Positions 1 through 64,000 of a stretch of DNA of 64,000 bases are shown here, one piece after another. Source of the DNA: Rhodospirillales bacterium (GTDB taxonomy: Bacteria; Pseudomonadota; Alphaproteobacteria; Kiloniellales; JACOMY01); assembly GCA_014324045.1 (NCBI GenBank), contig JACOMY010000005.1, forward strand, positions 1 through 64,000. Reading direction: 5' to 3'. Both the position numbers and the translations under genes were made by a program. The notes beneath the pieces are model-generated. The model was not told the DNA's origin. It searched no databases and saw only the letters and a program-made list of their open reading frames with translations. How positions within the stretch are numbered: position 1 is the first letter of the stretch; the number at the start of each line of letters is the position of its first letter.

Positions 1-139
1 CCAAGGGCCGCCGCGCCCACCAGAGATGCAGCGTCGAGGGATGCCCATGCCGGATCGACTTCTCCCGCACCGAGGCAGCATTGATCGCCTCCAGCGGCAA
101 GGCAACCTCGATCAGTTTTTTCTTAGGGGGCGGGGGCAT
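1..139 (-). CDS. DUF1156-type DNA methylase, N-terminal fragment (runs off left edge)
   Basis: This gene is absent from the ORF track because it is cut by the window edge. The minus strand reads ATG at 139 and stays open to base 1, encoding 46 residues that include [17 protein letters not shown] and [20 protein letters not shown]. That opening is, as I recall it, the hallmark of DUF1156 proteins, large adenine-methylase-like enzymes found in anti-phage loci with a helicase and a DUF499 ATPase. The start lies 12 nt after the stop of the 152-aa gene, so it is probably the last visible gene of one operon with the AAA ATPase and helicase. The catalytic methylase motifs lie outside the window, so activity is inferred from the family only. 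Confidence 0.8.
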
Positions 140-151
140 AAGATGGGGTTG

Positions 152-610
152 TTAGGGGATTCTAGATCCTGGAGCGGTTAGCCATATTATGAGTTCGGCT
201 TGCCCGCGGAATGTCACTCTTTTGTCCTTTTTCTTTATCTCTTTAATCGCGTATCTGTTGAGTTTACCGAGATAGAGGGGCAATAGCCGGGGCTTGTGCC
301 GGTCCGAAAGTTTGCCGGCCGCCCAATTCGCGCCCGCCTGAAGCTGGGCTACGATTTTATCCGCACTCTTGTCCTTTCCTTTGCTTATCTCGACAGAGGC
401 CAGGCGGCCGCGGCCGCCGCCCTTATCGCCGACAAAGAGAAAATCCGGGCGCCGGTCATTTTCCCCCAGAGGCGATCCCGGCAAATCGAAGTCGAGGGCG
501 AGCCAAGGCTGCGGTTCGCAGCGGACATCGATCGAATAGCCGTCTCTCCTTATGTTTTGCGTGTGACAGCGGGGGTCTGTTTTATCTTTGACTTCCGATA
601 CTAGGCTCAT
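152..610 (-). CDS. Unknown 152-aa protein of the DUF1156/helicase cassette
   Basis: I do not recognise the family. The start ATG overlaps the stop of the AAA ATPase gene as ATGA, so the two are translationally coupled. The protein is soluble, with no signal peptide or membrane segment. The middle reads RPDFLFVGD, a glycine-rich stretch, then ASVEISKGKDKSADKIV and a predicted amphipathic helix. An aspartate strand followed by an acidic/lysine strand faintly resembles a PD-(D/E)XK nuclease core, but the usual ExK is not met (E-I-S-K-G-K), so this is speculation. The close pairing with an OLD-like ATPase suggests a partner or effector subunit. Confidence 0.7.
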   Translation of the reverse strand: MSLVSEVKDKTDPRCHTQNIRRDGYSIDVRCEPQPWLALDFDLPGSPLGENDRRPDFLFVGDKGGGRGRLASVEISKGKDKSADKIVAQLQAGANWAAGKLSDRHKPRLLPLYLGKLNRYAIKEIKKKDKRVTFRGQAELIIWLTAPGSRIP

Positions 611-2061
611 TCCGCCCCCCCGACAATAGCGGCCCAGCGGTTGTGCAGAGCCGCGGCCACAGCGTCATAGCCGCTTTCGAAGCCGCCTTGGTCTTCGTCG
701 AAGGGGATTTCCTCGACTTCGGAGCCGCCGCCTTTTCCCGCTTTAAACTGCCAGAGGCCGACAGCGCTTGCGGGCAAGCCTTCTTCTTCACCCTTTTTCG
801 CTTTGCCCTTTTCTTTCGTGCCGACAAGGTTGGAAAGCGCCTCCAGAACCCACTCGCTGTGGGTGGTCAGGATGACGCGCACCCCGTCCCGTACCCATTG
901 CGCCGCCTGCTCGACGATCTCGACCTGCCGGGCCGGGTGCAGATGCGCTTCCGGCTCCTCAAGGATCAGCACATCGCCCGGACGTACGAAATGGCGCAGA
1001 TAAAGCACCACCGGCGAGAGTTCCGTCACCATGGAGGAGGCATGCATCAGGTCAAGCGGACGCTCCCAATCCTGCGGCTGCCAGACAATGCTGGGATAGT
1101 TGACATCCCTGCCGCTGATGCTGACCTGGCCGCCCAGAACCTCTTCCAGGCCGTCGGCGTGCGGGAAGCGGGAAGTGCTGCTGGGCATATAATAGCGGGC
1201 GCGCCAGCGGTTTTCGGGATCGCCGGCAAGATCGACAAGGTTCTCCAGGAAATCGGCCAAAACGCCGGAAAGCGTTGCGATTCGGGATTGCGGGGCCAGC
1301 CCGGCCCGGGCCGCATTCCGGACCAGGGCGCTGACGACGACCCGATGCGCATGCATGATGCCGCCACGATCCGCCGGCATGTACCAAGCGGTCCGGGGGG
1401 TATCGCGGTAGAGTGAATCCAGCAGCAGCTTGTTGTAGAAGTTGTCATAGAGGAAGCTCTTGCGAAGTTCGTCTTGCCGACTACCAAATCCCGAGTCTTT
1501 CATAAGACTTTTCAGATAAAACAACTCTTCGTCTTGGTTGCCGAGCGTCCAAGACTCCGGCAGGCGCAGGGAACAATCCCACTTCTGGACCGCTTTCAGG
1601 TCGTACCTCCATCCTTCCGGCTTTCTTTCGGATGGCGGGTATTGCATCGTTATGCTCATTTCGCCGGGGCGGGCGCTTTCGCTGACGAGGTGCTCGGGTT
1701 CAGATAGGCCGAAGCAGCGCTCGATTTCTGTTCCCCGTGCCGCCAGAATCGGTTCCAATGCCGGCCGGATCGTTGCTATCTCGGAGCCAGATAAACGAAG
1801 GGCCTCCTCCTGCTGCAAACGCTTCCAGAAAGAAGCGTGGAGTTCCGGAAAATTTTCCTGAGACCGGGGAGACCGAAACCGCCAATCGCGGTAGCCCATC
1901 CGGTCATTCAACAGGGCATAGATCAGGGTAGCGCACCAGGATTTCCCGGTATTGCTGGGCCCGGTAAAGACGGTCAGCGGCCGCAGATCCAGGCTGCATT
2001 GGCCGATCGGGCCGAAATTTTTGACGGTAAGGGTGGCGTATGCCTTGGCTGATTCGGTCAT
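607..2061 (-). CDS. OLD-like AAA (ABC-type) ATPase of the defence cassette
   Basis: A 484-aa ATPase with an ABC/SMC-like nucleotide-binding fold. Walker A is GPSNTGKS at about residues 34-41, Walker B is VLILEEPEAHLHP at about 364-376, and the switch histidine lies in LTTHSEW near residue 400. The EEPEAHLHP signature is typical of the AAA_15/AAA_21 ATPases found in OLD nucleases and other phage-defence proteins. No TOPRIM domain is visible, so any nuclease must be a separate subunit; the overlapping 152-aa gene is the obvious candidate. The ORF track extends to 2136, inside the helicase gene; I chose ATG at 2061, 10 nt after the helicase stop, because the first residues matching the family (ATLTVKNFGPI) begin right after it. 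Confidence 0.82.
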   Translation of the reverse strand: MTESAKAYATLTVKNFGPIGQCSLDLRPLTVFTGPSNTGKSWCATLIYALLNDRMGYRDWRFRSPRSQENFPELHASFWKRLQQEEALRLSGSEIATIRPALEPILAARGTEIERCFGLSEPEHLVSESARPGEMSITMQYPPSERKPEGWRYDLKAVQKWDCSLRLPESWTLGNQDEELFYLKSLMKDSGFGSRQDELRKSFLYDNFYNKLLLDSLYRDTPRTAWYMPADRGGIMHAHRVVVSALVRNAARAGLAPQSRIATLSGVLADFLENLVDLAGDPENRWRARYYMPSSTSRFPHADGLEEVLGGQVSISGRDVNYPSIVWQPQDWERPLDLMHASSMVTELSPVVLYLRHFVRPGDVLILEEPEAHLHPARQVEIVEQAAQWVRDGVRVILTTHSEWVLEALSNLVGTKEKGKAKKGEEEGLPASAVGLWQFKAGKGGGSEVEEIPFDEDQGGFESGYDAVAAALHNRWAAIVGGAE

Positions 2062-2071
2062 TGGTGTTCTG

Positions 2072-5000
2072 TCATTGGCAATCCTCCGCCCGCTCAAGTA
2101 AGCGATTGAGGTCGAATTGTATAGCGTTTTGCTCAAAGGGCGGCTCGCGCGTGTCCAAGGCGCCGCGGATATAGCGGGGCTCCTGCACGTAGCCCTGTTC
2201 GACCCGGACGATGGCGAGAATAAACTTCTCCGGTTCGTGCAGCGAGGTGATGACCTCCTGCCGGGTGATCGTCACCGTGCCGGCGCCGGCGTGCCGGCCC
2301 TTCACCTCGATGAAGCGCATGCGGCCGGTCTGCGGATCGTAGGAGGCGATGTCGTAACCCACCTTCCGGGCCGATAGATCCTCCGGCCGGTTGCCGAGGG
2401 CGCGTTCGGCGGCCATGACTGCCTCCATGGCGGCCAGTTCGATCTCGCGGCGGGCCAGGGGATCCTCCGATAGTCCCGGTCCGGTCATGGCTGGGGCGCC
2501 GGGCATGCGCGGGCGCAGCAGGCCGATAGGCACGACGAGCATGCCGCCACGGACGCGCGGCGGCAGGGCCGAGATGCAACGCTCCCGCTCGATCGACGCC
2601 AGGCGGCGGCGCAGGCGTTGGGCCAGCTCCTCGGCCCGGCGCTCCGCATTCTGCCAGCTGAGCCGGGTTTGCCTGCCGGCCTTCTCCTGCTCCTTGAGTT
2701 CGAAGGCGCGCGCGTCCCAATGGTTGATCTCTTGCCGGAGGCGGGCCTTTACCTCCCGTTCGACCTTGTCGATCTCCCGCAGGCGGCGGGCGCGGACCTC
2801 GGCTAGGTGCGCTTGCGCGAGCTCGGCCGTGGCGAAGCGGAGGACCTGGGTCTCAAGATCGCCGCCGAGCCAGCCGGCGTTCAAGAGGTCCTCGACGGCC
2901 TCGATCTCCGCAGAACTTGCCGGGCGCAGGTTGAGATGGGGCGCAATGCCGGCATCGGTCACCTGGCCGGCCGCGTCGATCGCGGCAAACTGCAGCTTCT
3001 GCGAGATGACGCTGGTCTTGCCGGAAGCGGCCGGACGGCCGTCCTGCACGCTGTGTTCGAGCAAGAAGAGGGCGGAGACGCCGCTGCCGCCGCCGGCGTC
3101 GCCGGTGTCGTCGATCAGGACGGCGCCCTGCTTCATCAGATGGCCGTGCCGTTCGCGCAGCAAGCCGATGACGGCGTCGAGCAGCGGATGCCCGGGATAG
3201 ACGAAGGCCGCGACCGGTTGCCGGCCGATCTTGCTCTTCTCGAAGCAGATGCGCTCATACCTCTTCCGGAGCGGCGGGCCCGAGCCGGTCCGGCGGTCGT
3301 GCTCCCGCAGCATGAAGGGCACGCGGGTAATCTCCCACCGCCCTTCTTCCCGGCGCTCGATCCGGCCGCCGAGGCGCTGGAAAGCCTCGACGAAGAAGCT
3401 CTGGATATGATGGGGCTGGAGACGCTGGGCCTCGGCCCGCTCCATTTCCTGCCGCAACTCCCGAACCCTTGCTTCGGGCATGCTATCGCCGGTCAACTGC
3501 CGCTTCTCCAGCAGGCGAAGCAGATGCTTGCGGTCGACGGCACCGTCCAGCGTCCGGAAGAGGCGCGCCTTCACCTCCTCCTGCTCACCGTAGCGGATTG
3601 CCTCGAAGAGCAGATCCTTTAGCGGCCGTTCGTCGAAGAGTTCTCCCAAGACGTCGTAGACGCGCCCGCCGAGCGCCTGGCGGGCGGCCTCAAGCTTTTG
3701 CAGAAGCCGGGCGTAGACTTCACCCTCGCGGGTATCCTTGGCCACGAGGTTCCATAGATGGCAGACCTCGGTCTGGCCGATCCGGTGGATGCGGCCGAAG
3801 CGCTGTTCGATCCTGTTCGGATTCCAGGGCAGGTCGTAGTTCACCATCAAATGCCCGCGCTGAAGGTTTACGCCTTCGCCGGCGGCATCGTTGGCGATCA
3901 GCACAAGCAGGTCGCGGTCCTGCATGAAGCGTTCGATGACTCTGCGGCGGTGTTCCCGGGACAGGCCACCGTGGATCGTGTCCACCGCGCCGGGCCGGCC
4001 AATCCGGGCGGCGACCTTTTTGTGTAGATACTCAAGGGTGTCTTTCGCCTCCGTAAAGACGATCAACTTGCGCCGGTGGCCGTCCGGATCGCGCATCGGA
4101 TCGCCGTCGAGGATCTTGTCGAACTGCTGCCACTTGGCGTCCTTGCCCGAGCGCAGGACGGCGAGGGCCATCGCTTCGAGCCGCTTGAGGGTTTGAACTT
4201 CCAGTGCCAGCTGTTGCAGGGTTTTGGCCGAGGTTGCGGCGGCGGAAATCTCTTCCTCAAGATCGTCCACCTCGTCCTGGCCGTATTCGTCGAGGTTTCC
4301 CAGTATTTCGTCGAGGTTCCACAGTTTCTCGCTGCCGGTTCTGGCGCTTCCGAAAGCCGGGGCTATGCCCCTTGCGGCAAGTCTGCCCTCGGAAAGCTGG
4401 TTCTCCAGACGCGCGCGGCGGCGCTGCAACGACCGGTGGATGGCCGCAGGGCTGGATGCGAGACGGCGCTGCAGGATCTGTAAGGCAAAGCCCACGTTGT
4501 TACGTTTCTTCGCGTCGTCGGCGGCGAAGCGCTGCACGCGGTTCATTTCCTCGCGCACGTAGCCGGTGACGGCCGTGTAAAGTTCCGCCTCCTGCGGGGA
4601 GAGCTCGTATTGTGCGGTATAGGCGCGGCGCTCGGGAAAAAGCGGGCGGCCGTCGAAGCGGAGAAGCGCCTCCTTGGTCAGCCGGCGCATCATGTCCCCG
4701 GCATCGGCAAGGTGCGCGCTGTCGCGGAAGCGCCCCTCGAAGCGGTCCCCGTCCAGCAGCGCCATGAACAGCTGGAAGTCCTTCTCCTTGCCGTTGTGCG
4801 GGGTTGCCGACATCAGCAGGAAATGCCGGCAAACCCGGCTCAATTGCCGGCCGAGCCGGTAACGCTTGGTTTCCTTGACCTCGTTGCCGAAACAGGTGGC
4901 CGACATGCGGTGGGCTTCGTCGGCGACGATCAGGTCCCACTCGGCGGATGAAGTCAGCTTTTCCTGCAACTCGTCGTTACGCGCCAGAACGTCCAGGCGC

Positions 5001-5608
5001 GCGATGAGACGGTCGTTGTCGTCGAAGGGATTGCCGGACCGCGAGCCTTGGATCCTGTCCCGGGTCAGAATGGCGAATTCCAAACCGAACTTCTCGCCGA
5101 GTTCGTCCTGCCATTGTTCGACGAGACTGCCGGGCGCCACTACGAGGCAGCGCTCAAGATCGCTGCGGACCATTAACTCCTTGATCAGAAGGCCGGCCAT
5201 GATCGTCTTCCCGGCACCGGGATCGTCCGCTAGGAGGAAGCGGAGCGGCTGGCGCGGGAGCATCTCGCCATAGACCGCCGAAATCTGATGCGGCAGAGGA
5301 TCGACAAGACTGGTGTGGATCGCGAGATAGGGATCGAAGAAATGCGCCAAGCGGATGCGCTCCGCCTCAGTCGCCAGCCGCAGCAAAGCCCCGTCGGCAT
5401 CGAAAGACCAGCGCCGCCCGGCGTGCCGAAGGCTGAGGCCGTCTTCTTCGTCTCTATATAAAATGCGTTCGGCGATCTCACCCTGTTCGGTGCGGTAGAC
5501 GACGTTGACAGCTTGATCGCCGATCCAGTCGGCATTGACGATCGTGACCGTTTGGCCGGGTACGATCCCCGAAATTGCTGCGCCGTTCTTCAGCTCCTCC
5601 AGTATCAA
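2072..5608 (-). CDS. SNF2/DEAD-type helicase with C-terminal DUF3883-like domain
   Basis: A 1178-aa superfamily 2 translocase. Motif I is DDPGAGKT at about 129-136, motif II is VADEAH near 228-233, motif III-like LLMSATPHNG follows, and motifs V-VI read GEGVNLQRG and RFGRIHRIGQ in the second RecA domain. A long helical section follows, then a C-terminal domain with KVGYDIASYDP and RMRFIEVKGR, the pattern of DUF3883, which resembles nuclease-fold domains (acidic residue then E-V-K). The start is TTG at 5608, preceded by GGAGG at good spacing; no ATG is available nearby. It is the first gene of the cassette. SNF2-like helicases beside methylases occur in DISARM class 1 (DrmD) and in DUF1156 systems; which system this is cannot be settled here. 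Confidence 0.85.
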   Translation of the reverse strand: MILEELKNGAAISGIVPGQTVTIVNADWIGDQAVNVVYRTEQGEIAERILYRDEEDGLSLRHAGRRWSFDADGALLRLATEAERIRLAHFFDPYLAIHTSLVDPLPHQISAVYGEMLPRQPLRFLLADDPGAGKTIMAGLLIKELMVRSDLERCLVVAPGSLVEQWQDELGEKFGLEFAILTRDRIQGSRSGNPFDDNDRLIARLDVLARNDELQEKLTSSAEWDLIVADEAHRMSATCFGNEVKETKRYRLGRQLSRVCRHFLLMSATPHNGKEKDFQLFMALLDGDRFEGRFRDSAHLADAGDMMRRLTKEALLRFDGRPLFPERRAYTAQYELSPQEAELYTAVTGYVREEMNRVQRFAADDAKKRNNVGFALQILQRRLASSPAAIHRSLQRRRARLENQLSEGRLAARGIAPAFGSARTGSEKLWNLDEILGNLDEYGQDEVDDLEEEISAAATSAKTLQQLALEVQTLKRLEAMALAVLRSGKDAKWQQFDKILDGDPMRDPDGHRRKLIVFTEAKDTLEYLHKKVAARIGRPGAVDTIHGGLSREHRRRVIERFMQDRDLLVLIANDAAGEGVNLQRGHLMVNYDLPWNPNRIEQRFGRIHRIGQTEVCHLWNLVAKDTREGEVYARLLQKLEAARQALGGRVYDVLGELFDERPLKDLLFEAIRYGEQEEVKARLFRTLDGAVDRKHLLRLLEKRQLTGDSMPEARVRELRQEMERAEAQRLQPHHIQSFFVEAFQRLGGRIERREEGRWEITRVPFMLREHDRRTGSGPPLRKRYERICFEKSKIGRQPVAAFVYPGHPLLDAVIGLLRERHGHLMKQGAVLIDDTGDAGGGSGVSALFLLEHSVQDGRPAASGKTSVISQKLQFAAIDAAGQVTDAGIAPHLNLRPASSAEIEAVEDLLNAGWLGGDLETQVLRFATAELAQAHLAEVRARRLREIDKVEREVKARLRQEINHWDARAFELKEQEKAGRQTRLSWQNAERRAEELAQRLRRRLASIERERCISALPPRVRGGMLVVPIGLLRPRMPGAPAMTGPGLSEDPLARREIELAAMEAVMAAERALGNRPEDLSARKVGYDIASYDPQTGRMRFIEVKGRHAGAGTVTITRQEVITSLHEPEKFILAIVRVEQGYVQEPRYIRGALDTREPPFEQNAIQFDLNRLLERAEDCQ

Positions 5609-5790
5609 GGATCAATCCTCCGGTTGCGCCCAAGGATCGATGACCTCGACCCATCAGCCGTGCAATCAAGTGTTTTGCGGCTCGGGCTTGAGCTTGGGGC
5701 GGGGTTTGCGCTTGTGCGCCCGGCCGTCTTACCGTTGTTGTCTTCTGGGCGCTGGGGTCCGGTCCGCCGGGCGTGCCTCACAGCGGGCCG

Positions 5791-7416
5791 CTATAAACTG
5801 CGTTCCTCACGCTCTCTGAGGCGCGCCAGTGCCTGCGGTGTGTCGATGTCCAGCAGGACGGCGTCGTCGTCGAGCGGGACCTCGGCGACCTGGTCCGCAT
5901 ACTCCCGCAGCAGATCGCGGGCGCCGCGATCGCCTTCTACGGTCTGGACTTCGGCGAAGAATTGGCTGCCGAAAAGCACCGGATTGCCGCGCCGGCCCCG
6001 GTGGACCGGCAGGCAGATTGCCCGGCCCTCCAGCGGGTTGAAACTGGCGATCAGGCGGTCGATGACCTCGGGCACAATGCGGGGCATGTCCCCCAGCAGG
6101 ACGACGGCGGCATCGATCCCCTCGGGCAAGGCGGCCAGGCCGCGCTTGAGAGAGGTGGAGAGGCCGGCGGTGTAATTGCGGTTGTGGACAGTGAGCAAAT
6201 CCAGGCCCTCCAGCGCTTCCTCGATGGCATCGCGCCGATGGCCGGTCACCAGGATTACCGGCGCGGCCTGTGAGGCCAAGGCGGCCTCGGCGGCATAGCG
6301 GACCAGCGGTTTGCCGGTGACCTCCTGTATCAGCTTGTTGCTGCCCATGCGCTTGGCTTGGCCGGCGGCCAGCAGTAGGGCTGCAACGCGTGGGGCGCGC
6401 CAGTTGCCCGGCGGCTCGACGGCGGCGGAGCGGGGCAGGGGACGCTGGGCCGTGTCTTTCAGCAGCCCGCCGACGCCCATGGCCTGTAGATCGGCCGGTC
6501 CCACCGGGACGCCGGCGACCAGGCGCTCCAGCACCCAGTCGAAGCCATTGAGCTTGGGCGAACGGGCACAGCCGGGCAGGCCCACGAGTGGACGCCCTTT
6601 GCGTTCGGCCAAGAGGATCAGGTTGCCAGGGTCGACCGGCATGCCGAAATGGCGGACCCGGCCGCCGGCCCGCTCAATCGCGGTGGGGACCACGTCGCGG
6701 CGGTCGACGATGGCGGAGGCGCCCGAAATCAGGATCACGTCGCTGTCGTTCAGCGTCTCGATGGCAGCGCTTACGGTTTCGGCAAGGTGCGGGCAGCGCA
6801 CCTCGGCGACCGGCGGGCAGTCGAGTGCGGCCAGGCGGCGGTCGGTGACCTCGCGGGTCTTGTCGAGGATGCTCTCCTTGAGGCCGGGCAGGGTGGTCTG
6901 CACCAGGCCGACACGCTTCGCCCGAAGGGGTGCCATCGCAATCGGCGCGCCCCCGGCAGCGATCTTCAGAGCCCTGTCCAGTACCTGATGCGCCAGGGCG
7001 AAGGGAATGATCTTGACGGTCGCCGCCATCTGGCGCGGCTCGGCCAGTTCGAATGCGCCCAGGGTTGCGACCGTCAGTGCTTCGTCCAGACCGTTCAGCC
7101 GGTCGATGCGGCTGCGGTCCAGGCAAAGCAAACCGCGCTCGGCGACGATCAGGTTGCAGCGGCCGGTGAAGGCCGCGGTGGCGGTGAGGCCGGAACCGGC
7201 GAGCGCATCGGCAATGCGGGCGGCGGCCTCGTCCTCGTGTACGTCGCCAGGGCCGAGGCGGGCGACAGTCACCTCCGAAAGGCCGGCCGCCGCCAGCGCC
7301 TCGATGTCGGCGGCGGTAAGCTTGCGGCCCTTCTTGAAGCGGCCGCCGGGTAGGGTGACGGCGTGCGCCAGATAGCTGCCCTCGGCCTGGGCGACTGGCA
7401 GCGGGCCGAAGTCCAT
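5791..7416 (-). CDS. Molybdopterin-binding / MobA-like nucleotidyltransferase fusion
   Basis: A 541-aa two-domain protein. Residues 1 to about 320 match the MoCF/MoeA molybdopterin-binding fold, with DVILISGASAIVDRRD. The C-terminal 200 residues are a MobA/MocA-type NTP transferase with LLLAAGQAKRMGSNKL and VVLLGDMPRI. Proteins of this type make the dinucleotide form of the molybdenum cofactor (MCD) used by xanthine dehydrogenase and CO dehydrogenase family enzymes. It is the last gene of the cox cluster, 5 nt after the XdhC C-terminal-domain gene, which fits cofactor supply to CoxL. The ATG at 7416 is the only sensible start. Confidence 0.85.
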   Translation of the reverse strand: MDFGPLPVAQAEGSYLAHAVTLPGGRFKKGRKLTAADIEALAAAGLSEVTVARLGPGDVHEDEAAARIADALAGSGLTATAAFTGRCNLIVAERGLLCLDRSRIDRLNGLDEALTVATLGAFELAEPRQMAATVKIIPFALAHQVLDRALKIAAGGAPIAMAPLRAKRVGLVQTTLPGLKESILDKTREVTDRRLAALDCPPVAEVRCPHLAETVSAAIETLNDSDVILISGASAIVDRRDVVPTAIERAGGRVRHFGMPVDPGNLILLAERKGRPLVGLPGCARSPKLNGFDWVLERLVAGVPVGPADLQAMGVGGLLKDTAQRPLPRSAAVEPPGNWRAPRVAALLLAAGQAKRMGSNKLIQEVTGKPLVRYAAEAALASQAAPVILVTGHRRDAIEEALEGLDLLTVHNRNYTAGLSTSLKRGLAALPEGIDAAVVLLGDMPRIVPEVIDRLIASFNPLEGRAICLPVHRGRRGNPVLFGSQFFAEVQTVEGDRGARDLLREYADQVAEVPLDDDAVLLDIDTPQALARLREREERSL

Positions 7417-7421
7417 GGCGC

Positions 7422-8135
7422 TTAGGCCGCTTTCACCAGGGGCGGGGCACCGTGCCGGACCTGAGTCATCTTGGCCAGGATCGATAGCGCGATCTCGGCC
7501 GGCGACTTGGCACCGATGGCTAGCCCGATGGGGCCGTCGATGCGGCCGAAGCTCTGGGAATCGACGCCACTTTCCTGCAAACGGATCTGCCGCTTGCCAT
7601 GGGTGCGGGTGGAGCCTAGCGCACCGATGTAGAAGGCGTTGCTGGCCAGCGCCCGCACCAGGGCCGGATCGTCCAGCTTGGGATCGTGGGTCAGGGCCAC
7701 CACGGCGGTGCGGTGATCCGGGGCCAGCACGTCCAAGGCCTCGTCCGGCCAGGCGTGGGTCAGGGTGACGCCGGGAAAGCGGGCGGCATTGGCCCAGGAC
7801 CGGCGTGGATCGACGACCGCTACTTCATAGCCCATCACGCGGGCCATGGGGATCAGCGCCTGAGCGATATGGACGGCGCCGACGACGATCAGGCGCAGCG
7901 GCGGATTGAAAACCTGGATGAAGAGGCCGCTGTTGTCGTCGAGGCCGCTGCGGTCTGCTGCGATCGCCGCCTCCACCGCCGGGATCAGCGCGCCGGGCAC
8001 CTCCAAGTCGCCGGTCAGGCTGCGGCCTTCCCGGTCGAGAAGGGCCTGGCTGCCGTTGCCGATGTCGGTGACCAAGGCAACCGGCTGCTGATTGGCCTTG
8101 GCGCGGGTGAGGGCGTCTAGGGTCCGGCGTTGCAT
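7422..8135 (-). CDS. XdhC-family protein, Rossmann (C-terminal) domain
   Basis: A 237-aa protein matching the XdhC C-terminal NAD-like Rossmann domain: LRLIVVGAVHIAQAL near residue 80, VVDPRRSWANAARFPG, and the closing FYIGALGSTRTHGKR and GLAIGAKSPAEIALSI. XdhC proteins bind the molybdenum cofactor, protect it and promote its sulfuration and insertion. The partner N-terminal XdhC domain is encoded by the gene just upstream, 4 nt away, so XdhC is split in two here, like CoxF/CoxI-type proteins of cox operons. Confidence 0.87.
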   Translation of the reverse strand: MQRRTLDALTRAKANQQPVALVTDIGNGSQALLDREGRSLTGDLEVPGALIPAVEAAIAADRSGLDDNSGLFIQVFNPPLRLIVVGAVHIAQALIPMARVMGYEVAVVDPRRSWANAARFPGVTLTHAWPDEALDVLAPDHRTAVVALTHDPKLDDPALVRALASNAFYIGALGSTRTHGKRQIRLQESGVDSQSFGRIDGPIGLAIGAKSPAEIALSILAKMTQVRHGAPPLVKAA

Positions 8136-8139
8136 GGGC

Positions 8140-8466
8140 TCACTCCACCGCTTCGACGAAGACCTTGACCTCGCCGCCGCAGGCTAGGCCCACGGTCCAG
8201 GCCGCCTCGTCGGTGACGCCGTAGGTCAGAAGCTTGGGGGCGCCGCCGCCCATGACGGCGCGGGCCTCCATCGCCACGGCACCCTCGATGCAGCCACCGG
8301 AGACGGAGCCCTCCAGGTTGCCGGCGGAATCCATCAGCAGCTGGCTACCGACCGGCCGGGGCGACGAGCCCCAGGTCGCGACCACAGTGGCCAGCGCCAC
8401 CTCGCGGCCTTCGTCGCGCCAGGCCTTGGCCAGATCCAGCAGGTCCCGATTTCCGCTCTCGCTCAT
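8140..8466 (-). CDS. XdhC-family protein, N-terminal (XdhC_CoxI) domain
   Basis: A 108-aa protein with the XdhC_CoxI pattern TVVATWGSSPRPVGSQLL followed by GSVSGGCIEGAV and VGLACGGEVKVFVE. It is the usual first domain of XdhC standing alone. The ORF track starts much further upstream; I chose ATG at 8466 because AAGGAGG lies just before it and the conserved domain begins soon after. The start overlaps the end of coxE by 4 nt. The cysteines in SGGCIEG and LACGGE are the conserved ones of the domain. Confidence 0.85.
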   Translation of the reverse strand: MSESGNRDLLDLAKAWRDEGREVALATVVATWGSSPRPVGSQLLMDSAGNLEGSVSGGCIEGAVAMEARAVMGGGAPKLLTYGVTDEAAWTVGLACGGEVKVFVEAVE

Positions 8467-9755
8467 GCCTTGCCTCCTTGGGGTTTTCGTCCCTCGTCGC
8501 TCCAGTCGAATTGCGCCGAACGGCGCTGGGGCGGCGGTGCTTGGCTCAGCGCCTCCGCCAGGTCGGCCAGACTGGCCAGGTTGTGGACGCTGCGGAACTC
8601 GTCCACCTGCGGCAGCATCGCCCTTGCCCCCAATGACTTTGGCGCATAGCCTGCGTAGCGCAAGAGCGGGTTGAGCCAAATCAGGCGCCGGCAAGATTTG
8701 TGCAGGCGCTCCATCTCTTCGGTCAGGCCGTCGGCGCCGGCCCGGTCCAGCCCGTCGGTGATCAGCAGCACCACGGCGCCTTGGGCCAGCACGCGACGCG
8801 CCCAATCACGGTTGAAGACGGCCAGGCAGGCGCCGATGCGGGTACCGCCGTCCCAATCCGGGGCCGCTTCGGCGACTTTGGCCAGGGCCTCGTCAGGATC
8901 GCGATGGCGCAGCTGACGGGTGACGGCGGTCAGCCGTGTGCCGAAGAGGAAGACCTGCACCCGGTCGCGGTCGTTGGTCAGGGCATGCAGGAAGTGTAGC
9001 AGCATGCGCGCATAGCGCCCCATGGAGCCGGAGATGTCGGTCAAGACCACCAGCGGCGGCGGCCGCTCGCGGCGTTTGCGGCGGACCAGCGGCAGGGCAT
9101 CGCCGCCTTGCCGCAGCGCCGCGCGTAGGGAGCGGCGGGCGTCGATACCGGGTCCGCCCCGATCCACCTGCCAGCGCCGGGTCTTGACCCGGCGCAGCGG
9201 CAGGGTAAGGCGCGCCATGGCCGCCTTGGCCTCCTCCAGCTCGGCCGTGGACAGGGATTCGAAGTCCCTACGGGCCAAGACCTCCTTGTCGGACCAGGTA
9301 AGCGTCGCCCGAATCTCGATCTGCTCGCGGTCCTCGGCGTCTTCGGCCATGCCGCGGCGTTCGCCGGCCAGGGCTTCGGTCAGGCGGCGCGAGAGTTCCC
9401 GGCCCTCGTCGTTGGCGGCGGCCATGTCGGGCGTCACCGTCGGGATCAAGAGCGCGCGCATGCGATCGATGAATTGCGGATTGCGCCAGAAGACGTGGAA
9501 AGCCTGATCGAAGATCTCCTGCTGCTCTTGCCGCTTCACGAAGACGGCGTTCAGCGTCCAATAGAAGTCGTCGCGCCGGCTGAGGCCGACGGTCTGCACC
9601 GCCTGCAGAGCGTCCAGCACCGCACCCGGGCCGACCGGCAGCCCGGCGGCGCGCAAAGTGCGGGCAAAGGAAAGGATGTTATCGGCGACGCCGCCAGCGG
9701 CACGGGCGGTCACGCCTGCACCCATTGCACCTGTGCTCATTACACCTGCAGCCAT
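8463..9755 (-). CDS. coxE: CoxE-like von Willebrand factor A protein
   Basis: A 430-aa VWA protein of the CoxE family. The MIDAS metal site LTDISGSMGRYARM lies mid-protein, with a later D-G-G-T-R-I-G and VLLITDGLDRAG. CoxE partners the MoxR-type AAA ATPase CoxD; the pair is needed to mature the active site of CO dehydrogenase. The start at 9755 overlaps the coxD stop (TAATG) and has GGGAGG upstream. The first 15 codons are three near-copies of a 15-nt unit each starting with ATG (MAAGV MSTGA MGAGV), so 9740 or 9725 could also serve as start. Confidence 0.85.
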   Translation of the reverse strand: MAAGVMSTGAMGAGVTARAAGGVADNILSFARTLRAAGLPVGPGAVLDALQAVQTVGLSRRDDFYWTLNAVFVKRQEQQEIFDQAFHVFWRNPQFIDRMRALLIPTVTPDMAAANDEGRELSRRLTEALAGERRGMAEDAEDREQIEIRATLTWSDKEVLARRDFESLSTAELEEAKAAMARLTLPLRRVKTRRWQVDRGGPGIDARRSLRAALRQGGDALPLVRRKRRERPPPLVVLTDISGSMGRYARMLLHFLHALTNDRDRVQVFLFGTRLTAVTRQLRHRDPDEALAKVAEAAPDWDGGTRIGACLAVFNRDWARRVLAQGAVVLLITDGLDRAGADGLTEEMERLHKSCRRLIWLNPLLRYAGYAPKSLGARAMLPQVDEFRSVHNLASLADLAEALSQAPPPQRRSAQFDWSDEGRKPQGGKA

Positions 9756-10678
9756 TACAGGGGCCGCCTCCCGGCCATCTCGCGCTTGACGTCGCCCAGC
9801 AGGCGGGCAGCCTCGCTGCCTTCGATCTTGGCAATGTCGTCCTGGTACTTCAGCAGCACGCCCAGGGTGGAATCGATGGCCTCCCCGTCCAGAGTGACCT
9901 TGTCCAACTGGGTCAGTGCATCGGCCCAATCCAGGGTCTCGGCGATACCGGGCAGCTTGTAGAGGTCGTGATTGCGCAGGCGCTGTACGAAGGCCACGAC
10001 CTCAGCCGACAATGCGGCCCCCACATGCGGCGCTTTCGCTGTCAGGATCGCGCGCTCGCGCGCACCGTCGGGATAGCCGACCCAGTGGTAGAAGCAGCGC
10101 CGCTTCAGCGCGTCGTGAACCTCGCGCGTGCGGTTGGAGGTGACGATGGCGATCGGCGGCGCCGGTGCCTTGATCGTACCCAGCTCCGGCACGCTCACCT
10201 GATAGTCGCTCAAGAGCTCCAGCAGAAAGGCTTCGAAGGGCTCGTCGGTGCGGTCCAACTCGTCGATCAGCAGCACTGGCGGACCGCCTTCCTGCGGGCT
10301 CAGGGCCTGCAGCAGCGGCCGCTCGATCAGGAAGCGAGGATCGAAGATATCCTGGGCAATGCGGCCGCTGTCTCTTGCGCCCGCCGCTTCGGCCAGGCGG
10401 ATCTCCAGCATTTGGCGCGGGTAGTTCCACTCGTAGACCGCGCTGGCCAGGTCCAGGCCTTCGTAGCACTGCAGACGGATAAGCCGCCGGCCCAGTGCTG
10501 CGGCGAGTACGCGGGCGACCTCAGTCTTGCCGACGCCGGCCTCGCCCTCCAGGAACAGCGGCCGCCCTTGCCGCAAAGCCAGATAGAGAACCGTTGCCAG
10601 CGGGCGGTCGGCCAGATAGCGCTCTTCGTTCAGAAGGGTGAGGGTGTCGTCGACGGAGGCGGGCAGGTCGTGTGTCAT
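9755..10678 (-). CDS. coxD: CoxD-like MoxR-family AAA+ ATPase
   Basis: A 307-aa AAA+ ATPase. Walker A is GEAGVGKTE near residue 46, Walker B is VLLIDELDRTD near 136, sensor 1 is IVTSNRTREVHDALKRR. The C-terminal lid contains PGIAETLDWADAL, which is typical of CoxD/MoxR proteins. In Oligotropha, CoxD is a membrane-associated chaperone that helps build the copper-sulfur part of the CO dehydrogenase active site; for form II enzymes its exact job is less clear. It sits directly before coxE with overlapping stop/start. Confidence 0.88.
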   Translation of the reverse strand: MTHDLPASVDDTLTLLNEERYLADRPLATVLYLALRQGRPLFLEGEAGVGKTEVARVLAAALGRRLIRLQCYEGLDLASAVYEWNYPRQMLEIRLAEAAGARDSGRIAQDIFDPRFLIERPLLQALSPQEGGPPVLLIDELDRTDEPFEAFLLELLSDYQVSVPELGTIKAPAPPIAIVTSNRTREVHDALKRRCFYHWVGYPDGARERAILTAKAPHVGAALSAEVVAFVQRLRNHDLYKLPGIAETLDWADALTQLDKVTLDGEAIDSTLGVLLKYQDDIAKIEGSEAARLLGDVKREMAGRRPL

Positions 10679-10754
10679 GAAGGCTCCAAACGGGCGGCTG
10701 CGGGATCATGATTTTCTGCCCCAGCGCCCTTTTTCTTACCTCAGGGATCGTTCC

Positions 10755-12992
10755 TTACTTCAGCGACCAGGCGCCATCGAAAAGTTCCGGGCCGATCTCT
10801 CGGCCGTAGCGGAAGGCGGCCAGCAGATCCGCCAGGTCGAGCCCGAAGACGACGGTAAATGTCAAGGGATAGCCCTCTTGAACGGCCGGATTGCTGCCCT
10901 CAAGGGTAAGAGCCAGCTCCAGCCCGCCTGCGGCGTCCAACGAGACGGTTGCATAGAGGTAGGTATAGCGGAACTCGGCAAGCGCGGCGAGGGCGGACAA
11001 CAGGCTAGGTTGCTGCTCGCCGGCTGCTGGCAGGCCCAGCCGGGCGGCGGCATCGGGAATGCGTAAAATCCCGTTGCCCACCGCCTGGATCCAGCCGTTG
11101 GCGATGGTGATCTCTTCGCGCTCGATATCCAGGGTCAGCGGCAGCTGGCCGATGATACGGCCTGTCAGCTGAACGTCGCCCAGGCCGAGGATGTGGGAAA
11201 GCCAGTCGAGCTTGACGTGGGTGATCTCCATGGTTGTGGAGAAAGGATCAGCCGCTGCGTTCACGCGGAAGGGGCTCAAGATCAAGCGTCCGCCTGAGAA
11301 ATCGGTCTGGATCTCCTTGACGTCGAGCGCCGGTCCGCCCTCGGTATCGACGACGGCGAAGACGGCCAAGAGGGTCTTCAGCGGCACGCCGACGTCCAAT
11401 TCTTCGATGACGATCAACTGGTCTTCCAAGGTGACCGGCGGCGCAAGACCGGAAAAGTCGAGATCGGCGCTCAGCGCCCCGACACGGGCCGGTAGACGCG
11501 TTCCGGAGAGATTCTTCAATGTCATCTTGGCAGCCAACTCCCGGCTCTGCGCCGTCCAACTGCCTTCGGCCGTCAGGGTCATCTTGCCGGTGACCGCCTC
11601 CAGTCCCTCCAGCAACGTGCTCAGCGCAGCCGGTTGCAAGCCGTCGGGGTCGAAGGTGACCGGGCCCCAGACCGCCTTGAAGTGCCCGCGCCCGCTCTCG
11701 CGATCGTGCTGCAGCGAGGCCGTCAGATCGCTTTGCCCGTTGGGGCCACGCCCCTTGCCGTGCAGCCGGTAGGTGCCGCCGCTTTCGGTCAGCGTGCCGG
11801 CGAAGGCGATGCCCGAGATGCGGATGCCGCCGGTGTTGACACTGGCATGCCCGACGGAAAGCTTGCCGCTCTCCTCAACCAGGCGGCCGGGCGGGAAGGG
11901 CGCTTCCAGCGAGAGGGCGGAGAGGGCGATGCCTTCGTCCGGCAAGGCGGCTTCCTTGACTTCCAGCTCCAGACGGCCGATCGGGCCGCCGGCTTTGACA
12001 TCGCTCTCAAGCGCGATGGTTAGGCCTTCCAGATCCAACCGCGCGCCGCCGGGCAGCCCTAGCCGCAGTCCCCCGCTTTCGGCTGTCAGCCGCAGCTGCC
12101 AGGTGCCATCGCGCGATCGGGCGATCCCGGCCTCCGTTACCGTCAGACTCACCGCCTTGCGGAGCAAGCTCTCTCCCTCGAGTTGGACATCTTCGATGGA
12201 GAGCGTTCCGGGGGCGCGCAGCGACAGCCCGACCTGCCGGTCTTGGCGCTCGACGGCAAGCGGCAATGCGAGGGCCGGCTGTTCCAGCGTCAGGCCCCCG
12301 GCGCGCGCGCGGGCAAGGCTGACGTCCAGAAGCAGCATGCTACCCAGATTGTATGGGCTTCCGTCCGAGCTCCCGTCCGACCGGGTGACGGTCGGGGTCT
12401 GCGCGGGTTGCTGTTGCAGGGCGATCTCGCCGCTGGCACTGCCTTGCGGTGTTGTAAGGCGATAGGTGAAGCGTCCGTCCAGCGGGGCACCTTCCGGGCG
12501 CTCGATGCGGCCGTTCAGTTCCAGCCGGCTGTTGCCCTCCGGCAAGATCAAGATGACGACGGCGTCCTCCAGCATCAACGGCGGGATTGCCGCCTCCGGC
12601 TGCGTGCCGACACCGTCGAGCAGTGCGTCGAGGACGGGGGCGTCAAGCGGACCGCCGGCGGCGTTGGGATTGAGGCTGACCCTAAGGCCGACGACGGTCA
12701 ACTGCTCGATGACGGGGGCCCAAGACCAGACGCGCCAAGTGCCAATGCCTGCGAAGCGCACCTCTACGGCATCGGCGCGAAGGTTGCGGTAGCGTCCGAA
12801 CACCAAGTCTTCCACCCGGGCACGATCACTGTGCAGGTGGGTAACCTCGAAGCTGGCGTTGTCTAGTCCTTCGGCTGCCAAGATCTGGCGGATCGCCATT
12901 TCGGCTGCTTCATGACGCACCAAGAGGAGACTGCTCAGCACCGCGGCCAGGAAGAGGAGGGTAAGCAGCAGAAAGAGGAACGGGCGGCGCAT
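10755..12992 (-). CDS. YdbH/AsmA-like envelope protein in the cox cluster
   Basis: A 745-aa protein with an N-terminal membrane anchor (FLFLLLTLLFLAAVLSSLLL) followed by a long beta-rich periplasmic-type region. The C-terminal third carries the YdbH-like pattern VQLTGRIIGQLPLTL and EEITIANGWIQAVGNGILRI. E. coli YdbH is one of the AsmA-like proteins (with TamB and YhdP) that move phospholipids to the outer membrane, usually followed by small genes ynbE and ydbL. Those partners are not seen here. It lies 76 nt before coxD and 255 nt after coxM, so it may only be inserted in the cluster rather than serve it. Confidence 0.75.
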   Translation of the reverse strand: MRRPFLFLLLTLLFLAAVLSSLLLVRHEAAEMAIRQILAAEGLDNASFEVTHLHSDRARVEDLVFGRYRNLRADAVEVRFAGIGTWRVWSWAPVIEQLTVVGLRVSLNPNAAGGPLDAPVLDALLDGVGTQPEAAIPPLMLEDAVVILILPEGNSRLELNGRIERPEGAPLDGRFTYRLTTPQGSASGEIALQQQPAQTPTVTRSDGSSDGSPYNLGSMLLLDVSLARARAGGLTLEQPALALPLAVERQDRQVGLSLRAPGTLSIEDVQLEGESLLRKAVSLTVTEAGIARSRDGTWQLRLTAESGGLRLGLPGGARLDLEGLTIALESDVKAGGPIGRLELEVKEAALPDEGIALSALSLEAPFPPGRLVEESGKLSVGHASVNTGGIRISGIAFAGTLTESGGTYRLHGKGRGPNGQSDLTASLQHDRESGRGHFKAVWGPVTFDPDGLQPAALSTLLEGLEAVTGKMTLTAEGSWTAQSRELAAKMTLKNLSGTRLPARVGALSADLDFSGLAPPVTLEDQLIVIEELDVGVPLKTLLAVFAVVDTEGGPALDVKEIQTDFSGGRLILSPFRVNAAADPFSTTMEITHVKLDWLSHILGLGDVQLTGRIIGQLPLTLDIEREEITIANGWIQAVGNGILRIPDAAARLGLPAAGEQQPSLLSALAALAEFRYTYLYATVSLDAAGGLELALTLEGSNPAVQEGYPLTFTVVFGLDLADLLAAFRYGREIGPELFDGAWSLK

Positions 12993-13247
12993 GACACTAA
13001 AGCAAGCTGTGGGCGGACCCCCAGCCTACTGCATTTTCATGGCGGTGACGAGGTGTCCCGTGCCAACTGAGGCGTTTGGGGACGACACTCTATCCAGCCA
13101 GAACGCCCCTGCGATCTTCCGCGCCAGTTGCTGTATGCCATCTCGCAGAACGGCCATCCGACCGCGGCTGTCATAGGTTCACATGAACAGCGTCAATCGC
13201 GAGACAACCGCGCTACGACGCCCCCCTTCGCGCGTCCGAAAAGCCTC

Positions 13248-14045
13248 TTATCCGCCGGCAGCCGCCACGGCGCGCTTGGCCATGACGCCGATCAGATGCT
13301 TGCGATACTCCGCCGAGGCATGAATGTCGCTGTTGAGCGCGCTCTCGTCGGCACTGCTGGTCCCCACGGCCGAGGCCGAGAAGTTGCTTGAAAGCGCGGC
13401 CTCGATGGCTCGATCGCGAAACACGCAAGGGCCGGCACCGGTCACCGCGACGCGCACGCTGTCGCCGGTCTGAGCTACCATCACGCCGACGATGGCGTAA
13501 CGTGAGGCCGGGTTCGGGAATTTGGCATAGGCCGCCTGGCCCGGTAACGGGAAGGACACGGCGGTTACAATCTCATTTTCCTCCAGCGCCGTCTCGAAGA
13601 GGCCGGTGAAAAAGTCGTCGGCTGCGATCTGGCGCTTACCGGTGTGGATCGTGGCGCCCAAACCGACGCAGCCGGCCGGATAGTCGGCGGCCGGATCGTT
13701 GTTGGCGATCGAACCGCCGATAGTGCCGCGATGGCGCACCTGCGGATCACCGATGCCGCCGGCCAGGTTGGCCAAGGCCGGGATCCTGGCTTTCACCAGA
13801 TCGCTGGCCGCGACCTCCGCGTGGGTGGTCATGGCGCCGATCGCTAGGGCGCCGCCCTCCTCACGGATGCCGGTCAGCGCCTCAACCGCACCTAAGTCGA
13901 CGATGTCGGAGGGCTGCGCCAGGCGCTGCTTCAGGGTCGGGATCATGGTCTGTCCGCCGGCCATCAGCTTGCCGTCCTCGGCACTCTCCAGCGCCGCAGC
14001 GGCATCCGCCAAGGTGGTCGGGCGGTGGTATCCGAAATCGTGCAT
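13248..14045 (-). CDS. coxM: CoxM-like FAD-binding medium subunit
   Basis: A 265-aa FAD subunit of a CO/xanthine dehydrogenase-family enzyme. The two FAD pyrophosphate motifs are [13 protein letters not shown] near residue 30 and [16 protein letters not shown] near residue 110. It would pass electrons from the 2Fe-2S subunit to the quinone pool. I chose ATG 14045 (MHDFGYHRP), which has AAGGAGGAG upstream, over the longer track ORF. It follows coxL by 28 nt. The length is close to the usual 280 residues. Confidence 0.9.
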
Positions 14046-14073
14046 CTCGGCTGTCTCCTCCTTCTTATTCCGC

Positions 14074-16428
14074 TTATTCCGCGGCGGCGGTCTGGGCCAG
14101 GCGCCACACCTTCTCCGGCGTGGCCGGCATTTCCAGGTGCATGATGCCCAGCGCATCGGTGATGGCATTGATCAGCGCCGGCGGGGCGGCAATCGCCCCA
14201 ACCTCGCCGCAGCCCTTCACACCCAGCGGATTGTGGGCGCAGGCGGTCTCGATCATGCCGACCTTGAAGGACGGTAGGTCGTCGGCCCGCGGCATGCAGT
14301 AGTCCATGTAAGAGCCGGTCAAAAGCTGGCCGCTCCCGCTGTCGTAGATGCCGTGCTCCAGCATCGCCTGACCCACGCCCTGAGCGACGCCGCCGTGCAC
14401 TTGGCCTTCGACGATCAGCGGGTTGATCACCTTGCCGAAGTCGTCAACGGCGACCCAGTCCAGGATCTCCGTCACGCCGGTTTCCGGATCGATCTCCACC
14501 TCGCAGATGTGGGTGCCTGCGGGATAGGTGAAGTTCAGGGGATCGTAGAAGGCGGTCTCGTCGAGACCGGGCTCCAGATCTTCCGGATAGTTGTGCGGGA
14601 CATAAGCGGTGAAGGCTACCTCGGCCATGGACTTGGAACGGTCGGTTCCGGCCACCGTGAAGTTGCCATCCTTGAACTCGATGTCCTCGACCGAGGCCTC
14701 CAGCAGATGGGCGGCGATTTTCTTGCCCTTATCGATAATCTTGCCGCAGGCGCGCATGATGGCAGAACCGCCGACCGCCAGCGAGCGCGAGCCGTAGGTT
14801 CCCATCGCCATGGGGATCTGGCCCGTGTCGCCATGCACGATCTCGACGTTTTCCATCGGCACGCCCAAGGTGTCGGAGACGATTTGGGAAAAGGTGGTCT
14901 CATGGCCCTGGCCGTGGGCGTGGCTGCCGGTCAGCACGGAGACCGTGCCGGTGGCGTTGAAGCGCACTTGGGCAGTTTCCCACATCCCTACGCCAGCGCC
15001 GAGCGAGCCGACAACGGAGGAGGGAGCGATGCCGCAGGCCTCGATATAGGCCGAGAAACCGATACCGCGCAGCTTGCCGCGGGCTTGGGATTCGGCCTTG
15101 CGCCCGGAGAAGCCACGATAGTTGATCATCCGCATGGCCTCGTCCAGCGAGGCCTCGTAGTTGCCGATGTCGTAGGTGAGGGCTACCGGTGTATTATAGG
15201 GGAACTGATCGGGCCGGATGAAGTTTTTCCTGCGGATTTCCGCCGGATCCATGCCCAGCTCGCGCGCCGCGACCTCGACGATGCGTTCCAGCGGGTAGGT
15301 GGCCTCCGACCGTCCGGCACCGCGATAGGCATCCACCGGCGCGGTGTTGGTGAAGACCGCCTTCACGTTGCAGAAGATCGCCGGCGTGCGGTACTGGCCG
15401 GCCAGCAAGGTGGCGTAGAAGTAGGTCGGGATGCTAGAGGCGAAGCTCGACAGATAAGCGCCCATGTTGGCCCGAGTGGCGACCTTCAGGCCGATGAACT
15501 CGCCGGTCTCGTTCATCGCCAACTCGACATGGGTGACGTGGTCGCGCCCGTGCGCGTCGGCGAGAAAGGACTCGCTCCGGTCGGAGGTCCAGCGCACCGG
15601 ACGGCCGACCCGCTTGCTGGCCCACAAGCATACGGTCTCTTCGGCGTAGCAGTAGATCTTGCTGCCGAAGCCGCCGCCGATGTCGGGGGCGATGATCCGA
15701 AGCTTGGTCTCCGGAATGCCGGTGACGAAGGCGCTGAGAATCAAGCGCAGTAGATGTGGGTTCTGGCTGGTGGACCAGAGCGTATAGCTGTCGAGGCCGC
15801 CATCGTACTCGGCGATCGCAGCACGCGGCTCCATGGGATTGGGGATCAGACGGTTGTTCACCAGATCCAGCTTGGTGATGTGGTGAGCCTTGGCGAAAGC
15901 CTCGTCGACCGCGGCCTCGTCGCCTAGAACCCAGTCGTAACAGAGGTTGTCCGGCGCCTCTTCATGGAGCGGCGGGCCGCCCACGGCCTTCACGATCTCC
16001 ACGTTGGCCGGCAGCTCGTCGTAATCGACCTCCACCAATTCGGCGCCGTCGCGGGCCTGCTCCAAGGTTTCGGCCAAGACCACAGCTATGTGGTCGCCGA
16101 CGTAGCGGGCCTTGTCGCGCACCAGCGGGAAGTGCGGCGGCGATTTGTGCGGTTCGCCGTGGCGATCGGTGACGGTCCAGCCGCAAGGCAGCGAGCCGAT
16201 GGAGTCCTGCTCCATATCCGCACCCACAAAGACGTCGATCACACCCGGGGAGGCCATGGCCGCGTCGATGTGGACGCTCTTCACCGTGGCGTGGGCGTGG
16301 GGAGAGCGTACGAAGACCGCGGTCAACTCGCCCGGGCGGTGAATGTCGTCAACGTAGCGTCCCTTACCTGTCAGGAAGCGCCGATCCTCGCGCCGCTTGA
16401 CCGCTTGTCCTACCGATCCATCCGGCAT
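14074..16428 (-). CDS. coxL: CoxL-like molybdenum large subunit, form II
   Basis: A 784-aa molybdopterin large subunit of the xanthine dehydrogenase family. The active-site loop reads AYRGAGR at about residues 367-373. That is the form II (BMS) signature; true form I CO dehydrogenases have AYXCSFR. Other cofactor-binding stretches are visible, such as [11 protein letters not shown] near 250 and [13 protein letters not shown]. The substrate is therefore uncertain: form II enzymes may oxidise CO slowly or act on other small molecules. I chose ATG at 16428 ([15 protein letters not shown]) over the track start at 16485, which would overlap coxS. Order coxS-coxL-coxM differs from the MSL order of Oligotropha but is common in form II clusters. 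Confidence 0.9.
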
Positions 16429-16444
16429 TGTCCCTGTACCCCCT

Positions 16445-16915
<471 letters not shown>

Positions 16916-17216
16916 GCGTTTCTCCCTGCCTTTTCGTTCGCTCTTCGGGCCTCGCGAGGGGGCTGCTCCAGCAAGGCGCCCACGGTTAGCTTTCGCGATT
17001 AGCTAGCTTGAAGTCTATGTCGCAGGCATGGAAGCGTCAAGCGCGAATGCTTTGCAAGGTGTGAATCTTGCGCCTTTGCCGGCGCTTTGGTGCGCCTAAG
17101 CGCCCGCACCTGCGAGGAGGGGGCAAGAAACTCAGGTGCCAGCGGCCGCACCTACGGCTGGACCCTATAGACGGCCGGGGCCGAAGATCAACCAAATAAG
17201 GCGGCTTCTTGCCTTG
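16916..17216. other. Intergenic region upstream of coxS
   Basis: About 300 bases without a gene, between the small membrane-protein gene and coxS, both on the minus strand. It should carry the coxSLM promoter. It holds short GC-rich inverted repeats, for example AGGTGC near 17135 and GCACCT near 17149. I see no convincing -35/-10 pair or U-tract terminator. Confidence 0.5.
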
Positions 17217-17618
17217 CTAGATGAGGTCTAAGCGAAGGGCTGCGTCGGCCAGAGCTTCCAGGCCCATGAGCAGCACGAGAAACAGCACCATCCGATGCAC
17301 AACGCGCCTACTGTGGCGCGGAAAGTCGCTGCGCATGAAGTTTGCCGAGCGTCTTGCCTTGCACCAGAGCCAATAGGCGTAGAGCGCAATCAGACCGATC
17401 GCCCAGGGCATGAGGGCGCTGCCGAAGATGCCGAAGAGGTAGGTGGCATTCGCCAACTGGCCGTCCATCTGCATTTGGCCCGGGGTAATGACGATCATGC
17501 GGGCCCAGCCGGCGAGCAGGGACCCGACGATCAGAATGGGCGTCCAGATCCGTCGGTCGAGGCCCGGCCAGACCTTGTCGGGCGGGTCCGCCGGCTCTAC
17601 GCCGGAGGCTTGTGCCAT
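17217..17618 (-). CDS. Small membrane protein between coxG and coxS
   Basis: A 133-aa protein I do not recognise. It has three likely membrane segments: PILIVGSLLAGWARMIV, a stretch around FGIFGSALMPWAIGLIALYAYWLW, and RMVLFLVLLMGLEALADA near the C-terminus, with a basic loop KARRSANFMRSDFPRHSRR between the last two. It begins 12 nt after coxG, so the two probably form one transcript. Given that CoxG recruits CO dehydrogenase to the membrane, a membrane partner or electron-transfer anchor is a possible role, but this rests on position alone. Confidence 0.72.
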   Translation of the reverse strand: MAQASGVEPADPPDKVWPGLDRRIWTPILIVGSLLAGWARMIVITPGQMQMDGQLANATYLFGIFGSALMPWAIGLIALYAYWLWCKARRSANFMRSDFPRHSRRVVHRMVLFLVLLMGLEALADAALRLDLI

Positions 17619-17630
17619 CGGTGCGACTGC

Positions 17631-18383
17631 CTAGTTGTTGTGGGTCTCACTGCTGTGTTCGGCTTGACCTGCGTCGTATAAAGGCTCCTCTCCGCCCAGG
17701 CCGAAGATTGCCAAGAGGATCAGCGCCGCGACGAAGAGACCAACGACCCAAACGCCCCAGCGTACGCCTTGGCCCACATCCTTGTTTAATACCTCGTCGG
17801 ATAGTTCTGGCGAAACCTCGACAGGATGGCTGTGGTCGCCGTGATGGTCGTCGCCGTGGTGCGCGTCTGCGACCTGCGTTTCGGTGGGTGCTTCCGCCGC
17901 TTCGGCTGCTATCGTCGGTGTCTGAGCCTCCGTCACAGCCTCTTCGACCGCGACAACTTCGGAGAACTTGGTGAAGAACTGCTCCGCCATCTTCTTGGCG
18001 GTGCCGTCGATCAGACGGCTGCCGATCTGGGCCAGCTTGCCGCCGACCTGTGCATTGACCTTATAGGAAAGCAGGGTCGCCGCGCCGTCCTCGGCCAGCC
18101 TGACGTCGGCGCCGCCCTTGGCGAACCCGGCCACGCCGCCCTTACCTTCGCCGACGATGGTATAGCCGTTCGGCGGATCGATGTTGGACAGCTCCACCTT
18201 CCCGATGAAGGTCGCGGAAACCGGCCCGACCTTGGCCTTTACCTTCGCTTCCAGGCCCCCGTCTCCGGTCTTGGTCAGCTCCTGGCACCCCGGAATGGAG
18301 ACCTTCAGCACCTCTGGATCGTTCAGCGCCTCCCAGACCTTTTCACGCGGTGCCGGGATCGACTGTTGGCCTGTCATCTCCAT
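17631..18383 (-). CDS. coxG: CoxG-like SRPBCC protein with His-rich tail and membrane anchor
   Basis: A 250-aa protein. Residues 1 to about 150 are the CoxG/SRPBCC domain: SIPAPREKVWEALNDPEVL, SIPGCQELTK, VGPVSATFIGKVEL, GGKLAQIGSRLIDGTAKKMA. CoxG binds lipids or quinones in a pocket and links CO dehydrogenase to the membrane. After it come an acidic/alanine linker, a histidine cluster HHGDDHHGDHSH that may bind metal, and a single membrane segment WGVWVVGLFVAALILLAIFGLG. I chose ATG 18383 (GAGGAGGACC upstream) over the longer track ORF. It heads the minus-strand cluster. Confidence 0.87.
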   Translation of the reverse strand: MEMTGQQSIPAPREKVWEALNDPEVLKVSIPGCQELTKTGDGGLEAKVKAKVGPVSATFIGKVELSNIDPPNGYTIVGEGKGGVAGFAKGGADVRLAEDGAATLLSYKVNAQVGGKLAQIGSRLIDGTAKKMAEQFFTKFSEVVAVEEAVTEAQTPTIAAEAAEAPTETQVADAHHGDDHHGDHSHPVEVSPELSDEVLNKDVGQGVRWGVWVVGLFVAALILLAIFGLGGEEPLYDAGQAEHSSETHNN

Positions 18384-18686
18384 TGCATGGTCCTCCTCGT
18401 GGGGGCGTTCGCAAAAGGCTGTCCTTGCTGCTCTCTTCAAGAACATGTTTGCCCGGTCCGGCGCAAGTCTCTGCACTTTCTAGCCGACTCGGGAAGCGAC
18501 CCGGGGCCGGCGCCAAGGCACAGGCCTAAGCGGTCAAATTTCGCAGGGGTTGGTCTGCTTGCAGGACATCAAGCGCGACGGCAGCCTTGGTTTGGCCCAA
18601 CCAACTTGGTCTGGTGCAATCAACTCGTCATACTCGCTGCCTAACCAGAGAGAGAGCAGTAACGCTTGGCGAACGAGGGGGGCTCT
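18384..18686. other. Divergent intergenic region coxG / antiporter
   Basis: About 300 bases between the divergent coxG and antiporter genes; both promoters should lie here. The only striking element is the palindrome at 18587-18604, listed separately. No RNA gene or short coding frame is convincing. Confidence 0.5.
18587..18604. promoter_or_regulatory. Candidate operator palindrome upstream of the antiporter gene
   Basis: TTGGTTTGGCCCAACCAA is an 18-bp inverted repeat with 8 of 9 pairs matching, 82 nt before the antiporter ATG. Its form suits a dimeric repressor or activator. No regulator gene is adjacent, so the binding protein is unknown. Confidence 0.35.
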
Positions 18687-20168
18687 ATGCGCAAGAGCGG
18701 TCTGGGGTGTCGGTGGGGCGGTCCGGGTGCCTGTCTGAGAAGCAGCAGCGATAAAGGTATCGTCATCGCCCTGGCATCGATCGTCCTGGTACCGACCCCA
18801 GTCCACGCTGCGGCAGAGGGTGCGCCGCACCTGGACGGCACCGACCTTGGCTTACTGTGGGGCCTGCCTTTCGTCGGGATCTTGCTGTCAATTGCGATTT
18901 TTCCTTTGCTGGCGCCAGTCTTTTGGCACCGCAACTTCGGGCGCGTATCGGCCTTCTGGGGGCTGTTGACCGTCGTGCCCTTCGCTCTGGTTTTTGGGAT
19001 CGATCTGACGATCTTCGAGGTGCTGCATGTCGCGCTCCTCGAGTACATTCCCTTTATCATCTTGCTGTTTTCGCTCTTCACCGTCTCCGGCGGCGTGCGC
19101 CTGAAGGGGGTCTTGCGCGGGACGCCTCTGGTCAATACGGGCATGCTGTTGTTGGGCACCGTTTTGGCCAGCTGGATGGGGACGACGGGCGCGGCAATGC
19201 TGCTGATCCGCCCGATGCTGCGGGCCAATGCCTGGCGTCAACGAAAGGTGCACGTCTTCGTTTTCTTCATCTTTCTGGTCGCCAACGTCGGCGGCTCCCT
19301 GACTCCTTTAGGCGATCCGCCGCTCTTTCTAGGATTCCTGAAGGGCGTCTCCTTCTTCTGGACCACGGCGCACATGTTTGTGCCGATGCTGGTGGTTGCA
19401 ATCCCGCTGCTGGTTATCTTTTTCGTCTTCGACAGCATTATGATGCGCCGCGAAAGGGTGAGCGCGGCGCCGATGGAGACCCGTGCGGAAGGTGAGAAGC
19501 TGGGCTTGGAAGGCAGCATTAACCTGCTGCTGTTGGCAGGTGTGATCGGCGCCGTTCTGATGTCGGGTGTCTGGTCGCCGGAGTTTACGTTCAACATCTA
19601 CCATGTTCATGTGGAACTACAGAATGTCGTGCGCGATGTCCTGCTGATCGGGGTGGCGATTCTCTCTCTCGTGCTCACCGATAACGAAAGCCGCAAGGCC
19701 AATGCCTTCAGCTGGTTTCCTATTGTTGAGGTAGCGAAACTCTTTGCCGGAATCTTCATCACCATCTTCCCAGTGATCGCCATGCTCAAGTCCGGAACCG
19801 AAGGGGCCTTGGGCTTGATCGTGGAGGCGGTTTCCGACGGCGATCAGCCGAACAATGTCATGTACTTTTGGATCACCGGAATCCTCTCGTCCTTCCTGGA
19901 TAATGCCCCGACCTATTTGGTGTTCTTCAACACGGCTGGTGGCGATGCGGCCACGCTCATGGGTCCTCTGGGGAACACCTTGCTGGCGATCTCTTGCGGC
20001 GCCGTCTTCATGGGCGCCAACAGTTATATCGGCAACGCCCCGAATTTCATGGTCCGGTCGATCTGCGAGGATCGGGGCGTCCGCATGCCCAGCTTCTTCG
20101 GGTACATGATCTGGTCGGGCCTGATCCTCATGCCGCTCTTCGTCGTCGTGACCCTGCTGTTCTTCTAG
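18687..20168 (+). CDS. NhaD-type sodium:proton antiporter
   Basis: A 493-aa inner-membrane carrier of the ion-transporter superfamily. An N-terminal hydrophobic stretch is followed by about a dozen membrane helices. The family re-entrant motifs are present twice: GGSLTPLGDPPLFLGFL near residue 210 and GANSYIGNAPNFM near 445, with FLDNAPTYLVFF before the second. This is the pattern of NhaD and its relatives, which export Na+ in exchange for protons. I chose ATG 18687, behind GAGGGGGG, over the TTG at 18666. The stop is 1 nt from the end of the convergent stress-protein gene. Confidence 0.8.
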   Translation: MRKSGLGCRWGGPGACLRSSSDKGIVIALASIVLVPTPVHAAAEGAPHLDGTDLGLLWGLPFVGILLSIAIFPLLAPVFWHRNFGRVSAFWGLLTVVPFALVFGIDLTIFEVLHVALLEYIPFIILLFSLFTVSGGVRLKGVLRGTPLVNTGMLLLGTVLASWMGTTGAAMLLIRPMLRANAWRQRKVHVFVFFIFLVANVGGSLTPLGDPPLFLGFLKGVSFFWTTAHMFVPMLVVAIPLLVIFFVFDSIMMRRERVSAAPMETRAEGEKLGLEGSINLLLLAGVIGAVLMSGVWSPEFTFNIYHVHVELQNVVRDVLLIGVAILSLVLTDNESRKANAFSWFPIVEVAKLFAGIFITIFPVIAMLKSGTEGALGLIVEAVSDGDQPNNVMYFWITGILSSFLDNAPTYLVFFNTAGGDAATLMGPLGNTLLAISCGAVFMGANSYIGNAPNFMVRSICEDRGVRMPSFFGYMIWSGLILMPLFVVVTLLFF

Positions 20169-20169
20169 A

Positions 20170-21009
20170 TCAATGCGAGAGCAGAAGCGGGATGGCGGCG
20201 TGGCGCAGCAGATGGCGGGTGACACCGCCGAAAAGAATCTCACGGATGCGTGAGCGGCCATAGGCGCCGGCGATCAGCAGGTCGCAGTCGTGGGCCGCGG
20301 CCATGGCGAGCAGGGTTTCGCCGACGCTGTGCTGCTCCGTCAGATCGATCGAGGCGAACTGGATGCCCTGCCGCTCAAGGTACTGCATGATCTCCAGGGT
20401 GGAGCTTGCATCTTCGGCACTAGGTTTTACCGTCCCGATCAGGACCGTCTCTGCCCTGTGCAGGATGGCGAGAGAATCGCGCACGGCGCGCACGGCCCCT
20501 TTGTTTGCCTTCCAGGCGATCAGCACGCGCTTCGGTGTCCAGTTATTCTCAAACCCCTTATTCTCAAACCCTGGGGGTAGCACCATGACCGGCAGGCCGG
20601 AGTTCACGATCACCTCTTCGGCCAGGCGGGTGCGCAGCTTGTCTTCCAGGTGCTGATCCGTGGGGCGGGTAACGATCAGCAGGTCGGCGGCGTGGGCGTG
20701 GCGCGCCATGGCGTCCAGATACTCGTCGTCAGCGACGATCCATTCGTGGGCAATGCCGCGGTGCTCGCAATAGTCGGCGAATTCCTGTTCAACCTCGGCA
20801 GCGTGGCGCTTCGCACTCTCGTAGGCTTCCTCCAGGAACACGGGCGAGACGCTGCGGCCGGCGATGTGCTGTAGCCGATCCGAGGACCGGGTGATGTAGA
20901 GCGCCGTCAGGAAAGCGCCGTGCTGTTCTGCGAGGCTCTTGGCAACCTCCATGCGCGTGGCGTGGTCCCGGTCGTTGGTCAAGTGCACCACGATGGTCTT
21001 TAGTGCCAT
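20170..21009 (-). CDS. Universal stress protein, tandem UspA domains
   Basis: A 279-aa cytoplasmic protein with two UspA folds. The first (1 to about 145) begins MALKTIVVHLTND and ends EVIVNSGLPVMVLPPG; the second begins TPKRVLIAWKANKGAVRA and ends with the ATP-binding-type GAYGRSRIREILFGGVTRHLL and IPLLLS. The G-2x-G-9x-G(S/T) pattern is visible in the second domain. The linker contains a 5-residue duplication (GFENK-GFENN). ATG 21009 has GAGGGAGGG upstream. It is convergent with the antiporter gene, with almost no spacer. Confidence 0.87.
   Translation of the reverse strand: MALKTIVVHLTNDRDHATRMEVAKSLAEQHGAFLTALYITRSSDRLQHIAGRSVSPVFLEEAYESAKRHAAEVEQEFADYCEHRGIAHEWIVADDEYLDAMARHAHAADLLIVTRPTDQHLEDKLRTRLAEEVIVNSGLPVMVLPPGFENKGFENNWTPKRVLIAWKANKGAVRAVRDSLAILHRAETVLIGTVKPSAEDASSTLEIMQYLERQGIQFASIDLTEQHSVGETLLAMAAAHDCDLLIAGAYGRSRIREILFGGVTRHLLRHAAIPLLLSH
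20543..20572. repeat. 15-bp in-frame tandem duplication in the Usp linker
   Basis: TTATTCTCAAACCCC is followed at once by TTATTCTCAAACCCT (14 of 15 identical). It adds five codons to the linker between the two UspA domains without breaking the frame. Confidence 0.85.
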
Positions 21010-21144
21010 AGCAAGCCCTCCCTCGCCCGATCCTGCGCTTTCCAAGCCTACACCTCTTCGATCTTCAAGCTAGACGGACCGCAGGCCACCCGCAACTCCC
21101 CGGCAACCCTTGACCCACTGTGGGGGCCGGTCACATCAAGGGCT

Positions 21145-22308
21145 ATGCAGGCTGCTTCTTCTCCTCTTTCTGCCCGTTCCATTTTACCGTCGGCCAAGCC
21201 ACGTCTGATCGGCAACGAGATCTATCGCGACTCCAGCTATGGCAGCCGGCATCCCCTGGCAATTCCACGAGTCTCGCTCACTTTGGATCTCATAGCCGCG
21301 CTGGGGTGGATCGAAGAGGGCCACTATCTGGACTGTGCGCAAGCGGAGGTTGCCCAGTTGCGGCGTTTCCACGATCCGGACTATCTGGAGGCGCTGCAGC
21401 GCGCCGAGCGCCTAGGCGGGCTTTCCGTCGAAGACAAAGAGCGTTACCGCATCGGTCGCGACGGCAATCCTATCTTCAAAGAGGTCTTTGCGCGGCCGGC
21501 AACGGCCTGCGGCGCTTCGCTGGCAGCGGCCCAACTGGTTGCCGAGAGCGGCATCGTCTTCAGCCCCGCCGGCGGCACGCACCACGGCCGTCCCGATCGG
21601 GCCAGCGGCTTTTGCTATCTGAACGACCCGGTCCTGGCGATCCTGGCATTGTTGGATCGCAGTGTAGCGCCGATCTTCTATCTGGACATCGACGCCCATC
21701 ACGGCGACGGGGTACAGGATGCCTTTGCCGAGGACCCGCGGGTCTGGACCGTCTCGCTGCACGAGTCCGGCCGCTGGCCGCATCGTCCGCCGGCCGCGGC
21801 CGGCGGGCTGGAGGACCGCGGCGGCGGCCAGGCGCGTAACCTGCCGCTGCCCCGCGGCTTCAACGATTCGGAGATGGAGTTCCTGCTTGAGGCTGCCGTC
21901 CTGCCGCTGATCGAGCGGGTTGAGCCGGCAGCTCTGGTTCTGCAATGCGGAGTCGACGGCCTGGCAGACGATCCCATGAGCAAGCTGTCGCTGTCCAACC
22001 GGGGCATTTGGCAGGCGGTGGCCGCGGTTCGGGGGCTGGCGCCCCGCCTGATCGTCTTGGGGGGTGGCGGCTACAATCCCTGGTCCTTGGCGCGGGCCTG
22101 GGCCGGCATCTGGGGATGCTTGACCGGGCGGGCGATTCCGGAGAGGTTGGGGGAGAGGGCGCGTGCCCTGCTGGAGGGTGTTACTTGGCACCACAGTTGG
22201 GGACGCGATCCCAAGACGCGCTGGCTCGAAGAGTTAGCCGATCCCCCCAACCGCGGACCGCTGAGCGAGGCGGTGCGCGCCTTGCCGAAGGCGGTTCTGG
22301 CCCCATGA
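21145..22308 (+). CDS. Histone deacetylase-family (AcuC/acetylpolyamine-type) amidohydrolase
   Basis: A 387-aa zinc amidohydrolase of the HDAC superfamily. Visible active-site elements are THHGRPDRASGFCYLND (catalytic histidines and substrate loop), YLDIDAHHGDGVQ (zinc ligands Asp and His), LQCGVDGLADDPM (third zinc ligand Asp region) and LGGGGYNPWSLARAW. Bacterial members remove acetyl groups from lysine side chains, acetoin-utilisation proteins or polyamines; the sequence does not tell which. The 3' end overlaps the DUF192 gene by 4 nt (ATGA). Confidence 0.87.
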   Translation: MQAASSPLSARSILPSAKPRLIGNEIYRDSSYGSRHPLAIPRVSLTLDLIAALGWIEEGHYLDCAQAEVAQLRRFHDPDYLEALQRAERLGGLSVEDKERYRIGRDGNPIFKEVFARPATACGASLAAAQLVAESGIVFSPAGGTHHGRPDRASGFCYLNDPVLAILALLDRSVAPIFYLDIDAHHGDGVQDAFAEDPRVWTVSLHESGRWPHRPPAAAGGLEDRGGGQARNLPLPRGFNDSEMEFLLEAAVLPLIERVEPAALVLQCGVDGLADDPMSKLSLSNRGIWQAVAAVRGLAPRLIVLGGGGYNPWSLARAWAGIWGCLTGRAIPERLGERARALLEGVTWHHSWGRDPKTRWLEELADPPNRGPLSEAVRALPKAVLAP

Positions 22309-22760
22309 TCCGTTTTGTTGTCCTATTGCTTCTGGCCGGCTTTGTCGTCCGAACCGCCGTGGCGGTCGAGTTCGCGCGCAGTCAGCTGGTCATCGCCACG
22401 CAGGACGGTGCGCGGCATGAGATTGCAGTTGAGTTAGCCGAGACCGACGAACAGCTTATGCAAGGCCTGATGTTCCGCGAGAACCTCGCCCTCGACAAGG
22501 GCATGCTGTTTCTCTATCCGGCCGACCGCATTCCACAGATGTGGATGCGCAACACCCCGATCCCCTTGGACATGCTGTTCTTGAGCGGGGACGGAGAAGT
22601 CCTGGCCACGGCCAACAACGCGGTGCCGTATTCGGAGGCGATCATTTCGCCTGGCATTCCGGCCGCCGCCGTGCTGGAACTGAACGGCGAGGCCATCGAG
22701 GTTTTGGGTATCGAGCCGGGCGACCGGGTCGAGCACCCGCGGCTTTCGAGAGGCCAGTAA
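22305..22760 (+). CDS. DUF192 secreted protein
   Basis: A 151-aa protein with an N-terminal signal peptide (FVVLLLLAGFVVRTAVA) and a DUF192 domain: ETDEQLMQGLMFRENL, KGMLFLYP, MWMRNTPIPLDMLFL and the closing VLELNGE. DUF192 proteins are small periplasmic beta-barrel proteins of unknown function. It overlaps the HDAC-like gene by ATGA, so the two are co-translated, though no functional link is known. Confidence 0.88.
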   Translation: MIRFVVLLLLAGFVVRTAVAVEFARSQLVIATQDGARHEIAVELAETDEQLMQGLMFRENLALDKGMLFLYPADRIPQMWMRNTPIPLDMLFLSGDGEVLATANNAVPYSEAIISPGIPAAAVLELNGEAIEVLGIEPGDRVEHPRLSRGQ

Positions 22761-22824
22761 CAAGACGTTTGCGCGTTCCCTGCGACTGGCGGATCTCCGT
22801 CTGCGGTAGCTCCATCGAGCATGC

Positions 22825-23391
22825 TCAGTCCTTCGCTCGCTCGACGTAGCTGCCGTTGGCAGTCGAAATCACCACGCGGGTGCCGACGCCGATGTGGGGC
22901 GGCACCATGGTGCGCGCGCCGTTATCCAGCACCGCCGGCTTGAAGGACGAGCTGACCGTCTGTCCCTTGATCACCGGCTCGGTCTCGGTGACCTCCAGGG
23001 TCACCCGCGCGGGCAGTTCGATGCTGACTGGGACGCCTTCGTGGGTGCGTATGCTGCATATCATGCCGTCTTGCAGAAACACGGCCTGCTCGCCGACAAT
23101 GTCCTTCGCAACGCTCAGCTGCTCGTAGGTCTCGCTGTTCATGAAGGCGAAGCTGTCGCCTTCGTCGTAGAGATACTGGAAGTCGCCCTCGTCGATGAAA
23201 GCGCGCTCCACCTGCTCTTGGGTGCGGTAGCGTTCCGTTACCTTGACCCCGTCGGAGAGGCGGCGCATCTCGACCTGCGTGACCGGGGTGCCTTTGCCCG
23301 GCTGGATGTTGTCGGCCTTGAGGATGGCATAGAGCTTGCCGCCGACCTCGACGACATTACCCGTGCGCAACTGGTTGGCGTTGACCTTCAC
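22825..23391 (-). CDS. efp: Translation elongation factor P
   Basis: A 188-aa EF-P with its three beta-barrel domains. The modifiable lysine lies in the loop [11 protein letters not shown] (Lys33 in this numbering), and the conserved ERTYRTQEQ-type segment is present. EF-P relieves ribosome stalling at polyproline stretches. The start is GTG at 23391 ([14 protein letters not shown]). The divergent neighbour epmA encodes the ligase that modifies this lysine with beta-lysine. The PGKG loop fits that EpmA-type modification. Confidence 0.96.
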
Positions 23392-23500
23392 GAGGGGAAG
23401 ATCCTTTCGATGTTCCTAGATTGCGGCTGTCCGATGGACGGTCTTAGCAGCTTGACCCGACAGCGCCAAGGGGGCGCCGCCGCGGAGGGGCTTGCGTGTC

Positions 23501-24544
23501 ATGGATAAGGCGGATTTACTCTGGTGGGCACCGGAGCATTATGCCCGGCGACGCCCGCGCCTGCTAAAGCGTCAGCGAGCCTTGGCGGCGCTCAGAAGCT
23601 TCTTCGCGGCACGGGATTTCGTGGAGGTTGAAACCCCTACGCTGCAGATCTCGCCGGGCCTGGAGCCGCATTTGCAAGCCTTCGAAACCAGCCTGGCCGC
23701 CCCTGACGGTCGCCGTCGGCGGCGTTATCTGCACACCTCGCCAGAGTTCACCTGCAAGAAGCTTTTGGCAGCAGGTGAGCGGCGGCTCTTCACCCTGGCC
23801 AGGGTCTTTCGTAACGGCGAAGCTGCTGCCACGCATCACCCGGAGTTCACCCTGCTGGAGTGGTATCGGGCCGAGCCCGACCTTACGCGGATTATGGAGG
23901 ACTGCATCGGTCTGTTGCGCTGCTTGGCCGAAGCCTTGGAGATACCGGCTCTCACCTGGCAGGGACGGAACATCGATCCCTTCCAGCCGTTCGAGCGCCT
24001 CTCCGTCCAAGAAGCCTTCGAGCATTATGCCGGCATCGATCTTCTCGCCACGGTACCCGATCCTTTGGCCCCCAATACCGCCTATCTCCGCCAGGCTGCC
24101 AGACGGATCGGTATTCGTGTCGCTGACGACGATTCCTGGGCCGACTTGGTGACCAAGATTCAGTTGGACTGCATTGAGCTTAATCTGGGGACCGAGCGAG
24201 CCACCTTTCTAACCGATTACCCGCTTCCCTTGGCCGCGCTTGCCCGCCCTAATCCCGCCGATCCCCGTCTGGCGGAACGCTTCGAACTCTATGTCGGCGG
24301 TCTGGAGTTAGCCAATGCCTTTGGCGAACTCAACGATCCGGTGGAGCAACGCCGGCGCTTCGAGGCCGATATGGAACTAAAGGAGAGGCTCTACGGCGAG
24401 CGCTATCCGATTGACGAGGATTTCTTGAAAGCTCTCCCCTTTATGCCACCGGCCTGCGGCATCGCCTTGGGGATCGACCGCTTGGCGATGCTCATGACCG
24501 GCGCAGACACGATAGAAGAGGTGCTCTGGGCACCTGTGCGGTGA
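23501..24544 (+). CDS. epmA: EF-P--(R)-beta-lysine ligase EpmA (GenX/YjeA/PoxA)
   Basis: A 347-aa class II lysyl-tRNA synthetase paralogue that lacks the anticodon-binding domain. Motif 2 is seen as LARVFRNGE with HHPEFTLLEWY, and motif 3 as CGIALGIDRLAMLM. The protein attaches (R)-beta-lysine to EF-P. I chose ATG 23501 with GGAGGGG ten bases before it rather than the TTG at 23492. It is divergent from efp across about 110 bp. The beta-lysine-forming EpmB is not in the window. Confidence 0.93.
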   Translation: MDKADLLWWAPEHYARRRPRLLKRQRALAALRSFFAARDFVEVETPTLQISPGLEPHLQAFETSLAAPDGRRRRRYLHTSPEFTCKKLLAAGERRLFTLARVFRNGEAAATHHPEFTLLEWYRAEPDLTRIMEDCIGLLRCLAEALEIPALTWQGRNIDPFQPFERLSVQEAFEHYAGIDLLATVPDPLAPNTAYLRQAARRIGIRVADDDSWADLVTKIQLDCIELNLGTERATFLTDYPLPLAALARPNPADPRLAERFELYVGGLELANAFGELNDPVEQRRRFEADMELKERLYGERYPIDEDFLKALPFMPPACGIALGIDRLAMLMTGADTIEEVLWAPVR

Positions 24545-24679
24545 ACCGGAGACCCCCAGCCCTTTCAGCATGGCACCGGCCGGTAACTGCTCGTTCCCCG
24601 GTGTCGAGTGTCGTCAGGTAAAACTTTGGCCTTGTGTGGCTCCCTTCAAAGGAGGAACCACGACGGGCGAACAGAGCGC

Positions 24680-25783
24680 CTAATCCAGGCGGCTGACGGC
24701 ATAGCTTGAGCGGGCTAGCCATTCGGGATGCGGCTCTACACCCCAGCCCGGACGATCACTTACCTCTGCCTTGCCTTCCACGATACCATAAGGGTCCTCC
24801 AGGAACAGCCCCTCCTGCCAAGGATAGTAGTCGCGCCCCTCGATGGAGAACTCCAGGTACTTGCCGGCGTTCGGCAGTGCCCGCAGCAGATGCATGGTGA
24901 AGAGGGTCACCAGCGAAAGGTTGGCGCAGTGCGGCGTGACCGGCAGCCCGGCGGCCTCCGCCATTTGGGCGACGCGCAGGGTACGGCATACTCCGCCCAG
25001 ATAGCAGATGTCCGGTTGCACGATGTCCACGGCCCGCATGTCGATCATGCGGCGCCAGATCGTTAAGTCGCAATCCTGCTCGCCGCCGGTGACGTCGATG
25101 TCGAGGGCCTCGGTAACCTGCTTAGTCTGCTCCAATTCCCAATAGGGGCAGGGCTCTTCGTAATGCACCATGCCGTGATCTTGCATCAGATACCCGATCT
25201 CGATTGCGCGCTGTGGGGTGAAGCAGGAGTTAGCGTCTGCCATTAGGTCTACCCCGTCTCCTAAGGCCTTGCGGACGGTCGGGACGATGGCTTCGCTGCG
25301 GCCCGGCCATTCGTCTCGATTGCGCCCGACCTCGGCGCCGACCCGGAATTTGAAGGCGTCGAAGCCTTGCGTGTCGCGCAGGGCCTTGAAACGCTCGGCC
25401 TCCTGCTCTGGCGTGATGTGGCGCTGCATGGAGGAGGCATAGGCCCTGATCGGTCCCGGCGATCCGCCGAGCAGACTGGCGACCGGTTTCCCCACCTGCT
25501 TGCCGCGGAGATCCCAGATTGCCGTATCCAGGCCGGCCAGCGCCCGGCAGAGGTAGGAGCCCGGGAACTTGTGCTCTCGCTCGGTAATCAGGTCCAGATG
25601 GCCGTCCAGGTCGGCAATCTCGACGCCCAGAGACCAAGGCGCTACCTGGCGATGGAGCACGGTCGAGGCGATATCGGCGTTGTAGGTGGATACCTGCCCC
25701 CAACCACTGGCACCGGTTTCGTCGGTAATCCTGACGAAGCCGACATACCGGTTGCAAAAGGTCTCAATGCTGTGCAGCTGCAT
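24680..25783 (-). CDS. Enolase-superfamily (mandelate racemase-like) dehydratase
   Basis: A 367-aa protein with an N-terminal capping domain and a TIM barrel of the mandelate racemase group. Metal ligands are in LMADANSCF, VHYEEPCPYWE and VTGGEQDCD; the general acid/base candidates are Lys in AFKFRVGAE and His in VTPHCANLSL, with Asp in VQPDICYLGG. Such enzymes dehydrate sugar acids (galactonate, gluconate and similar) or racemise related acids. It ends 26 nt from the GMC oxidoreductase, downstream of it on the same strand, which suggests a sugar-oxidation unit; the true substrate is unknown. Confidence 0.83.
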   Translation of the reverse strand: MQLHSIETFCNRYVGFVRITDETGASGWGQVSTYNADIASTVLHRQVAPWSLGVEIADLDGHLDLITEREHKFPGSYLCRALAGLDTAIWDLRGKQVGKPVASLLGGSPGPIRAYASSMQRHITPEQEAERFKALRDTQGFDAFKFRVGAEVGRNRDEWPGRSEAIVPTVRKALGDGVDLMADANSCFTPQRAIEIGYLMQDHGMVHYEEPCPYWELEQTKQVTEALDIDVTGGEQDCDLTIWRRMIDMRAVDIVQPDICYLGGVCRTLRVAQMAEAAGLPVTPHCANLSLVTLFTMHLLRALPNAGKYLEFSIEGRDYYPWQEGLFLEDPYGIVEGKAEVSDRPGWGVEPHPEWLARSSYAVSRLD

Positions 25784-25809
25784 GGTCGATCTCCCAACGG
25801 TGCTGCGGT

Positions 25810-27426
25810 TTAGGCGGCATCTTCGAGAATAAGGCTGGCGCCCTTGTGCCCGATCATCATTGAGGGGGCGTTGATGTTGCCCGAAGGAATCAGAGGCATA
25901 ATCGAGGCATCGATGACGCGCAGGCCCTCGAGCCCGTGAACCTTGAGGCGTGGGTCTACGACCGCGCGTGCCGGCCCGGGCCCCATCGCGCAGGTTCCGC
26001 AGGGGTGATAGATGGTCTTGGCGTTCTCACGGACATACTGGGTTAGGATCGTTTCGTCCTCGACCTCGGAGCCAGGTTTGACCTGGCGTCGGATGATCGC
26101 TTTCATGGCCTTGCCGGCCGCGATTCGGCGAAGGATGCGCGCCGAGGCCACCAACTCCGAGAGATCCTCTCGGTCCGTGAGATAGTTTGGCTGTATCTTG
26201 GGGACGGCCCAAGGATCGGCTGCCGCGAGCGCAATGGTCCCTCGGCTCCTGGGGTGGCAGTTGGAGGCACCCAGTAGAAAGCCGGAGAAAGGATCGGGCT
26301 GCATCATGGGGCGCGTGCCCTGGGGCACAGTCGTATAGCTCAGCGGTGAGAAATAGAGCTGCAGATTGGGGCGGTTGCGGGTTGCATCGCTGTGTACGAA
26401 ACCGCCGGCCTGATTGACGCTCAACGACAGAGGGCCGTCGCAGCGAAGAAGATAGCGTAAGACGCTTTCGGCGCGACCGCGCCAAGAGCGCAGCACGTCG
26501 TTCAGGGTAGGCTGGGTTGCTTCGTAATAGAGATCGTAGCCTATGTGGTCTTGCAGATTCTGTCCCACCTCCGGGCTGTCAAGCAAGACCTCAATGCCGT
26601 GCGCGCGCAGAAGGGCGCCGGGACCGATGCCGGAGAGCTGGAGGAGTTGCGGGCTGTTGACGGCGCCAGCCGCCAGAATAACCTCGCGCCGCGCCTTGAG
26701 TGCGGTGGCCTTGCCGCGGCGGTGGAGGCGAATACCTGTGGCCTTGCGGCCGTCGAACAGGACCTGCAAGACGCGCGCCTTGGTCAGCACCCGCAGATTC
26801 TTGCGCCGCATCGCGGGATGCAGGAAGGCGGTTGCCGCCGAACAGCGGTAGCCGCCTCGCGTCGTCAACTGATAGATTCCCAGACCGTTCTGTCGCACGC
26901 CGTTGAAGTCCGGGTTCATGGCAAGCCCAGCTTCCTTGCCGGCGGCCAGAAAGGCGTTGCAGAGAGGATGAACCTGATGGGCGGTGCTGGTGACCGTCAG
27001 GGGGCCGCCTTGGCCGCGCAGCGCATCGGCACCGGCCAGATTGTCCTCCATCTGCTTGAAATGCGGAAGCAGATCTTGAAAGCCCCATCCCGGATTGCCC
27101 AGATCGCGCCAGCCATCGTAGTCCTCTGCCTGACCGCGGATGAAGACCATTGCATTGATGGAACTGGATCCACCCAGGACCTTACCACGCGGCCAGTAGG
27201 CCGGCTGACCGTCGGTCCCAGGCACTGGTTCCGTTTTGTATTTCCAGTTGAGGCCATCGTGATAGAAGGCTTTGCCGTAGCCAATGGGTATGCGCACCCA
27301 GAGATGGCGGTCGCTGCCGCCTGCCTCCAGGACAACGACGGAGAACCGCCCATCCGCGCTGAGGCGATCGGCCAGAACGCAGCCGGCGGAACCGGCGCCG
27401 ACGATAATGTAGTCCGCTTCCTCCAT
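25810..27426 (-). CDS. GMC-family FAD oxidoreductase (choline dehydrogenase-like)
   Basis: A 538-aa flavoprotein. The dinucleotide-binding site is DYIIVGAGSAGCVLADRLS at the N-terminus, the GMC signatures are GKVLGGSSSINAMVFIRG and AAGAVNSPQLLQLSGIG, and the C-terminal active site contains HPCGTCAMGPG and IPSGNINAPSMMIGHKGA. These enzymes oxidise alcohols (choline, polyethylene glycol, sugars) and pass electrons to the respiratory chain. The closeness to the enolase-type dehydratase suggests a sugar or polyol as substrate. No signal peptide is seen. Confidence 0.88.
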   Translation of the reverse strand: MEEADYIIVGAGSAGCVLADRLSADGRFSVVVLEAGGSDRHLWVRIPIGYGKAFYHDGLNWKYKTEPVPGTDGQPAYWPRGKVLGGSSSINAMVFIRGQAEDYDGWRDLGNPGWGFQDLLPHFKQMEDNLAGADALRGQGGPLTVTSTAHQVHPLCNAFLAAGKEAGLAMNPDFNGVRQNGLGIYQLTTRGGYRCSAATAFLHPAMRRKNLRVLTKARVLQVLFDGRKATGIRLHRRGKATALKARREVILAAGAVNSPQLLQLSGIGPGALLRAHGIEVLLDSPEVGQNLQDHIGYDLYYEATQPTLNDVLRSWRGRAESVLRYLLRCDGPLSLSVNQAGGFVHSDATRNRPNLQLYFSPLSYTTVPQGTRPMMQPDPFSGFLLGASNCHPRSRGTIALAAADPWAVPKIQPNYLTDREDLSELVASARILRRIAAGKAMKAIIRRQVKPGSEVEDETILTQYVRENAKTIYHPCGTCAMGPGPARAVVDPRLKVHGLEGLRVIDASIMPLIPSGNINAPSMMIGHKGASLILEDAA

Positions 27427-27945
27427 GGCCGCGCGTCTCCCAAAGCGGTCCCCTAGAAAGAAAATAAAAGCGAGATTCCCTCGCTTGCGGAAGGGTCAAT
27501 TTTGCGCCTTTGCGCCGACGATCTGTTCGTTTGGCTGCGTTCCAGCCCAGCCCTTAGCCCGGATATCTCATAAGAGACAGGTGTATCGCAGCTTTGAATA
27601 TGATAAGCTTTTTCGTCGAGAGGGTGTTAATCGGACACAGAGGAAGTCCCCGTTGCCGATAGCGTTTGGTGGCACTGACCCATAAGACACCTGCTCCTTA
27701 ACTTAACAGCGAAAAAATAATGCTATCCATGCTGGATCTTGAGGGATGAGGTTGCCTGCGGCGGCGCGCGAAGGGGCGTCGCAAGGCCGGCGGATAAGCA
27801 GTGGCTGCTCAAGCAATCGGAAGGAAGTTATAGGGCAAAATTCTGGAAATTGCGGGCAGGCATGGGCTGCGTCGGCACAAGCGGCAAGAATTTCGCAATC
27901 GGCGTCGTTGCCAAGTCCCTCGCCTAGAATTCTCTCAGACGAAGG
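27427..27945. other. Intergenic region between GMC gene and acyl-CoA synthetase gene
   Basis: 519 bases without a convincing gene. It is more AT-rich in its middle (27560-27730) than the flanking genes. It holds the terminator-like hairpin at 27455-27486 and should carry the promoter of the GMC/enolase pair. Short ORFs at 27425-27685 and 27739-27949 have no recognisable content. Confidence 0.5.
27455..27486 (-). terminator. Rho-independent terminator-like hairpin
   Basis: Read on the minus strand: AAGCGAG, loop GGAAT, CTCGCTT, then TTATTTTCTTT. A perfect 7-bp stem with a U-rich tail lies between the acyl-CoA synthetase gene and the GMC gene, both minus strand. It could end read-through from upstream or attenuate the GMC transcript. 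Confidence 0.6.
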
Positions 27946-29550
27946 TTAAGAAGTGCTACCGAGTGCGTGAGCTTCCGTCAATTGCTGTTGCACAGCGTCG
28001 TCGTCCAGAAGCGCGCACTCTGCCAAGGCTTTCAGGTACGTTCGATCGGAAGAGCCCTCTTGCCCACGCGGTAGGCTGTCGAGGAAGACAATCTGCTCCG
28101 GCGCTTTGAACCCAATGTGCGAACGGGTGAAGGCGATCAAGTCTTGCTCGGTCGGTGGCTCGGTGTCGGGTTCAAGTGCGACGTAGGCTTGCACCTTCTC
28201 GCCCCGGGCCAAGTCGCGCACGCCCACCACGCCGGCCGCGGCGACGCCGGGAAACTGCATCAACACTTTTTCGATCTCGTCCGGCACGATGTTGGGATTG
28301 TCGTGCACGACCAAGTTGCTCTTGGGACCGGCGTGCCACAGGCAGCCTGAGGCATCGAAGGTCATGAGGTCGCCGCTGTCGATCCAGCCTTCCAGCCCCA
28401 GTGGCGTGAAGGCCTCATCGGACTGCCAATAGCCAGGCGAGAGGCTGCCGGATTTGAGCCAAAGACGTCCGACGCTGTCAGGCGGCAGGGCGATGCCGGC
28501 GGGATCGCGGATTTCCGCTTCCACGCCGGGCAGGAGCGTGCCGATGGAGCCGGCGGCGCGCGCCTGCGGCCCCGCGTTCAGGGTGACTGGGCCGGTCTCC
28601 GTCAGGGCGTAGTGCTCGCGCAGCAGCTGGCCGGTTGTTTCCTCGAAGCGGCGACGCAGGGCGAGCGGCGCCTTATCGCCGCCGCAAGTCAGCAACCGGA
28701 TCGAAGCGAAGTCCTTGGCAACAGCATCGTGGTCGCGGATCAGGCGATAGAGTACCGCCGGCAAGAGGTAGGCGACCGTCGGCTGTTCGGCACGCAGCAG
28801 CGGCAGGATCTCGTCGGGGTCGTTGTTACGGGCGATGGCGACGCGGGCGCCGCTGGTCAGTGCTGCCAGAGACTGTGTCAGCCCGGCGATGTGGGCGATG
28901 GACCCGCTCGCCAAGACCACGTCCTCCGGCGTCAGGCCGAAGCCTGCCGCTAGGGAGGCCGAATTCCAGCCTAGGCTGCCGATGGAGTGGGTAATGCCGT
29001 CGATGTGGCCGGCGGCGTCGCGGGTGAAGAAGATGGCGGCCAGAGAGTTGGCCAGGCGTGGCGGGAAGATTGCGGTCTCGGGCTCTTTCTCCAGTAGGCT
29101 ATCGAAGCTGGTACCGCTGAGCGCGCCTTGGCCGAAGGCAATAATGCCGAACGGCAGCTTGCTAGCCTGTCGACTGGCTGCAATGTCGGCAGCGCGTTCG
29201 CGGTTGGCCAGCAGGATGGAGGCGCCGCTGACGGCCAAGACCTCGTCAATGTCTTCGGGACGTGAGCGGTAAGCCAAGGGAGTAGCGACCAGGCCAGCCT
29301 TGATGCAGGCCAGATAGAATACGATCACGCCGCAGCGATTGTGCATCAAGGTGGCGGCGCGATCGCCGGGCTTGAGGCCCAGATCGAGGAGGTTGCCGGC
29401 CAGGCGGCCGCTGTCGTCTTCCAGCTCCTGCCAGGTCCAGCTGGTTTCCAGCGAGATCAGAGCGGTGGCGTCCGGATCTCCGGCAAGGCCCTGCTCTAGG
29501 ATCCGGTTCAGATCGACGGGGCTCGCCAAAGGGGGGCCGGCCAGCGGCAT
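27946..29550 (-). CDS. Acyl-CoA synthetase-like AMP-forming ligase with degenerate motifs
   Basis: A 534-aa member of the adenylate-forming (ANL) superfamily by overall layout: N-terminal TWQELEDDSGRLAGNL, DRAATLMHNRCGVIVFYLA, YALTETGP (A5), GWIDSGDL (A7) and a small C-terminal domain with NIVPDEIEKVL. Several catalytic motifs are off-consensus. The P-loop, normally TSGTTGxPKG, reads TRDAAGHIDG; the A8 hinge GRxKD reads GPKSN; the A10 lysine, normally GK, reads GSSDR. The frame is nevertheless intact over the full family length. It may be a pseudoenzyme, a specialised variant, or a gene at the start of decay. It is alone, with more than 400 bp on each side. Confidence 0.75.
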   Translation of the reverse strand: MPLAGPPLASPVDLNRILEQGLAGDPDATALISLETSWTWQELEDDSGRLAGNLLDLGLKPGDRAATLMHNRCGVIVFYLACIKAGLVATPLAYRSRPEDIDEVLAVSGASILLANRERAADIAASRQASKLPFGIIAFGQGALSGTSFDSLLEKEPETAIFPPRLANSLAAIFFTRDAAGHIDGITHSIGSLGWNSASLAAGFGLTPEDVVLASGSIAHIAGLTQSLAALTSGARVAIARNNDPDEILPLLRAEQPTVAYLLPAVLYRLIRDHDAVAKDFASIRLLTCGGDKAPLALRRRFEETTGQLLREHYALTETGPVTLNAGPQARAAGSIGTLLPGVEAEIRDPAGIALPPDSVGRLWLKSGSLSPGYWQSDEAFTPLGLEGWIDSGDLMTFDASGCLWHAGPKSNLVVHDNPNIVPDEIEKVLMQFPGVAAAGVVGVRDLARGEKVQAYVALEPDTEPPTEQDLIAFTRSHIGFKAPEQIVFLDSLPRGQEGSSDRTYLKALAECALLDDDAVQQQLTEAHALGSTS

Positions 29551-29978
29551 CGCTTTCCTCCTTAGAACGGCAGCAGAGTGTAGCTGCTCGTTACGCGCTT
29601 GCCCACCGTCGCTTCGGTCTGGTCGTCAGGACGTCCGGTCGAAGGACTCGCGGGCATAGATCTGGATCGCCGCGATCGAGACCGGTGCCGTGGTATGCCC
29701 GGCCATGGAAGCCTTGCCGTAAAGCCGCTTGCACCGACCTTTCGATCAGCCCTAGGATGTGCCTGCATTCTACATCGAAGATCCCGATGGTTGTCTCTAT
29801 GTTCTTTGCCGAAGAATAGTGATTTCTGTTGCTATTGTGCAGCGGTGTGACTCAACTACCGCCAATGGCTGCTCTGCGCCTGGAAGCGCGGGTCTTTATC
29901 ATTGAAAGCGCCTAGTAAAGAAGAGTTCACGAACGCCGTCTGTCGGCCTTTGCACTCTGCATTAAGGTCTTGACCCCC
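29551..29978. other. Divergent intergenic region, acyl-CoA synthetase / ABC exporter
   Basis: 428 bases between divergent genes; promoters for both should lie here. A short frame near 29757-29810 reads VPAFYIEDPDGCLYVL, faintly like the end of a glyoxalase (VOC) domain, with a stop just before it; if real, it is only a relic. Nothing else is supported. Confidence 0.4.
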
Positions 29979-31832
29979 ATGTTTGCCTGTTTCGAGTCCC
30001 TGATCGATCCCTACCCGCCGCGCGCGCCGGTGACGCCGCCGGCAAAATTCTGGCCCTTCTGCTGGCACTACAGCAGGGGGATCGGGCCGGCACTCTCCGT
30101 AATGGCCGTGACCGCCGCCGTGATCGGTTTGGGGGAGGCCTACATCTACGCCCTTATGGGCAACGTGATCGACTGGTTAGCCTCGGCCGACAAGGAGAAC
30201 TTCCTGGAGACCGAGGGCGGTCACCTGATCTTCATGGGCGTCTTCGTGCTTGTGGTGTTGCCCTTGTTCGTTCTGCTCAACAACATGATCGTGCATCAGA
30301 CCCTCATGGGTAACTATCCCATGCTCGTCCGCTGGCTGGCCCACCGTCAGATCTTGGCGCAGAGCGCTTCCTTCTTCGCCGACGAGTTCGCCGGGCGGGT
30401 GGCCACCAGGGTAATGCAGACCTCCTTGGCGGTGCGCGAAACGGTTATGCGGCTGTTCGACATCGCGGTCTATGTCGGCTCCTATTTCCTTGGCATGTTG
30501 CTGGTGACCGGCAGTGCGGATGTTTGGCTGATGCTGCCCATGGTCGGCTGGCTGATCGCCTACGTTTTTCTGCTGCGTTACTTCGTGCCGCGGCTCACGC
30601 GGATTTCGCAGCAGCAGGCCGATGCACGCTCGTTGCTGACCGGGCGGATCGTCGACAGCTACACCAACATCCTGACCGTGAAGCTCTTCAGCCACGCCCG
30701 CCGCGAAGAGGACTACGCGAAGGACGCGCTGGAGGGCTTGATGGAGACGGTGCACAGCCAGATGCGGCTGGTCACCCGTCTCAACCTGTCGCTCTACTGC
30801 CTAAACGCGCTGCTGCTCGCCACCGTCGGCGGTCTGGCGATCCATTTCTGGCTTCGGGATGCGGTCTCGGTGGGGGCTGCGGCGCTTTCGATCGGCCTGG
30901 TCTTGAGGCTCTCCGGTCTGGCGCAGTGGGTCATGTGGGAGGTCGCCGAGCTTTTCGAGAACATCGGGATCGTGATGGACGGCAAGGAGATGCTGGCCAA
31001 ACCGGTCAGCGTTACGGACCGTCCGGACGCCGAGGCCTTGCACGTCAAGCGCGGAGAGATCGCCTTCGAGCGCATCCGCTTTCACTACGGCAAGGAAGGC
31101 GGCGTGATCGAGGACCTGAGCCTGACGGTGAAGGCCGGGGAAAAGGTGGGCCTGGTCGGCCGCTCGGGCGCCGGCAAGACCACACTGGTGAGCCTGCTGT
31201 TACGCCTGCACGATCTGGAGGGCGGCCGCATCGCGCTCGATGGCAAGGATATTGCGGGCGTCACGCAAGAATCCTTGCGGGCTTGCATCGGCGTCGTGCC
31301 TCAGGATACGGCCTTACTGCACCGCTCCGTCTTCGACAACATTGCCTACGGTCGGCCGGACGCCACCCCGGAGGAGGTGCGGGAGGCCGCGCGCCGGGCC
31401 AAGGCCGATGCCTTCATCGCCGGGCTAAAGGATCTCAAGGGCCGCCAAGGCTATGACGCAGAAGTGGGCGAGCGCGGTGTGAAGCTGTCCGGCGGTCAGC
31501 GGCAAAGAATCGCAATTGCCCGTGTATTCTTGAAGGATGCACCGATCCTGCTGTTGGACGAAGCCACCTCCGCACTCGATTCCGAGGTGGAGGCGGCAAT
31601 CCGGGACAGCCTCTTGAACCTGATGGAGGGCAAGACGGTAATCGTCATCGCCCATCGCCTTTCCACCATCGCCGCCCTCGACCGACTGGTGGTGATGGAC
31701 CGAGGGCGTATCGTGGAGCAAGGCAGACACGAAGACTTAATTGCGTGTGACGGCCTCTACGCGCGCCTTTGGAAGCATCAGTCGGGTGGCTTCTTGCCCA
31801 GCGTCGGCGAAGGCACGGCAGCGGCCGAATAG
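29979..31832 (+). CDS. ABC exporter half-transporter (membrane and ATPase domains fused)
   Basis: A 617-aa fused ABC transporter. Residues about 35-320 hold six membrane helices (ABC_membrane type). The ATPase follows: Walker A GRSGAGKTT, Q-loop VVPQDTALLHRSVFDN, signature LSGGQRQRIAIAR, Walker B ILLLDEATSALDS, switch IAHRLSTIAALDR. Such half-transporters work as homodimers or heterodimers that export lipids, peptides or drugs; no partner is adjacent, so a homodimer is likely. I chose ATG 29979 over TTG 29970. The substrate cannot be told. Confidence 0.87.
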   Translation: MFACFESLIDPYPPRAPVTPPAKFWPFCWHYSRGIGPALSVMAVTAAVIGLGEAYIYALMGNVIDWLASADKENFLETEGGHLIFMGVFVLVVLPLFVLLNNMIVHQTLMGNYPMLVRWLAHRQILAQSASFFADEFAGRVATRVMQTSLAVRETVMRLFDIAVYVGSYFLGMLLVTGSADVWLMLPMVGWLIAYVFLLRYFVPRLTRISQQQADARSLLTGRIVDSYTNILTVKLFSHARREEDYAKDALEGLMETVHSQMRLVTRLNLSLYCLNALLLATVGGLAIHFWLRDAVSVGAAALSIGLVLRLSGLAQWVMWEVAELFENIGIVMDGKEMLAKPVSVTDRPDAEALHVKRGEIAFERIRFHYGKEGGVIEDLSLTVKAGEKVGLVGRSGAGKTTLVSLLLRLHDLEGGRIALDGKDIAGVTQESLRACIGVVPQDTALLHRSVFDNIAYGRPDATPEEVREAARRAKADAFIAGLKDLKGRQGYDAEVGERGVKLSGGQRQRIAIARVFLKDAPILLLDEATSALDSEVEAAIRDSLLNLMEGKTVIVIAHRLSTIAALDRLVVMDRGRIVEQGRHEDLIACDGLYARLWKHQSGGFLPSVGEGTAAAE

Positions 31833-32190
31833 GGCAGCTTGCCTGCTTGCGGCCAAATTTAACTTCCCCACGCGCGGCGCGGCTTTGTTAGTATGTGGCT
31901 CGGTCTTGTGCACGTCCACTTCCATTCGCCAGACGTCACTGCCCCTGCTTTGCCAGTAGTCGTCGCAACGATCGGGGAGGCAAGCCGAAGGCTGCGCTTG
32001 CAGATCGCCATGCCGACTGGGAGGATGAGAAGGATCGGACAATCCTTGCCGGCAATCGCTGGCTGGAACAACTGGCCAAGGCCGCCGCGCTTGCCGCGTA
32101 GACTGAGCCGCGCTCCGTCCGGCAGGAATACTTCGAAGGTCCGGGGAACCGCTGCTTCTGGTGAAGAGAACGAGACGAAGGATCGGGGAC
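31833..32190. other. Intergenic region before the dead isomerase gene
   Basis: 358 bases with no intact gene. On the plus strand about 31977-32101 encodes KPKAALADRHADWEDEKDR and GNRWLEQLAKAAALAA before a stop, which looks like the helical C-terminus of a lost protein. It is most simply read as gene debris belonging to the same decayed locus that follows. Confidence 0.4.
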
Positions 32191-33239
32191 ACGAAAACAT
32201 TGAAGGGACCGGCCATCTTCTTGGCCCAGATCGCAGGAGACGAGGCCTCGCTCGACACGCTGGACAGCATCTGTGCTTAGGCGTCGGGGCTCGGCTACAA
32301 GGGGGTGCAGGTCCCCAGTCGGGACGGTCGGCTTTTTGACCTGGGGAAGGCGGCAAGCTCCAAAGACTATTGCGACGAGGTCGCCGGCATTACCGGTCGG
32401 CACGACATCGCGGTCACGCAGATCTCGACCCACCTTCAAGGCCAGTTGGTTGCGGTGCATCCGGCCTAAGACGAGGCTTTCGACTGCTTTGCTGCGCCCG
32501 AGGTGCGTGGCAACCCCAAGGCGCGCCAAGCCTGGGCGGTCGAGCCGATGCTACAGGCGGCCAAGATCTCTCAAAATTTGGGGCTTGATGCGCACGCCAC
32601 CTTCTCGGGTGCGCTGGCTTGGCCCTACCTCATATCCTTAGCCGCAGCGGCCGGCCGAACTGATCGAGACTGCCTTTGCCGAACTCGGCAAGCGTTGGCG
32701 GCCGATTCTCGATGCCTTCGACGCTGCCGGCGTCGATGTCTGCTACGAGATTTACCCTGGCGAGGATCTGCACGACGGCGTTACCTTCGGGATGTTCCTG
32801 GATCGGGTGGGCGGACACGCGCGGGCCAACATTCTTTACGACCCTAGCCACTTGGTGCCGCAGGCCTTGGACTACTTGGCCTTCATCGACATCTACCGTG
32901 ATCGGATTAAGATGTTTCACGTCAAGGACACCGAGTTGAACCCCGACGGCCGGGTCGGCGTCTACGATGGCTGTCGGTCCTGGGTGGAATGGGCCGGGCG
33001 CTTCCGCAGCCTCGGCGACGGGCGGGTCGATTCCTCGGTGATCTTTTCCAAGATGGCGGTCAACGACTTTCCCGGCTGGGCGGTGCTGGAGTGGGAGTGC
33101 TGCCTGAAGCATCCGGAGGAAGAGGCGCTCTTCATCGCTGATCGTATCATCCGGGTGCCCGGGAAGGCTTTTGACGACTTCGCCGACGGCGGCAGCGGCG
33201 AGGCTACCAACCGCCGCCTGCTAGGTCTGGATCAGAGCC
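32191..33239 (+). pseudogene. Decayed sugar phosphate isomerase/epimerase (TIM barrel)
   Basis: Translation across lesions gives a xylose-isomerase-like TIM-barrel protein: LKGPAIFLAQIAGDE, GLGYKGVQVPSRDG, FDAAGVDVCYEIYPGEDLHD, ILYDPSHLVPQALDYL, IKMFHVKDTELNPDGR, GWAVLEWECC. The frame is broken by TAG at 32278, TAA at 32467, a one-base shift near 32632 and TAG at 32639. The apparent original start ATG reads ACG at 32191 (ACG AAA ACA TTG AAG). Several independent lesions make sequencing error unlikely. Relatives are sugar isomerases/epimerases that sit beside Gfo/Idh/MocA dehydrogenases and sugar ABC transporters, as here. Confidence 0.85.
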
Positions 33240-34374
33240 ATGACGATCGAGGGGCGCATCGGACTGGGCATGATCGGCGGCGGGCAGGGTGCTTTCGTCG
33301 GAGCCATGTACCGCATCGCCGCACGCTTGGACGGATCACTACGACCTAGTGGCTGGTGCCTTTTCTAGCGAGCCCGCCGGTGCCAAGGCCTCCGGTCTGG
33401 AACTCGGGCTGAAGGAGGCGTGCTGCTACACTGACTGGCGGGCCCTCCTGGTCGGCGAGGCCGCGCGCCCCGACGGTATGCAGGTCGTCGCCATCGTCAC
33501 GCCGAACCATCTGCATCATTCTCCGGCCAAGACCGCGCTGGCAACCGGTTTCCACGTCATCTGCGACAAGCCGCTTGCGTTCACGCTCGCGGAAGCGCGC
33601 GATCTAGCAGCGATGGTGGGGGGCAAGCGGCCAGCTCTTCTGCCTGACGCATAACTACACGGGCTATCCCATGATGCGCCAAGCTCGTGAGATGGTGGCT
33701 GCCGCCGATCTCGGCCGTCTGCGCCTAGTGCAGATAGAGTATTCGCAGATTGGTTGACCGAACGGCTGGAGGCAACGGAACGGAAGCAGGCCGACTGGCG
33801 CACCGACCCGACCCGTTCCAGGGCCGGTGGCTGCATCGGCGGTATTGGCACCCATGCCTTCAACCTGGACACCTTCGTCAGTGGGCTTAAGCTCAAGGCC
33901 CTACTAGCCGATCTCACGACCTTCGTGCCCGGTCGGTCGCTGGATAACAGCGTTCATGTACTCTTGCGCTACAAGGGCGGGGCGCGCGGCATGCTCCGGG
34001 CCAGCCAAATTGCGCCGGGCGACAACAATGCGCTGCGGCTGCGCATCTATGGCGAGAGGGGCGGCCTCATCTGGAGCTAGGAACAGCCCAACCACCTTTG
34101 GTACAGTCCCTCCGGGCGGCCGGCGCCGCTGATCGCCCGCGGCGGCTGCGGCATTGCTGTCGCCGGACGCGTCACCCGCATCCCGCCCGGCCACCCCGAA
34201 GGCTTCGCGAACCTCTACGGCCAGATGGCGGCGGCCATTCGTGCGCACGAGGAGGGAAAAGACCCGGATCCGGCGGTTCTCTTCCCCAGCGTGCAGGACG
34301 GCGTCAAGGGTATGGCCTTCGTCGTCGCCGCCGTCGAGTCCTCCGCCGCAGGCGGCACTTGGGTACCGCTATGA
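33240..34374 (+). pseudogene. Decayed Gfo/Idh/MocA-family oxidoreductase
   Basis: The start MTIEGRIGLGMIGGGQGAF carries the NAD-binding Rossmann glycines. After frameshifts the sequence continues as YDLVAGAFSSEPAGAKA, VVAIVTPNHLHH, HVICDKPLAFTLAEARDL, then in another frame LTHNYTGYPMMRQAREM, then ADWRTDPTRSRAGGCIGGIG and HAFNLDTFVSGL. There are at least three frame changes (near 33325, 33620 and 33755) and a TAG at about 34078 in GLIWS*EQPNHLW. The family oxidises sugars and cyclitols with NAD(P). With the dead isomerase gene it formed a catabolic pair that has been lost while the adjacent transporter operon stayed intact. Confidence 0.85.
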
Positions 34375-34517
34375 AACCCTTACGCTTATGCGGCGCCGGC
34401 CCTCTTCAGTCCCTTGGCGCGTGCCCGCTTCCGGGCTTGGGCAACGGCAACAGATAGCTGTAATCCAACCGCTTGCCCGGCAAACTGTACATTTCGGCGG
34501 GGAGTCGAAATACCCGG

Positions 34518-34547
34518 TTTGAGCGGCGTGGGGCCGCTCAAATTTTT
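34518..34547 (+). terminator. Rho-independent terminator after the dead gene pair
   Basis: TTTGAGCGGC, loop GTGGG, GCCGCTCAAA, then TTTTT. A perfect 10-bp stem with a U-tract. It separates the decayed catabolic genes from the ABC-dha operon, showing these were separate transcripts. Confidence 0.9.
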
Positions 34548-34571
34548 CTGCATCGAGAGGAGCGATAGGGC

Positions 34572-34620
34572 TTGCGATGTTTAGCGATGTATGCTTTACT
34601 AAACTGAATTGCTAAACATA
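34572..34620 (+). promoter_or_regulatory. Candidate promoter and operator of the ABC-dha operon
   Basis: A perfect inverted repeat ATGTTTAGC (34577-34585) and GCTAAACAT (34611-34619) surrounds a third, reversed half-site ACTAAAC (34598-34604). A possible sigma-70-like pair, TTGCGA and TTTACT with 17 nt between, lies within the repeat. The region is clearly AT-richer than its surroundings. This suits control by a sugar-responsive repressor (LacI, DeoR or GntR type), but no regulator gene is adjacent. Confidence 0.5.
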
Positions 34621-34756
34621 TCGTAGAGAAGCGATTCCCCACCGGAAGCGCGCCAAGACGGGAAAGCAGTTGTGTGATCGGCAGCCGGAGACGGAGGTCG
34701 GGAAGAGGGCCGCGATGCCTTGCGGCCGAAACAAGAACCTGCGGGAGGAGATATTC

Positions 34757-36088
34757 ATGCTGAAGGACGGTTTGAGAATTGCAGCCGGAGTCGGTTTGGC
34801 TGCTGGCATCGTCGGGGCGTCGAGCCTGGCGACGGCGCAAGATAAGGAGATCACCCTCTGTTGGGCGGCTTGGGATCCGGCCAATGCCTTGGTGGAGTTG
34901 TCTAAGGACTTCACCGCCGCAACCGGCATCGGCATGAAGTACGAGTTCGTGCCTTGGCCGAACTTCGCCGACCGCATGCTGAACGAGTTGAATTCCGGCG
35001 GTAAGCTCTGCGATCTCATGATCGGCGATTCCCAGTGGCTGGGCGGTTCCGCCGAGAACGGTCACTACGTCAAGCTGAACGAGTTCTTCGACAAGGAAGG
35101 CATCTCCATGAATGACTTCCTGCCGGCTACGGTCTACGCCTATTCGACTTGGCCCAAGGGTACGCCGAACTACTGGGCCTTGCCGGCCATGGGCGACGCG
35201 CTGGGTTGGGTCTATCGCAAGGACTGGTTCACCATGCCGGAGTTGCGGGAGGAGTTCAAGAAGCAATTCGGCCGCGACCTGACTCCGCCGACCACGTGGA
35301 AGGAATTAAAGGAAGTCGCCTCCTTCTTCCAGGGCCGTGAGATCGACGGTAAGACCGTCTACGGCGCTGCCATCTTTACCGAACGCGGGTCCGAGGGCAT
35401 CACAATGGGCGTCACCTCGGCGCTCTATCCCTGGGGCTTCCGCTATCAGAATCCTGACCGGCCTTACGAGATGCAGAGCTACGTAAACTCCGACGGCGCG
35501 GCCGAGGCTTTGGACTTCTACAAGGATCTCTACGAGTGTTGCACGCCGCCGGGCTACACTGATGCTTATATGTCGGCCAACCTGGATGCCTTCAAGTCAG
35601 GCCAGGTGGCGCTGATGATGAACTGGTTCGCCTTCTTTCCGGGCCTCTACAAGGATCCGGTGGTCGGTGGCGACAAGATCGGCTTCATGGTGAACCCGGC
35701 AGCCACAACGGAGGCCTCCACCCTCGGCGGTCAGGGCATCTCGGTCGTGGCCTACTCCGACAAGAAGGAAGAGGCCTTGCAGTACATTAAGTGGTTTGCC
35801 CAGTCGGAGGTGCAGAAGAAGTGGTGGTCGCTCGGCGGTTACTCCTGCCACGTGGCGGTGCTACTCGATCCCAACTTCGCCTCGACGGCCCCCTTTGCGG
35901 CCGATTTCTTGAAGGCCATGTCGGGCGTCAAGGATTTCTGGCAGGAGCCGGCCTACGCCGAACTGCTTCTGGCCATGCAGAAGCGCATGCACGACTACAT
36001 CGTCGCCGATGAGGGTACCGCAGCGCAAGCGCTCGACCTTTTGATCGAAGATTGGACCGAGACCTTCGAGGACGAAGGTAAGCTCTAA
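34757..36088 (+). CDS. ABC transporter sugar/polyol-binding protein
   Basis: A 443-aa periplasmic binding protein of the CUT1 (family 1) type. A signal peptide (IAAGVGLAAGIVGASSLATA) precedes the mature part. Typical stretches are VELSKDFTAATGI, NELNSGGKLCDLMIGDSQW, YWALPAMGDALGWVYRKDWF, PTTWKELKEVASFF and GGQGISVVAYSDKKEEALQY. ATG 34757 has GGGAGGAG upstream. It heads an operon with permeases, ATPases and dihydroxyacetone kinase genes, so the ligand is likely dihydroxyacetone, glycerol or a related polyol/sugar that feeds into it. A stable hairpin follows, as is common when the binding protein is made in excess. Confidence 0.87.
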   Translation: MLKDGLRIAAGVGLAAGIVGASSLATAQDKEITLCWAAWDPANALVELSKDFTAATGIGMKYEFVPWPNFADRMLNELNSGGKLCDLMIGDSQWLGGSAENGHYVKLNEFFDKEGISMNDFLPATVYAYSTWPKGTPNYWALPAMGDALGWVYRKDWFTMPELREEFKKQFGRDLTPPTTWKELKEVASFFQGREIDGKTVYGAAIFTERGSEGITMGVTSALYPWGFRYQNPDRPYEMQSYVNSDGAAEALDFYKDLYECCTPPGYTDAYMSANLDAFKSGQVALMMNWFAFFPGLYKDPVVGGDKIGFMVNPAATTEASTLGGQGISVVAYSDKKEEALQYIKWFAQSEVQKKWWSLGGYSCHVAVLLDPNFASTAPFAADFLKAMSGVKDFWQEPAYAELLLAMQKRMHDYIVADEGTAAQALDLLIEDWTETFEDEGKL

Positions 36089-36111
36089 CTTCCAAGATCT
36101 ACCCCCCTTTG

Positions 36112-36141
36112 GGCGGTCCGCGTCGCTCGACGCGGACCGCC
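36112..36141 (+). terminator. Strong hairpin between binding-protein and permease genes
   Basis: GGCGGTCCGCGTC, loop GCTC, GACGCGGACCGCC, then TTCCTTTC. A perfect 13-bp stem. The tail is only partly U-rich, so it probably acts as a partial terminator or an mRNA 3'-end protector that raises the binding-protein level over the membrane proteins. Confidence 0.75.
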
Positions 36142-36231
36142 TTCCTTTCGTCATCGCTTTGGCGGAGGTCCCAAGAGGGCGGGTCCGCAAAGTGCATCGG
36201 CTGCGATCAAACGGGATCCGCGCAGACTCAC

Positions 36232-37194
36232 ATGACGACGCCATCCACCCTCGACAAAGTGGCCGACAGGGCCGCGCGCGCGACGCCGGACAGTGTGGCG
36301 CGCCGGATCGGTGGGCTCAGCGACAAGGCCGTCGCTTGGCTCTTCATCGCCCCGACGATCACATTGCTGCTTGCCATCAATATCTTTCCACTTATCTGGA
36401 CGGTCTATCTTTCCTTCACCAACTATAAGGCCAACCGCTCGGCGCGCGGTTTCCAGTGGATCGGCACGCGCAACTACGAGCGGGTCTTGAACGACAGCGA
36501 TATCTGGCACACCCTACAGGTGACGGCACACTTTGTTGTCTGGACCATGAGCATTCAGGTAATCTTGGGCTTCGGCCTGGCCTGGCTGCTGAACCGGCAG
36601 TTCAAGGGGCATTCCTTCTGGACTACCTTGATCCTCTTGCCCATGATGCTCTCGCCGGCTGTGGTCGGAAACTTCTGGACATTCCTCTATCAGCCGCAAA
36701 TTGGGCTCTTCAACTATGTAATTGGCTTCTTCGCCGGGATCGATGCCTCCTCCTTCGAGATGTTGGGCAGCGTGACCCTGGCGCCTTGGGCTATCGTCAT
36801 CGTCGATACCTGGATGTGGACCCCCTACCTCATGCTGATCTGCTTGGCAGGTCTGCGCTCAATCCCCGATTATATCTACGAGGCAGCCGAGGTCGATCGC
36901 GCCTCGGCCTGGCGCCAGTTCTGGTCCATCACTGTGCCGATGGTGCTGCCCTTTCTGATGCTGGCCGTGCTCTTCCGCGCCATTGAGAACTTCAAGATGT
37001 TCGATCTCGTAGTGGAGTTGACCTCGGGCGGGCCCGGCTCGGTGACGGAACTGGCCTCGATCAACCTGAAACGCGAAGCCTTCGAGAAGTGGCGAACAGG
37101 CTACTCCTCGGCCTTCGCGATCATTCTCTTCGTAACCGTCTTCGGGGCCGCCAACATCTACGTGAAGGCGCTCAACAGGGTGAAACAAAGATGA
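36232..37194 (+). CDS. ABC sugar transporter permease 1
   Basis: A 320-aa inner-membrane permease of the MalF/UgpA type with six membrane helices after a cytoplasmic N-terminus. The EAA loop that docks on the ATPase reads YEAAEVDRASAWRQFWSITV. I chose ATG 36232 (MTTPSTLDKV) rather than the track start at 36109, which lies in the hairpin. The stop overlaps the next permease start as ATGA. Confidence 0.87.
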   Translation: MTTPSTLDKVADRAARATPDSVARRIGGLSDKAVAWLFIAPTITLLLAINIFPLIWTVYLSFTNYKANRSARGFQWIGTRNYERVLNDSDIWHTLQVTAHFVVWTMSIQVILGFGLAWLLNRQFKGHSFWTTLILLPMMLSPAVVGNFWTFLYQPQIGLFNYVIGFFAGIDASSFEMLGSVTLAPWAIVIVDTWMWTPYLMLICLAGLRSIPDYIYEAAEVDRASAWRQFWSITVPMVLPFLMLAVLFRAIENFKMFDLVVELTSGGPGSVTELASINLKREAFEKWRTGYSSAFAIILFVTVFGAANIYVKALNRVKQR

Positions 37195-38138
37195 GCGCGG
37201 GCGCACAGGCCGCGTTTCGGCCCAAGGCCTGGACCGGGCGGCTGGCCGCTGCCACCGTGATCGTCTACGCGCTGGTCACCATGGTGCCTATTGCATGGAT
37301 CTTCATGACCGGATTCAAGACCCCGCAGGATTCCATCTCCTACCCGCCCAAGGCGGTCTTCGAGCCGTCGCTGGAGGGTTATGTGAACCTCTTCACCACT
37401 CGCACGCGGCAAACGCCGGAATACATGCGATCCTTGCCGCCGCCGGAGACTTGGTACGATGAGTTAGTGCGCAGCCGCAGCATGGTAATCGCTGGGCCCT
37501 CTAAGTTCGGGGAGCGCTTCACCAACTCGCTCATCATCGGCTTCGGCTCGACTTTCTTCTCGGTCTTCCTAGGCACTTTGGCGGCCTATGCCTTCTCGCG
37601 CTTCACGGTGCCGCTTAAGGACGACCTGCTCTTCTTTATCCTCTCCACCCGGATGATGCCGCCCATTGCCGTGGCGATCCCAATCTTTCTGATGTACCGG
37701 ACCCTTGGGCTCTCTGACACGCATCTCGGTATGATCATCCTTTACACGGCGGTCAACGTCTCGCTCTCGGTCTGGCTCTTGAAGGGCTTCGTCGACGAGA
37801 TTCCACGGGAATACGAGGAGGCGGCAATGATCGACGGCTACAGCCGCTTCCAGGCATTCTACAAAGTTGTGTTGCCGCAAATGACGACGGGGATCGCGGC
37901 CACGGCCATCTTCTGCCTGATCTTCGCCTGGAACGAGTATGCCTTCGCGCTGCTGCTGACCAGCGGCACGGCGCAGACGGCGCCGCCCTTCATCCCCACC
38001 ATCATCGGCGAAGGCGGGTTGGATTGGCCGGCAGTCGCATCTGGGACCACGATCTTCCTGCTGCCAGTCCTTTTCTTCACCATCCTCCTGCGCAAGCAGC
38101 TGCTGCGCGGCATCACCTTTGGCGCGGTGCGGAAATGA
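37191..38138 (+). CDS. ABC sugar transporter permease 2
   Basis: A 315-aa permease of the MalG/UgpE type. Membrane helices include AATVIVYALVTMVPIAWIFM near the N-terminus, and the EAA loop reads EEAAMIDGYSRFQAFYKVV. A long periplasmic loop (about residues 45-105) follows the first helix. The gene overlaps its neighbours on both sides by ATGA, so the permeases and the next small membrane protein are made together. Confidence 0.88.
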   Translation: MSAGAQAAFRPKAWTGRLAAATVIVYALVTMVPIAWIFMTGFKTPQDSISYPPKAVFEPSLEGYVNLFTTRTRQTPEYMRSLPPPETWYDELVRSRSMVIAGPSKFGERFTNSLIIGFGSTFFSVFLGTLAAYAFSRFTVPLKDDLLFFILSTRMMPPIAVAIPIFLMYRTLGLSDTHLGMIILYTAVNVSLSVWLLKGFVDEIPREYEEAAMIDGYSRFQAFYKVVLPQMTTGIAATAIFCLIFAWNEYAFALLLTSGTAQTAPPFIPTIIGEGGLDWPAVASGTTIFLLPVLFFTILLRKQLLRGITFGAVRK

Positions 38139-38356
38139 ACCGGCCGACGAAACGGCAAGACGAGGAAAAGCCGGGTTTCTTCAAGAGGCTGCTCGGCCTC
38201 AGGCGCGGGCCTTGGGAAGCGGTAGCGGCAGTCTTGATCGCGCTCGGCGTGATCATGCTGACCCAATCCTTCTCGCTTTGGCTCTATTCCTGGTCTTTCA
38301 CCTTCATTCTGGTCGGCACGGGGATGTTCGTCATCGTCAGCCACTTCCGGGAGTAG
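38135..38356 (+). CDS. Small two-helix membrane protein of the ABC operon
   Basis: A 73-aa protein missed by the usual start choice in the track. A basic N-terminus (MNRPTKRQDEEKPGFFKRLLG) is followed by two membrane helices (WEAVAAVLIALGVIML and LYSWSFTFILVGTGMFVIV). It sits between permease and ATPase genes with an ATGA overlap, like the small GlpU-type proteins of rhizobial glycerol ABC operons, although I cannot confirm homology. It may be an accessory subunit of the transporter. Confidence 0.75.
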   Translation: MNRPTKRQDEEKPGFFKRLLGLRRGPWEAVAAVLIALGVIMLTQSFSLWLYSWSFTFILVGTGMFVIVSHFRE

Positions 38357-38362
38357 CGGGCC

Positions 38363-39449
38363 ATGGCGGAGATCCGGGTCGAGTCCCTGCACAAGGCCTT
38401 TGGCGACTTCGTCGCGGTGCAGAAGTCCGGCTTCACCATTGCCGACGGGGAGTTCTTCGTAATGCTTGGGCCGTCCGGCTGCGGCAAGACCACGACCTTG
38501 CGCATGATCGCCGGCCTAGATCTGCCCACTGGCGGGCGTATACTGCTGGACGGCGAGGACGTTACCTTCAATCGCGCAGCCCAGCGTGATATCGCCTTCG
38601 TCTTCCAGCTCTTCGCGCTCTATCCCCACATGAACGTGCGCCAGAACATCGGCTTTCCGCTGAAGTGTGAGGGCGTCGGGCGGCGCGAGATCCACCGACG
38701 CGTGGAGGAGACCGCGCGCCTGCTACGCATCGATCACCTCTTAAAAAAGCCGGTGTCCGGCTTGGCCGGCGGCGACCGTCAGCGGGTCGCCTTGGGCCGA
38801 TCCATCGTGCGTCGTCCCAAGGCCTTCCTGATGGACGAACCTCTGGGCGCTCTGGACGCAGAATTCCGCGCAGCGATGTGTCAGGAGCTGCGCCAGTTGC
38901 ATCAGCGCATCGGCGCTACCACGGTCTACGTCACCCACGACCAGCTTGAGGCCATGTCGATGGCCGATAAGATCGTGGTCATGAACCACGGTGTGGTAGA
39001 GCAGTTCGGCCCGCCGCAGGAGATTTACGACAATCCCGCCACCATGTTCGTCGCCGGATTCATCGGCTCGCCCCCGATGAACCTGCTGCCTTTCCAAGGC
39101 AAGGTGGCGGCCGGAGGCCGCGTGGTGGCGATTAACGGAGCAGAGGTCGCTGTCCCGCAATTGGTCGAGGCACCGACGCATGACAAGCTGGTCCTCGGCG
39201 TGCGGCCGGAGCACATCCGCTTGGGCGAGGACGGCACTCTGCGCGGTCGGGTCTTCGGCACGGAGTATCTGGGCACCACCCAGATCGTCACCCTGGAGAC
39301 TGAACACGGGCCGGTGAAAGCGAGGATCTCCTCCAAGATCGAGGCGCAGCCGGGTGAGACCTTCGGACTGTCCTTCATTACCGAACGTCTATCGCTCTTC
39401 GACACCGACAGCGGCCGCGCCCTACGCAGCCAAACCGGGGAGGCCGCGC

Positions 39450-39457
<8 letters not shown>
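38363..39457 (+). CDS. ABC sugar transporter ATPase 1, altered signature motif
   Basis: A 364-aa MalK/UgpC-like ATPase: Walker A GPSGCGKTTT, Walker B KAFLMDEPLGALDAEF, switch VYVTHDQLEAMSMADK and a C-terminal TOBE-type regulatory domain (LVLGVRPEHIRLGEDG). The signature, normally LSGGQ, reads LAGGDRQRVALGR, with both the serine and the glutamine changed. The other ATPase of the operon has LSGGEMQRVAIGR. A heterodimer with one weak site is therefore likely. It starts 6 nt after the small membrane-protein gene. Confidence 0.87.
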
Positions 39458-40469
<1,012 letters not shown>

Positions 40470-40483
40470 CAAGAGGGGGGAGT

Positions 40484-41086
40484 ATGGACAGCAAGTTGAT
40501 CCAGCGATTGATCGAGGCGGTGGTTGACCGCATCGTCGCCGCCGAGGCGGAACTGACGGCCTTGGACCAGGCCATCGGCGATGGTGATCACGGGATCAAC
40601 ATGAAGCGAGGCACCGGCGCGGTCCGCGCGGCCGCCGCCGAACTGGCGGCAAAGCCCGCAGGCGAGGCGGTGAAGGACGCCGGCATGCAGTTGGTGATGA
40701 AGGTGGGCGGCGCCTCGGGGCCACTCTACGGCACTCTGCTCATGACCTTGGGCAAGCTCTGGCCCGACCCGCTGGAACGGGCCGGTCTAGCCACTGCCGT
40801 GGCATCCGCCCTGGAGGCGGTGAAGGCGCGCGGCAAGTCGGAGCCAGGGCAGAAAACCATGCTGGATGTGCTCTTCCCGGTGAGCGAGGCGCTGGCGGCC
40901 GGCAAGAGCCCGGCAGCGATCAAGGCGGTCGCGGCAGAAGCTGCGGAGGCGACGGTGCCGATGCAGGCTGTGCGCGGTCGTGCCTCCTTTCTCGGCGAGC
41001 GCTCCGCGGGACATATGGATCCCGGCGCGCGTTCCAGTCAGTTGGCGGTCGAGGCCGTCTGTGACGTTCTGGAGGCCGCCCAATGA
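40484..41086 (+). CDS. dhaL: Dihydroxyacetone kinase ADP-binding subunit DhaL
   Basis: A 200-aa all-helical DhaL subunit. ADP/Mg-binding motifs are AIGDGDHGINMKRG near residue 30 and KVGGASGPLYGTLL near 75, and the lid segment GRASFLGERSAGHMDPGA. DhaL carries a permanently bound ADP that is phosphorylated by DhaM and passes the phosphate to dihydroxyacetone on DhaK. ATG 40484 has GAGGGGGG upstream. It overlaps dhaM by ATGA. Confidence 0.95.
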   Translation: MDSKLIQRLIEAVVDRIVAAEAELTALDQAIGDGDHGINMKRGTGAVRAAAAELAAKPAGEAVKDAGMQLVMKVGGASGPLYGTLLMTLGKLWPDPLERAGLATAVASALEAVKARGKSEPGQKTMLDVLFPVSEALAAGKSPAAIKAVAAEAAEATVPMQAVRGRASFLGERSAGHMDPGARSSQLAVEAVCDVLEAAQ

Positions 41087-41475
41087 GCGATAAGGTCGGA
41101 ATCGTCATCGTATCCCATTCGCCGGAGGTGGCAAAGGGCACCGCCGACATGGTGCGCCAAATGGTGGGCGCAGCAGTGCCTCTAGCCCACTGTGGCGGCA
41201 ATCCGGACGGAGGTTTGGGCACCGACGTCGCCAAGATCGTGACCGCCATCGAAGATGCCTGGTCGGAGGCCGGAATCGTGCTCCTCGTCGATCTGGGCGG
41301 CGCCGAGACCAACAGCGAGATGGCCATCGAGATGCTGCCGGAGGAGCGCCAGGCCAAGGCCGTCATCTGCAACGCCCCGCTGGTCGAGGGCGCGATCATG
41401 GCCGCGACCGAGGCCTGGGGCGGCGCGAGCCTGGCCGAGGTGCGCGCGACCGCAGAGGAGTTAAGCCCTGCGTAA
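41083..41475 (+). CDS. dhaM: Dihydroxyacetone kinase phosphoryl donor DhaM (EIIA domain only)
   Basis: A 130-aa mannose-type EIIA domain. The phosphorylated histidine is His12 in GIVIVSHSPEVAKG; LVDLGGAETNSEMAIEML and CNAPLVEGAIMAA are further family marks. In E. coli DhaM this domain is fused to HPr and part of EI; here it stands alone and those functions are in the two next genes. It receives phosphate from HPr and recharges DhaL-ADP. Confidence 0.93.
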   Translation: MSDKVGIVIVSHSPEVAKGTADMVRQMVGAAVPLAHCGGNPDGGLGTDVAKIVTAIEDAWSEAGIVLLVDLGGAETNSEMAIEMLPEERQAKAVICNAPLVEGAIMAATEAWGGASLAEVRATAEELSPA

Positions 41476-41579
41476 GGATCGGTTTGTACGGCCGTGCTCA
41501 TGCGGCCAGCGGACGGCACCGGCCCGGAACGAAGCGATGAGCAGAGCTGATTGCGACTGAGCTTGAAAGGAATTGGAGA

Positions 41580-41885
41580 ATGAGTGACAGAGAGAAGGCC
41601 ACGGCCTCAGCCTTTATGACCCATGAGGTCGGCTTGCATGCGCGTCCGTCTGTGAAGCTCACCAAGTTGGCCAAGACCTTCCCGGCCGGCATCCAGTTGG
41701 CCTTAAGCGAGGAAGGGCCCTGGATCGACGCCAAGTCGATCGTAAGGGTCATGGCCTTCCAGGCGCCGCAGAACACCATGCTCTACTTCCGTGCCGTCGG
41801 CGATCGGGCCGAAGAGGCACTGGCCGCGTTGGTCAAGTTGGTAGAGGACGACTTCGAGGTAGAGGTGGGAGGCGAATCGGCGTGA
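41580..41885 (+). CDS. HPr-like phosphocarrier of the dha operon
   Basis: A 101-aa HPr. The active histidine is His20 in VGLHARPSVKLTKLA; the regulatory-serine position is kept as AKSIVRVMAF (Ser53). The protein has about a dozen extra residues at the N-terminus compared with classic HPr. A 104-nt gap separates it from dhaM, with AAAGGAATTGGAGA before the ATG. It overlaps the EI gene by 4 nt (GTGA). It would pass phosphate from the operon's own EI to DhaM. Confidence 0.92.
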   Translation: MSDREKATASAFMTHEVGLHARPSVKLTKLAKTFPAGIQLALSEEGPWIDAKSIVRVMAFQAPQNTMLYFRAVGDRAEEALAALVKLVEDDFEVEVGGESA

Positions 41886-43468
41886 CCCAGCTCCGGTTCA
41901 ACGGTGTCGTCGGTTCGCGGGGACTCTTAGCGGGGCCTCTCGCGGTGCTGCGCGATACAGCTGCGCAGGCGCGCGACGCCGGAACGCCGGAGCAGGAAGC
42001 CGCGGTGCTGAAAGCGGCAATCGAGTCCTCCGTCGAGTCCTTGTCGTTGTTGATCGCCGAGAGCGAGGGCGCGGCCGCCGAGATCTTGGCCTTCCAGGTC
42101 GCTATGCTGGAGGACGGGGAGCTTTCCGCCGAAGCTTTCGCGGCGATTGCCGGGGGCACCGCGGCCGATGCGGCTTGGCGCGCGGCTTTGGCGGCTCAGA
42201 TCGAAGTCTTTGCCAGTGCCGATGACGACTACTTTCGCGCCCGCAGCACCGACTTGACCGATCTGCGCGACCGGGTGCTGCGCGCGCTTTGCGGTTCGGA
42301 GGAGGGGGATGTTGGCCTGCCGCCGGGCGCCGTGGCGCTCGCCGACGACCTGACTCCCTCGCGCTTCCTTGCACAGGAATGGGCTGGACGCGGAATCGCA
42401 CTCAGGGCCGGCAGTGCCAGCAGCCATGTCGCCATGCTGGCCCGTGCCTACAGCGTGCCGATGGTGCTGAACCTTAGGGATGTGCCAGAGGCCGAAGGGA
42501 CCCTGGCTCTGCTGGATGCGGAGGAGGGCGCTGTGACCTTGGATCCGGCCGCCGGGGAGCAAGCTGCCTTCGCCGCACGCTGCAGCGCCCTTGAGGCGTC
42601 GAAGATTCGGCAGGCCGCCTTCCTGACCGCGCCCGCCGCGACCGCCGGTGGTGCGCCGGTCGGCATCTTCTTGAATGTGACCCTGCCGGAAGATCTGGAA
42701 GGGTTGGACCCAGCGATTTGCGACGGCATCGGCCTGGTGCGCACCGAGTTTCTCTTTCATGGCCACGAAGGCTTGCCGGACGAGCAAACTCAAGTCAACG
42801 CCTACGAAAAGATTCTACGTTGGGCCCAAGGACGGCCGGTTATCGTTCGCACCCTGGATGCCGGCGGCGACAAGCCCATCCCCGGCTTGACGCGAGAGGA
42901 GGAAAATCCCTTTCTCGGTCTACGCGGCCTGCGCCTCTGCCTGGCCAGGCCGGAGGTCTTCAAGGTCCAACTGCGCGCTCTGCTACGGGCCGCGCCTGCC
43001 GGTACCTTGAGGATCATGCTGCCGATGGTAGCTTTGCCGGAGGAACTGGAGGAAGCCCGCGCTCTGCTGATCGAGGCCGCAACCGAGGTGGGGTTCGTCG
43101 GCGACTTGCCGCCGCTGGGCATCATGGTGGAGATCCCGGCTGCGGCGCTGACCCTGGATCGCTTCGCCATCGACTTCGCCTCGATCGGCAGCAACGATCT
43201 GGTGCAGTTCACCCTCGCGGCGGCACGCGGCGGCAACGGGCTGGAGCGGTTGCAGCGTGCCGACTATCCGGCGGTGCTGCGGCTGATCGCCGAGAGCGTC
43301 GAACGGGCAGCACGCCGGGGCATCGAGATTGGCCTTTGCGGCGATGCTGGCGGCGATCCGGCCCTGATCCCGGCGCTGTTGGCGACCGGCCTGCGCCGGT
43401 TCTCCATGGCACCGTCGGCCGTAGGGGCGGCCAAAGAGGCGATCGCCCGGTCGGCCGATCATGGATGA
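41882..43468 (+). CDS. PTS enzyme I-like phosphoenolpyruvate phosphotransferase
   Basis: A 528-aa enzyme I. The phospho-histidine is in GSASSHVAMLARAYSVP near residue 180; the C-terminal PEP-binding barrel has GIGLVRTEFLFHGHEGLPDE, VIVRTLDAGGDKPIPGL, ENPFLGLRGLRLCL, SIGSNDLVQFTLAAARG and a cysteine loop GLCGDAGGDPALIP. The protein is somewhat shorter than the usual 570 residues. It starts with GTG. Within this operon it should start a PEP-EI-HPr-DhaM-DhaL chain. No EIIB or EIIC is in the window, so this is a regulatory/kinase PTS rather than a sugar importer. Confidence 0.9.
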   Translation: MTQLRFNGVVGSRGLLAGPLAVLRDTAAQARDAGTPEQEAAVLKAAIESSVESLSLLIAESEGAAAEILAFQVAMLEDGELSAEAFAAIAGGTAADAAWRAALAAQIEVFASADDDYFRARSTDLTDLRDRVLRALCGSEEGDVGLPPGAVALADDLTPSRFLAQEWAGRGIALRAGSASSHVAMLARAYSVPMVLNLRDVPEAEGTLALLDAEEGAVTLDPAAGEQAAFAARCSALEASKIRQAAFLTAPAATAGGAPVGIFLNVTLPEDLEGLDPAICDGIGLVRTEFLFHGHEGLPDEQTQVNAYEKILRWAQGRPVIVRTLDAGGDKPIPGLTREEENPFLGLRGLRLCLARPEVFKVQLRALLRAAPAGTLRIMLPMVALPEELEEARALLIEAATEVGFVGDLPPLGIMVEIPAAALTLDRFAIDFASIGSNDLVQFTLAAARGGNGLERLQRADYPAVLRLIAESVERAARRGIEIGLCGDAGGDPALIPALLATGLRRFSMAPSAVGAAKEAIARSADHG

Positions 43469-43976
43469 TGCCGTCCGCCGGCGCGAGATGCCGCAGCGGC
43501 AGGCAGTCGCCGACTACAAGGCGATCCTCAAGGACATCATCGGCCGCCGCCCTTCCGGCCTGCGCGGCCGCCTGGCCGAGGCCATGGGCAAGAACCGCAG
43601 CTTTGTGACCCAAATCACCAACCCGGCCTACGAGACTCCGGTGCCGCTGCGCCATCTGGAGACCATCTTCCGCATCGGTCATGTCTCGAACGAGGAGCGC
43701 GTCGCCTTCCTCGCCGCCTACCGCCGCGCCCATCCGGACCGCCTGCAGACCGGCCATCCGCCCGCCATCCGGCATTTGCTGCTGGAATTGCCGGACCTGG
43801 GCGACGAAGATCGCAACCGCAAGCTGGATCGCCTCCTGCAAGAGATGGCGGTGCAAGTAAGCCAACTGCTAATGGATCTCAGCCGCCTACGAAACTATCC
43901 CGATTGGGTGGCCGAGTGGGAGGGGGCCTGCTGTGCCGCCCAAAAAGCCAAACACTGCACGGAGGAGCCGCCATGA
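43461..43976 (+). CDS. Possible HTH protein between EI and dhaK
   Basis: A 171-aa protein I do not recognise for certain. Residues about 30-75 (GLRGRLAEAMGKNRSFVTQI, then PLRHLETIFRIGHVSNEERV) look like an XRE-type helix-turn-helix in which MGKNRSFVTQI would be the recognition region. A heptad-like helical tail (RKLDRLLQEMAVQVSQLLMDL) follows. The start lies inside the EI gene (8-nt overlap) and the stop overlaps dhaK by 4 nt, so it is made in step with the phosphorelay. A regulator that reads the state of the relay is one possibility; it is inference. Confidence 0.75.
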   Translation: MDDAVRRREMPQRQAVADYKAILKDIIGRRPSGLRGRLAEAMGKNRSFVTQITNPAYETPVPLRHLETIFRIGHVSNEERVAFLAAYRRAHPDRLQTGHPPAIRHLLLELPDLGDEDRNRKLDRLLQEMAVQVSQLLMDLSRLRNYPDWVAEWEGACCAAQKAKHCTEEPP

Positions 43977-44968
43977 AGAAGATCGTCAATGCCGTCGACG
44001 ATGTCTTGACCGAAAGCCTGCAAGGCTTTGTCGCTGCCCACAGCGATCTGGTTGTCTTGGGCAGGGACGGCAAGTTCGTCCGGCGCCGCGACCCCACTCC
44101 CGGCAAGGTCCAATTGCTCTCCGGCGGCGGTTCCGGACATGAGCCGTTGCATGCGGGCTTCGTCGGTTTGGGCATGCTGGATGCTGCTTGCCCCGGCCAG
44201 GTCTTCACCTCGCCGACGCCCGACCAGATGCTCGAAGCCGCTAAGACACTGGCGCCGGAGGCCGGCCTGCTCTTGGTTGTGAAGAACTACGAAGGCGATG
44301 TCATGAACTTCGAGATGGCGGTCGAGATGGCCGGCGATCTCCTCGGCCCCGTCGCCACAGTGCTGACTGATGACGACGTTGCAGTCGAGACCTCGACCTT
44401 TTCCACCGGCCGCCGCGGCGTTGCCGGCACCCTCGTGGTCGAAAAGCTGGTTGGTGCTGCCGCTGAGGAAGGCGCGGATCTGGCAGCCTGCCAAACTTTG
44501 GGCACGCGCGTCAATGCCGCCACCCGTTCCATGGGCGTGGCGCTTACCAGCTGTACCGTTCCTGCCGCCGGCAGGCCTACTTTCGAGTTGGGCGAGGCCG
44601 AGATGGAATTGGGGGTCGGCATCCATGGCGAGCCCGGCCGCCGGCGCGTCCCGCTGATGAGCGCCGACGCCATGGCCGAGGAGATGATCGCCGCCCTGCT
44701 CTCCGACTACGCCGACAGGCCCGACGAAGTTTTGCTGCTGGTCAACGGCTTCGGTGCCACCCCCTTGATGGAGTTGTACCTTCTCTACAAAGCTGCCGCC
44801 GATCGGCTCACCGCCTCCGGCGTCAAGGTCGCCCGCAGCCTGGTCGGCAACTACGTCACTTCCCTCGATATGGCTGGCGCCTCCCTAACCATCACGGCTC
44901 TGGACGAGGGCTTCGCCCGCCTGTGGGATCGGCCGGTTCATACGGCGGGGCTTAGGTGGGGATGTTAA
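43973..44968 (+). CDS. dhaK: Dihydroxyacetone kinase substrate-binding subunit DhaK
   Basis: A 331-aa DhaK. The substrate loop LLSGGGSGHEPLHAGFVG, KNYEGDVMNFEMA and RRGVAGTLVVEKLVGAA are conserved, and the histidine that binds dihydroxyacetone covalently lies in ELGVGIHGEPGRRR. The last residues are shorter than E. coli DhaK (356 aa). I chose ATG 43973, with GGAGGAG upstream and a 4-nt overlap with the preceding gene, over the track start at 43904. It closes the operon; the product dihydroxyacetone phosphate enters glycolysis. Confidence 0.94.
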   Translation: MKKIVNAVDDVLTESLQGFVAAHSDLVVLGRDGKFVRRRDPTPGKVQLLSGGGSGHEPLHAGFVGLGMLDAACPGQVFTSPTPDQMLEAAKTLAPEAGLLLVVKNYEGDVMNFEMAVEMAGDLLGPVATVLTDDDVAVETSTFSTGRRGVAGTLVVEKLVGAAAEEGADLAACQTLGTRVNAATRSMGVALTSCTVPAAGRPTFELGEAEMELGVGIHGEPGRRRVPLMSADAMAEEMIAALLSDYADRPDEVLLLVNGFGATPLMELYLLYKAAADRLTASGVKVARSLVGNYVTSLDMAGASLTITALDEGFARLWDRPVHTAGLRWGC

Positions 44969-45590
44969 AGGGTAGAGGCGGAAAGAGAATTCGTTCCAGG
45001 CGCGGTTAGCGGTGCGGCCGCACGCTTGCGCTTCCTAATTCTCCTTCCGGCTCTTGTCTTCTCCGGTTCCGGTTCTCGCTCCGATCATCCGCGCCCCTGC
45101 CCAAGGCCGGCGGACCGACTGGAGCATCGGCCTTTCAGGCCGGCGCAATCCTCCGGTCGCCAATGCCCTCGGATCGCCATCGGCCCTGCGCTGCGCTACC
45201 CCGAAGGCGCGTGCAGCCCGCGATCTTCCGCGATATTAGCCACAGCCCTGCTGACCGGCGAACCAAGACGCGACCCAAGGAAACACCGGGGCGTCACTGC
45301 CGCCTTATCGCGATATGGAATCGATCAGCGGACTCCTCTAGCCTATCTTGGCTGTGTGCCCCAAGCCGCCGGGTCGATCCGGCCGGTGATGGCGGGGCGA
45401 TCAGGGCTGAGCCGAATTCGCGGAGCAAGGCGATGTAAAGCCCGGGGAATGGCGCAGGATTACCATACGCTATGACTACGATGCCAGGAATTTTATATCT
45501 TCCCTCTGACTCGCGGCAACTGTCTGCCATGGGTTATGAGTCCGAAGCCTAGGATGATGAACTGTATAGTTTCCCGAAACCAAATAGTGA
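44969..45590. other. Intergenic region between dhaK and the decayed defence locus
   Basis: 622 bases with no supported gene; this is the left boundary of the druE/druH block. An inverted repeat (44979-45049) follows dhaK closely. A further GC-rich repeat, AAGGCCG and CGGCCTT, lies near 45100-45132. The 149-aa ORF at 45026-45475 has no recognisable content. No tRNA, integrase or direct attachment repeat is seen. Confidence 0.5.
44979..45049. repeat. 71-bp inverted-repeat element after dhaK
   Basis: Arms CGGAAAGAGAATT (44979-44991) and AATTCTCCTTCCG (45037-45049) pair at 12 of 13 positions and enclose a perfect 12-bp palindrome GTGCGGCCGCAC (45012-45023). It could be a complex 3' RNA structure of the dha operon or a small non-autonomous element. 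Confidence 0.5.
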
Positions 45591-48500
45591 TTATTCGCGG
45601 CAGCTAATCACGGGACCAACGCTTAACACTGTTTTCTGGTCAAAAGTGTGCACAACCGCAAACGAAATATCGGCCAGGCGAATCGCCTGCGACTGAATGG
45701 AAGAGGAGAAGTCAAACGGCATTACTCGTCCGCTGCGCCAGAATCCGAAGCCCTGATCAAGACGAACCTGGAGTTTCGAACCGTCGGCCCAATTAAGGGT
45801 CAGCCGGCGTTCGTGCGGCAAGGCCCTGCGGCCCCGTAGGACTAGACTGCCCTGCAGATCTACCTTTGCGAACATAGTCTTCATAACCCTGCAGCGGTCA
45901 TCATCCAACTGCCAATTGTCATGCAGTCTCCCAGAGTACCTCGATTGGCCCGTCTGGCGTGGCTGCATCGAGGATACTTCAATCGGTGTGTCGTTGCAGA
46001 TGCCGGGAATACTCCGGACGACCTCAAATAACAGGCGGATTACCAGAGGAGACAGAAGATACCGATCAGAATAGCTCACCGTCGATGGGGATTCTTTCGT
46101 CAGAAGCTGGCGCGCGTCAGGAGTAAATTTCTGGATCAACTGCCAAAACTTGCTTCCGAAGCCGGAAACGGTACCATCGAGCTGACCGCCAACTGCAAAC
46201 TCCCTGACCTCGTGGCCTATCGGCGGACGAAGATCGTCAACTGAAATCGCATCATCCGCATCGAGACGTCGATGAGAACCTCGGATCAATGGCGAATCGA
46301 CTGTCTGCCCCCAGTTGTCATTCGGTGCTACAGAATCCATCTCCCTGGTTGCCCAAGCCATAGCACGGTCTGCTTCGTTGACAACTGCCAACAACGTCCA
46401 ATCTCCCAAGCCTGAGCCCTTTCGAGCAATATGGACAGTTGCGCCGCTCCGCATAGTCAGGGCGTGCAGGTGCCTGAGTTGACTCGTTGACAACCGGCCG
46501 ATCGCGTCTTGCTCGACAAGGAGTTCAACCTTGCAGCCAGCGTGAAGCGCCCGGTCGACCAGCAGTCTCGCAGACCAGCTATCGAGTTCCCAAAGATCGC
46601 TATCGCCGCCGAGTGGAAGCTGGAGAAGGTTCCCAGGCTTAAGCTGCCCGGAAATGGCACCGGCTACCTCCCGGACTTCAATGGCGGACGATGAACCGAA
46701 GACCTGCAAGTCCTCAGGCATTTGCAAACTCGGAAGGACGCGGCTCTGTAGCAGGTCGAGTGCGCTCTTCCGGTCCAATTTGTCCATGTGAAACCTACTG
46801 TCCTGCGTCAGGATGCAGGAGGAACAGGCATTCACGCAGCCCCTATTGCTACAATTTAGCTGCCGGGAGGCTTCCTGCAGTAGGTCGTGAATGCGGTCAG
46901 CGGCTTGGGTTGCCAGACCCGCTCCGCCAGAAGCCTGGTCATAGAGAAAGATGCTCCAGCAGCCCTGTCCTTCTGGACCGCTCCTGTAAAGGGCAGACCA
47001 ACCAACCTCACTATTCTCGACGCCGAGATCACGGCACAGCGCTTCTCGCAGAGCGATCGAAACTGAGTGGGCAGCATGTTCGTGCCCGCGCCTGTGACTG
47101 AGGTCAAAGACTTGGAGTTCGAAAACGTCTGTTTGCGAAAATGCGCCGAGCGCCAAATGCCGGCGGATGGCGAAGTGGGACTGTGTCCCGGTGCAAAATT
47201 GCTGGCCACTACTTAGAGGACGATGTTCCTTCATCCTCTGGCTCAAAGGTCGGAGCCCCTGCGATGTTGGGGGGTGTTCCGGTTCGGCCCTTCCACAATG
47301 CAGGCACAGGGCATAGCCATGCCCTTGTTGGCCTAGAGTCGAGTGGAACACTGAGCCCCTACGGGTATGCCGCATGCGCCCGACCTCAGGATTGGGGAGC
47401 GGTGTCCAGCGTGCGTCGTTGGCTGAAATATTAGGCTCTACCGGACGCACGGAATCGATCTGTGTCACATCGGTATGGGGACGATCGGCCGTATCGATCG
47501 TGAACCCGGCCGGCTGCAGATACTCACGGCGCTGCAGATTCTGCTTGCCGCACTCTGCACAGTGGGAAGGCTTGCTTGCAGCATCGCCAGACGCGTTGCA
47601 GCTTTGGCAACGCCAAGCCCAGCGTAATGCCTGGGGTAGCCGGCTGTCGTCGTCGGGGCGGCGCCAATTCAACCGCACACCGGCGCATCGATAAACAAGC
47701 CCATCCAGCACGACTTCTGCGCCCGGTGCATAATCCCTTATGGCAGTCCGGAGTTCGCGAGATGGGCTGTCCCGAAGCAGAAAGCGGTTGTCGTCACCGG
47801 GCAACCGCCGATCGTCTCTCCTGCCAAGCCGTAGCAGAAACGGCACTACGTTCGTTGGATAGCCATAGGCCGGGAGAAAACTGCGCCCGGCAAGCTCACC
47901 GAGCAAATAGGCGGAAGTCTGCCGTTCCAACTGATTGAGAAGGCGTTTGCGATCCGCTGAACCATCGCGAATGCCTGCCAGTTCCTCAGCCAACGCATCC
48001 ACTTCGCCCTGCCATGACACCTGCAGGCCGTTCATATGGTTCGCGCATTCCCCGAACAGATCCGCCTGTTGCTTGAGCGCGGTGCCCCACACAAGGCGGC
48101 CGAGCCCCTTAACGATTGGCTCGGGCATCCTTGCGTCAGCTAGACACCAGGCGATAAATCTATCCGCGATGGATTTCCGCGAGCGTTGCAGAGCTTTTTT
48201 CTCCACCACTCGCCCGAAGAAGAAGCCCGGTTCCAGCTTATGGAGCTCTTCCTCCTGCTGCAAACGCAGAAAACTGCTCAAGAGATAGGCATTGACATGG
48301 CGTTGAACCACGATCGGACTGTCGAGCTTGACTTTTGGAGTTCTCAAATTTGCCGTCAATGGCCGCGTGGGCTCAGTAAAAGTTGTCCGGCCCAGCGGTT
48401 CGTCCCGGACAAATGTCAATGCCAGGGACATCGCCTCCGAACGGCGGCCTGCACGACCGACACGTTGCCTGTAGTTGGTCGGCGAAGGCGGTACATTGGT

Positions 48501-51500
48501 ATTGACCACGGCCGCCAACCCGCCGATGTCGACGCCCATCTCCATTGTCGTAGAGCAACTGAGGAGATTGATACGCCCTTTCCTGAATTCCCGTTCGTAG
48601 TAGCGAAGTCGTTCACTTGGCTGTTGCGCAGAATGCTCTGCTGCCAGGTATGGGCGCTCAAATCGCGCAACTCTGTCGTGCAGGTTGGACCAGACCCCGG
48701 CCTCGCGAAGGTCCCGTATCTCTGGATCGGTGCTAACCCATTCCGACACTTCCGCCTCGTCACCGGAGTTCTTCGGAAAGGAAACAGGCAGTTTCGGGAA
48801 GGTAATTTTTTGGCATTCCAAGCTGCCAAATTCCGTCCCAGACGGCTGGTATGGCGATAGGCCGCACACGGTGTCGTCCAAAACCGATCACGTGATCGGA
48901 CATAGCCACCCATGCGTGACGGGCGCAAGCCGAGCGCCCCGCAAATCCAGTTGAAAGCCGCGTGCGCCTGGGCGCGGCACAAGAACAGGTTGGAGATCGG
49001 ACCAGGCTTGCCCTATACAAGCGTTCAGTCGGTCGCGGTCCGCCGGAACGGCCGCATCGAGGTTCAGAATGTACGATAACAGCGAAAGGGCGTTCGATTG
49101 CCGGCCACCAGGCCGGGCTTGTGGCCAGCGTCTATTGCCTTCCGGAACGCCATCGAAGTGTGGCGGCAGGACAGAGCGGACTGGACTGCGAATGCCGAGC
49201 CATCGTACGTCTTCTCGATCGACAGCGACGGCAAGATTCCCGCGCACAACATGCGTGAGCAGATAGCGCAAGAATGACTTCCACGCATCGATCTTGAGAT
49301 TGGCGGAAGAGAAGGCTTCTGGAATATGCCGGTCTTCAAGTTTCTCTATTGCCTCGAACCTGAGCCAGGCCAAGCCCATTCTCTCGGCACTGTTGGCACG
49401 CTTTGGTCTCTTCCTGAGTTCTCTCAACAGCAGCAAGTGGCTCAGTCGTTCGCTGTCAACAAATCGATCGTCGCGCCAAGCCCATACGGCCTCCTGAACC
49501 CAATGCTCGAAATCCGGTTGACTGGAGAGATTACGGACTAGGGCTTCCCATGTGATGCCACGCCGCCGGCCGCCAAGACTTATCTCCTCAAGGCGGCGAC
49601 GCTTCCGATCGTAGAATTCTTTGATCTCCGGTTGTTCCTTGAGTGCTTCTAGCTGCGCTAGATCGTTTTTTATCTCGGTGATCTTCTCACGATCCTCGTC
49701 CGACAATTCGTTATTCTGGACGGCGTGATAAATCACCGACCGCACAAAGTTCCGCTCGCTGTCCTGTTGTAGCCGTGCAGCGAACCGCGCCGTGCCTTGC
49801 CTGCTGTCGGTGAAGCTGATCAATTGACGGCCATTCCACGGCAAAGGCCCATCTAGTTGTGTCGTCGGCCGCTCCGGCAGTTGCTGGAGTAGGTTGGGGA
49901 TCGCATTCCCAAGCAGGAAAGGTGCACCGAAACGAAGACGGCGCAGGAAATCCGACCGGCGACGGCTTCCCGAAGCACCGCACGAAGCGCAGCGATTTGC
50001 CTCGGCGATCCGGAGTTCAAGAGCGCCGTCGCTGCGCATGTCCAGAATGTCGCCGGTCGAGGCGTTCACCGAAATCGGCCAGCTAACATCGGGCCTAGCA
50101 CGCCCGACGATTAATCGCCTGTCGGATATAGTGTCCGCTGTTTCATACGGTTCGCTTTCGTCGTCACCGTCATCATCGCCGCCGGCGTCTGCAGCGGCAA
50201 GTTCGCTTCCCTGCGCGAACTCGTCCTCAAGTTGATGTGGCCGGTATTGTGCAAGTCGTTTCCCGTCGATCTCCTCCGCCAGAAGATGCGGCTCGCCGCA
50301 CTCATCGCACGCTGCCAGTTCAAAGAGGATTGATCCGCAACTCGCGCAGTTGTCTTTTTCCTCAAGAAACACGGCTCCCCAAGGCCAGTCCTCATCGGGA
50401 AGCGCCTTGTCGAGCCGCTCGGGACACTCCCGGTTAGAACAGACCCAGAGACCAGGTTGTGCCCTATGGAACAGATGCAGGCGTACCGGCAGCAGGCGTT
50501 TCTCACCGACGTGCAGTTCAGCCGCCGTCTCCACAATGTTCAGCGCGTCTCTGCTCCGAGAATCATCGTTAAACAGCAGCTTTGCAGCTCCGGAGATCGC
50601 AAGCGGTTCGCCGTCTGCTAGGTGATTGCGAAGGCGACGGAATGGCTTTGCGCCAACCAAATGAGTAAGCTTCTCAGTATCGGTGAAGCCGTTTAGCAAG
50701 GCTACGTCGACGTCGTCGCCTGTCGGCGACGTTTTTAGCCTGGGTACGTCTCTTTTGCCGACGACAATGCGTACCTTATTCGCTGGAATTCCTGCCATGT
50801 CGGCCAGAAAGTGGCGCAGTTCTTCTTCGACGGTTTCGCCCGAGCCGATCGTGGCCGAAGTCGCCACGAAACGGACATCTTCGGCGCGTACTTCGAAGGC
50901 TTCCAGGACGCGCCTGAGCAAGAGTGAAATTTCTGCTGCCTGCGATCCGACATAAGTGTGCGCCTCGTCGAGCACGATCCAACGCAGTCTGCCTTTCGAC
51001 TGCTCGATGATCGGTGCATCGATCTGCCGGATCAGCATGTACTCGAGCATCGTGATGTTGGTCACGAGAATCGGTGGTGCGTCGTCACGCAGCGTTGCCC
51101 GGTCTCGCACTTCGCTTGGAAAGCGTCTCGATTCGGCCTCCGGCACTTGCTCCGGCGTTCCGCCGTTGTAGAGGCAAAAGCGAATTCGCCCGTCGAAGTC
51201 GTGGGTCCAGTCCAGCAGGCGTTCACGCTGACTATTAATTAGCGCATTGAGCGGATACAGCATCAAGGCACTGACACCACGCAGCTGATCTTGTTCTCGA
51301 TAACGTTGAATCAAATCCTCGAGGATCGGTATGAGGAAGCATTCGGTCTTACCCGACCCGGTGCCGGAGGTGACGAGGACCGACGACGGCGGTTCCGCCA
51401 ACAGCGTCTTCCAAGCATCCAACTGGTGAGCATAAGGATGGGTTGACCTAGCAAGTCTGTAGCGATCGTCCCTCAGGTCGGGGAAATGTGGGGTCTTGCC

Positions 51501-51755
51501 GTCGAGAACATCCAACAGCTCTTTGCTGAGCAGGCTGTCCGATAAGTCTGCAAGGCTTCGATCGGCGGGCAACCAGCCGAAAGCGCCCTCTAGGACTGGA
51601 TCGGCGAGGAAGCTTCCGGGCTCGCCTGGCTTGGCAGAAAGCGCCTTGCGCAAAAAACCGTTCAGGGGGCGCGACCGGATCCCAGCTTGGCTAATGATGG
51701 CATCGGCTGAGCGCTGGCAGAGATCTTCTAGGAACTTGTAGATGCCTCTTGTCAT
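45591..51755 (-). pseudogene. druE: DruE-like DUF1998 helicase, broken by one in-frame TGA
   Basis: One 2055-codon frame split by TGA at 48888-48890. The two ORF-track pieces (48888-51785 and 45591-48881) are in the same frame, reading WLCPIT-stop-SVLDDTVCGLSPY. A single CGA-to-TGA change would explain it. The N-terminal part has DEAD-helicase motifs SGTGSGKTECFL and VLDEAHTYVGSQAAEIS, zinc-ribbon cysteines, and ISFTDSRQGTARFAARL. The C-terminal part has motif VI YRQRVGRAGRRSE and a DUF1998 cysteine cluster CSNRGCVNACSSCIL. Size, domain order and the partner upstream fit DruE of Druantia anti-phage systems; other DUF1998 helicases are possible. ATG 51755 has AGGAG upstream; a TTG at 51785 overlaps the druH stop. 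Confidence 0.75.
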
Positions 51756-51781
51756 TGCGCTCTCCTGCCATTCACAAGCTC

Positions 51782-54700
51782 TCAATTCCTCGGATCTCGC
51801 GCAAAATGCAGAATGCCCAACGGATAGACGCGGTCGAAGTAGGTCTGATCGAAGCGCCGCGCCTCCCGCACCGAACGACTTAATTCGGAATTCGATGGAA
51901 GCCCATGAGCTGCGTAACGGGCTGCAAGCAAGGGAGCTGCAAGTGCCGGAAGCATGTGCGGGGCAGCATCGGGCAGCAAGCTACATACGTCTTGGATCCT
52001 CGATTGTAGGATAGACCAGGAAGGCCACTGGCGGTCAGAATTCCTAATCATGAAGGACTGGCATTCGCCGGCCAGCGTAACGCTCTCGCTCGCGTCCTCC
52101 GATGGCGGCAAGCTGATCCCGGTTTTTTGAGAGATCGCACGCACCGTGGCGTATAGACGCGGTGCCGCATCCGCAATCCAGATCAGTCTTTCCGCCACAA
52201 ACTGCCCGGCAAGGCGATCGTGGTCTGGCACGCCATGCATTTGCAACGATTGCGACAGCGTCTTAAGACAAGCTGAGAACGCCCCGACCCACTGCTCTAT
52301 CGGCACCAAACACCAACAAAATGGCACCTCGTCCTCCGGCTATCAAATAATACATGTAAAGCGCGAGGGCACCAAACACCAACAAAATGGCAGCTCGTCC
52401 TCCATATTGACAACCGCTTCGATGGAGCGACGGTCCTGCCGACCGGCCAACATCGCGACCAAGGCTTTGGGATCTGCGGAAAGCGCTACCAACCAATCCA
52501 AAATGGTCAACGATAGCTTGCCTTTATATGTGCGCAGCGCCGCATCGAACTGTTTCCAATCGGGATCGAGCGGATCGGCTGCAATTTGCTCCAGATGTTC
52601 AACCATCGCCGCCAGTCGCACGTTCTTGTCGCTGAGCAAGACGCAAGCAACGAAAGGCTCTTCCGCTCGTTCATGTTTGCCTTGCGGTGGGATTACGATT
52701 GGCCGCGTTCTCGGCCGTCCTCTCACCTCACCCCAAAGCAGAATGGGCGAAGCGGAGATCGGTACACTCGTCATTTGCGTAAGATTGGCTGACGATAGCA
52801 CACCAAGCGTGTTCGGTGACTGTATAAGGTCGGTCAGGTCTGCGGTCAGGATCTCAACGCGCTCCGCACCTTCGTCGCGTAGCTTTTGAACGGATTGTGC
52901 CGCTAAATGAACATTGCGTGTCCCGGAGGTTTCAAGGGACAAGTCGAAGCGGCCAAGTTCAATCCGGGCATTCTCAAGCTCAAGTCGGATATGAGCGTCG
53001 AGATCGTCGCTCTCCGAAAGCAGCGCCTCGAACTCGGATTGGTGCGCCGCGATCGAAACCAAACCTTGGACAGGAACGGCATAACTGAGATTCTGTCCGC
53101 GGCCGACAGCGAGAAGCTTAGCAAATAGCAGAGACTTCAAAGGTGCCGAAGCTCTAAGCCCTGCCAGCTGATCAAGTCTATAGGGCACATACGATCGCTC
53201 TATCCAACTACCGTCGGCAGTAATGAAACCGACCCTGTTCCCAGGAAAAGGCACGCTCATTGGTCCAGTCGCGCCTGTAGGAAAACGGATGTCGATCGTC
53301 AGATGGGATGGCGGCGCATTCGGCGAAGCGATGTCTAATCCATACACGCTTTCTGCGCGACGGGGCTGAATGTTCAGATCGTCGCATTGCTCCACCCAGA
53401 TCTCCGCGCCTTCGAGGCCATAAAAATGCAAGCTACCCTCACCTGCACCTCTGGCACTGACTTCCAATCTGAACTCGTCCGGCAGTACGATCGCCCTCGC
53501 GCTTGCCTGCAACTCCTCATTCACGACGACCGCGATGTCGATCGCTCCGACGGGTGGCCGATTTCGATCCAATATTGTCCATGATTGGCGACGGCCCACG
53601 GGCCGCCATCGAATTGAGTGCGTAGGGACATTGATACCGCCCTCAAACAACAATGTCGGCCAGCCGACGCAGATGAGTGTTTGCGAGGAAATCTGCGATG
53701 GCGGTTTGCCAAATATTATTAAACGCCGTCGCCGATCTTTCTCGGCTCCGGGGACGACTCGCACGACCAAACCATCGGACGTATCGAAGGTGGCGGGGGC
53801 AGTCACTTCGATTAGGTTAAGCCTCGGGGAACGTAGGTTTTCCTTTCGCGGTTCCACCGCCTCAGCATCCACTTGCAGCGACACAGCGCTGTCGTCGAAA
53901 GCCACCCAAATGGAGGCGGCACGACTCTGCAGGCTTCCTGAACCGGCATGCACCAACTCGCCAGTCTCCGCGTCCTTCAGAAAGACTTGAATCTCACCGT
54001 CCAATCTCTCGCCACCGGGGACCACGAATGGATCGGATACTTGGTTGCCGACCCGCGCGGTCATTTCCACCGATTCCTCCAAGGGCAACGGTATTGCGGC
54101 ATCACGGTAACGCATCGGACGAAATGCCCAGCGATCTTCTTCACGGCGCTCGCCGATCGAAAGCTCTCCCGGTGCCACACTGCCGAAGGCTGCGTTCCCT
54201 TGCAGACGAACTCTCAGTACTTCGGTACCGATCATGCTCTGAATGCTATGCGGGAGGCGTCTCGATGAGACTTCACCGGCAAGACTCAGTCGAACGGCCG
54301 GCGTCCAGTGCCCGAGGCCGTCATTGACAAGCACACGACGAATGAACGCACCCAAGGAACCACCGCCTTGGTCTTGCACGCGCTGACGCACGAGCCCTCG
54401 CACTAGTTCCCTTGCAGCTTGGTCGGAAAGGCGAACTGGGAGCTGATTATCCCAACCGGGTGCACACTCGTTCAGCCGAAGGATCGGGTCTGCAAACTCC
54501 TCGAGCGGACCAAGGTGCTCCCGCAGCGATCGGGTAACATCGACCAGTTCGGCGCCAAGATGATAGATCTCGTCGTGACAGAGGCTCGCTGGCAAATAAC
54601 TCCTAGCGTGCTGTGTCGCGACGTCTTCTAGTTCAGCGGAATCGAGCCCGTATTTCTTTGCATCGGCAAGCAGAAGGGTGAGCCAGCGCCGTACAGATGC

Positions 54701-55130
54701 GGCCTCGTGATGAATGAGGGCTTCGGGGAATCCGCCCTCGACTACAACGGAGAACATGTACTGGGTCTGCGTTTCGGTGCGCCGCAATGGCCGCTGCCAC
54801 CAGTTAAAGCCGTCTGTGATAATCCCGGCTCGCTCATCAAATTGATCGAAATGAACGCCGATAGGCTGCTCCACAGTCGCCCAGGTCCAGGCGCCATGCT
54901 GATGTTTTGTGCGAAACGCCTCAGAGGCGTAGAGGACATACGCCGCGGTTGTCGCACGTACGCCGAACACTCTCGGCGTACTGCTTCAACAAGGCTTCCA
55001 AGCTTAGCATCTCGTCGCTGGTTATGCGGTAGGCGTAAAGAGTCCGCCAATCTGGCTCCTCAAGATCGCGAGCCTGGAGAAACTGGCCAAGCCAGCGATG
55101 GAATAGATAGTCGAGAGTCCCGTTTGCCAT
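51782..55130 (-). pseudogene. druH: DruH-like (STY4851/ECs_5259-type) protein, broken by a frameshift and an in-frame duplication
   Basis: A gene of about 1100 codons, now in three pieces. The N-terminal piece starts at ATG 55130 and includes LEEPDWRTLYAYRITSDEM. It shifts frame by one base near 54960, joining ESVR to ATTAAYVLYASEAFRTKH. The large middle piece ends at 52343 after FCWCLVPSRFTCII with TGA TAG. The C-terminal piece resumes in frame as PFCWCLVPIEQWV and ends at 51782. Removing a 66-bp duplication restores the join. The N-terminal LYAYR and LYASE...GAWTW patterns match my memory of the STY4851/ECs_5259 family, the DruH protein of Druantia type III, and the druE-like gene follows directly. 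Function in that system is unknown; it is called essential for defence there. Confidence 0.62.
52302..52403. repeat. druH: 36-bp direct repeats, 66-bp offset, disrupting druH
   Basis: Copies at 52302-52337 and 52368-52403 (GGCACCAAACACCAACAAAA...) differ at one base and are separated by a 30-bp AT-rich spacer. The unit length of 66 bp keeps the reading frame but brings TGA and TAG into it. It looks like an imperfect tandem duplication or a small insertion that copied its target. Confidence 0.9.
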
Positions 55131-55768
55131 GAGCACCACAACCCTTTTGGGTAGTTGTTTATGCCACTCATATTCAAGCTGCGTCTGCGAACGCATGCAA
55201 CTGGTGCGAGACTGACACAACGCATCAAGCTTAGCGATCTGCCTAGCGACTTTAACTACCCGCGTTAATCCGACATTCCCCAAGTCAGGCGCCGTTTGAC
55301 AGCAGAATTGCATGATCGGGCCAGCCGATCGAACGTTTTTCGGCGCGGTCAGGCCGGAGCACTTGCGGCCGGTGGGATTGGGCCGTGAGTTCCCCAGCTC
55401 TCCATAGACCGGCCGCCGGAACAACCTGTCGAGTCAATGGAACCTGTGCTTGCCCGGACGGCTATTGTGCAGGACCGTTGCCGCCAGATCGGACAGCCCG
55501 AGTCCGCCGTCACGTGCGTGCATCACCGACAGCCCAGCGTCCGAACCGGGCGGCGCGCCCTGGAATTCCGGTCGCGTCCGCCCTAGCTGGACCCAAAGGT
55601 CAGACCACCCGATCGTCCCCTTTGCAACCTGCACCCCTTGGGGGAGCTGGCAGGTTCGCCCTTCCAAGCCGTTAAAGTCCCGATTTACCATAAAAATACT
55701 GCAATCGGGACAGCCAAAGCAGCGGATCGCTCGGAGAATGCGAGCTGGAATGCAGGCTGGATGGTTAG
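55131..55768. other. Region between druH and gcvT
   Basis: 638 bases without a recognised gene; right boundary of the defence block. The frame of the druH N-terminal piece stays open upstream to 55424, but its content upstream of 55130 does not resemble the family. A minus-strand frame from about 55693 to 55434 (MVNRDFNGLEGRTCQLP... to NSRPGKHRFH) is open for some 85 codons but I recognise nothing in it. A stable inverted repeat sits at 55626-55656. gcvH and gcvP, which often follow gcvT, are not here. Confidence 0.5.
55626..55656. repeat. 31-bp stem-loop near the right boundary of the defence block
   Basis: AACCTGC (55626-55632) pairs with GCAGGTT (55650-55656), and inside it CCCC pairs with GGGG around a two- or three-base turn. 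No U-tract follows on either strand, so it is not a classical terminator. Confidence 0.55.
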
Positions 55769-56866
55769 CTACCTCTTGTAGCGATGTGGTACGAAAGGCA
55801 GGGCTGTTACCTCGGCCGGCTGCGGCTTGCCGCGGATCATGAGATTGAGCTTGGTGCCCGGTTCCGCGGCCGCAGTTGCGACATAGCCGATCGAGATGGG
55901 AGCGCCCAAGGTGGGGCCGAAGCCGCCGCTCGTGACCTTGCCGAGAATGCCGCCGCCGGGCGCGGCCACCTCGGTGCCGGTGCGGGCCGGCGCGCGCCCT
56001 TCCGGTTTCAGGCCGACCAGCTTGCGCGCCGGTCCTTCCGCCAGTTCCTTGAGGATCCGCGCGGCACCCGGGAAGTTGCCTTCGCTGCGGCGCCGCTTGT
56101 GGATCAGCCATTGGAGCTGCGCCTCAACCGGGGAGGTATCGGGGCCCAGATCCTTGCCGTAGAGCGGTAGCCCGGCCTCCAGCCGCAGACTGTCGCGGGC
56201 ACCGAGGCCTGCGGGCGCACAGTACCCGTGCGCTAGAAGGGCCCGGGCGATGGCGGTGGCGGCAGCGGCCGGCATCGAGATCTCGTAGCCATCCTCACCG
56301 CTGTAGCCCAAGCGCGAGAGGCGGCAGGGGGCACCGAGGATCTCGGTGGCCGCCGTTTCCATGAAAACCAGATCCCTGGCCGCCGGAGCGAGGCTTGCGA
56401 CCACGGCCTCGGCAGCCGGTCCCTGCACGGCCACCAAGGCGTGGTCCGTCAACTCCCGCAGCTCGATCCCGGAGAGGTGCTTGCGCAGATGGGCCAGGTC
56501 CTGGGCCCGTCTGGAGGCATTGACCACGACGAAGAGGTGGTCCCCGGCGTTGGAGACGATGAGGTCGTCGAGGATCCCCCCGGCCTCGCCGGTGAGGACG
56601 CTGTAGCGGGCCTTACCGGGCTTCAGGTCCTCGATGGCGCTGGGCAGCAGCCGTTCCAGGGCGGTTGCGGCGCCGGCGCCGTGCAGTTCCAGCTGACCCA
56701 TATGGGATACGTCGAAGAACGCCGCCTTCCCGCGGCATTGGCGATGCTCGGCGATAATGCCGCCGGGGTAGTGCAGCGGCATGGCATAGCCGGCGAAGCC
56801 GACCATCTTGCCGCCCAACGCGAGATGGAGATCGTGCAAGGGTGTCCGAAGATCCGATGCGCCCAT
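55769..56866 (-). CDS. gcvT: Aminomethyltransferase (glycine cleavage T protein)
   Basis: A 365-aa T protein. The folate-binding N-terminal part has TPLHDLHLALGGKMVGFAGY and AAFFDVSHMGQLELHG; the middle has RLGYSGEDGYEISMP and GLGARDSLRLEAGLPLYGKDL; the C-terminal barrel has GKVTSGGFGPTLGAPISIGYV. It takes the aminomethyl group from the H protein and gives methylene-tetrahydrofolate and ammonia. gcvH and gcvP are absent on both sides, which is unusual; they may lie elsewhere or have been displaced by the defence block. ATG 56866 has GGAAGGA upstream. No glycine riboswitch is recognisable upstream. Confidence 0.92.
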   Translation of the reverse strand: MGASDLRTPLHDLHLALGGKMVGFAGYAMPLHYPGGIIAEHRQCRGKAAFFDVSHMGQLELHGAGAATALERLLPSAIEDLKPGKARYSVLTGEAGGILDDLIVSNAGDHLFVVVNASRRAQDLAHLRKHLSGIELRELTDHALVAVQGPAAEAVVASLAPAARDLVFMETAATEILGAPCRLSRLGYSGEDGYEISMPAAAATAIARALLAHGYCAPAGLGARDSLRLEAGLPLYGKDLGPDTSPVEAQLQWLIHKRRRSEGNFPGAARILKELAEGPARKLVGLKPEGRAPARTGTEVAAPGGGILGKVTSGGFGPTLGAPISIGYVATAAAEPGTKLNLMIRGKPQPAEVTALPFVPHRYKR

Positions 56867-57009
56867 GGAATCTGTCCTTCCTGTCTTTACTATTTAGAGT
56901 GACTGCTTGAGGCGGCTATTTACGGGGGCGCGGTTCCTTGCGCCGGGAAGAGCGTAACATGACCGCCGGGCGGGGCCAATTCTCCGGCCGGAGGGGCGGG
57001 GGATAAGGA

Positions 57010-57064
57010 TTGACCTTCGCCGCAGCCCGTTTACACTTTTATGTCATTCCGGCATGTCATTCCG
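57010..57064 (+). promoter_or_regulatory. Promoter and repeated leader of the peptide ABC operon
   Basis: TTGACC (57010-57015) and TACACT (57032-57037) are spaced by 16 nt, a good sigma-70-type pair. Just downstream ATGTCATTCCG occurs twice (57041-57051 and 57054-57064), and CGGAATGA, its inverted form, occurs near 57090. A hairpin or dimer-binding site in the leader is possible. Confidence 0.55.
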
Positions 57065-57131
57065 CAGCGCGCGCCGCGGCAGGCCCGCCCGGAATGAGGG
57101 AACCATAATTCGGGAAGTAAGGGAGTTCTTC

Positions 57132-58721
57132 ATGATCAGTCTGAGCAGGCTTGCCCTCGCGGGCTGTGCCGCGGCGGTGCTGAGCGCCGGTGCAGTCCGG
57201 GCCGAGACACCGGCCGATACCCTGGTGATCGCCGACAAGATCGACGACATCGTCTCCATCGACCCTGCCGAGAGCTTCGAGTTCTCAGGCAACGACATGC
57301 TGAACAACGTCTACGATACGCTGGTGGAGCTGGATCCCTCGGATCTGGGCCCGCTGGTGCCGGGCCTGGCCGAGCGCTGGAGCCTGTCGGAAGACGGCAA
57401 GACCTACACCTTCGAGATGCGGCCGGGCGTCACCTTCCATTCCGGCAATCCGGTGACGGCGGAGGATGCCGCCTGGTCGCTGCAGCGCGCCGTCAAGCTG
57501 AACAAGACCCCGTCCTTCATCCTCACCCAGTTCGGCTTCACGCCGGAGAACGTCGAGGAGCGGGTCCGCGCCGAGGGCGACAGCCTCATCGTCACCGTCG
57601 ACAAGCCCTATGCGCCTTCCTTCTTCTACAGCGCCTTGACCGCGGTCGTGGCCTCGATCGTCGACAAGAAGCTGGCGATGGAGCACGAACAGAACGGCGA
57701 TTTCGGCTACGAATGGCTGAAGACCAACACGGCGGGCTCCGGTGCCTACAGGCTGCGCGCCTGGAAGCCGAACGAGAACTACGTGCTGGAAGCCAACGGG
57801 GACTACTGGCGCGGCGCCCCGGCGATGAAGCGGGTTTTCGTACGTCACGTGCCGGAGCCGGCCACGCAGCGGCTGTTGCTGGAGCGCGGCGATGTCGATA
57901 TCGCCCGCAAGCTGACCCCGGTCGATATCGAGGGCGTCCGCGGCAATCCCGACATTGCCATCAACGACGAGCTGCGCGGCCGCATCATGTATGTCGCTCT
58001 GAATCAGACCGTCGAGCCCCTGAACGACCCGAGGGTGATCGAGGCGATCAAGTACCTGATCGACTACGACGGCATGGCCGATACTTTCCTCAAAGGCAGC
58101 TACGTGGTGCATCAGGCCTTTCTGCCGATCGGCTTTCTGGGCGCTATCGACGACAAGCCCTACAGGCTCGACGTGGCGAAGGCCAAGGCGCTGCTGCAAC
58201 AGGCCAGTGTCGAGGATCTTACCATCCGGATCTTTGTGCGCAACGATCAGGACCGGCTGGAGATGGCGCAGTCCTTCCAGAACACCCTGGCGCAGGCCGG
58301 CATCGATGCGGAGATCCGGACCGGCACCGGCAAGGAGATTCTGGGCGAGTACCGCTCGCGCAACCACGACATCTATCTTGGTGCCTGGGGTCCGGACTAT
58401 TCCGACCCGCACACCAATGCGGATACCTTCGCCAAGAACCCGGACAACTCGCTTGAGGCACAGCTGACCGGCGTGCTGGCCTGGCGCAACGCCTATCCGG
58501 CCAGCGAGGAGACCCCGATTACCCTGGCCGCGGTGCTGGAGCGCGACACCGGCAAGCGCAAGGCGATGTACGAAGAGGTGCAGCGCATCCATCAGCGGCA
58601 ATCGCCCTTCGCGCCGATGTTCCAGCGGATCGAGCAGGTGGCTTCGCGCAGCAACGTCGAGGGTTTCAATGCCGGCGGATCGATCCACTCGGCCTTCTAC
58701 TGGCTGGTTACCAAGAACTAG
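57132..58721 (+). CDS. Dipeptide/oligopeptide ABC binding protein
   Basis: A 529-aa periplasmic protein of SBP family 5. A signal peptide (LALAGCAAAVLSAGAVRAE) leads into LVIADKIDDIVSIDPAESFE, LVPGLAERWSLSEDGKTYTFEMRPGVTFHSG, then YRLRAWKPNENYVLEAN and HDIYLGAWGPDYSDPHTNA. These are typical of DppA/OppA-type receptors. ATG 57132 follows AAGGGAG. It begins a five-gene operon; a hairpin follows its stop. Because the next gene on the right is a penicillin-acylase relative, acylated peptides are one possible substrate class, but that is guesswork. Confidence 0.9.
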   Translation: MISLSRLALAGCAAAVLSAGAVRAETPADTLVIADKIDDIVSIDPAESFEFSGNDMLNNVYDTLVELDPSDLGPLVPGLAERWSLSEDGKTYTFEMRPGVTFHSGNPVTAEDAAWSLQRAVKLNKTPSFILTQFGFTPENVEERVRAEGDSLIVTVDKPYAPSFFYSALTAVVASIVDKKLAMEHEQNGDFGYEWLKTNTAGSGAYRLRAWKPNENYVLEANGDYWRGAPAMKRVFVRHVPEPATQRLLLERGDVDIARKLTPVDIEGVRGNPDIAINDELRGRIMYVALNQTVEPLNDPRVIEAIKYLIDYDGMADTFLKGSYVVHQAFLPIGFLGAIDDKPYRLDVAKAKALLQQASVEDLTIRIFVRNDQDRLEMAQSFQNTLAQAGIDAEIRTGTGKEILGEYRSRNHDIYLGAWGPDYSDPHTNADTFAKNPDNSLEAQLTGVLAWRNAYPASEETPITLAAVLERDTGKRKAMYEEVQRIHQRQSPFAPMFQRIEQVASRSNVEGFNAGGSIHSAFYWLVTKN

Positions 58722-58727
58722 GCGGGC

Positions 58728-58750
58728 GGCGCGGCCATAGGGGCCGCGCC
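58728..58750 (+). terminator. Hairpin between peptide-binding and permease genes
   Basis: GGCGCGGCC, loop ATAGG, GGCCGCGCC, then CTTCCCG. A perfect 9-bp GC stem with a poor U-tract, in the same position as the hairpin at 36112 in the other ABC operon. Likely a partial terminator or mRNA stabiliser. Confidence 0.6.
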
Positions 58751-58802
58751 CTTCCCGTTCCGCGGTGCTTTAAGGCGATTCCCCGGTGCGGATCCCGAAA
58801 GC

Positions 58803-59915
58803 ATGACCGGTCTTCGCCAGATTCGCGGAGATGTTGCCCGCGGATTGGCGGCCCGCGGGACCGCTCGCCTCGCCGCCGGCGGGCGGCGGTCCCTGCAGCT
58901 CTTGCCGGTGCTGGCGAAGATCCTGTTCAGCCTCGCCATCACCGTCCTGGGCCTGCTGCTGATCACCTTCGTCATCGGCCGGGTGGTGCCGATCGACCCG
59001 GTCCTGTCGATCGTCGGCGAGCGAGCGAGTCAAGCGCAGATCGAGCAGGTGCGCGAGCAGCTGGGCTTGAATCGCCCGCTTATGACGCAGTTCGCCTACT
59101 ACGTCCGGGATGTTGTGCAGGGCGACTTCGGCAAGTCACTGATGACCGCGCGGCCGGTGATCGACGACATCGCGCGCTTCTTTCCCGCCACCCTGGAACT
59201 GGCGACCCTGGCGACCTTGGTTGGGGTGCTCTTCGGCGTTCCCGGCGGCGTGCTGGCAGCGGTGCATCAGGGGCGCTGGCCGGATCAGTCGATTCGTATC
59301 CTGGGTCTTTTCGGCTATTCCATGCCGGTTTTCTGGCTGGGCCTGATGGGCCTGCTGATCTTCTATGGAGAGCTCGGCTGGACCGGCGGTCCGGGACGCC
59401 TCGATGCCAGCAACGAGCTCATGTACGAATACGATGTGCCGAGCGTTACCGGTGCCGTCCTGATCGACTCCGCCCTGGCCGGCGCCTGGGGCATTTTCCG
59501 CGACGCGGTCTCGCACACCGTCCTGCCGTCGCTGGTTCTCGGATACTTCTCGATGGCTTACATCAGCCGCATGACCCGAAGCTTGATGTTGGAGCAGCTG
59601 GGGCAGGAGTACATCGCCACAGCGCGGGTCAAGGGCGCGGCGGAGTGGCGGGTCGTCTGGGTGCACGCTCTGGGCAATGCGATGGTACCGCTGATCACGG
59701 TGATCGTGCTTTCCTATGCCAGCCTGCTGGAGGGCTCGGTCCTGACCGAGACGGTTTTCGCCTGGCCGGGCCTGGGCCTTTACATCACCAACGCGCTGTT
59801 TTCGGCCGACATGAATGCCGTGCTGGGCGGGACCGTCGTTGTCGGTCTGGTCTTCATCTCGCTCAATCTCCTCTCCGACCTGCTCTATCGGGCCGTCGAT
59901 CCGCGGGCGCGCTGA
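58803..59915 (+). CDS. Peptide ABC transporter permease DppB-like
   Basis: A 370-aa permease. A basic N-terminal extension of about 35 residues precedes the first helix (ILFSLAITVLGLLLITFVIGRVVP), followed by the DppB-type segment QIEQVREQLGLNRPLMTQF and five further helices. The ATPase-docking loop is ATARVKGAAEWRVVWVHALGNAMVP. Together with the next gene it forms the membrane channel for peptides. Confidence 0.9.
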   Translation: MTGLRQIRGDVARGLAARGTARLAAGGRRSLQLLPVLAKILFSLAITVLGLLLITFVIGRVVPIDPVLSIVGERASQAQIEQVREQLGLNRPLMTQFAYYVRDVVQGDFGKSLMTARPVIDDIARFFPATLELATLATLVGVLFGVPGGVLAAVHQGRWPDQSIRILGLFGYSMPVFWLGLMGLLIFYGELGWTGGPGRLDASNELMYEYDVPSVTGAVLIDSALAGAWGIFRDAVSHTVLPSLVLGYFSMAYISRMTRSLMLEQLGQEYIATARVKGAAEWRVVWVHALGNAMVPLITVIVLSYASLLEGSVLTETVFAWPGLGLYITNALFSADMNAVLGGTVVVGLVFISLNLLSDLLYRAVDPRAR

Positions 59916-59918
59916 CCC

Positions 59919-60845
59919 ATGGGCCCGGAAGACGCCCCGCGTCCCGGCATCCGTGCCTGGCTGACCGACGACGTGCCGCAGTCGCGCTTGCAGGCGCGCT
60001 GCGTACAAGCCTACCTCGCCTGGCGCCGGCTGGCGCAGAACTGGCTGGCCATGGTGGGGCTGTCGATCGTCCTGGGACTGATCCTCATGGCGATCTTCGC
60101 GCCGCTGCTGGCCACGCACCCCCCCTACGAGCAGAATCTGCAGGACCGCCTGCTGCCGCCCTTCTCGGCCGGGCATTGGCTTGGAACCGACGAGTTCGGC
60201 CGCGATCTCTGGAGCCGGATCGTCTACGGCTCACGCATCAGCTTGACGATCGTTGCGCTGGTGGCGGTCACCGCACCGCTCTTCGGGCTTACGATCGGCA
60301 CCGCGGCCGGCTTTTTCGGCGGGATCGCCGACAATCTGCTGATGCGCCTGACCGACATCTTCCTGGCTTTCCCGCGTCTCATCCTGGCGCTCGCTCTGGT
60401 AGCCGCTCTGGGTCCCGGCATCGAGAATGCCATTCTGGCAATCGCCCTTACCGCCTGGCCGCCCTATGCCAGGGTTGCCCGGGCGGAGACCATTACCCTG
60501 CGCAATGCCGACTATATTTCCGCCATCCGCCTACAGGGGGCAGGGCCGCCGCGCATCATCCTGGGGCACATCGTGCCGCTGTGCCTGTCTTCCGTCATCG
60601 TTCGGGTCACCCTCGACATGGCGGGGATCATCCTGACGGCGGCCGGCCTGGGCTTCCTCGGGCTGGGGGCGCAGCCGCCGCTGCCGGAGTGGGGCCTGAT
60701 GATTTCCTCCGGCCGAAAGTTCCTCTTCGATCAATGGTGGGTGGCCACGGTGCCGGGCCTGGCGATCTTTATCGTCAGTCTGGGCTTCAACCTCTTGGGA
60801 GACGGCCTGCGCGATGTGCTGGACCCGCGGAGCGCGCCCAGATGA
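59919..60845 (+). CDS. Peptide ABC transporter permease DppC-like
   Basis: A 308-aa permease with the OppC-type N-terminal helix (NWLAMVGLSIVLGLILMAIFAPLLA), the periplasmic GTDEFGRDLWSRIVYGSRISL signature and the docking loop ISAIRLQGAGPPRIILGHIVP. It starts 3 nt after DppB and overlaps the next ATPase by ATGA. Confidence 0.92.
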   Translation: MGPEDAPRPGIRAWLTDDVPQSRLQARCVQAYLAWRRLAQNWLAMVGLSIVLGLILMAIFAPLLATHPPYEQNLQDRLLPPFSAGHWLGTDEFGRDLWSRIVYGSRISLTIVALVAVTAPLFGLTIGTAAGFFGGIADNLLMRLTDIFLAFPRLILALALVAALGPGIENAILAIALTAWPPYARVARAETITLRNADYISAIRLQGAGPPRIILGHIVPLCLSSVIVRVTLDMAGIILTAAGLGFLGLGAQPPLPEWGLMISSGRKFLFDQWWVATVPGLAIFIVSLGFNLLGDGLRDVLDPRSAPR

Positions 60846-61687
60846 GCGGTAGTTTGCTGGAGGTCGAGGAGCTGCAGGTCCGCTTCCGCACACCCACGCG
60901 GACGGTCGAGGCGGTGCGCGGCGTCAGCTTCTCGCTCGGCCGCGAGCGGCTGGGCATCGTCGGCGAATCGGGCTCGGGCAAGACCGTGACCGGGCGGGCG
61001 CTACTGCGCCTGGTGCGTCCGCCGGGGCAGGTGACGGCCAGGCGGATGCGCTTCGACGGCCAGGATCTGCTGTCGCTCTGCGAACGCGGCATGCGGGCGA
61101 TCCGCGGCGGCCGCATTTCCATGGTCATGCAAGATCCCAAATTCTCGCTCAATCCGGTAATGCGGATCGGCCGGCAACTGACGGAGGCCATGCGGGTGCA
61201 TGGCGGCGGCTCCCGCACGGCCTTGCGCAAGCGCGCCCTGGCGATGCTGGAGGCGGTCCGGATTCGCGATCCGGAGCGGGTGATGCGCGCCTATCCGCAC
61301 GAACTCTCGGGCGGTATGGGGCAGCGGGTCATGATCGCCATGATGCTGCTGCCGGAGCCCGATCTTCTGATCGCCGACGAGCCCACCTCGGCCCTGGACG
61401 TCACGGTCCAGCTGGAGGTCTTGCGCATCCTGGACGGATTGGTGCGCTCGCGCGGCATGGGCCTTATCTTCGTCAGCCACGATCTGAATCTGGTCGCGAC
61501 CTTCTGCGACCGGGTGCTGGTCATGTACGCCGGCCGCGTCGTGGAGGAGATCGAGGCCAAGCGCCTGGCCGAGGCCAAGCATCCCTATACGCAAGGCCTG
61601 ATCGATTGCCTGCCGAAGATCGGCGCGCAGCGCGACAGCCTGCCCACCCTGCGGCGCGATGCGCGCTGGCGGGAGGCCGGCGCATGA
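60842..61687 (+). CDS. Peptide ABC transporter ATPase DppD-like
   Basis: A 281-aa ATPase: Walker A GESGSGKTVTGRALL, Q-loop MVMQDPKFSLNPVMRIGRQL, signature LSGGMGQRVMIAMML, Walker B LLIADEPTSALDVTVQ, switch FVSHDLNLVATFCDR, then HPYTQGLIDCLPKIG. The C-terminal oligopeptide extension with its iron-sulfur cysteines, seen in many DppD proteins, is short or missing. The much longer 680-aa ORF in the track is this gene plus a shadow of the permease upstream. Confidence 0.9.
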   Translation: MSGSLLEVEELQVRFRTPTRTVEAVRGVSFSLGRERLGIVGESGSGKTVTGRALLRLVRPPGQVTARRMRFDGQDLLSLCERGMRAIRGGRISMVMQDPKFSLNPVMRIGRQLTEAMRVHGGGSRTALRKRALAMLEAVRIRDPERVMRAYPHELSGGMGQRVMIAMMLLPEPDLLIADEPTSALDVTVQLEVLRILDGLVRSRGMGLIFVSHDLNLVATFCDRVLVMYAGRVVEEIEAKRLAEAKHPYTQGLIDCLPKIGAQRDSLPTLRRDARWREAGA

Positions 61688-62433
61688 AGCTGGCGGTGGA
61701 AAAGCTTTCGGTTACCTTCGGCCAAGGACGCCGCCGCGTCGAGGCCGTCCGTTGCGTCAGTTTCGGGGTGGAGGCCAAGGGCTCCTACGGCCTGGTCGGC
61801 GAATCGGGTTCCGGCAAGTCAACGGTGTTGCGGGCCGTCTGCGGCCTGGCGCCGGTCTCCACCGGGAGGATCGAGATAGACGGCAAGCCGGTCGAGGGCC
61901 GCCGCAGCCTGGCGTTCGCGCGTCTGGTGCAGATGGTATTTCAAGATCCTTACGCATCGCTGCATCCGCGGCATACGGTGGACCGGACCTTGAGCGAGCC
62001 GCTGGCCATCCACGGCCTGAACGACCGCCATCGCCGGGTCGAGCGGGCCTTGGCCGGCGTCGGCCTCGATCTTTCTTTTCGTTTCCGCTTTCCGCATCAA
62101 CTCTCCGGCGGACAGCGCCAGCGCGTCGCGGTGGCCCGCGCCTTGATCCTGGAGCCGGAAATCCTGCTGCTGGACGAGCCGACCTCGGCCCTCGACGCCT
62201 CGGTGCAGGCCGAGGTCCTCAATCTCCTGGTGCGCCTTCGCCGGGAACGAAACCTGACCTTCGTCATGGTGAGCCACGATCTGGCTGTCGTGAACCACAT
62301 GTGCGAGCGCCTGCTGGTCATGCAGCAAGGCCAAGGCGTCGAGGAACTGGACCGCCAAGCCCTCGGCGACCGCCGGGTCAAGACCGGTTACACCCGCAGC
62401 CTCCTGAAGGCCAGCGAGGGATTCTTGCGTTAA
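61684..62433 (+). CDS. Peptide ABC transporter ATPase DppF-like
   Basis: A 249-aa ATPase: Walker A GESGSGKSTVLRAVCGL, Q-loop MVFQDPYASLHPRHTVDR, signature LSGGQRQRVAVARAL, Walker B ILLLDEPTSALDASVQ, switch VSHDLAVVNHMCER. It overlaps DppD by ATGA. It is shorter than DppF (about 330 aa), ending soon after TGYTRSLLKA, so the regulatory tail is missing. It completes the operon and is convergent with the penicillin-acylase gene. Confidence 0.9.
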   Translation: MKLAVEKLSVTFGQGRRRVEAVRCVSFGVEAKGSYGLVGESGSGKSTVLRAVCGLAPVSTGRIEIDGKPVEGRRSLAFARLVQMVFQDPYASLHPRHTVDRTLSEPLAIHGLNDRHRRVERALAGVGLDLSFRFRFPHQLSGGQRQRVAVARALILEPEILLLDEPTSALDASVQAEVLNLLVRLRRERNLTFVMVSHDLAVVNHMCERLLVMQQGQGVEELDRQALGDRRVKTGYTRSLLKASEGFLR

Positions 62434-62476
62434 GAACCCGGGCAAGGGACCGGGCGTTAAGGGCTTGGGCGCTCTT

Positions 62477-64000
62477 CTAGCGCTGCGGCATCAGCAGCAG
62501 GGTCTTGGATCCTTCGGGCAGATCTTCGGGCAAGGGCAGCAACAGGCCGTCGCGCCAGGATTCTACCAGGTTTCCGTAGTGGGGCGAGAGGATGTTGCCG
62601 GAGTTGCCGGTAGCGACGATGAAGCCGGAGGCCTCGGGATCGGCCGTGTCGTAGACGGCGCGGTAGCCCGGTCCGTGACGATCGACGAAGGCACGATCCA
62701 GCGGCAAGGCATAGTCGGAGCCGGCCCGGTTTACGGTGTCTTGGCCACCGGAGGTGGCGATATCGATCCCGGTCAGGCTGTTCACGACCGGGATATAGCG
62801 CAGCACCTCGTGGTCGAAGCTGGCGAAGTGCGCCTCGCCCCATCGCCAGCCGGTCATGTCGTCCCCATAGTCTTCGGCCAAGTCTGCCAGGGCGGTCTCG
62901 AGGGCGGCGGCGATCTGTTCGTCGCAGGTCTCCACGGCCGGCGTCGCGACGTTGTCGCACCAGAGGCTGTCCGCGCCCAGCAGGCTGTGGACCCGCCAAG
63001 CATTCCCTTCCAGTAGGGGCGCCGCGGCCTCACCCAACTCGTCGATCAACAGCCGGCGTTCCAGGGCCCGGAGCCAGGCGCTGTAGATCAGGGGCTCCGG
63101 CCGCTTGCGATCCATGCGGAAATCCCACTTGCGCAGGCGCGCCAGCGCGGCCCCGGCCGGAAGCTCGGCCTGCAGCAGCCGCTGCATCAGCCGGCGCGCA
63201 CCGTAGGAGAGATCGTCCAGCTGCATCTTCCGCATGTCCTCCGGCGAGAAGCGCTGCTTTTCCGCCAGCAGATCGGCGATGCGGGCGGCGCGGCCCGGGT
63301 GCGCCCATTCGGCGGCGATCAAGTAGGGATAGTCGTCGCCGACCAGGCGATTGTTGGCGGTCAGCAGGATACCGCTTTCCGGATCGACGACGCGGGGCAA
63401 GGCCTCGTAGGGCACCTCGCCGATCCAGTCGTAGGCCCCGCCGGCGCCCGGAACCGGCAGCAGTCCGTCGCCGGCCCGCCTGATCGGCACGCGGCCGGGT
63501 GCGATCAGGGCGATGGAGCCGCGGCTGTCGGCCAGGATCACGGTCTGCTGCGGCGAATCCAGATCGCGGAGGGCTGCTATCGCCGCCGCTACGTCCGGCG
63601 CCCGATTGAGGCGGTAGATGCCTTCGGCCGAACGATCATCGCCCTGCAAGGCGGACCAAGCCAGGGCCAAGACCCGATGTCCCGGATAGAGATCGCGTGC
63701 CTCCTCGACGACATCCGACAGCACCGGCCCATGGCGGGTCTTGCGCACGGTGAAGGTAAGGGGCTCTGCGCCTGCGATCCGAAGGGTTTCTTCGCGTGTC
63801 TCGAAAGGCCGCCAGCCCTCTTCGGTCTTGTAGTAGCCGGGGTTATCGGGGTCGATCTCCTCAATGAAGAGATCCTGGGTGTCGCCGTAGGTTGTGGTGA
63901 AGGTCCAGGCGAGGCGGCCGTTGTGTCCGAACAGCAGGAAAGGCGTGCCCGGGGCCGTGGCGCCGCTAAGGGTTAGCCCCGGCGTCTCGATGCGGGCCAG
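62477..64000 (-). CDS. Penicillin acylase-family amidohydrolase (C-terminal part; runs off right edge)
   Basis: The frame stays open from its stop at 62477 to the window edge; the track starts it only at an internal GTG at 63748. Reading past that start gives LLFGHNGRLAWTFTTTYGDTQDLF and VRKTRHGPVL, typical of the Ntn-hydrolase beta chain, and the C-terminus has IVATGNSGNILSPHYGNLVESWRDG. The family cleaves amides of penicillins, acyl-homoserine lactones (PvdQ, HacB) or other acyl amides after self-cleavage to two chains. The nucleophile serine at the start of the beta chain lies just outside the window, as do the signal peptide and alpha chain. At least 507 residues are inside. Confidence 0.88.
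   Translation of the reverse strand: MARIETPGLTLSGATAPGTPFLLFGHNGRLAWTFTTTYGDTQDLFIEEIDPDNPGYYKTEEGWRPFETREETLRIAGAEPLTFTVRKTRHGPVLSDVVEEARDLYPGHRVLALAWSALQGDDRSAEGIYRLNRAPDVAAAIAALRDLDSPQQTVILADSRGSIALIAPGRVPIRRAGDGLLPVPGAGGAYDWIGEVPYEALPRVVDPESGILLTANNRLVGDDYPYLIAAEWAHPGRAARIADLLAEKQRFSPEDMRKMQLDDLSYGARRLMQRLLQAELPAGAALARLRKWDFRMDRKRPEPLIYSAWLRALERRLLIDELGEAAAPLLEGNAWRVHSLLGADSLWCDNVATPAVETCDEQIAAALETALADLAEDYGDDMTGWRWGEAHFASFDHEVLRYIPVVNSLTGIDIATSGGQDTVNRAGSDYALPLDRAFVDRHGPGYRAVYDTADPEASGFIVATGNSGNILSPHYGNLVESWRDGLLLPLPEDLPEGSKTLLLMPQR

What the first reader, a model, noticed from the sequence alone, without database searches (positions are those of the whole stretch)
45591..55130. A decaying Druantia type III-like defence locus
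Two adjacent minus-strand genes, a roughly 1100-codon unknown protein and a 2055-codon DUF1998 helicase, match the two-gene layout of Druantia III (druH, druE). Both are broken, by three independent kinds of lesion, while the flanking metabolic genes are intact. That points to recent loss of a defence system in place, not to sequencing noise.
Basis: partly seen in the sequence, partly recalled or inferred. Interest (0 to 1): 0.72.

Follow-up and report, generated by a model that had tools for sequence, protein, structure and literature searches.

The report
Defence gene broken by stray CRISPR spacer
A bacterial anti-phage system (Druantia type III) is dead in this genome, and one of its three breaks has the exact shape of a CRISPR memory unit inserted in the wrong place, suggesting that the cell's own CRISPR machinery sometimes damages other genes, including other defence genes.

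Summary
Window 45591-55130 carries a two-gene Druantia type III operon (PADLOC DruH3, DruE3) broken by a frameshift in druH, an insertion with stop codons in druH, and a nonsense codon in druE; flanking genes are intact. It is 66 bp: a 36-bp piece of druH duplicated around 30 bp of foreign sequence. The same genome has a type II-C CRISPR-Cas locus with 36-bp repeats and 30-bp spacers (period 66) and a type I-E locus with period 61. I scanned 2.0 Mb (71%) of the genome for isolated repeat-filler-repeat units at spacings 40-160. Of ten non-tandem units, four have spacing 66 and one 61 (binomial P about 3e-7). The 61 unit splits a second defence gene (Hhe). In 800 kb from three relatives, none had spacing 60-62 or 65-67. 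Best explanation: off-target spacer integration by the resident Cas1-Cas2 integrases. Off-target integration is known; several natural scars in one genome, two of them breaking other defence genes, appear to be new. No source of the fillers was found, and the target does not resemble the native leader-repeat junction.

The parts
45591..51755 (-). druE (DUF1998/YprA-type helicase), split by a nonsense codon
   Evidence: PADLOC DruE3 PDLC00037, positions 7-947 and 951-2049 of 2055, E = 0 for both halves; DEAD, Helicase_C and MrfA Zn-binding domains
48888..48890 (-). in-frame TGA in druE
   Evidence: ORFs on both sides are in the same frame; relatives have no stop there
51782..55130 (-). druH, in three pieces
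   Evidence: PADLOC DruH3 PDLC00039, positions 23-119, 118-969, 960-1138 of 1142; alignment with intact relatives
54921..54970 (-). stretch that contains the druH frameshift
   Evidence: overlap of the two ORFs; homology passes from one frame to the other
52302..52337 (-). 36-bp direct repeat, copy nearer the 3' end of druH
   Evidence: the repeat finder: 36 nt, spacing 66
52338..52367 (-). 30-bp filler ('spacer') of unknown origin, carries TGA TAG in the druH frame
   Evidence: single copy in own genome at up to 3 mismatches; translation; unlike druH within 500 bp
52368..52403 (-). 36-bp direct repeat, copy nearer the 5' end of druH (35 of 36 identical to the other)
   Evidence: relatives have this block once

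Best explanation
This is a dead Druantia type III operon. Shown: two genes and three lesions. Inferred: the 66-bp druH insertion is an off-target spacer integration. The resident type II-C Cas1-Cas2 integrase joined a 30-bp prespacer to the two strands of druH 36 bp apart, and gap filling duplicated those 36 bp. That left a repeat-spacer-repeat unit outside the CRISPR array and brought two stop codons into druH. It fits a wider pattern in the same genome: isolated units with the type II-C period (66) or the type I-E period (61), one of which splits a second defence gene (Hhe). The druH frameshift and the druE stop look like ordinary decay. The order of the lesions is unknown.
For: Exact 36/30 geometry of the insertion equals that of the resident array, repeats 36 and spacers 30. 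Cas9 and Cas1_II are intact, and contig C44 is tied to this genome by a 99-bp perfect contig overlap. The filler is unique in the genome and not a copy of the flanks. DruH relatives carry the duplicated block once. Genome-wide: of ten isolated non-tandem units in 2.0 Mb, four have spacing 66 and one 61, P = 2.9e-7. The 61 unit matches the resident type I-E array and splits Hhe. None at 60-62 or 65-67 in 800 kb of three relatives. Both strands of the druH target begin with G, the base preferred by type II integrase at off-target sites (PMC6895254).
Against: The target does not resemble the native leader-repeat junction more than random positions do. No filler has an identified source. The C1 unit has a 41/25 split instead of 36/30, and two of the spacing-66 units are decayed or partial. 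The control genomes' CRISPR content was not checked. Only 71% of the genome was scanned.
Confidence: 0.78

Rival explanations
1. Repair or replication error without CRISPR: a staggered break or a template switch duplicated 36 bp of druH and captured 30 bp of stray DNA, and the match with 36/30 is a coincidence.
For: Duplications do occur in this genome without CRISPR: tandem duplications of 41, 53, 64 and 66 bp were found. The target does not look like a leader-repeat junction.
Against: Those others have no unique filler. Both lengths match the resident array exactly, and spacings 61 and 66 are in excess genome-wide but absent from the control stretches.
Confidence: 0.16
2. Assembly or sequencing artefact: some or all of the breaks are not in the organism.
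For: Draft genome in 46 contigs; no reads available; nearest relatives too distant to check single bases.
Against: Three different kinds of lesion fall in one foreign operon while the neighbouring genes are intact. A 30-bp sequence absent from the rest of the genome is not a usual assembly error. A similar unit splits a second gene on another contig.
Confidence: 0.05
3. A working neo-CRISPR unit, or a reversible switch that turns druH on and off by recombination between the 36-bp repeats.
For: Repeat-spacer-repeat form; direct repeats of this length can recombine (general knowledge).
Against: The repeat is no more like the native repeat than random positions are, 7-9 of 36 matches, so it should not be read by the native system. 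Two further lesions remain in the operon.
Confidence: 0.01

Closest known systems
Druantia type III (druH, druE; PADLOC DruH3, DruE3)
   Same: Both genes, their order, full-length profile coverage over the pieces, intact helicase motifs
   Different: All copies of the two genes here are broken; about 42% identical to the nearest DruE found
Off-target (non-canonical) spacer integration by Cas1-Cas2 (Nivala et al. 2018, not held; cited through PMC9456107 and PMC11687729; type II-A in vitro, PMC6895254)
   Same: Spacer-length DNA inserted outside the array with duplication of a repeat-length target
   Different: Here it is a natural scar, type II-C geometry, in a gene of another defence system, with further scars of two integrases in one genome; the target does not resemble the leader-repeat junction
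Ectopic spacer acquisition in Streptococcus CRISPR arrays (PMC7999890, abstract only)
   Same: A type II system inserts a spacer at an unusual place
   Different: Those events stay inside the CRISPR array

Membership tests
Druantia type III | DruE3 helicase, full length | tested here: met
   PDLC00037 positions 7-947 and 951-2049 of 2055, E = 0
Druantia type III | DruH3 upstream of druE, same strand | tested here: met
   PDLC00039 positions 23-119, 118-969, 960-1138 of 1142; same order in relatives
Druantia type III | Both genes intact, so that the system can act | tested here: not met
   Frameshift, insertion with stops, nonsense codon
Off-target spacer integration | Target duplication of the resident repeat length around an insert of the resident spacer length | tested here: met
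   36/30 in druH; array 36/30
Off-target spacer integration | Resident, intact adaptation genes of the matching subtype | tested here: met
   Cas1_II and Cas9; Cas2 reading frame
Off-target spacer integration | Site resembles the native leader-repeat junction | tested here: not met
   No better than random window positions. Reported as a tendency for type II-A off-target sites (PMC6895254), so it lowers confidence and does not by itself exclude membership
Off-target spacer integration | Insert derives from a phage, plasmid or other protospacer | tested here: inconclusive
   No source found
CRISPR array | Repeat related to the resident repeats | tested here: not met
   7-9 of 36 matches

The most novel reading that the evidence does not exclude
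CRISPR adaptation is a recurrent natural insertional mutagen: in one genome the type II-C and type I-E integrases have each left repeat-spacer-repeat scars outside their arrays, and two of the three clearest scars break other defence systems (Druantia III and Hhe). If defence genes are hit, or kept as hits, more often than chance, this would be a route by which a cell loses redundant or costly defences.
Probability: 0.45. Interest if true: 0.8.

Novelty: new variant of a known kind. Interest (0 to 1): 0.62.

Why it matters
Off-target spacer integration is known mainly from laboratory work. This genome suggests a cheap, testable signature: isolated repeat-filler-repeat scars whose spacing equals the period of the resident array. 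A scan of public genomes with it would measure how often CRISPR adaptation mutates its own host, and whether some pseudogenes in defence islands arise in this way.

Tried and rejected
(1) Source of the druH filler: phages, plasmids, IMG/VR (26-mer, 19-mer, two codon-degenerate patterns, 16- and 17-mers) and GTDB (22-mer) gave only chance hits, best 21 of 30. (2) Likeness of the druH target to the native repeat or leader: none; the C1 and C4 targets also show none to either native repeat. (3) Simple tandem duplication: rejected, the filler matches neither flank (9 and 3 of 30) nor anything within 500 bp. (4) Type I-E as source of the druH unit: rejected, its period is 61. (5) Transposon footprint: I know of no insertion sequence with a 36-bp target duplication (general knowledge). 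(6) Close DruE relatives: the GTDB pattern scan found none, 60 relatives gave only partial helicase matches, the best in class was 42%. (7) Dating the decay: not possible at that distance. (9) Rfam on the window: no match. (10) The 66-bp duplication without filler at L058:1733 was not counted as an event.

Full report
WHAT IS THERE. On the minus strand, window 51782-55130 is druH and 45591-51755 is druE. PADLOC profiles match the pieces in order: DruH3 (PDLC00039) positions 23-119, 118-969 and 960-1138 of 1142; DruE3 (PDLC00037) 7-947 and 951-2049 of 2055, E = 0 for both halves. Pfam adds DEAD, Helicase_C and the MrfA zinc-binding domain. Intact relatives in alphaproteobacterial plasmids and in genomes of the same class show the same two-gene order. 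The nearest DruE found is about 42% identical. The operon is compositionally foreign: third-position G+C about 0.6, against about 0.8 in the neighbouring gcvT and ptsI-like genes (the value printed there for the first half of druE is in the wrong frame and is not used).

THREE LESIONS. (a) A TGA at 48888-48890 splits druE; six relatives have no stop there. (b) A frameshift lies in druH between 54970 and 54921; homology passes from one frame to the other. (c) A 66-bp insertion within 52302-52403 duplicates a 36-bp piece of druH (35 of 36 identical) around 30 unrelated bases that read TGA TAG in frame. The DruH relatives carry the duplicated block (ELPFxW in most) once. Flanking metabolic genes match their Pfam domains end to end. 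'Recent' is plausible, because motifs and long frames survive, but it cannot be dated.

THE INSERTION HAS CRISPR-UNIT GEOMETRY. A 36-bp duplication around a 30-bp insert is what a Cas1-Cas2 integrase makes when it adds a spacer. The same genome has, on contig C44, a 1102-aa Cas9, a type II Cas1 (Cas1_II, E 1e-96), a Cas2 reading frame, and an array of eleven 36-bp repeats with nine 30-bp spacers and one of 69. I call it type II-C from this gene content and the Cas9 size; subtype models were not run separately. C44 ends in a 99-bp perfect overlap with contig C9 and shares gene families with C8 and C9, so it belongs to this genome. A second system, on C15, is type I-E (Cas8e, Cas7e, Cas5e, Cas6e, Cas1e) with array period 61. 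The druH filler occurs once in the genome at up to three mismatches and is unlike druH within 500 bp, so a tandem duplication does not explain it.

TEST ON THE REST OF THE GENOME. The idea came from druH alone. I then took stretches of the genome, 2.00 Mb or 71% in all, and applied one automatic criterion: match +1, mismatch -3, score at least 18, spacing 40-160, filler at least 10, no other repeat within 400 bp. The criterion was fixed after earlier, looser scans had shown most of these units, so the P values are indicative. Twelve units passed; two are low-complexity tandems. The other ten have spacings 60, 61, 66, 66, 66, 66, 86, 102, 144 and 147. Five of ten at exactly 61 or 66 has binomial P = 2.9e-7 under uniform spacing; four at 66 among eight multiples of three has P = 2.3e-5. 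Removing druH, the unit that suggested the idea, leaves four of nine. The same scan on 800 kb from three relatives gave five units, none at 60-62 or 65-67. The CRISPR content of those relatives was not checked, so this control is useful but not perfect.

THE OTHER UNITS. C4:63074 (L142:3074): perfect 31-bp repeat, 30-bp filler, spacing 61. It splits a gene that PADLOC matches to Hhe and PDC-S37 (helicase with a C-terminal nuclease domain): its two ORFs match profile positions 720-1191 and 1182-1367, and relatives have the duplicated VAITRARREL block once. C1:27019 (L132:7019): 41/25, spacing 66, in frame in a small ORF. L068:17644 (35/31, 31 of 35 identical, at the start of a DctQ transporter gene) and L033:2387 (25/41) may be older or partial cases and are weaker evidence. 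L187:9553 (27/33, spacing 60) lies in a short reading frame. The C4 and C1 fillers are also unique in the genome.

MECHANISM. Shown: the anatomy, the matching lengths, the resident integrases, the excess of these spacings. Inferred: Cas1-Cas2 attacked the two strands of druH 36 bp apart with the 3' ends of a 30-bp prespacer, and host repair filled the gaps. Type II-A Cas1-Cas2 inserts at non-CRISPR sites in vitro with a preference for G (PMC6895254); both strands of the druH target begin with G. Off-target integration in living cells is reported by Nivala et al. 2018, which is not held here; it is cited through PMC9456107 and PMC11687729. Against the idea, the druH target does not resemble the native leader-repeat junction and no filler has a known source.

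WHAT IT IS NOT. It is not a working CRISPR locus, since the repeat is unrelated to the native one. It is not a simple on-off switch for Druantia, since two other lesions remain.

VERDICT. A real, dead Druantia III locus, ordinary as a pseudogene, with one lesion that most likely records stray CRISPR adaptation. The wider pattern in the genome makes a survey worthwhile.

Noticed in passing
window 55545-55750; L063:3236-3432 (C12); C33:28076-28285 (L044:8076-8285): A roughly 200-bp element upstream of druH has exactly three copies in the genome (69-75% identical). The other two lie directly upstream of AAA_13 genes that PADLOC matches to the candidate defence family PDC-S06. Shared leader, cassette end or insertion hotspot.
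   Followed up: partly
window 45359-45435: Remnant of an hsdS 3' end (type I restriction specificity subunit) just downstream of druE, itself frameshifted; it matches HsdS-like genes elsewhere in the genome, such as C30:592-653.
   Followed up: partly
C4:62445-64872 (L142:2445-4872): Hhe/PDC-S37 defence helicase gene split by a 61-bp insertion with type I-E geometry.
   Followed up: yes
L046 (G136 contig C34): A Druantia III locus in another genome of the same class also has split ORFs, at other positions, so decay of this system may be common.
   Followed up: no
L024:2648-2716 (C44 array): One 69-bp spacer among 30-bp spacers in the type II-C array; it may contain a shortened repeat.
   Followed up: no
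L058:1733 (C7): 66-bp tandem duplication without filler near the start of a 565-aa ORF; same length as the type II-C period, perhaps by chance.
   Followed up: no
L068:17644 and L033:2387: Possible old in-frame units of spacing 66 at the start of a DctQ transporter gene and inside a 522-aa ORF.
   Followed up: partly

What the first reader, a model, noticed from the sequence alone, without database searches (positions are those of the whole stretch)
52302..52403. 66-bp in-frame duplication that inserts two stops in druH
Two 36-bp copies differing at one base frame a 30-bp AT-rich spacer. The unit is 66 bp, so the frame is kept, yet TGA TAG fall in it. Deleting one unit restores a continuous protein through FCWCLVPIEQ. 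It could arise from slippage with filler DNA, from double-strand break repair, or be a removable insertion acting as a reversible switch.
Basis: seen in the sequence. Interest (0 to 1): 0.5.

Follow-up and report, generated by a model that had tools for sequence, protein, structure and literature searches.

The report
Stray CRISPR spacer breaking a defence gene
The odd 66-base insertion that breaks the phage-defence gene druH is very probably a 30-base CRISPR "memory" that the bacterium's own CRISPR integrase wrote into the wrong place, and the same genome holds several more such misplaced memories from both of its CRISPR systems.

Summary
Two 36-bp copies (one mismatch) flank a unique 30-bp insert, and TGA TAG close druH. 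DruH homologues cross the site without the 22 residues, so the 36-mer is native coding sequence and 66 bp were added.

The key fact lies outside the window. [quoted passage not shown] The insertion has the exact anatomy of an off-target spacer integration: a 36-bp target duplication around a 30-bp spacer.

Scanning 99.9% of the genome for isolated, near-exact, interrupted direct repeats (shifts 30-200 bp) left seven: three at 66, two at 61, one at 60, one at 65. Five of seven on the two native unit lengths has P about 4.5e-9 under uniform shifts. An older 66-bp case is revealed by paralogues lacking exactly 22 residues. An orthologue gives a nucleotide-level empty site for one 61-bp event.

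Best explanation: off-target Cas1-Cas2 integration, not slippage or a reversible switch. The kind is known (E. coli in vivo, type II-A in vitro); several completed events by two integrases in one natural genome look new. No protospacer was found.

The parts
52302..52337 (.). 36-bp copy 1 of the duplicated druH target (carries the derived base: V codon instead of L)
   Evidence: homologue L011 has the L form
52338..52367 (.). 30-bp unique insert, proposed off-target spacer; holds in-frame TGA (52343-52345) and TAG (52340-52342) of druH
   Evidence: single occurrence in the genome
52368..52403 (.). 36-bp copy 2 of the duplicated druH target (ancestral base at the mismatch)
52343..54970 (-). druH, main part (875 codons), ended by the insert
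   Evidence: PADLOC DruH3 E 3.4e-71, NCBIfam NF038336
51782..52327 (-). druH, carboxy-terminal part downstream of the insert
   Evidence: PADLOC DruH3 positions 960-1138 of 1142
54921..55424 (-). druH amino-terminal piece in another frame (frameshift at about 54939-54955)
   Evidence: matches DruH3 positions 13-119
48888..51785 (-). druE, amino-terminal part, ended by an in-frame TGA at 48888-48890
   Evidence: PADLOC DruE3 7-947 of 2055
45591..48881 (-). druE, carboxy-terminal part in the same frame
   Evidence: PADLOC DruE3 951-2049 of 2055

Best explanation
The 66 bp are the product of one off-target spacer integration by the host's type II (II-C) Cas1-Cas2 complex. A 30-bp prespacer was joined to the two strands of druH at points 36 bp apart, as the integrase does at the two borders of a CRISPR repeat. 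Gap filling then copied the 36-bp target on both sides, leaving copy - 30-bp spacer - copy. One later point mutation changed one copy. Stops that happen to lie in the spacer end DruH early. Shown: the anatomy, the ancestral state without the insert at protein level, the resident system with the identical 36/30 unit, and further insertions at the II-C and I-E unit lengths elsewhere in the genome. Inferred: that Cas1-Cas2 carried out the reaction, and that the 30 bp came from a mobile element. The duplicated 36-mer does not resemble the native repeat, so I infer that it gives no working guide RNA and that the event was simply a damaging insertion, in an operon that also carries two other lesions.
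For: 36/30 anatomy. Host array: 36-bp repeats, nine of ten spacers 30 bp, next to type II cas1, cas2 and cas9. Homologues without the insert. Genome-wide scan: 7 isolated interrupted pairs, three at 66 bp and two at 61 bp, P = 4.5e-9 for five or more on those two lengths under uniform shifts; I-E arrays have units of 61 bp (72 of 75) or 62 bp (3 of 75). Nucleotide-level empty site for a 61-bp event in a helicase-like gene; orthologues lacking the 22 residues of a 66-bp event in a YhhQ-like gene; paralogues lacking exactly 22 residues at an older 66-bp event. The three I-E-length targets resemble the I-E repeat in register (p 0.062, 0.059, 0.009). All three clean 66-bp targets begin with G, the base preferred by type II-A integrase off target in vitro (PMC6895254).
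Against: No protospacer for any insert, though canonical spacers have none either. The 36-bp II-C targets show no likeness to the II-C repeat. In C1:27019 and the two 61-bp cases the identical stretch exceeds the ideal duplication by 3-5 bp, more than chance readily gives. The 65-bp case (33/32) fits neither unit and the 60-bp case is one base short. The seven shifts come from one genome, and the control scan of other genomes could not be run.
Confidence: 0.91

Rival explanations
1. Double-strand-break repair or replication template switching duplicated 36 bp of druH and added 30 bp of filler copied from elsewhere.
Against: The 30-mer has no source in the genome. The mechanism sets no length, yet several independent loci share total lengths of 66 and 61 bp that equal the two CRISPR units.
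Confidence: 0.05
2. A reversible switch: the 66-bp unit is added and removed by slippage or recombination between the 36-bp copies and turns druH off and on.
For: The copies are long enough to recombine, and the unit keeps frame.
Against: The operon is also broken by a frameshift in druH and a nonsense codon in druE, so losing the unit would not give a working system. The copies have begun to diverge. Slippage cannot create the unique 30 bp.
Confidence: 0.01
3. A very small mobile element with a long target-site duplication.
For: A duplicated flank around unique DNA is the general mark of insertion.
Against: The inserts of the different loci are unrelated in sequence and have no terminal inverted repeats. 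At 30 bp there is no room for an element.
Confidence: 0.01
4. Assembly artefact.
For: The genome is a 46-contig draft and no raw reads were available.
Against: The insert is unique sequence, the copies differ by a base, and unrelated loci on other contigs show the same lengths.
Confidence: 0.02

Closest known systems
Off-target (non-canonical) spacer integration by Cas1-Cas2, 'neo-CRISPR' loci (Nivala, Shipman and Church 2018, doi 10.1038/s41564-017-0097-z; text not held, known through citations and from memory)
   Same: Target duplication of repeat length around an insert of spacer length, outside any array, in a genome with the matching integrase.
   Different: That work was mainly type I-E over-expressed in E. 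coli, with a few putative natural cases in Yersinia pestis and Sulfolobus islandicus (from memory). Here there is a type II-C ruler as well as I-E, several events in one natural genome, and several inside genes.
Type II-A off-target integration in vitro, Streptococcus thermophilus (Kim et al. 2019, PMC6895254)
   Same: Type II integrase, 36-bp repeat, 30-bp prespacer, G preferred at the border.
   Different: In vitro, and probably half-site events; here completed insertions fixed in a chromosome.
Ectopic spacer acquisition inside arrays, Streptococcus thermophilus CRISPR1 and CRISPR3 (PMC7999890)
   Same: The integrase acts away from the leader end.
   Different: Those events are still at canonical repeats inside an array; here the targets are genes and intergenic DNA.
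Druantia type III (druH-druE)
   Same: The gene hit is druH of a druH-druE pair.
   Different: The operon is broken in three places here, so it is a relic rather than a working system.

Membership tests
Off-target Cas1-Cas2 spacer integration | Target duplication as long as the native repeat | tested here: met
   36 bp against 36-bp II-C repeats
Off-target Cas1-Cas2 spacer integration | Insert as long as the native spacer | tested here: met
   30 bp against 30 bp in nine of ten array intervals
Off-target Cas1-Cas2 spacer integration | Matching cas1 and cas2 in the same genome | tested here: met
   type II cas1, cas2 and cas9 on C44
Off-target Cas1-Cas2 spacer integration | Ancestral site has one copy and no insert | tested here: met
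   DruH homologues at protein level; nucleotide level only for another event of the set
Off-target Cas1-Cas2 spacer integration | Site resembles the native repeat or leader junction | tested here: inconclusive
   II-C targets: no likeness to the repeat, G at the border. I-E-length targets: weak but combined likeness
Off-target Cas1-Cas2 spacer integration | Insert derives from a virus or plasmid | tested here: inconclusive
   no match; canonical spacers searched have none either
Canonical CRISPR array | Repeat identical or close to the genome's CRISPR repeat | tested here: not met
   best ungapped match 11 of 36, typical of random sites
Functional neo-CRISPR | Transcribed and processed to a guide RNA | not testable with these tools
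   needs RNA sequencing
Druantia type III | druH and druE adjacent | tested here: met
Druantia type III | Intact reading frames | tested here: not met
   frameshift and 66-bp insert in druH, nonsense codon in druE

The most novel reading that the evidence does not exclude
The integrases of this lineage are unusually unfaithful in nature: both resident Cas1-Cas2 complexes repeatedly write spacers across the chromosome, so CRISPR adaptation acts as an insertional mutator with a fixed ruler and has damaged other genes, a Druantia defence operon among them. The II-C integrase appears to need little more than a G at the border, with the 36-bp spacing set by the protein rather than by the DNA.
Probability: 0.45. 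Interest if true: 0.78.

Novelty: new variant of a known kind. Interest (0 to 1): 0.66.

Why it matters
Off-target integration by CRISPR integrases has been studied mostly in the laboratory, and how often it happens in nature is open. Here a simple count of interrupted direct repeats by their spacing reads out a natural record: two coexisting systems leave marks at 66 and 61 bp, hits inside genes prove the ancestral state, and ages can be ranked by mismatches. The same count can be run on any genome that carries a CRISPR system, which makes the natural off-target rate and site preference of each CRISPR type directly measurable. It also shows a concrete cost of adaptive immunity, the insertional damage of host genes.

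Tried and rejected
Protospacer searches for the 30-mer in phages, plasmids, IMG/VR and the class genomes and for the other inserts gave nothing convincing. Control searches with canonical II-C spacers also found nothing, so this counts neither way; a joined query with runs of N is a weak search because E-values are inflated. A named relative of druH in genome contigs: none. Similarity of II-C targets to the II-C repeat: none. Pairs examined and set aside as not events: C7:1733 (66-bp tandem without insert), C12:17589 (degenerate coding repeats), L006:3184 (two similar stretches, tRNA-like by eye), ankyrin- or TPR-like arrays at shifts 99 and 102. Slippage, a small mobile element and an assembly artefact were considered and rejected (see rivals).

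Full report
WHAT IS THERE. Copy 1 (52302-52337), a 30-bp insert (52338-52367) and copy 2 (52368-52403, one mismatch) are in the sequence. On the minus strand the druH frame runs ...NMEDELPFCWCLVP SRFTCII TGA TAG PEDEVPFCWCLVP IEQWVGAF.... The insert is 40% GC in a window of 63%.

THE GENE. The frame 52343-54970 (-) is DruH of Druantia type III, and the two long frames downstream are DruE. Homologues from seven loci in other genomes align across the site without the 22 residues. The closest at this point, L011, reads VELEDELPFLWCLSD-INALRR. So the 36-mer is ordinary coding sequence, the copy at 52368-52403 carries the ancestral base (EDELPF), and 66 bp were added. The operon has two other lesions. 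The DruH amino end lies in a different frame (54921-55424), and DruE is cut by an in-frame TGA at 48888-48890, although its profile match stops at 947 and resumes at 951. The system is therefore a relic, and nothing says which lesion came first.

THE KEY COMPARISON. A 36-bp duplication around a 30-bp insert is what a CRISPR integrase leaves. The window's own genome carries two cas1 loci. On contig C44 lie a type II cas1, a cas2 and a 1102-residue cas9 next to an array of 36-bp repeats; nine of its ten intervals are 30 bp, hence a 66-bp unit. I call it II-C from the layout (cas9-cas1-cas2, no further cas gene noted, degenerate upstream repeat); the subtype itself was not tested further. On C15 and C36 lie a type I-E cas1 and 77 I-E repeats with units of 61 bp (72 of 75) or 62 bp (3 of 75). 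In I-E, 68 of 75 spacers have G next to the repeat in leader orientation, the usual PAM-derived base.

GENOME-WIDE TEST. If the druH insertion is an off-target integration, others may exist, and their lengths should follow the two arrays. I scanned 2,816,197 of 2,817,712 bases for near-exact direct repeats with unique DNA between them, at shifts of 30-200 for most of the genome and 20-150 for the last 91 kb, leaving out arrays and repeat-protein genes. Seven isolated pairs remain. Shift 66: druH (36/30), C1:27019 (41/25, one mismatch) and C29:12437 (37/29). Shift 61: C37:9593 (31/30) and C4:63074 (31/30). Shift 60: C19:29553 (27/33). Shift 65: C27:41149 (33/32). If shifts were uniform, five or more of seven falling on 61 or 66 has probability 4.5e-9. 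The two lengths were fixed by the arrays and not fitted, although the range 30-200 and the cut-off were mine. A 25-bp pair at C2:122387, also shift 66, first looked doubtful. Paralogues in the same genome lack exactly 22 residues there, so it is best read as an older 66-bp event with decayed copies.

EMPTY SITES. C4:63074 splits a helicase-like gene at LNVAITRARREL. The orthologue L174 (76% identical protein) aligns as two blocks that overlap on its own sequence by 26 bp, which is a nucleotide-level empty site. C29:12437 adds 22 residues to the amino end of a YhhQ-like transporter (name from resemblance, not tested); seven orthologues lack them. No relative of the C1:27019 gene was found in 60 genomes, so that one is not polarised. 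C37:9593 lies in no convincing gene, and C27:41149 and C19:29553 look intergenic.

SITE PREFERENCE. In-register similarity to the I-E repeat for the three targets with I-E-like lengths gives p 0.062, 0.059 and 0.009, in line with the reported tendency to pick look-alikes. The II-C targets show no such likeness. All three clean 66-bp targets start with G, and guanine is the preferred base of type II-A off-target integration in vitro (PMC6895254). With three sites this is only consistent, not proof. Type II-C arrays are reported to grow at the downstream end (PMC12638026, PMC12080349); I found no convincing shared leader motif by eye.

SOURCE OF THE INSERTS. No protospacer was found for the 30-mer or the other inserts. 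Two canonical II-C spacers had no match in IMG/VR and a joined query of ten had none in the phage collection, so the viruses of this host are probably unsampled and the absence is uninformative.

WEAK POINTS. The identical stretches in three cases exceed the ideal duplication by 3-5 bp. If the true duplications are 36 and 28 bp, chance identity of the ends must explain this, and it does so only at a few per cent or less per case. The total unit length is nevertheless exact. The 65-bp case fits neither system and is left unexplained, and the 60-bp case is one short of I-E. There was no control genome and there were no raw reads.

MECHANISM AND VERDICT. Shown: anatomy, ancestral state, resident systems, concentration at the unit lengths. 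Inferred: Cas1-Cas2 joined a 30-bp prespacer at two points 36 bp apart on opposite strands of druH, and repair doubled the 36 bp. The duplicated 36-mer does not resemble the II-C repeat, so a guide RNA is not expected. The phenomenon is known in principle: E. coli off-target integration was reported by Nivala and colleagues (cited; the text is not held, and the natural Yersinia and Sulfolobus cases are from memory). Several completed events by two integrases in one wild genome, including type II-C and several inside genes, were not found in the papers searched, which are only the open-licence part of the literature.

Noticed in passing
window 48888-48890 (-) and about 54939-54955 (-): Nonsense codon in druE and frameshift near the start of druH: the Druantia III operon has two lesions besides the 66-bp insertion.
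   Followed up: partly
L053:2387-2477 (G000:C2:122387): Older-looking 66-bp insertion in a gene with several paralogues; the paralogues lack exactly 22 residues.
   Followed up: yes
L164:1149-1246 (G000:C27:41149): 33-bp exact repeat around 32 unique bp, shift 65, upstream of a nitroreductase-like frame; fits neither CRISPR unit.
   Followed up: partly
L065:1733-1864 (G000:C7): 66-bp tandem duplication (one mismatch) with no insert; same length as the II-C unit, possibly coincidence.
   Followed up: no
L005:2648-2716: One 69-bp interval in the II-C array; it seems to hold a shortened repeat (GCGGTTGA...TAAGTA) followed by a normal 30-bp spacer.
   Followed up: partly
L005:1488, 13445 and 15024: Single II-C repeats outside the array, the latter two inside duplicated blocks that include a small coiled-coil-like gene found also beside the array.
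   Followed up: no
L098 (G000:C36) 49-4400: Large I-E array of 71 repeats away from the I-E cas genes on C15; a contig break at the end of C15 may separate them.
   Followed up: no
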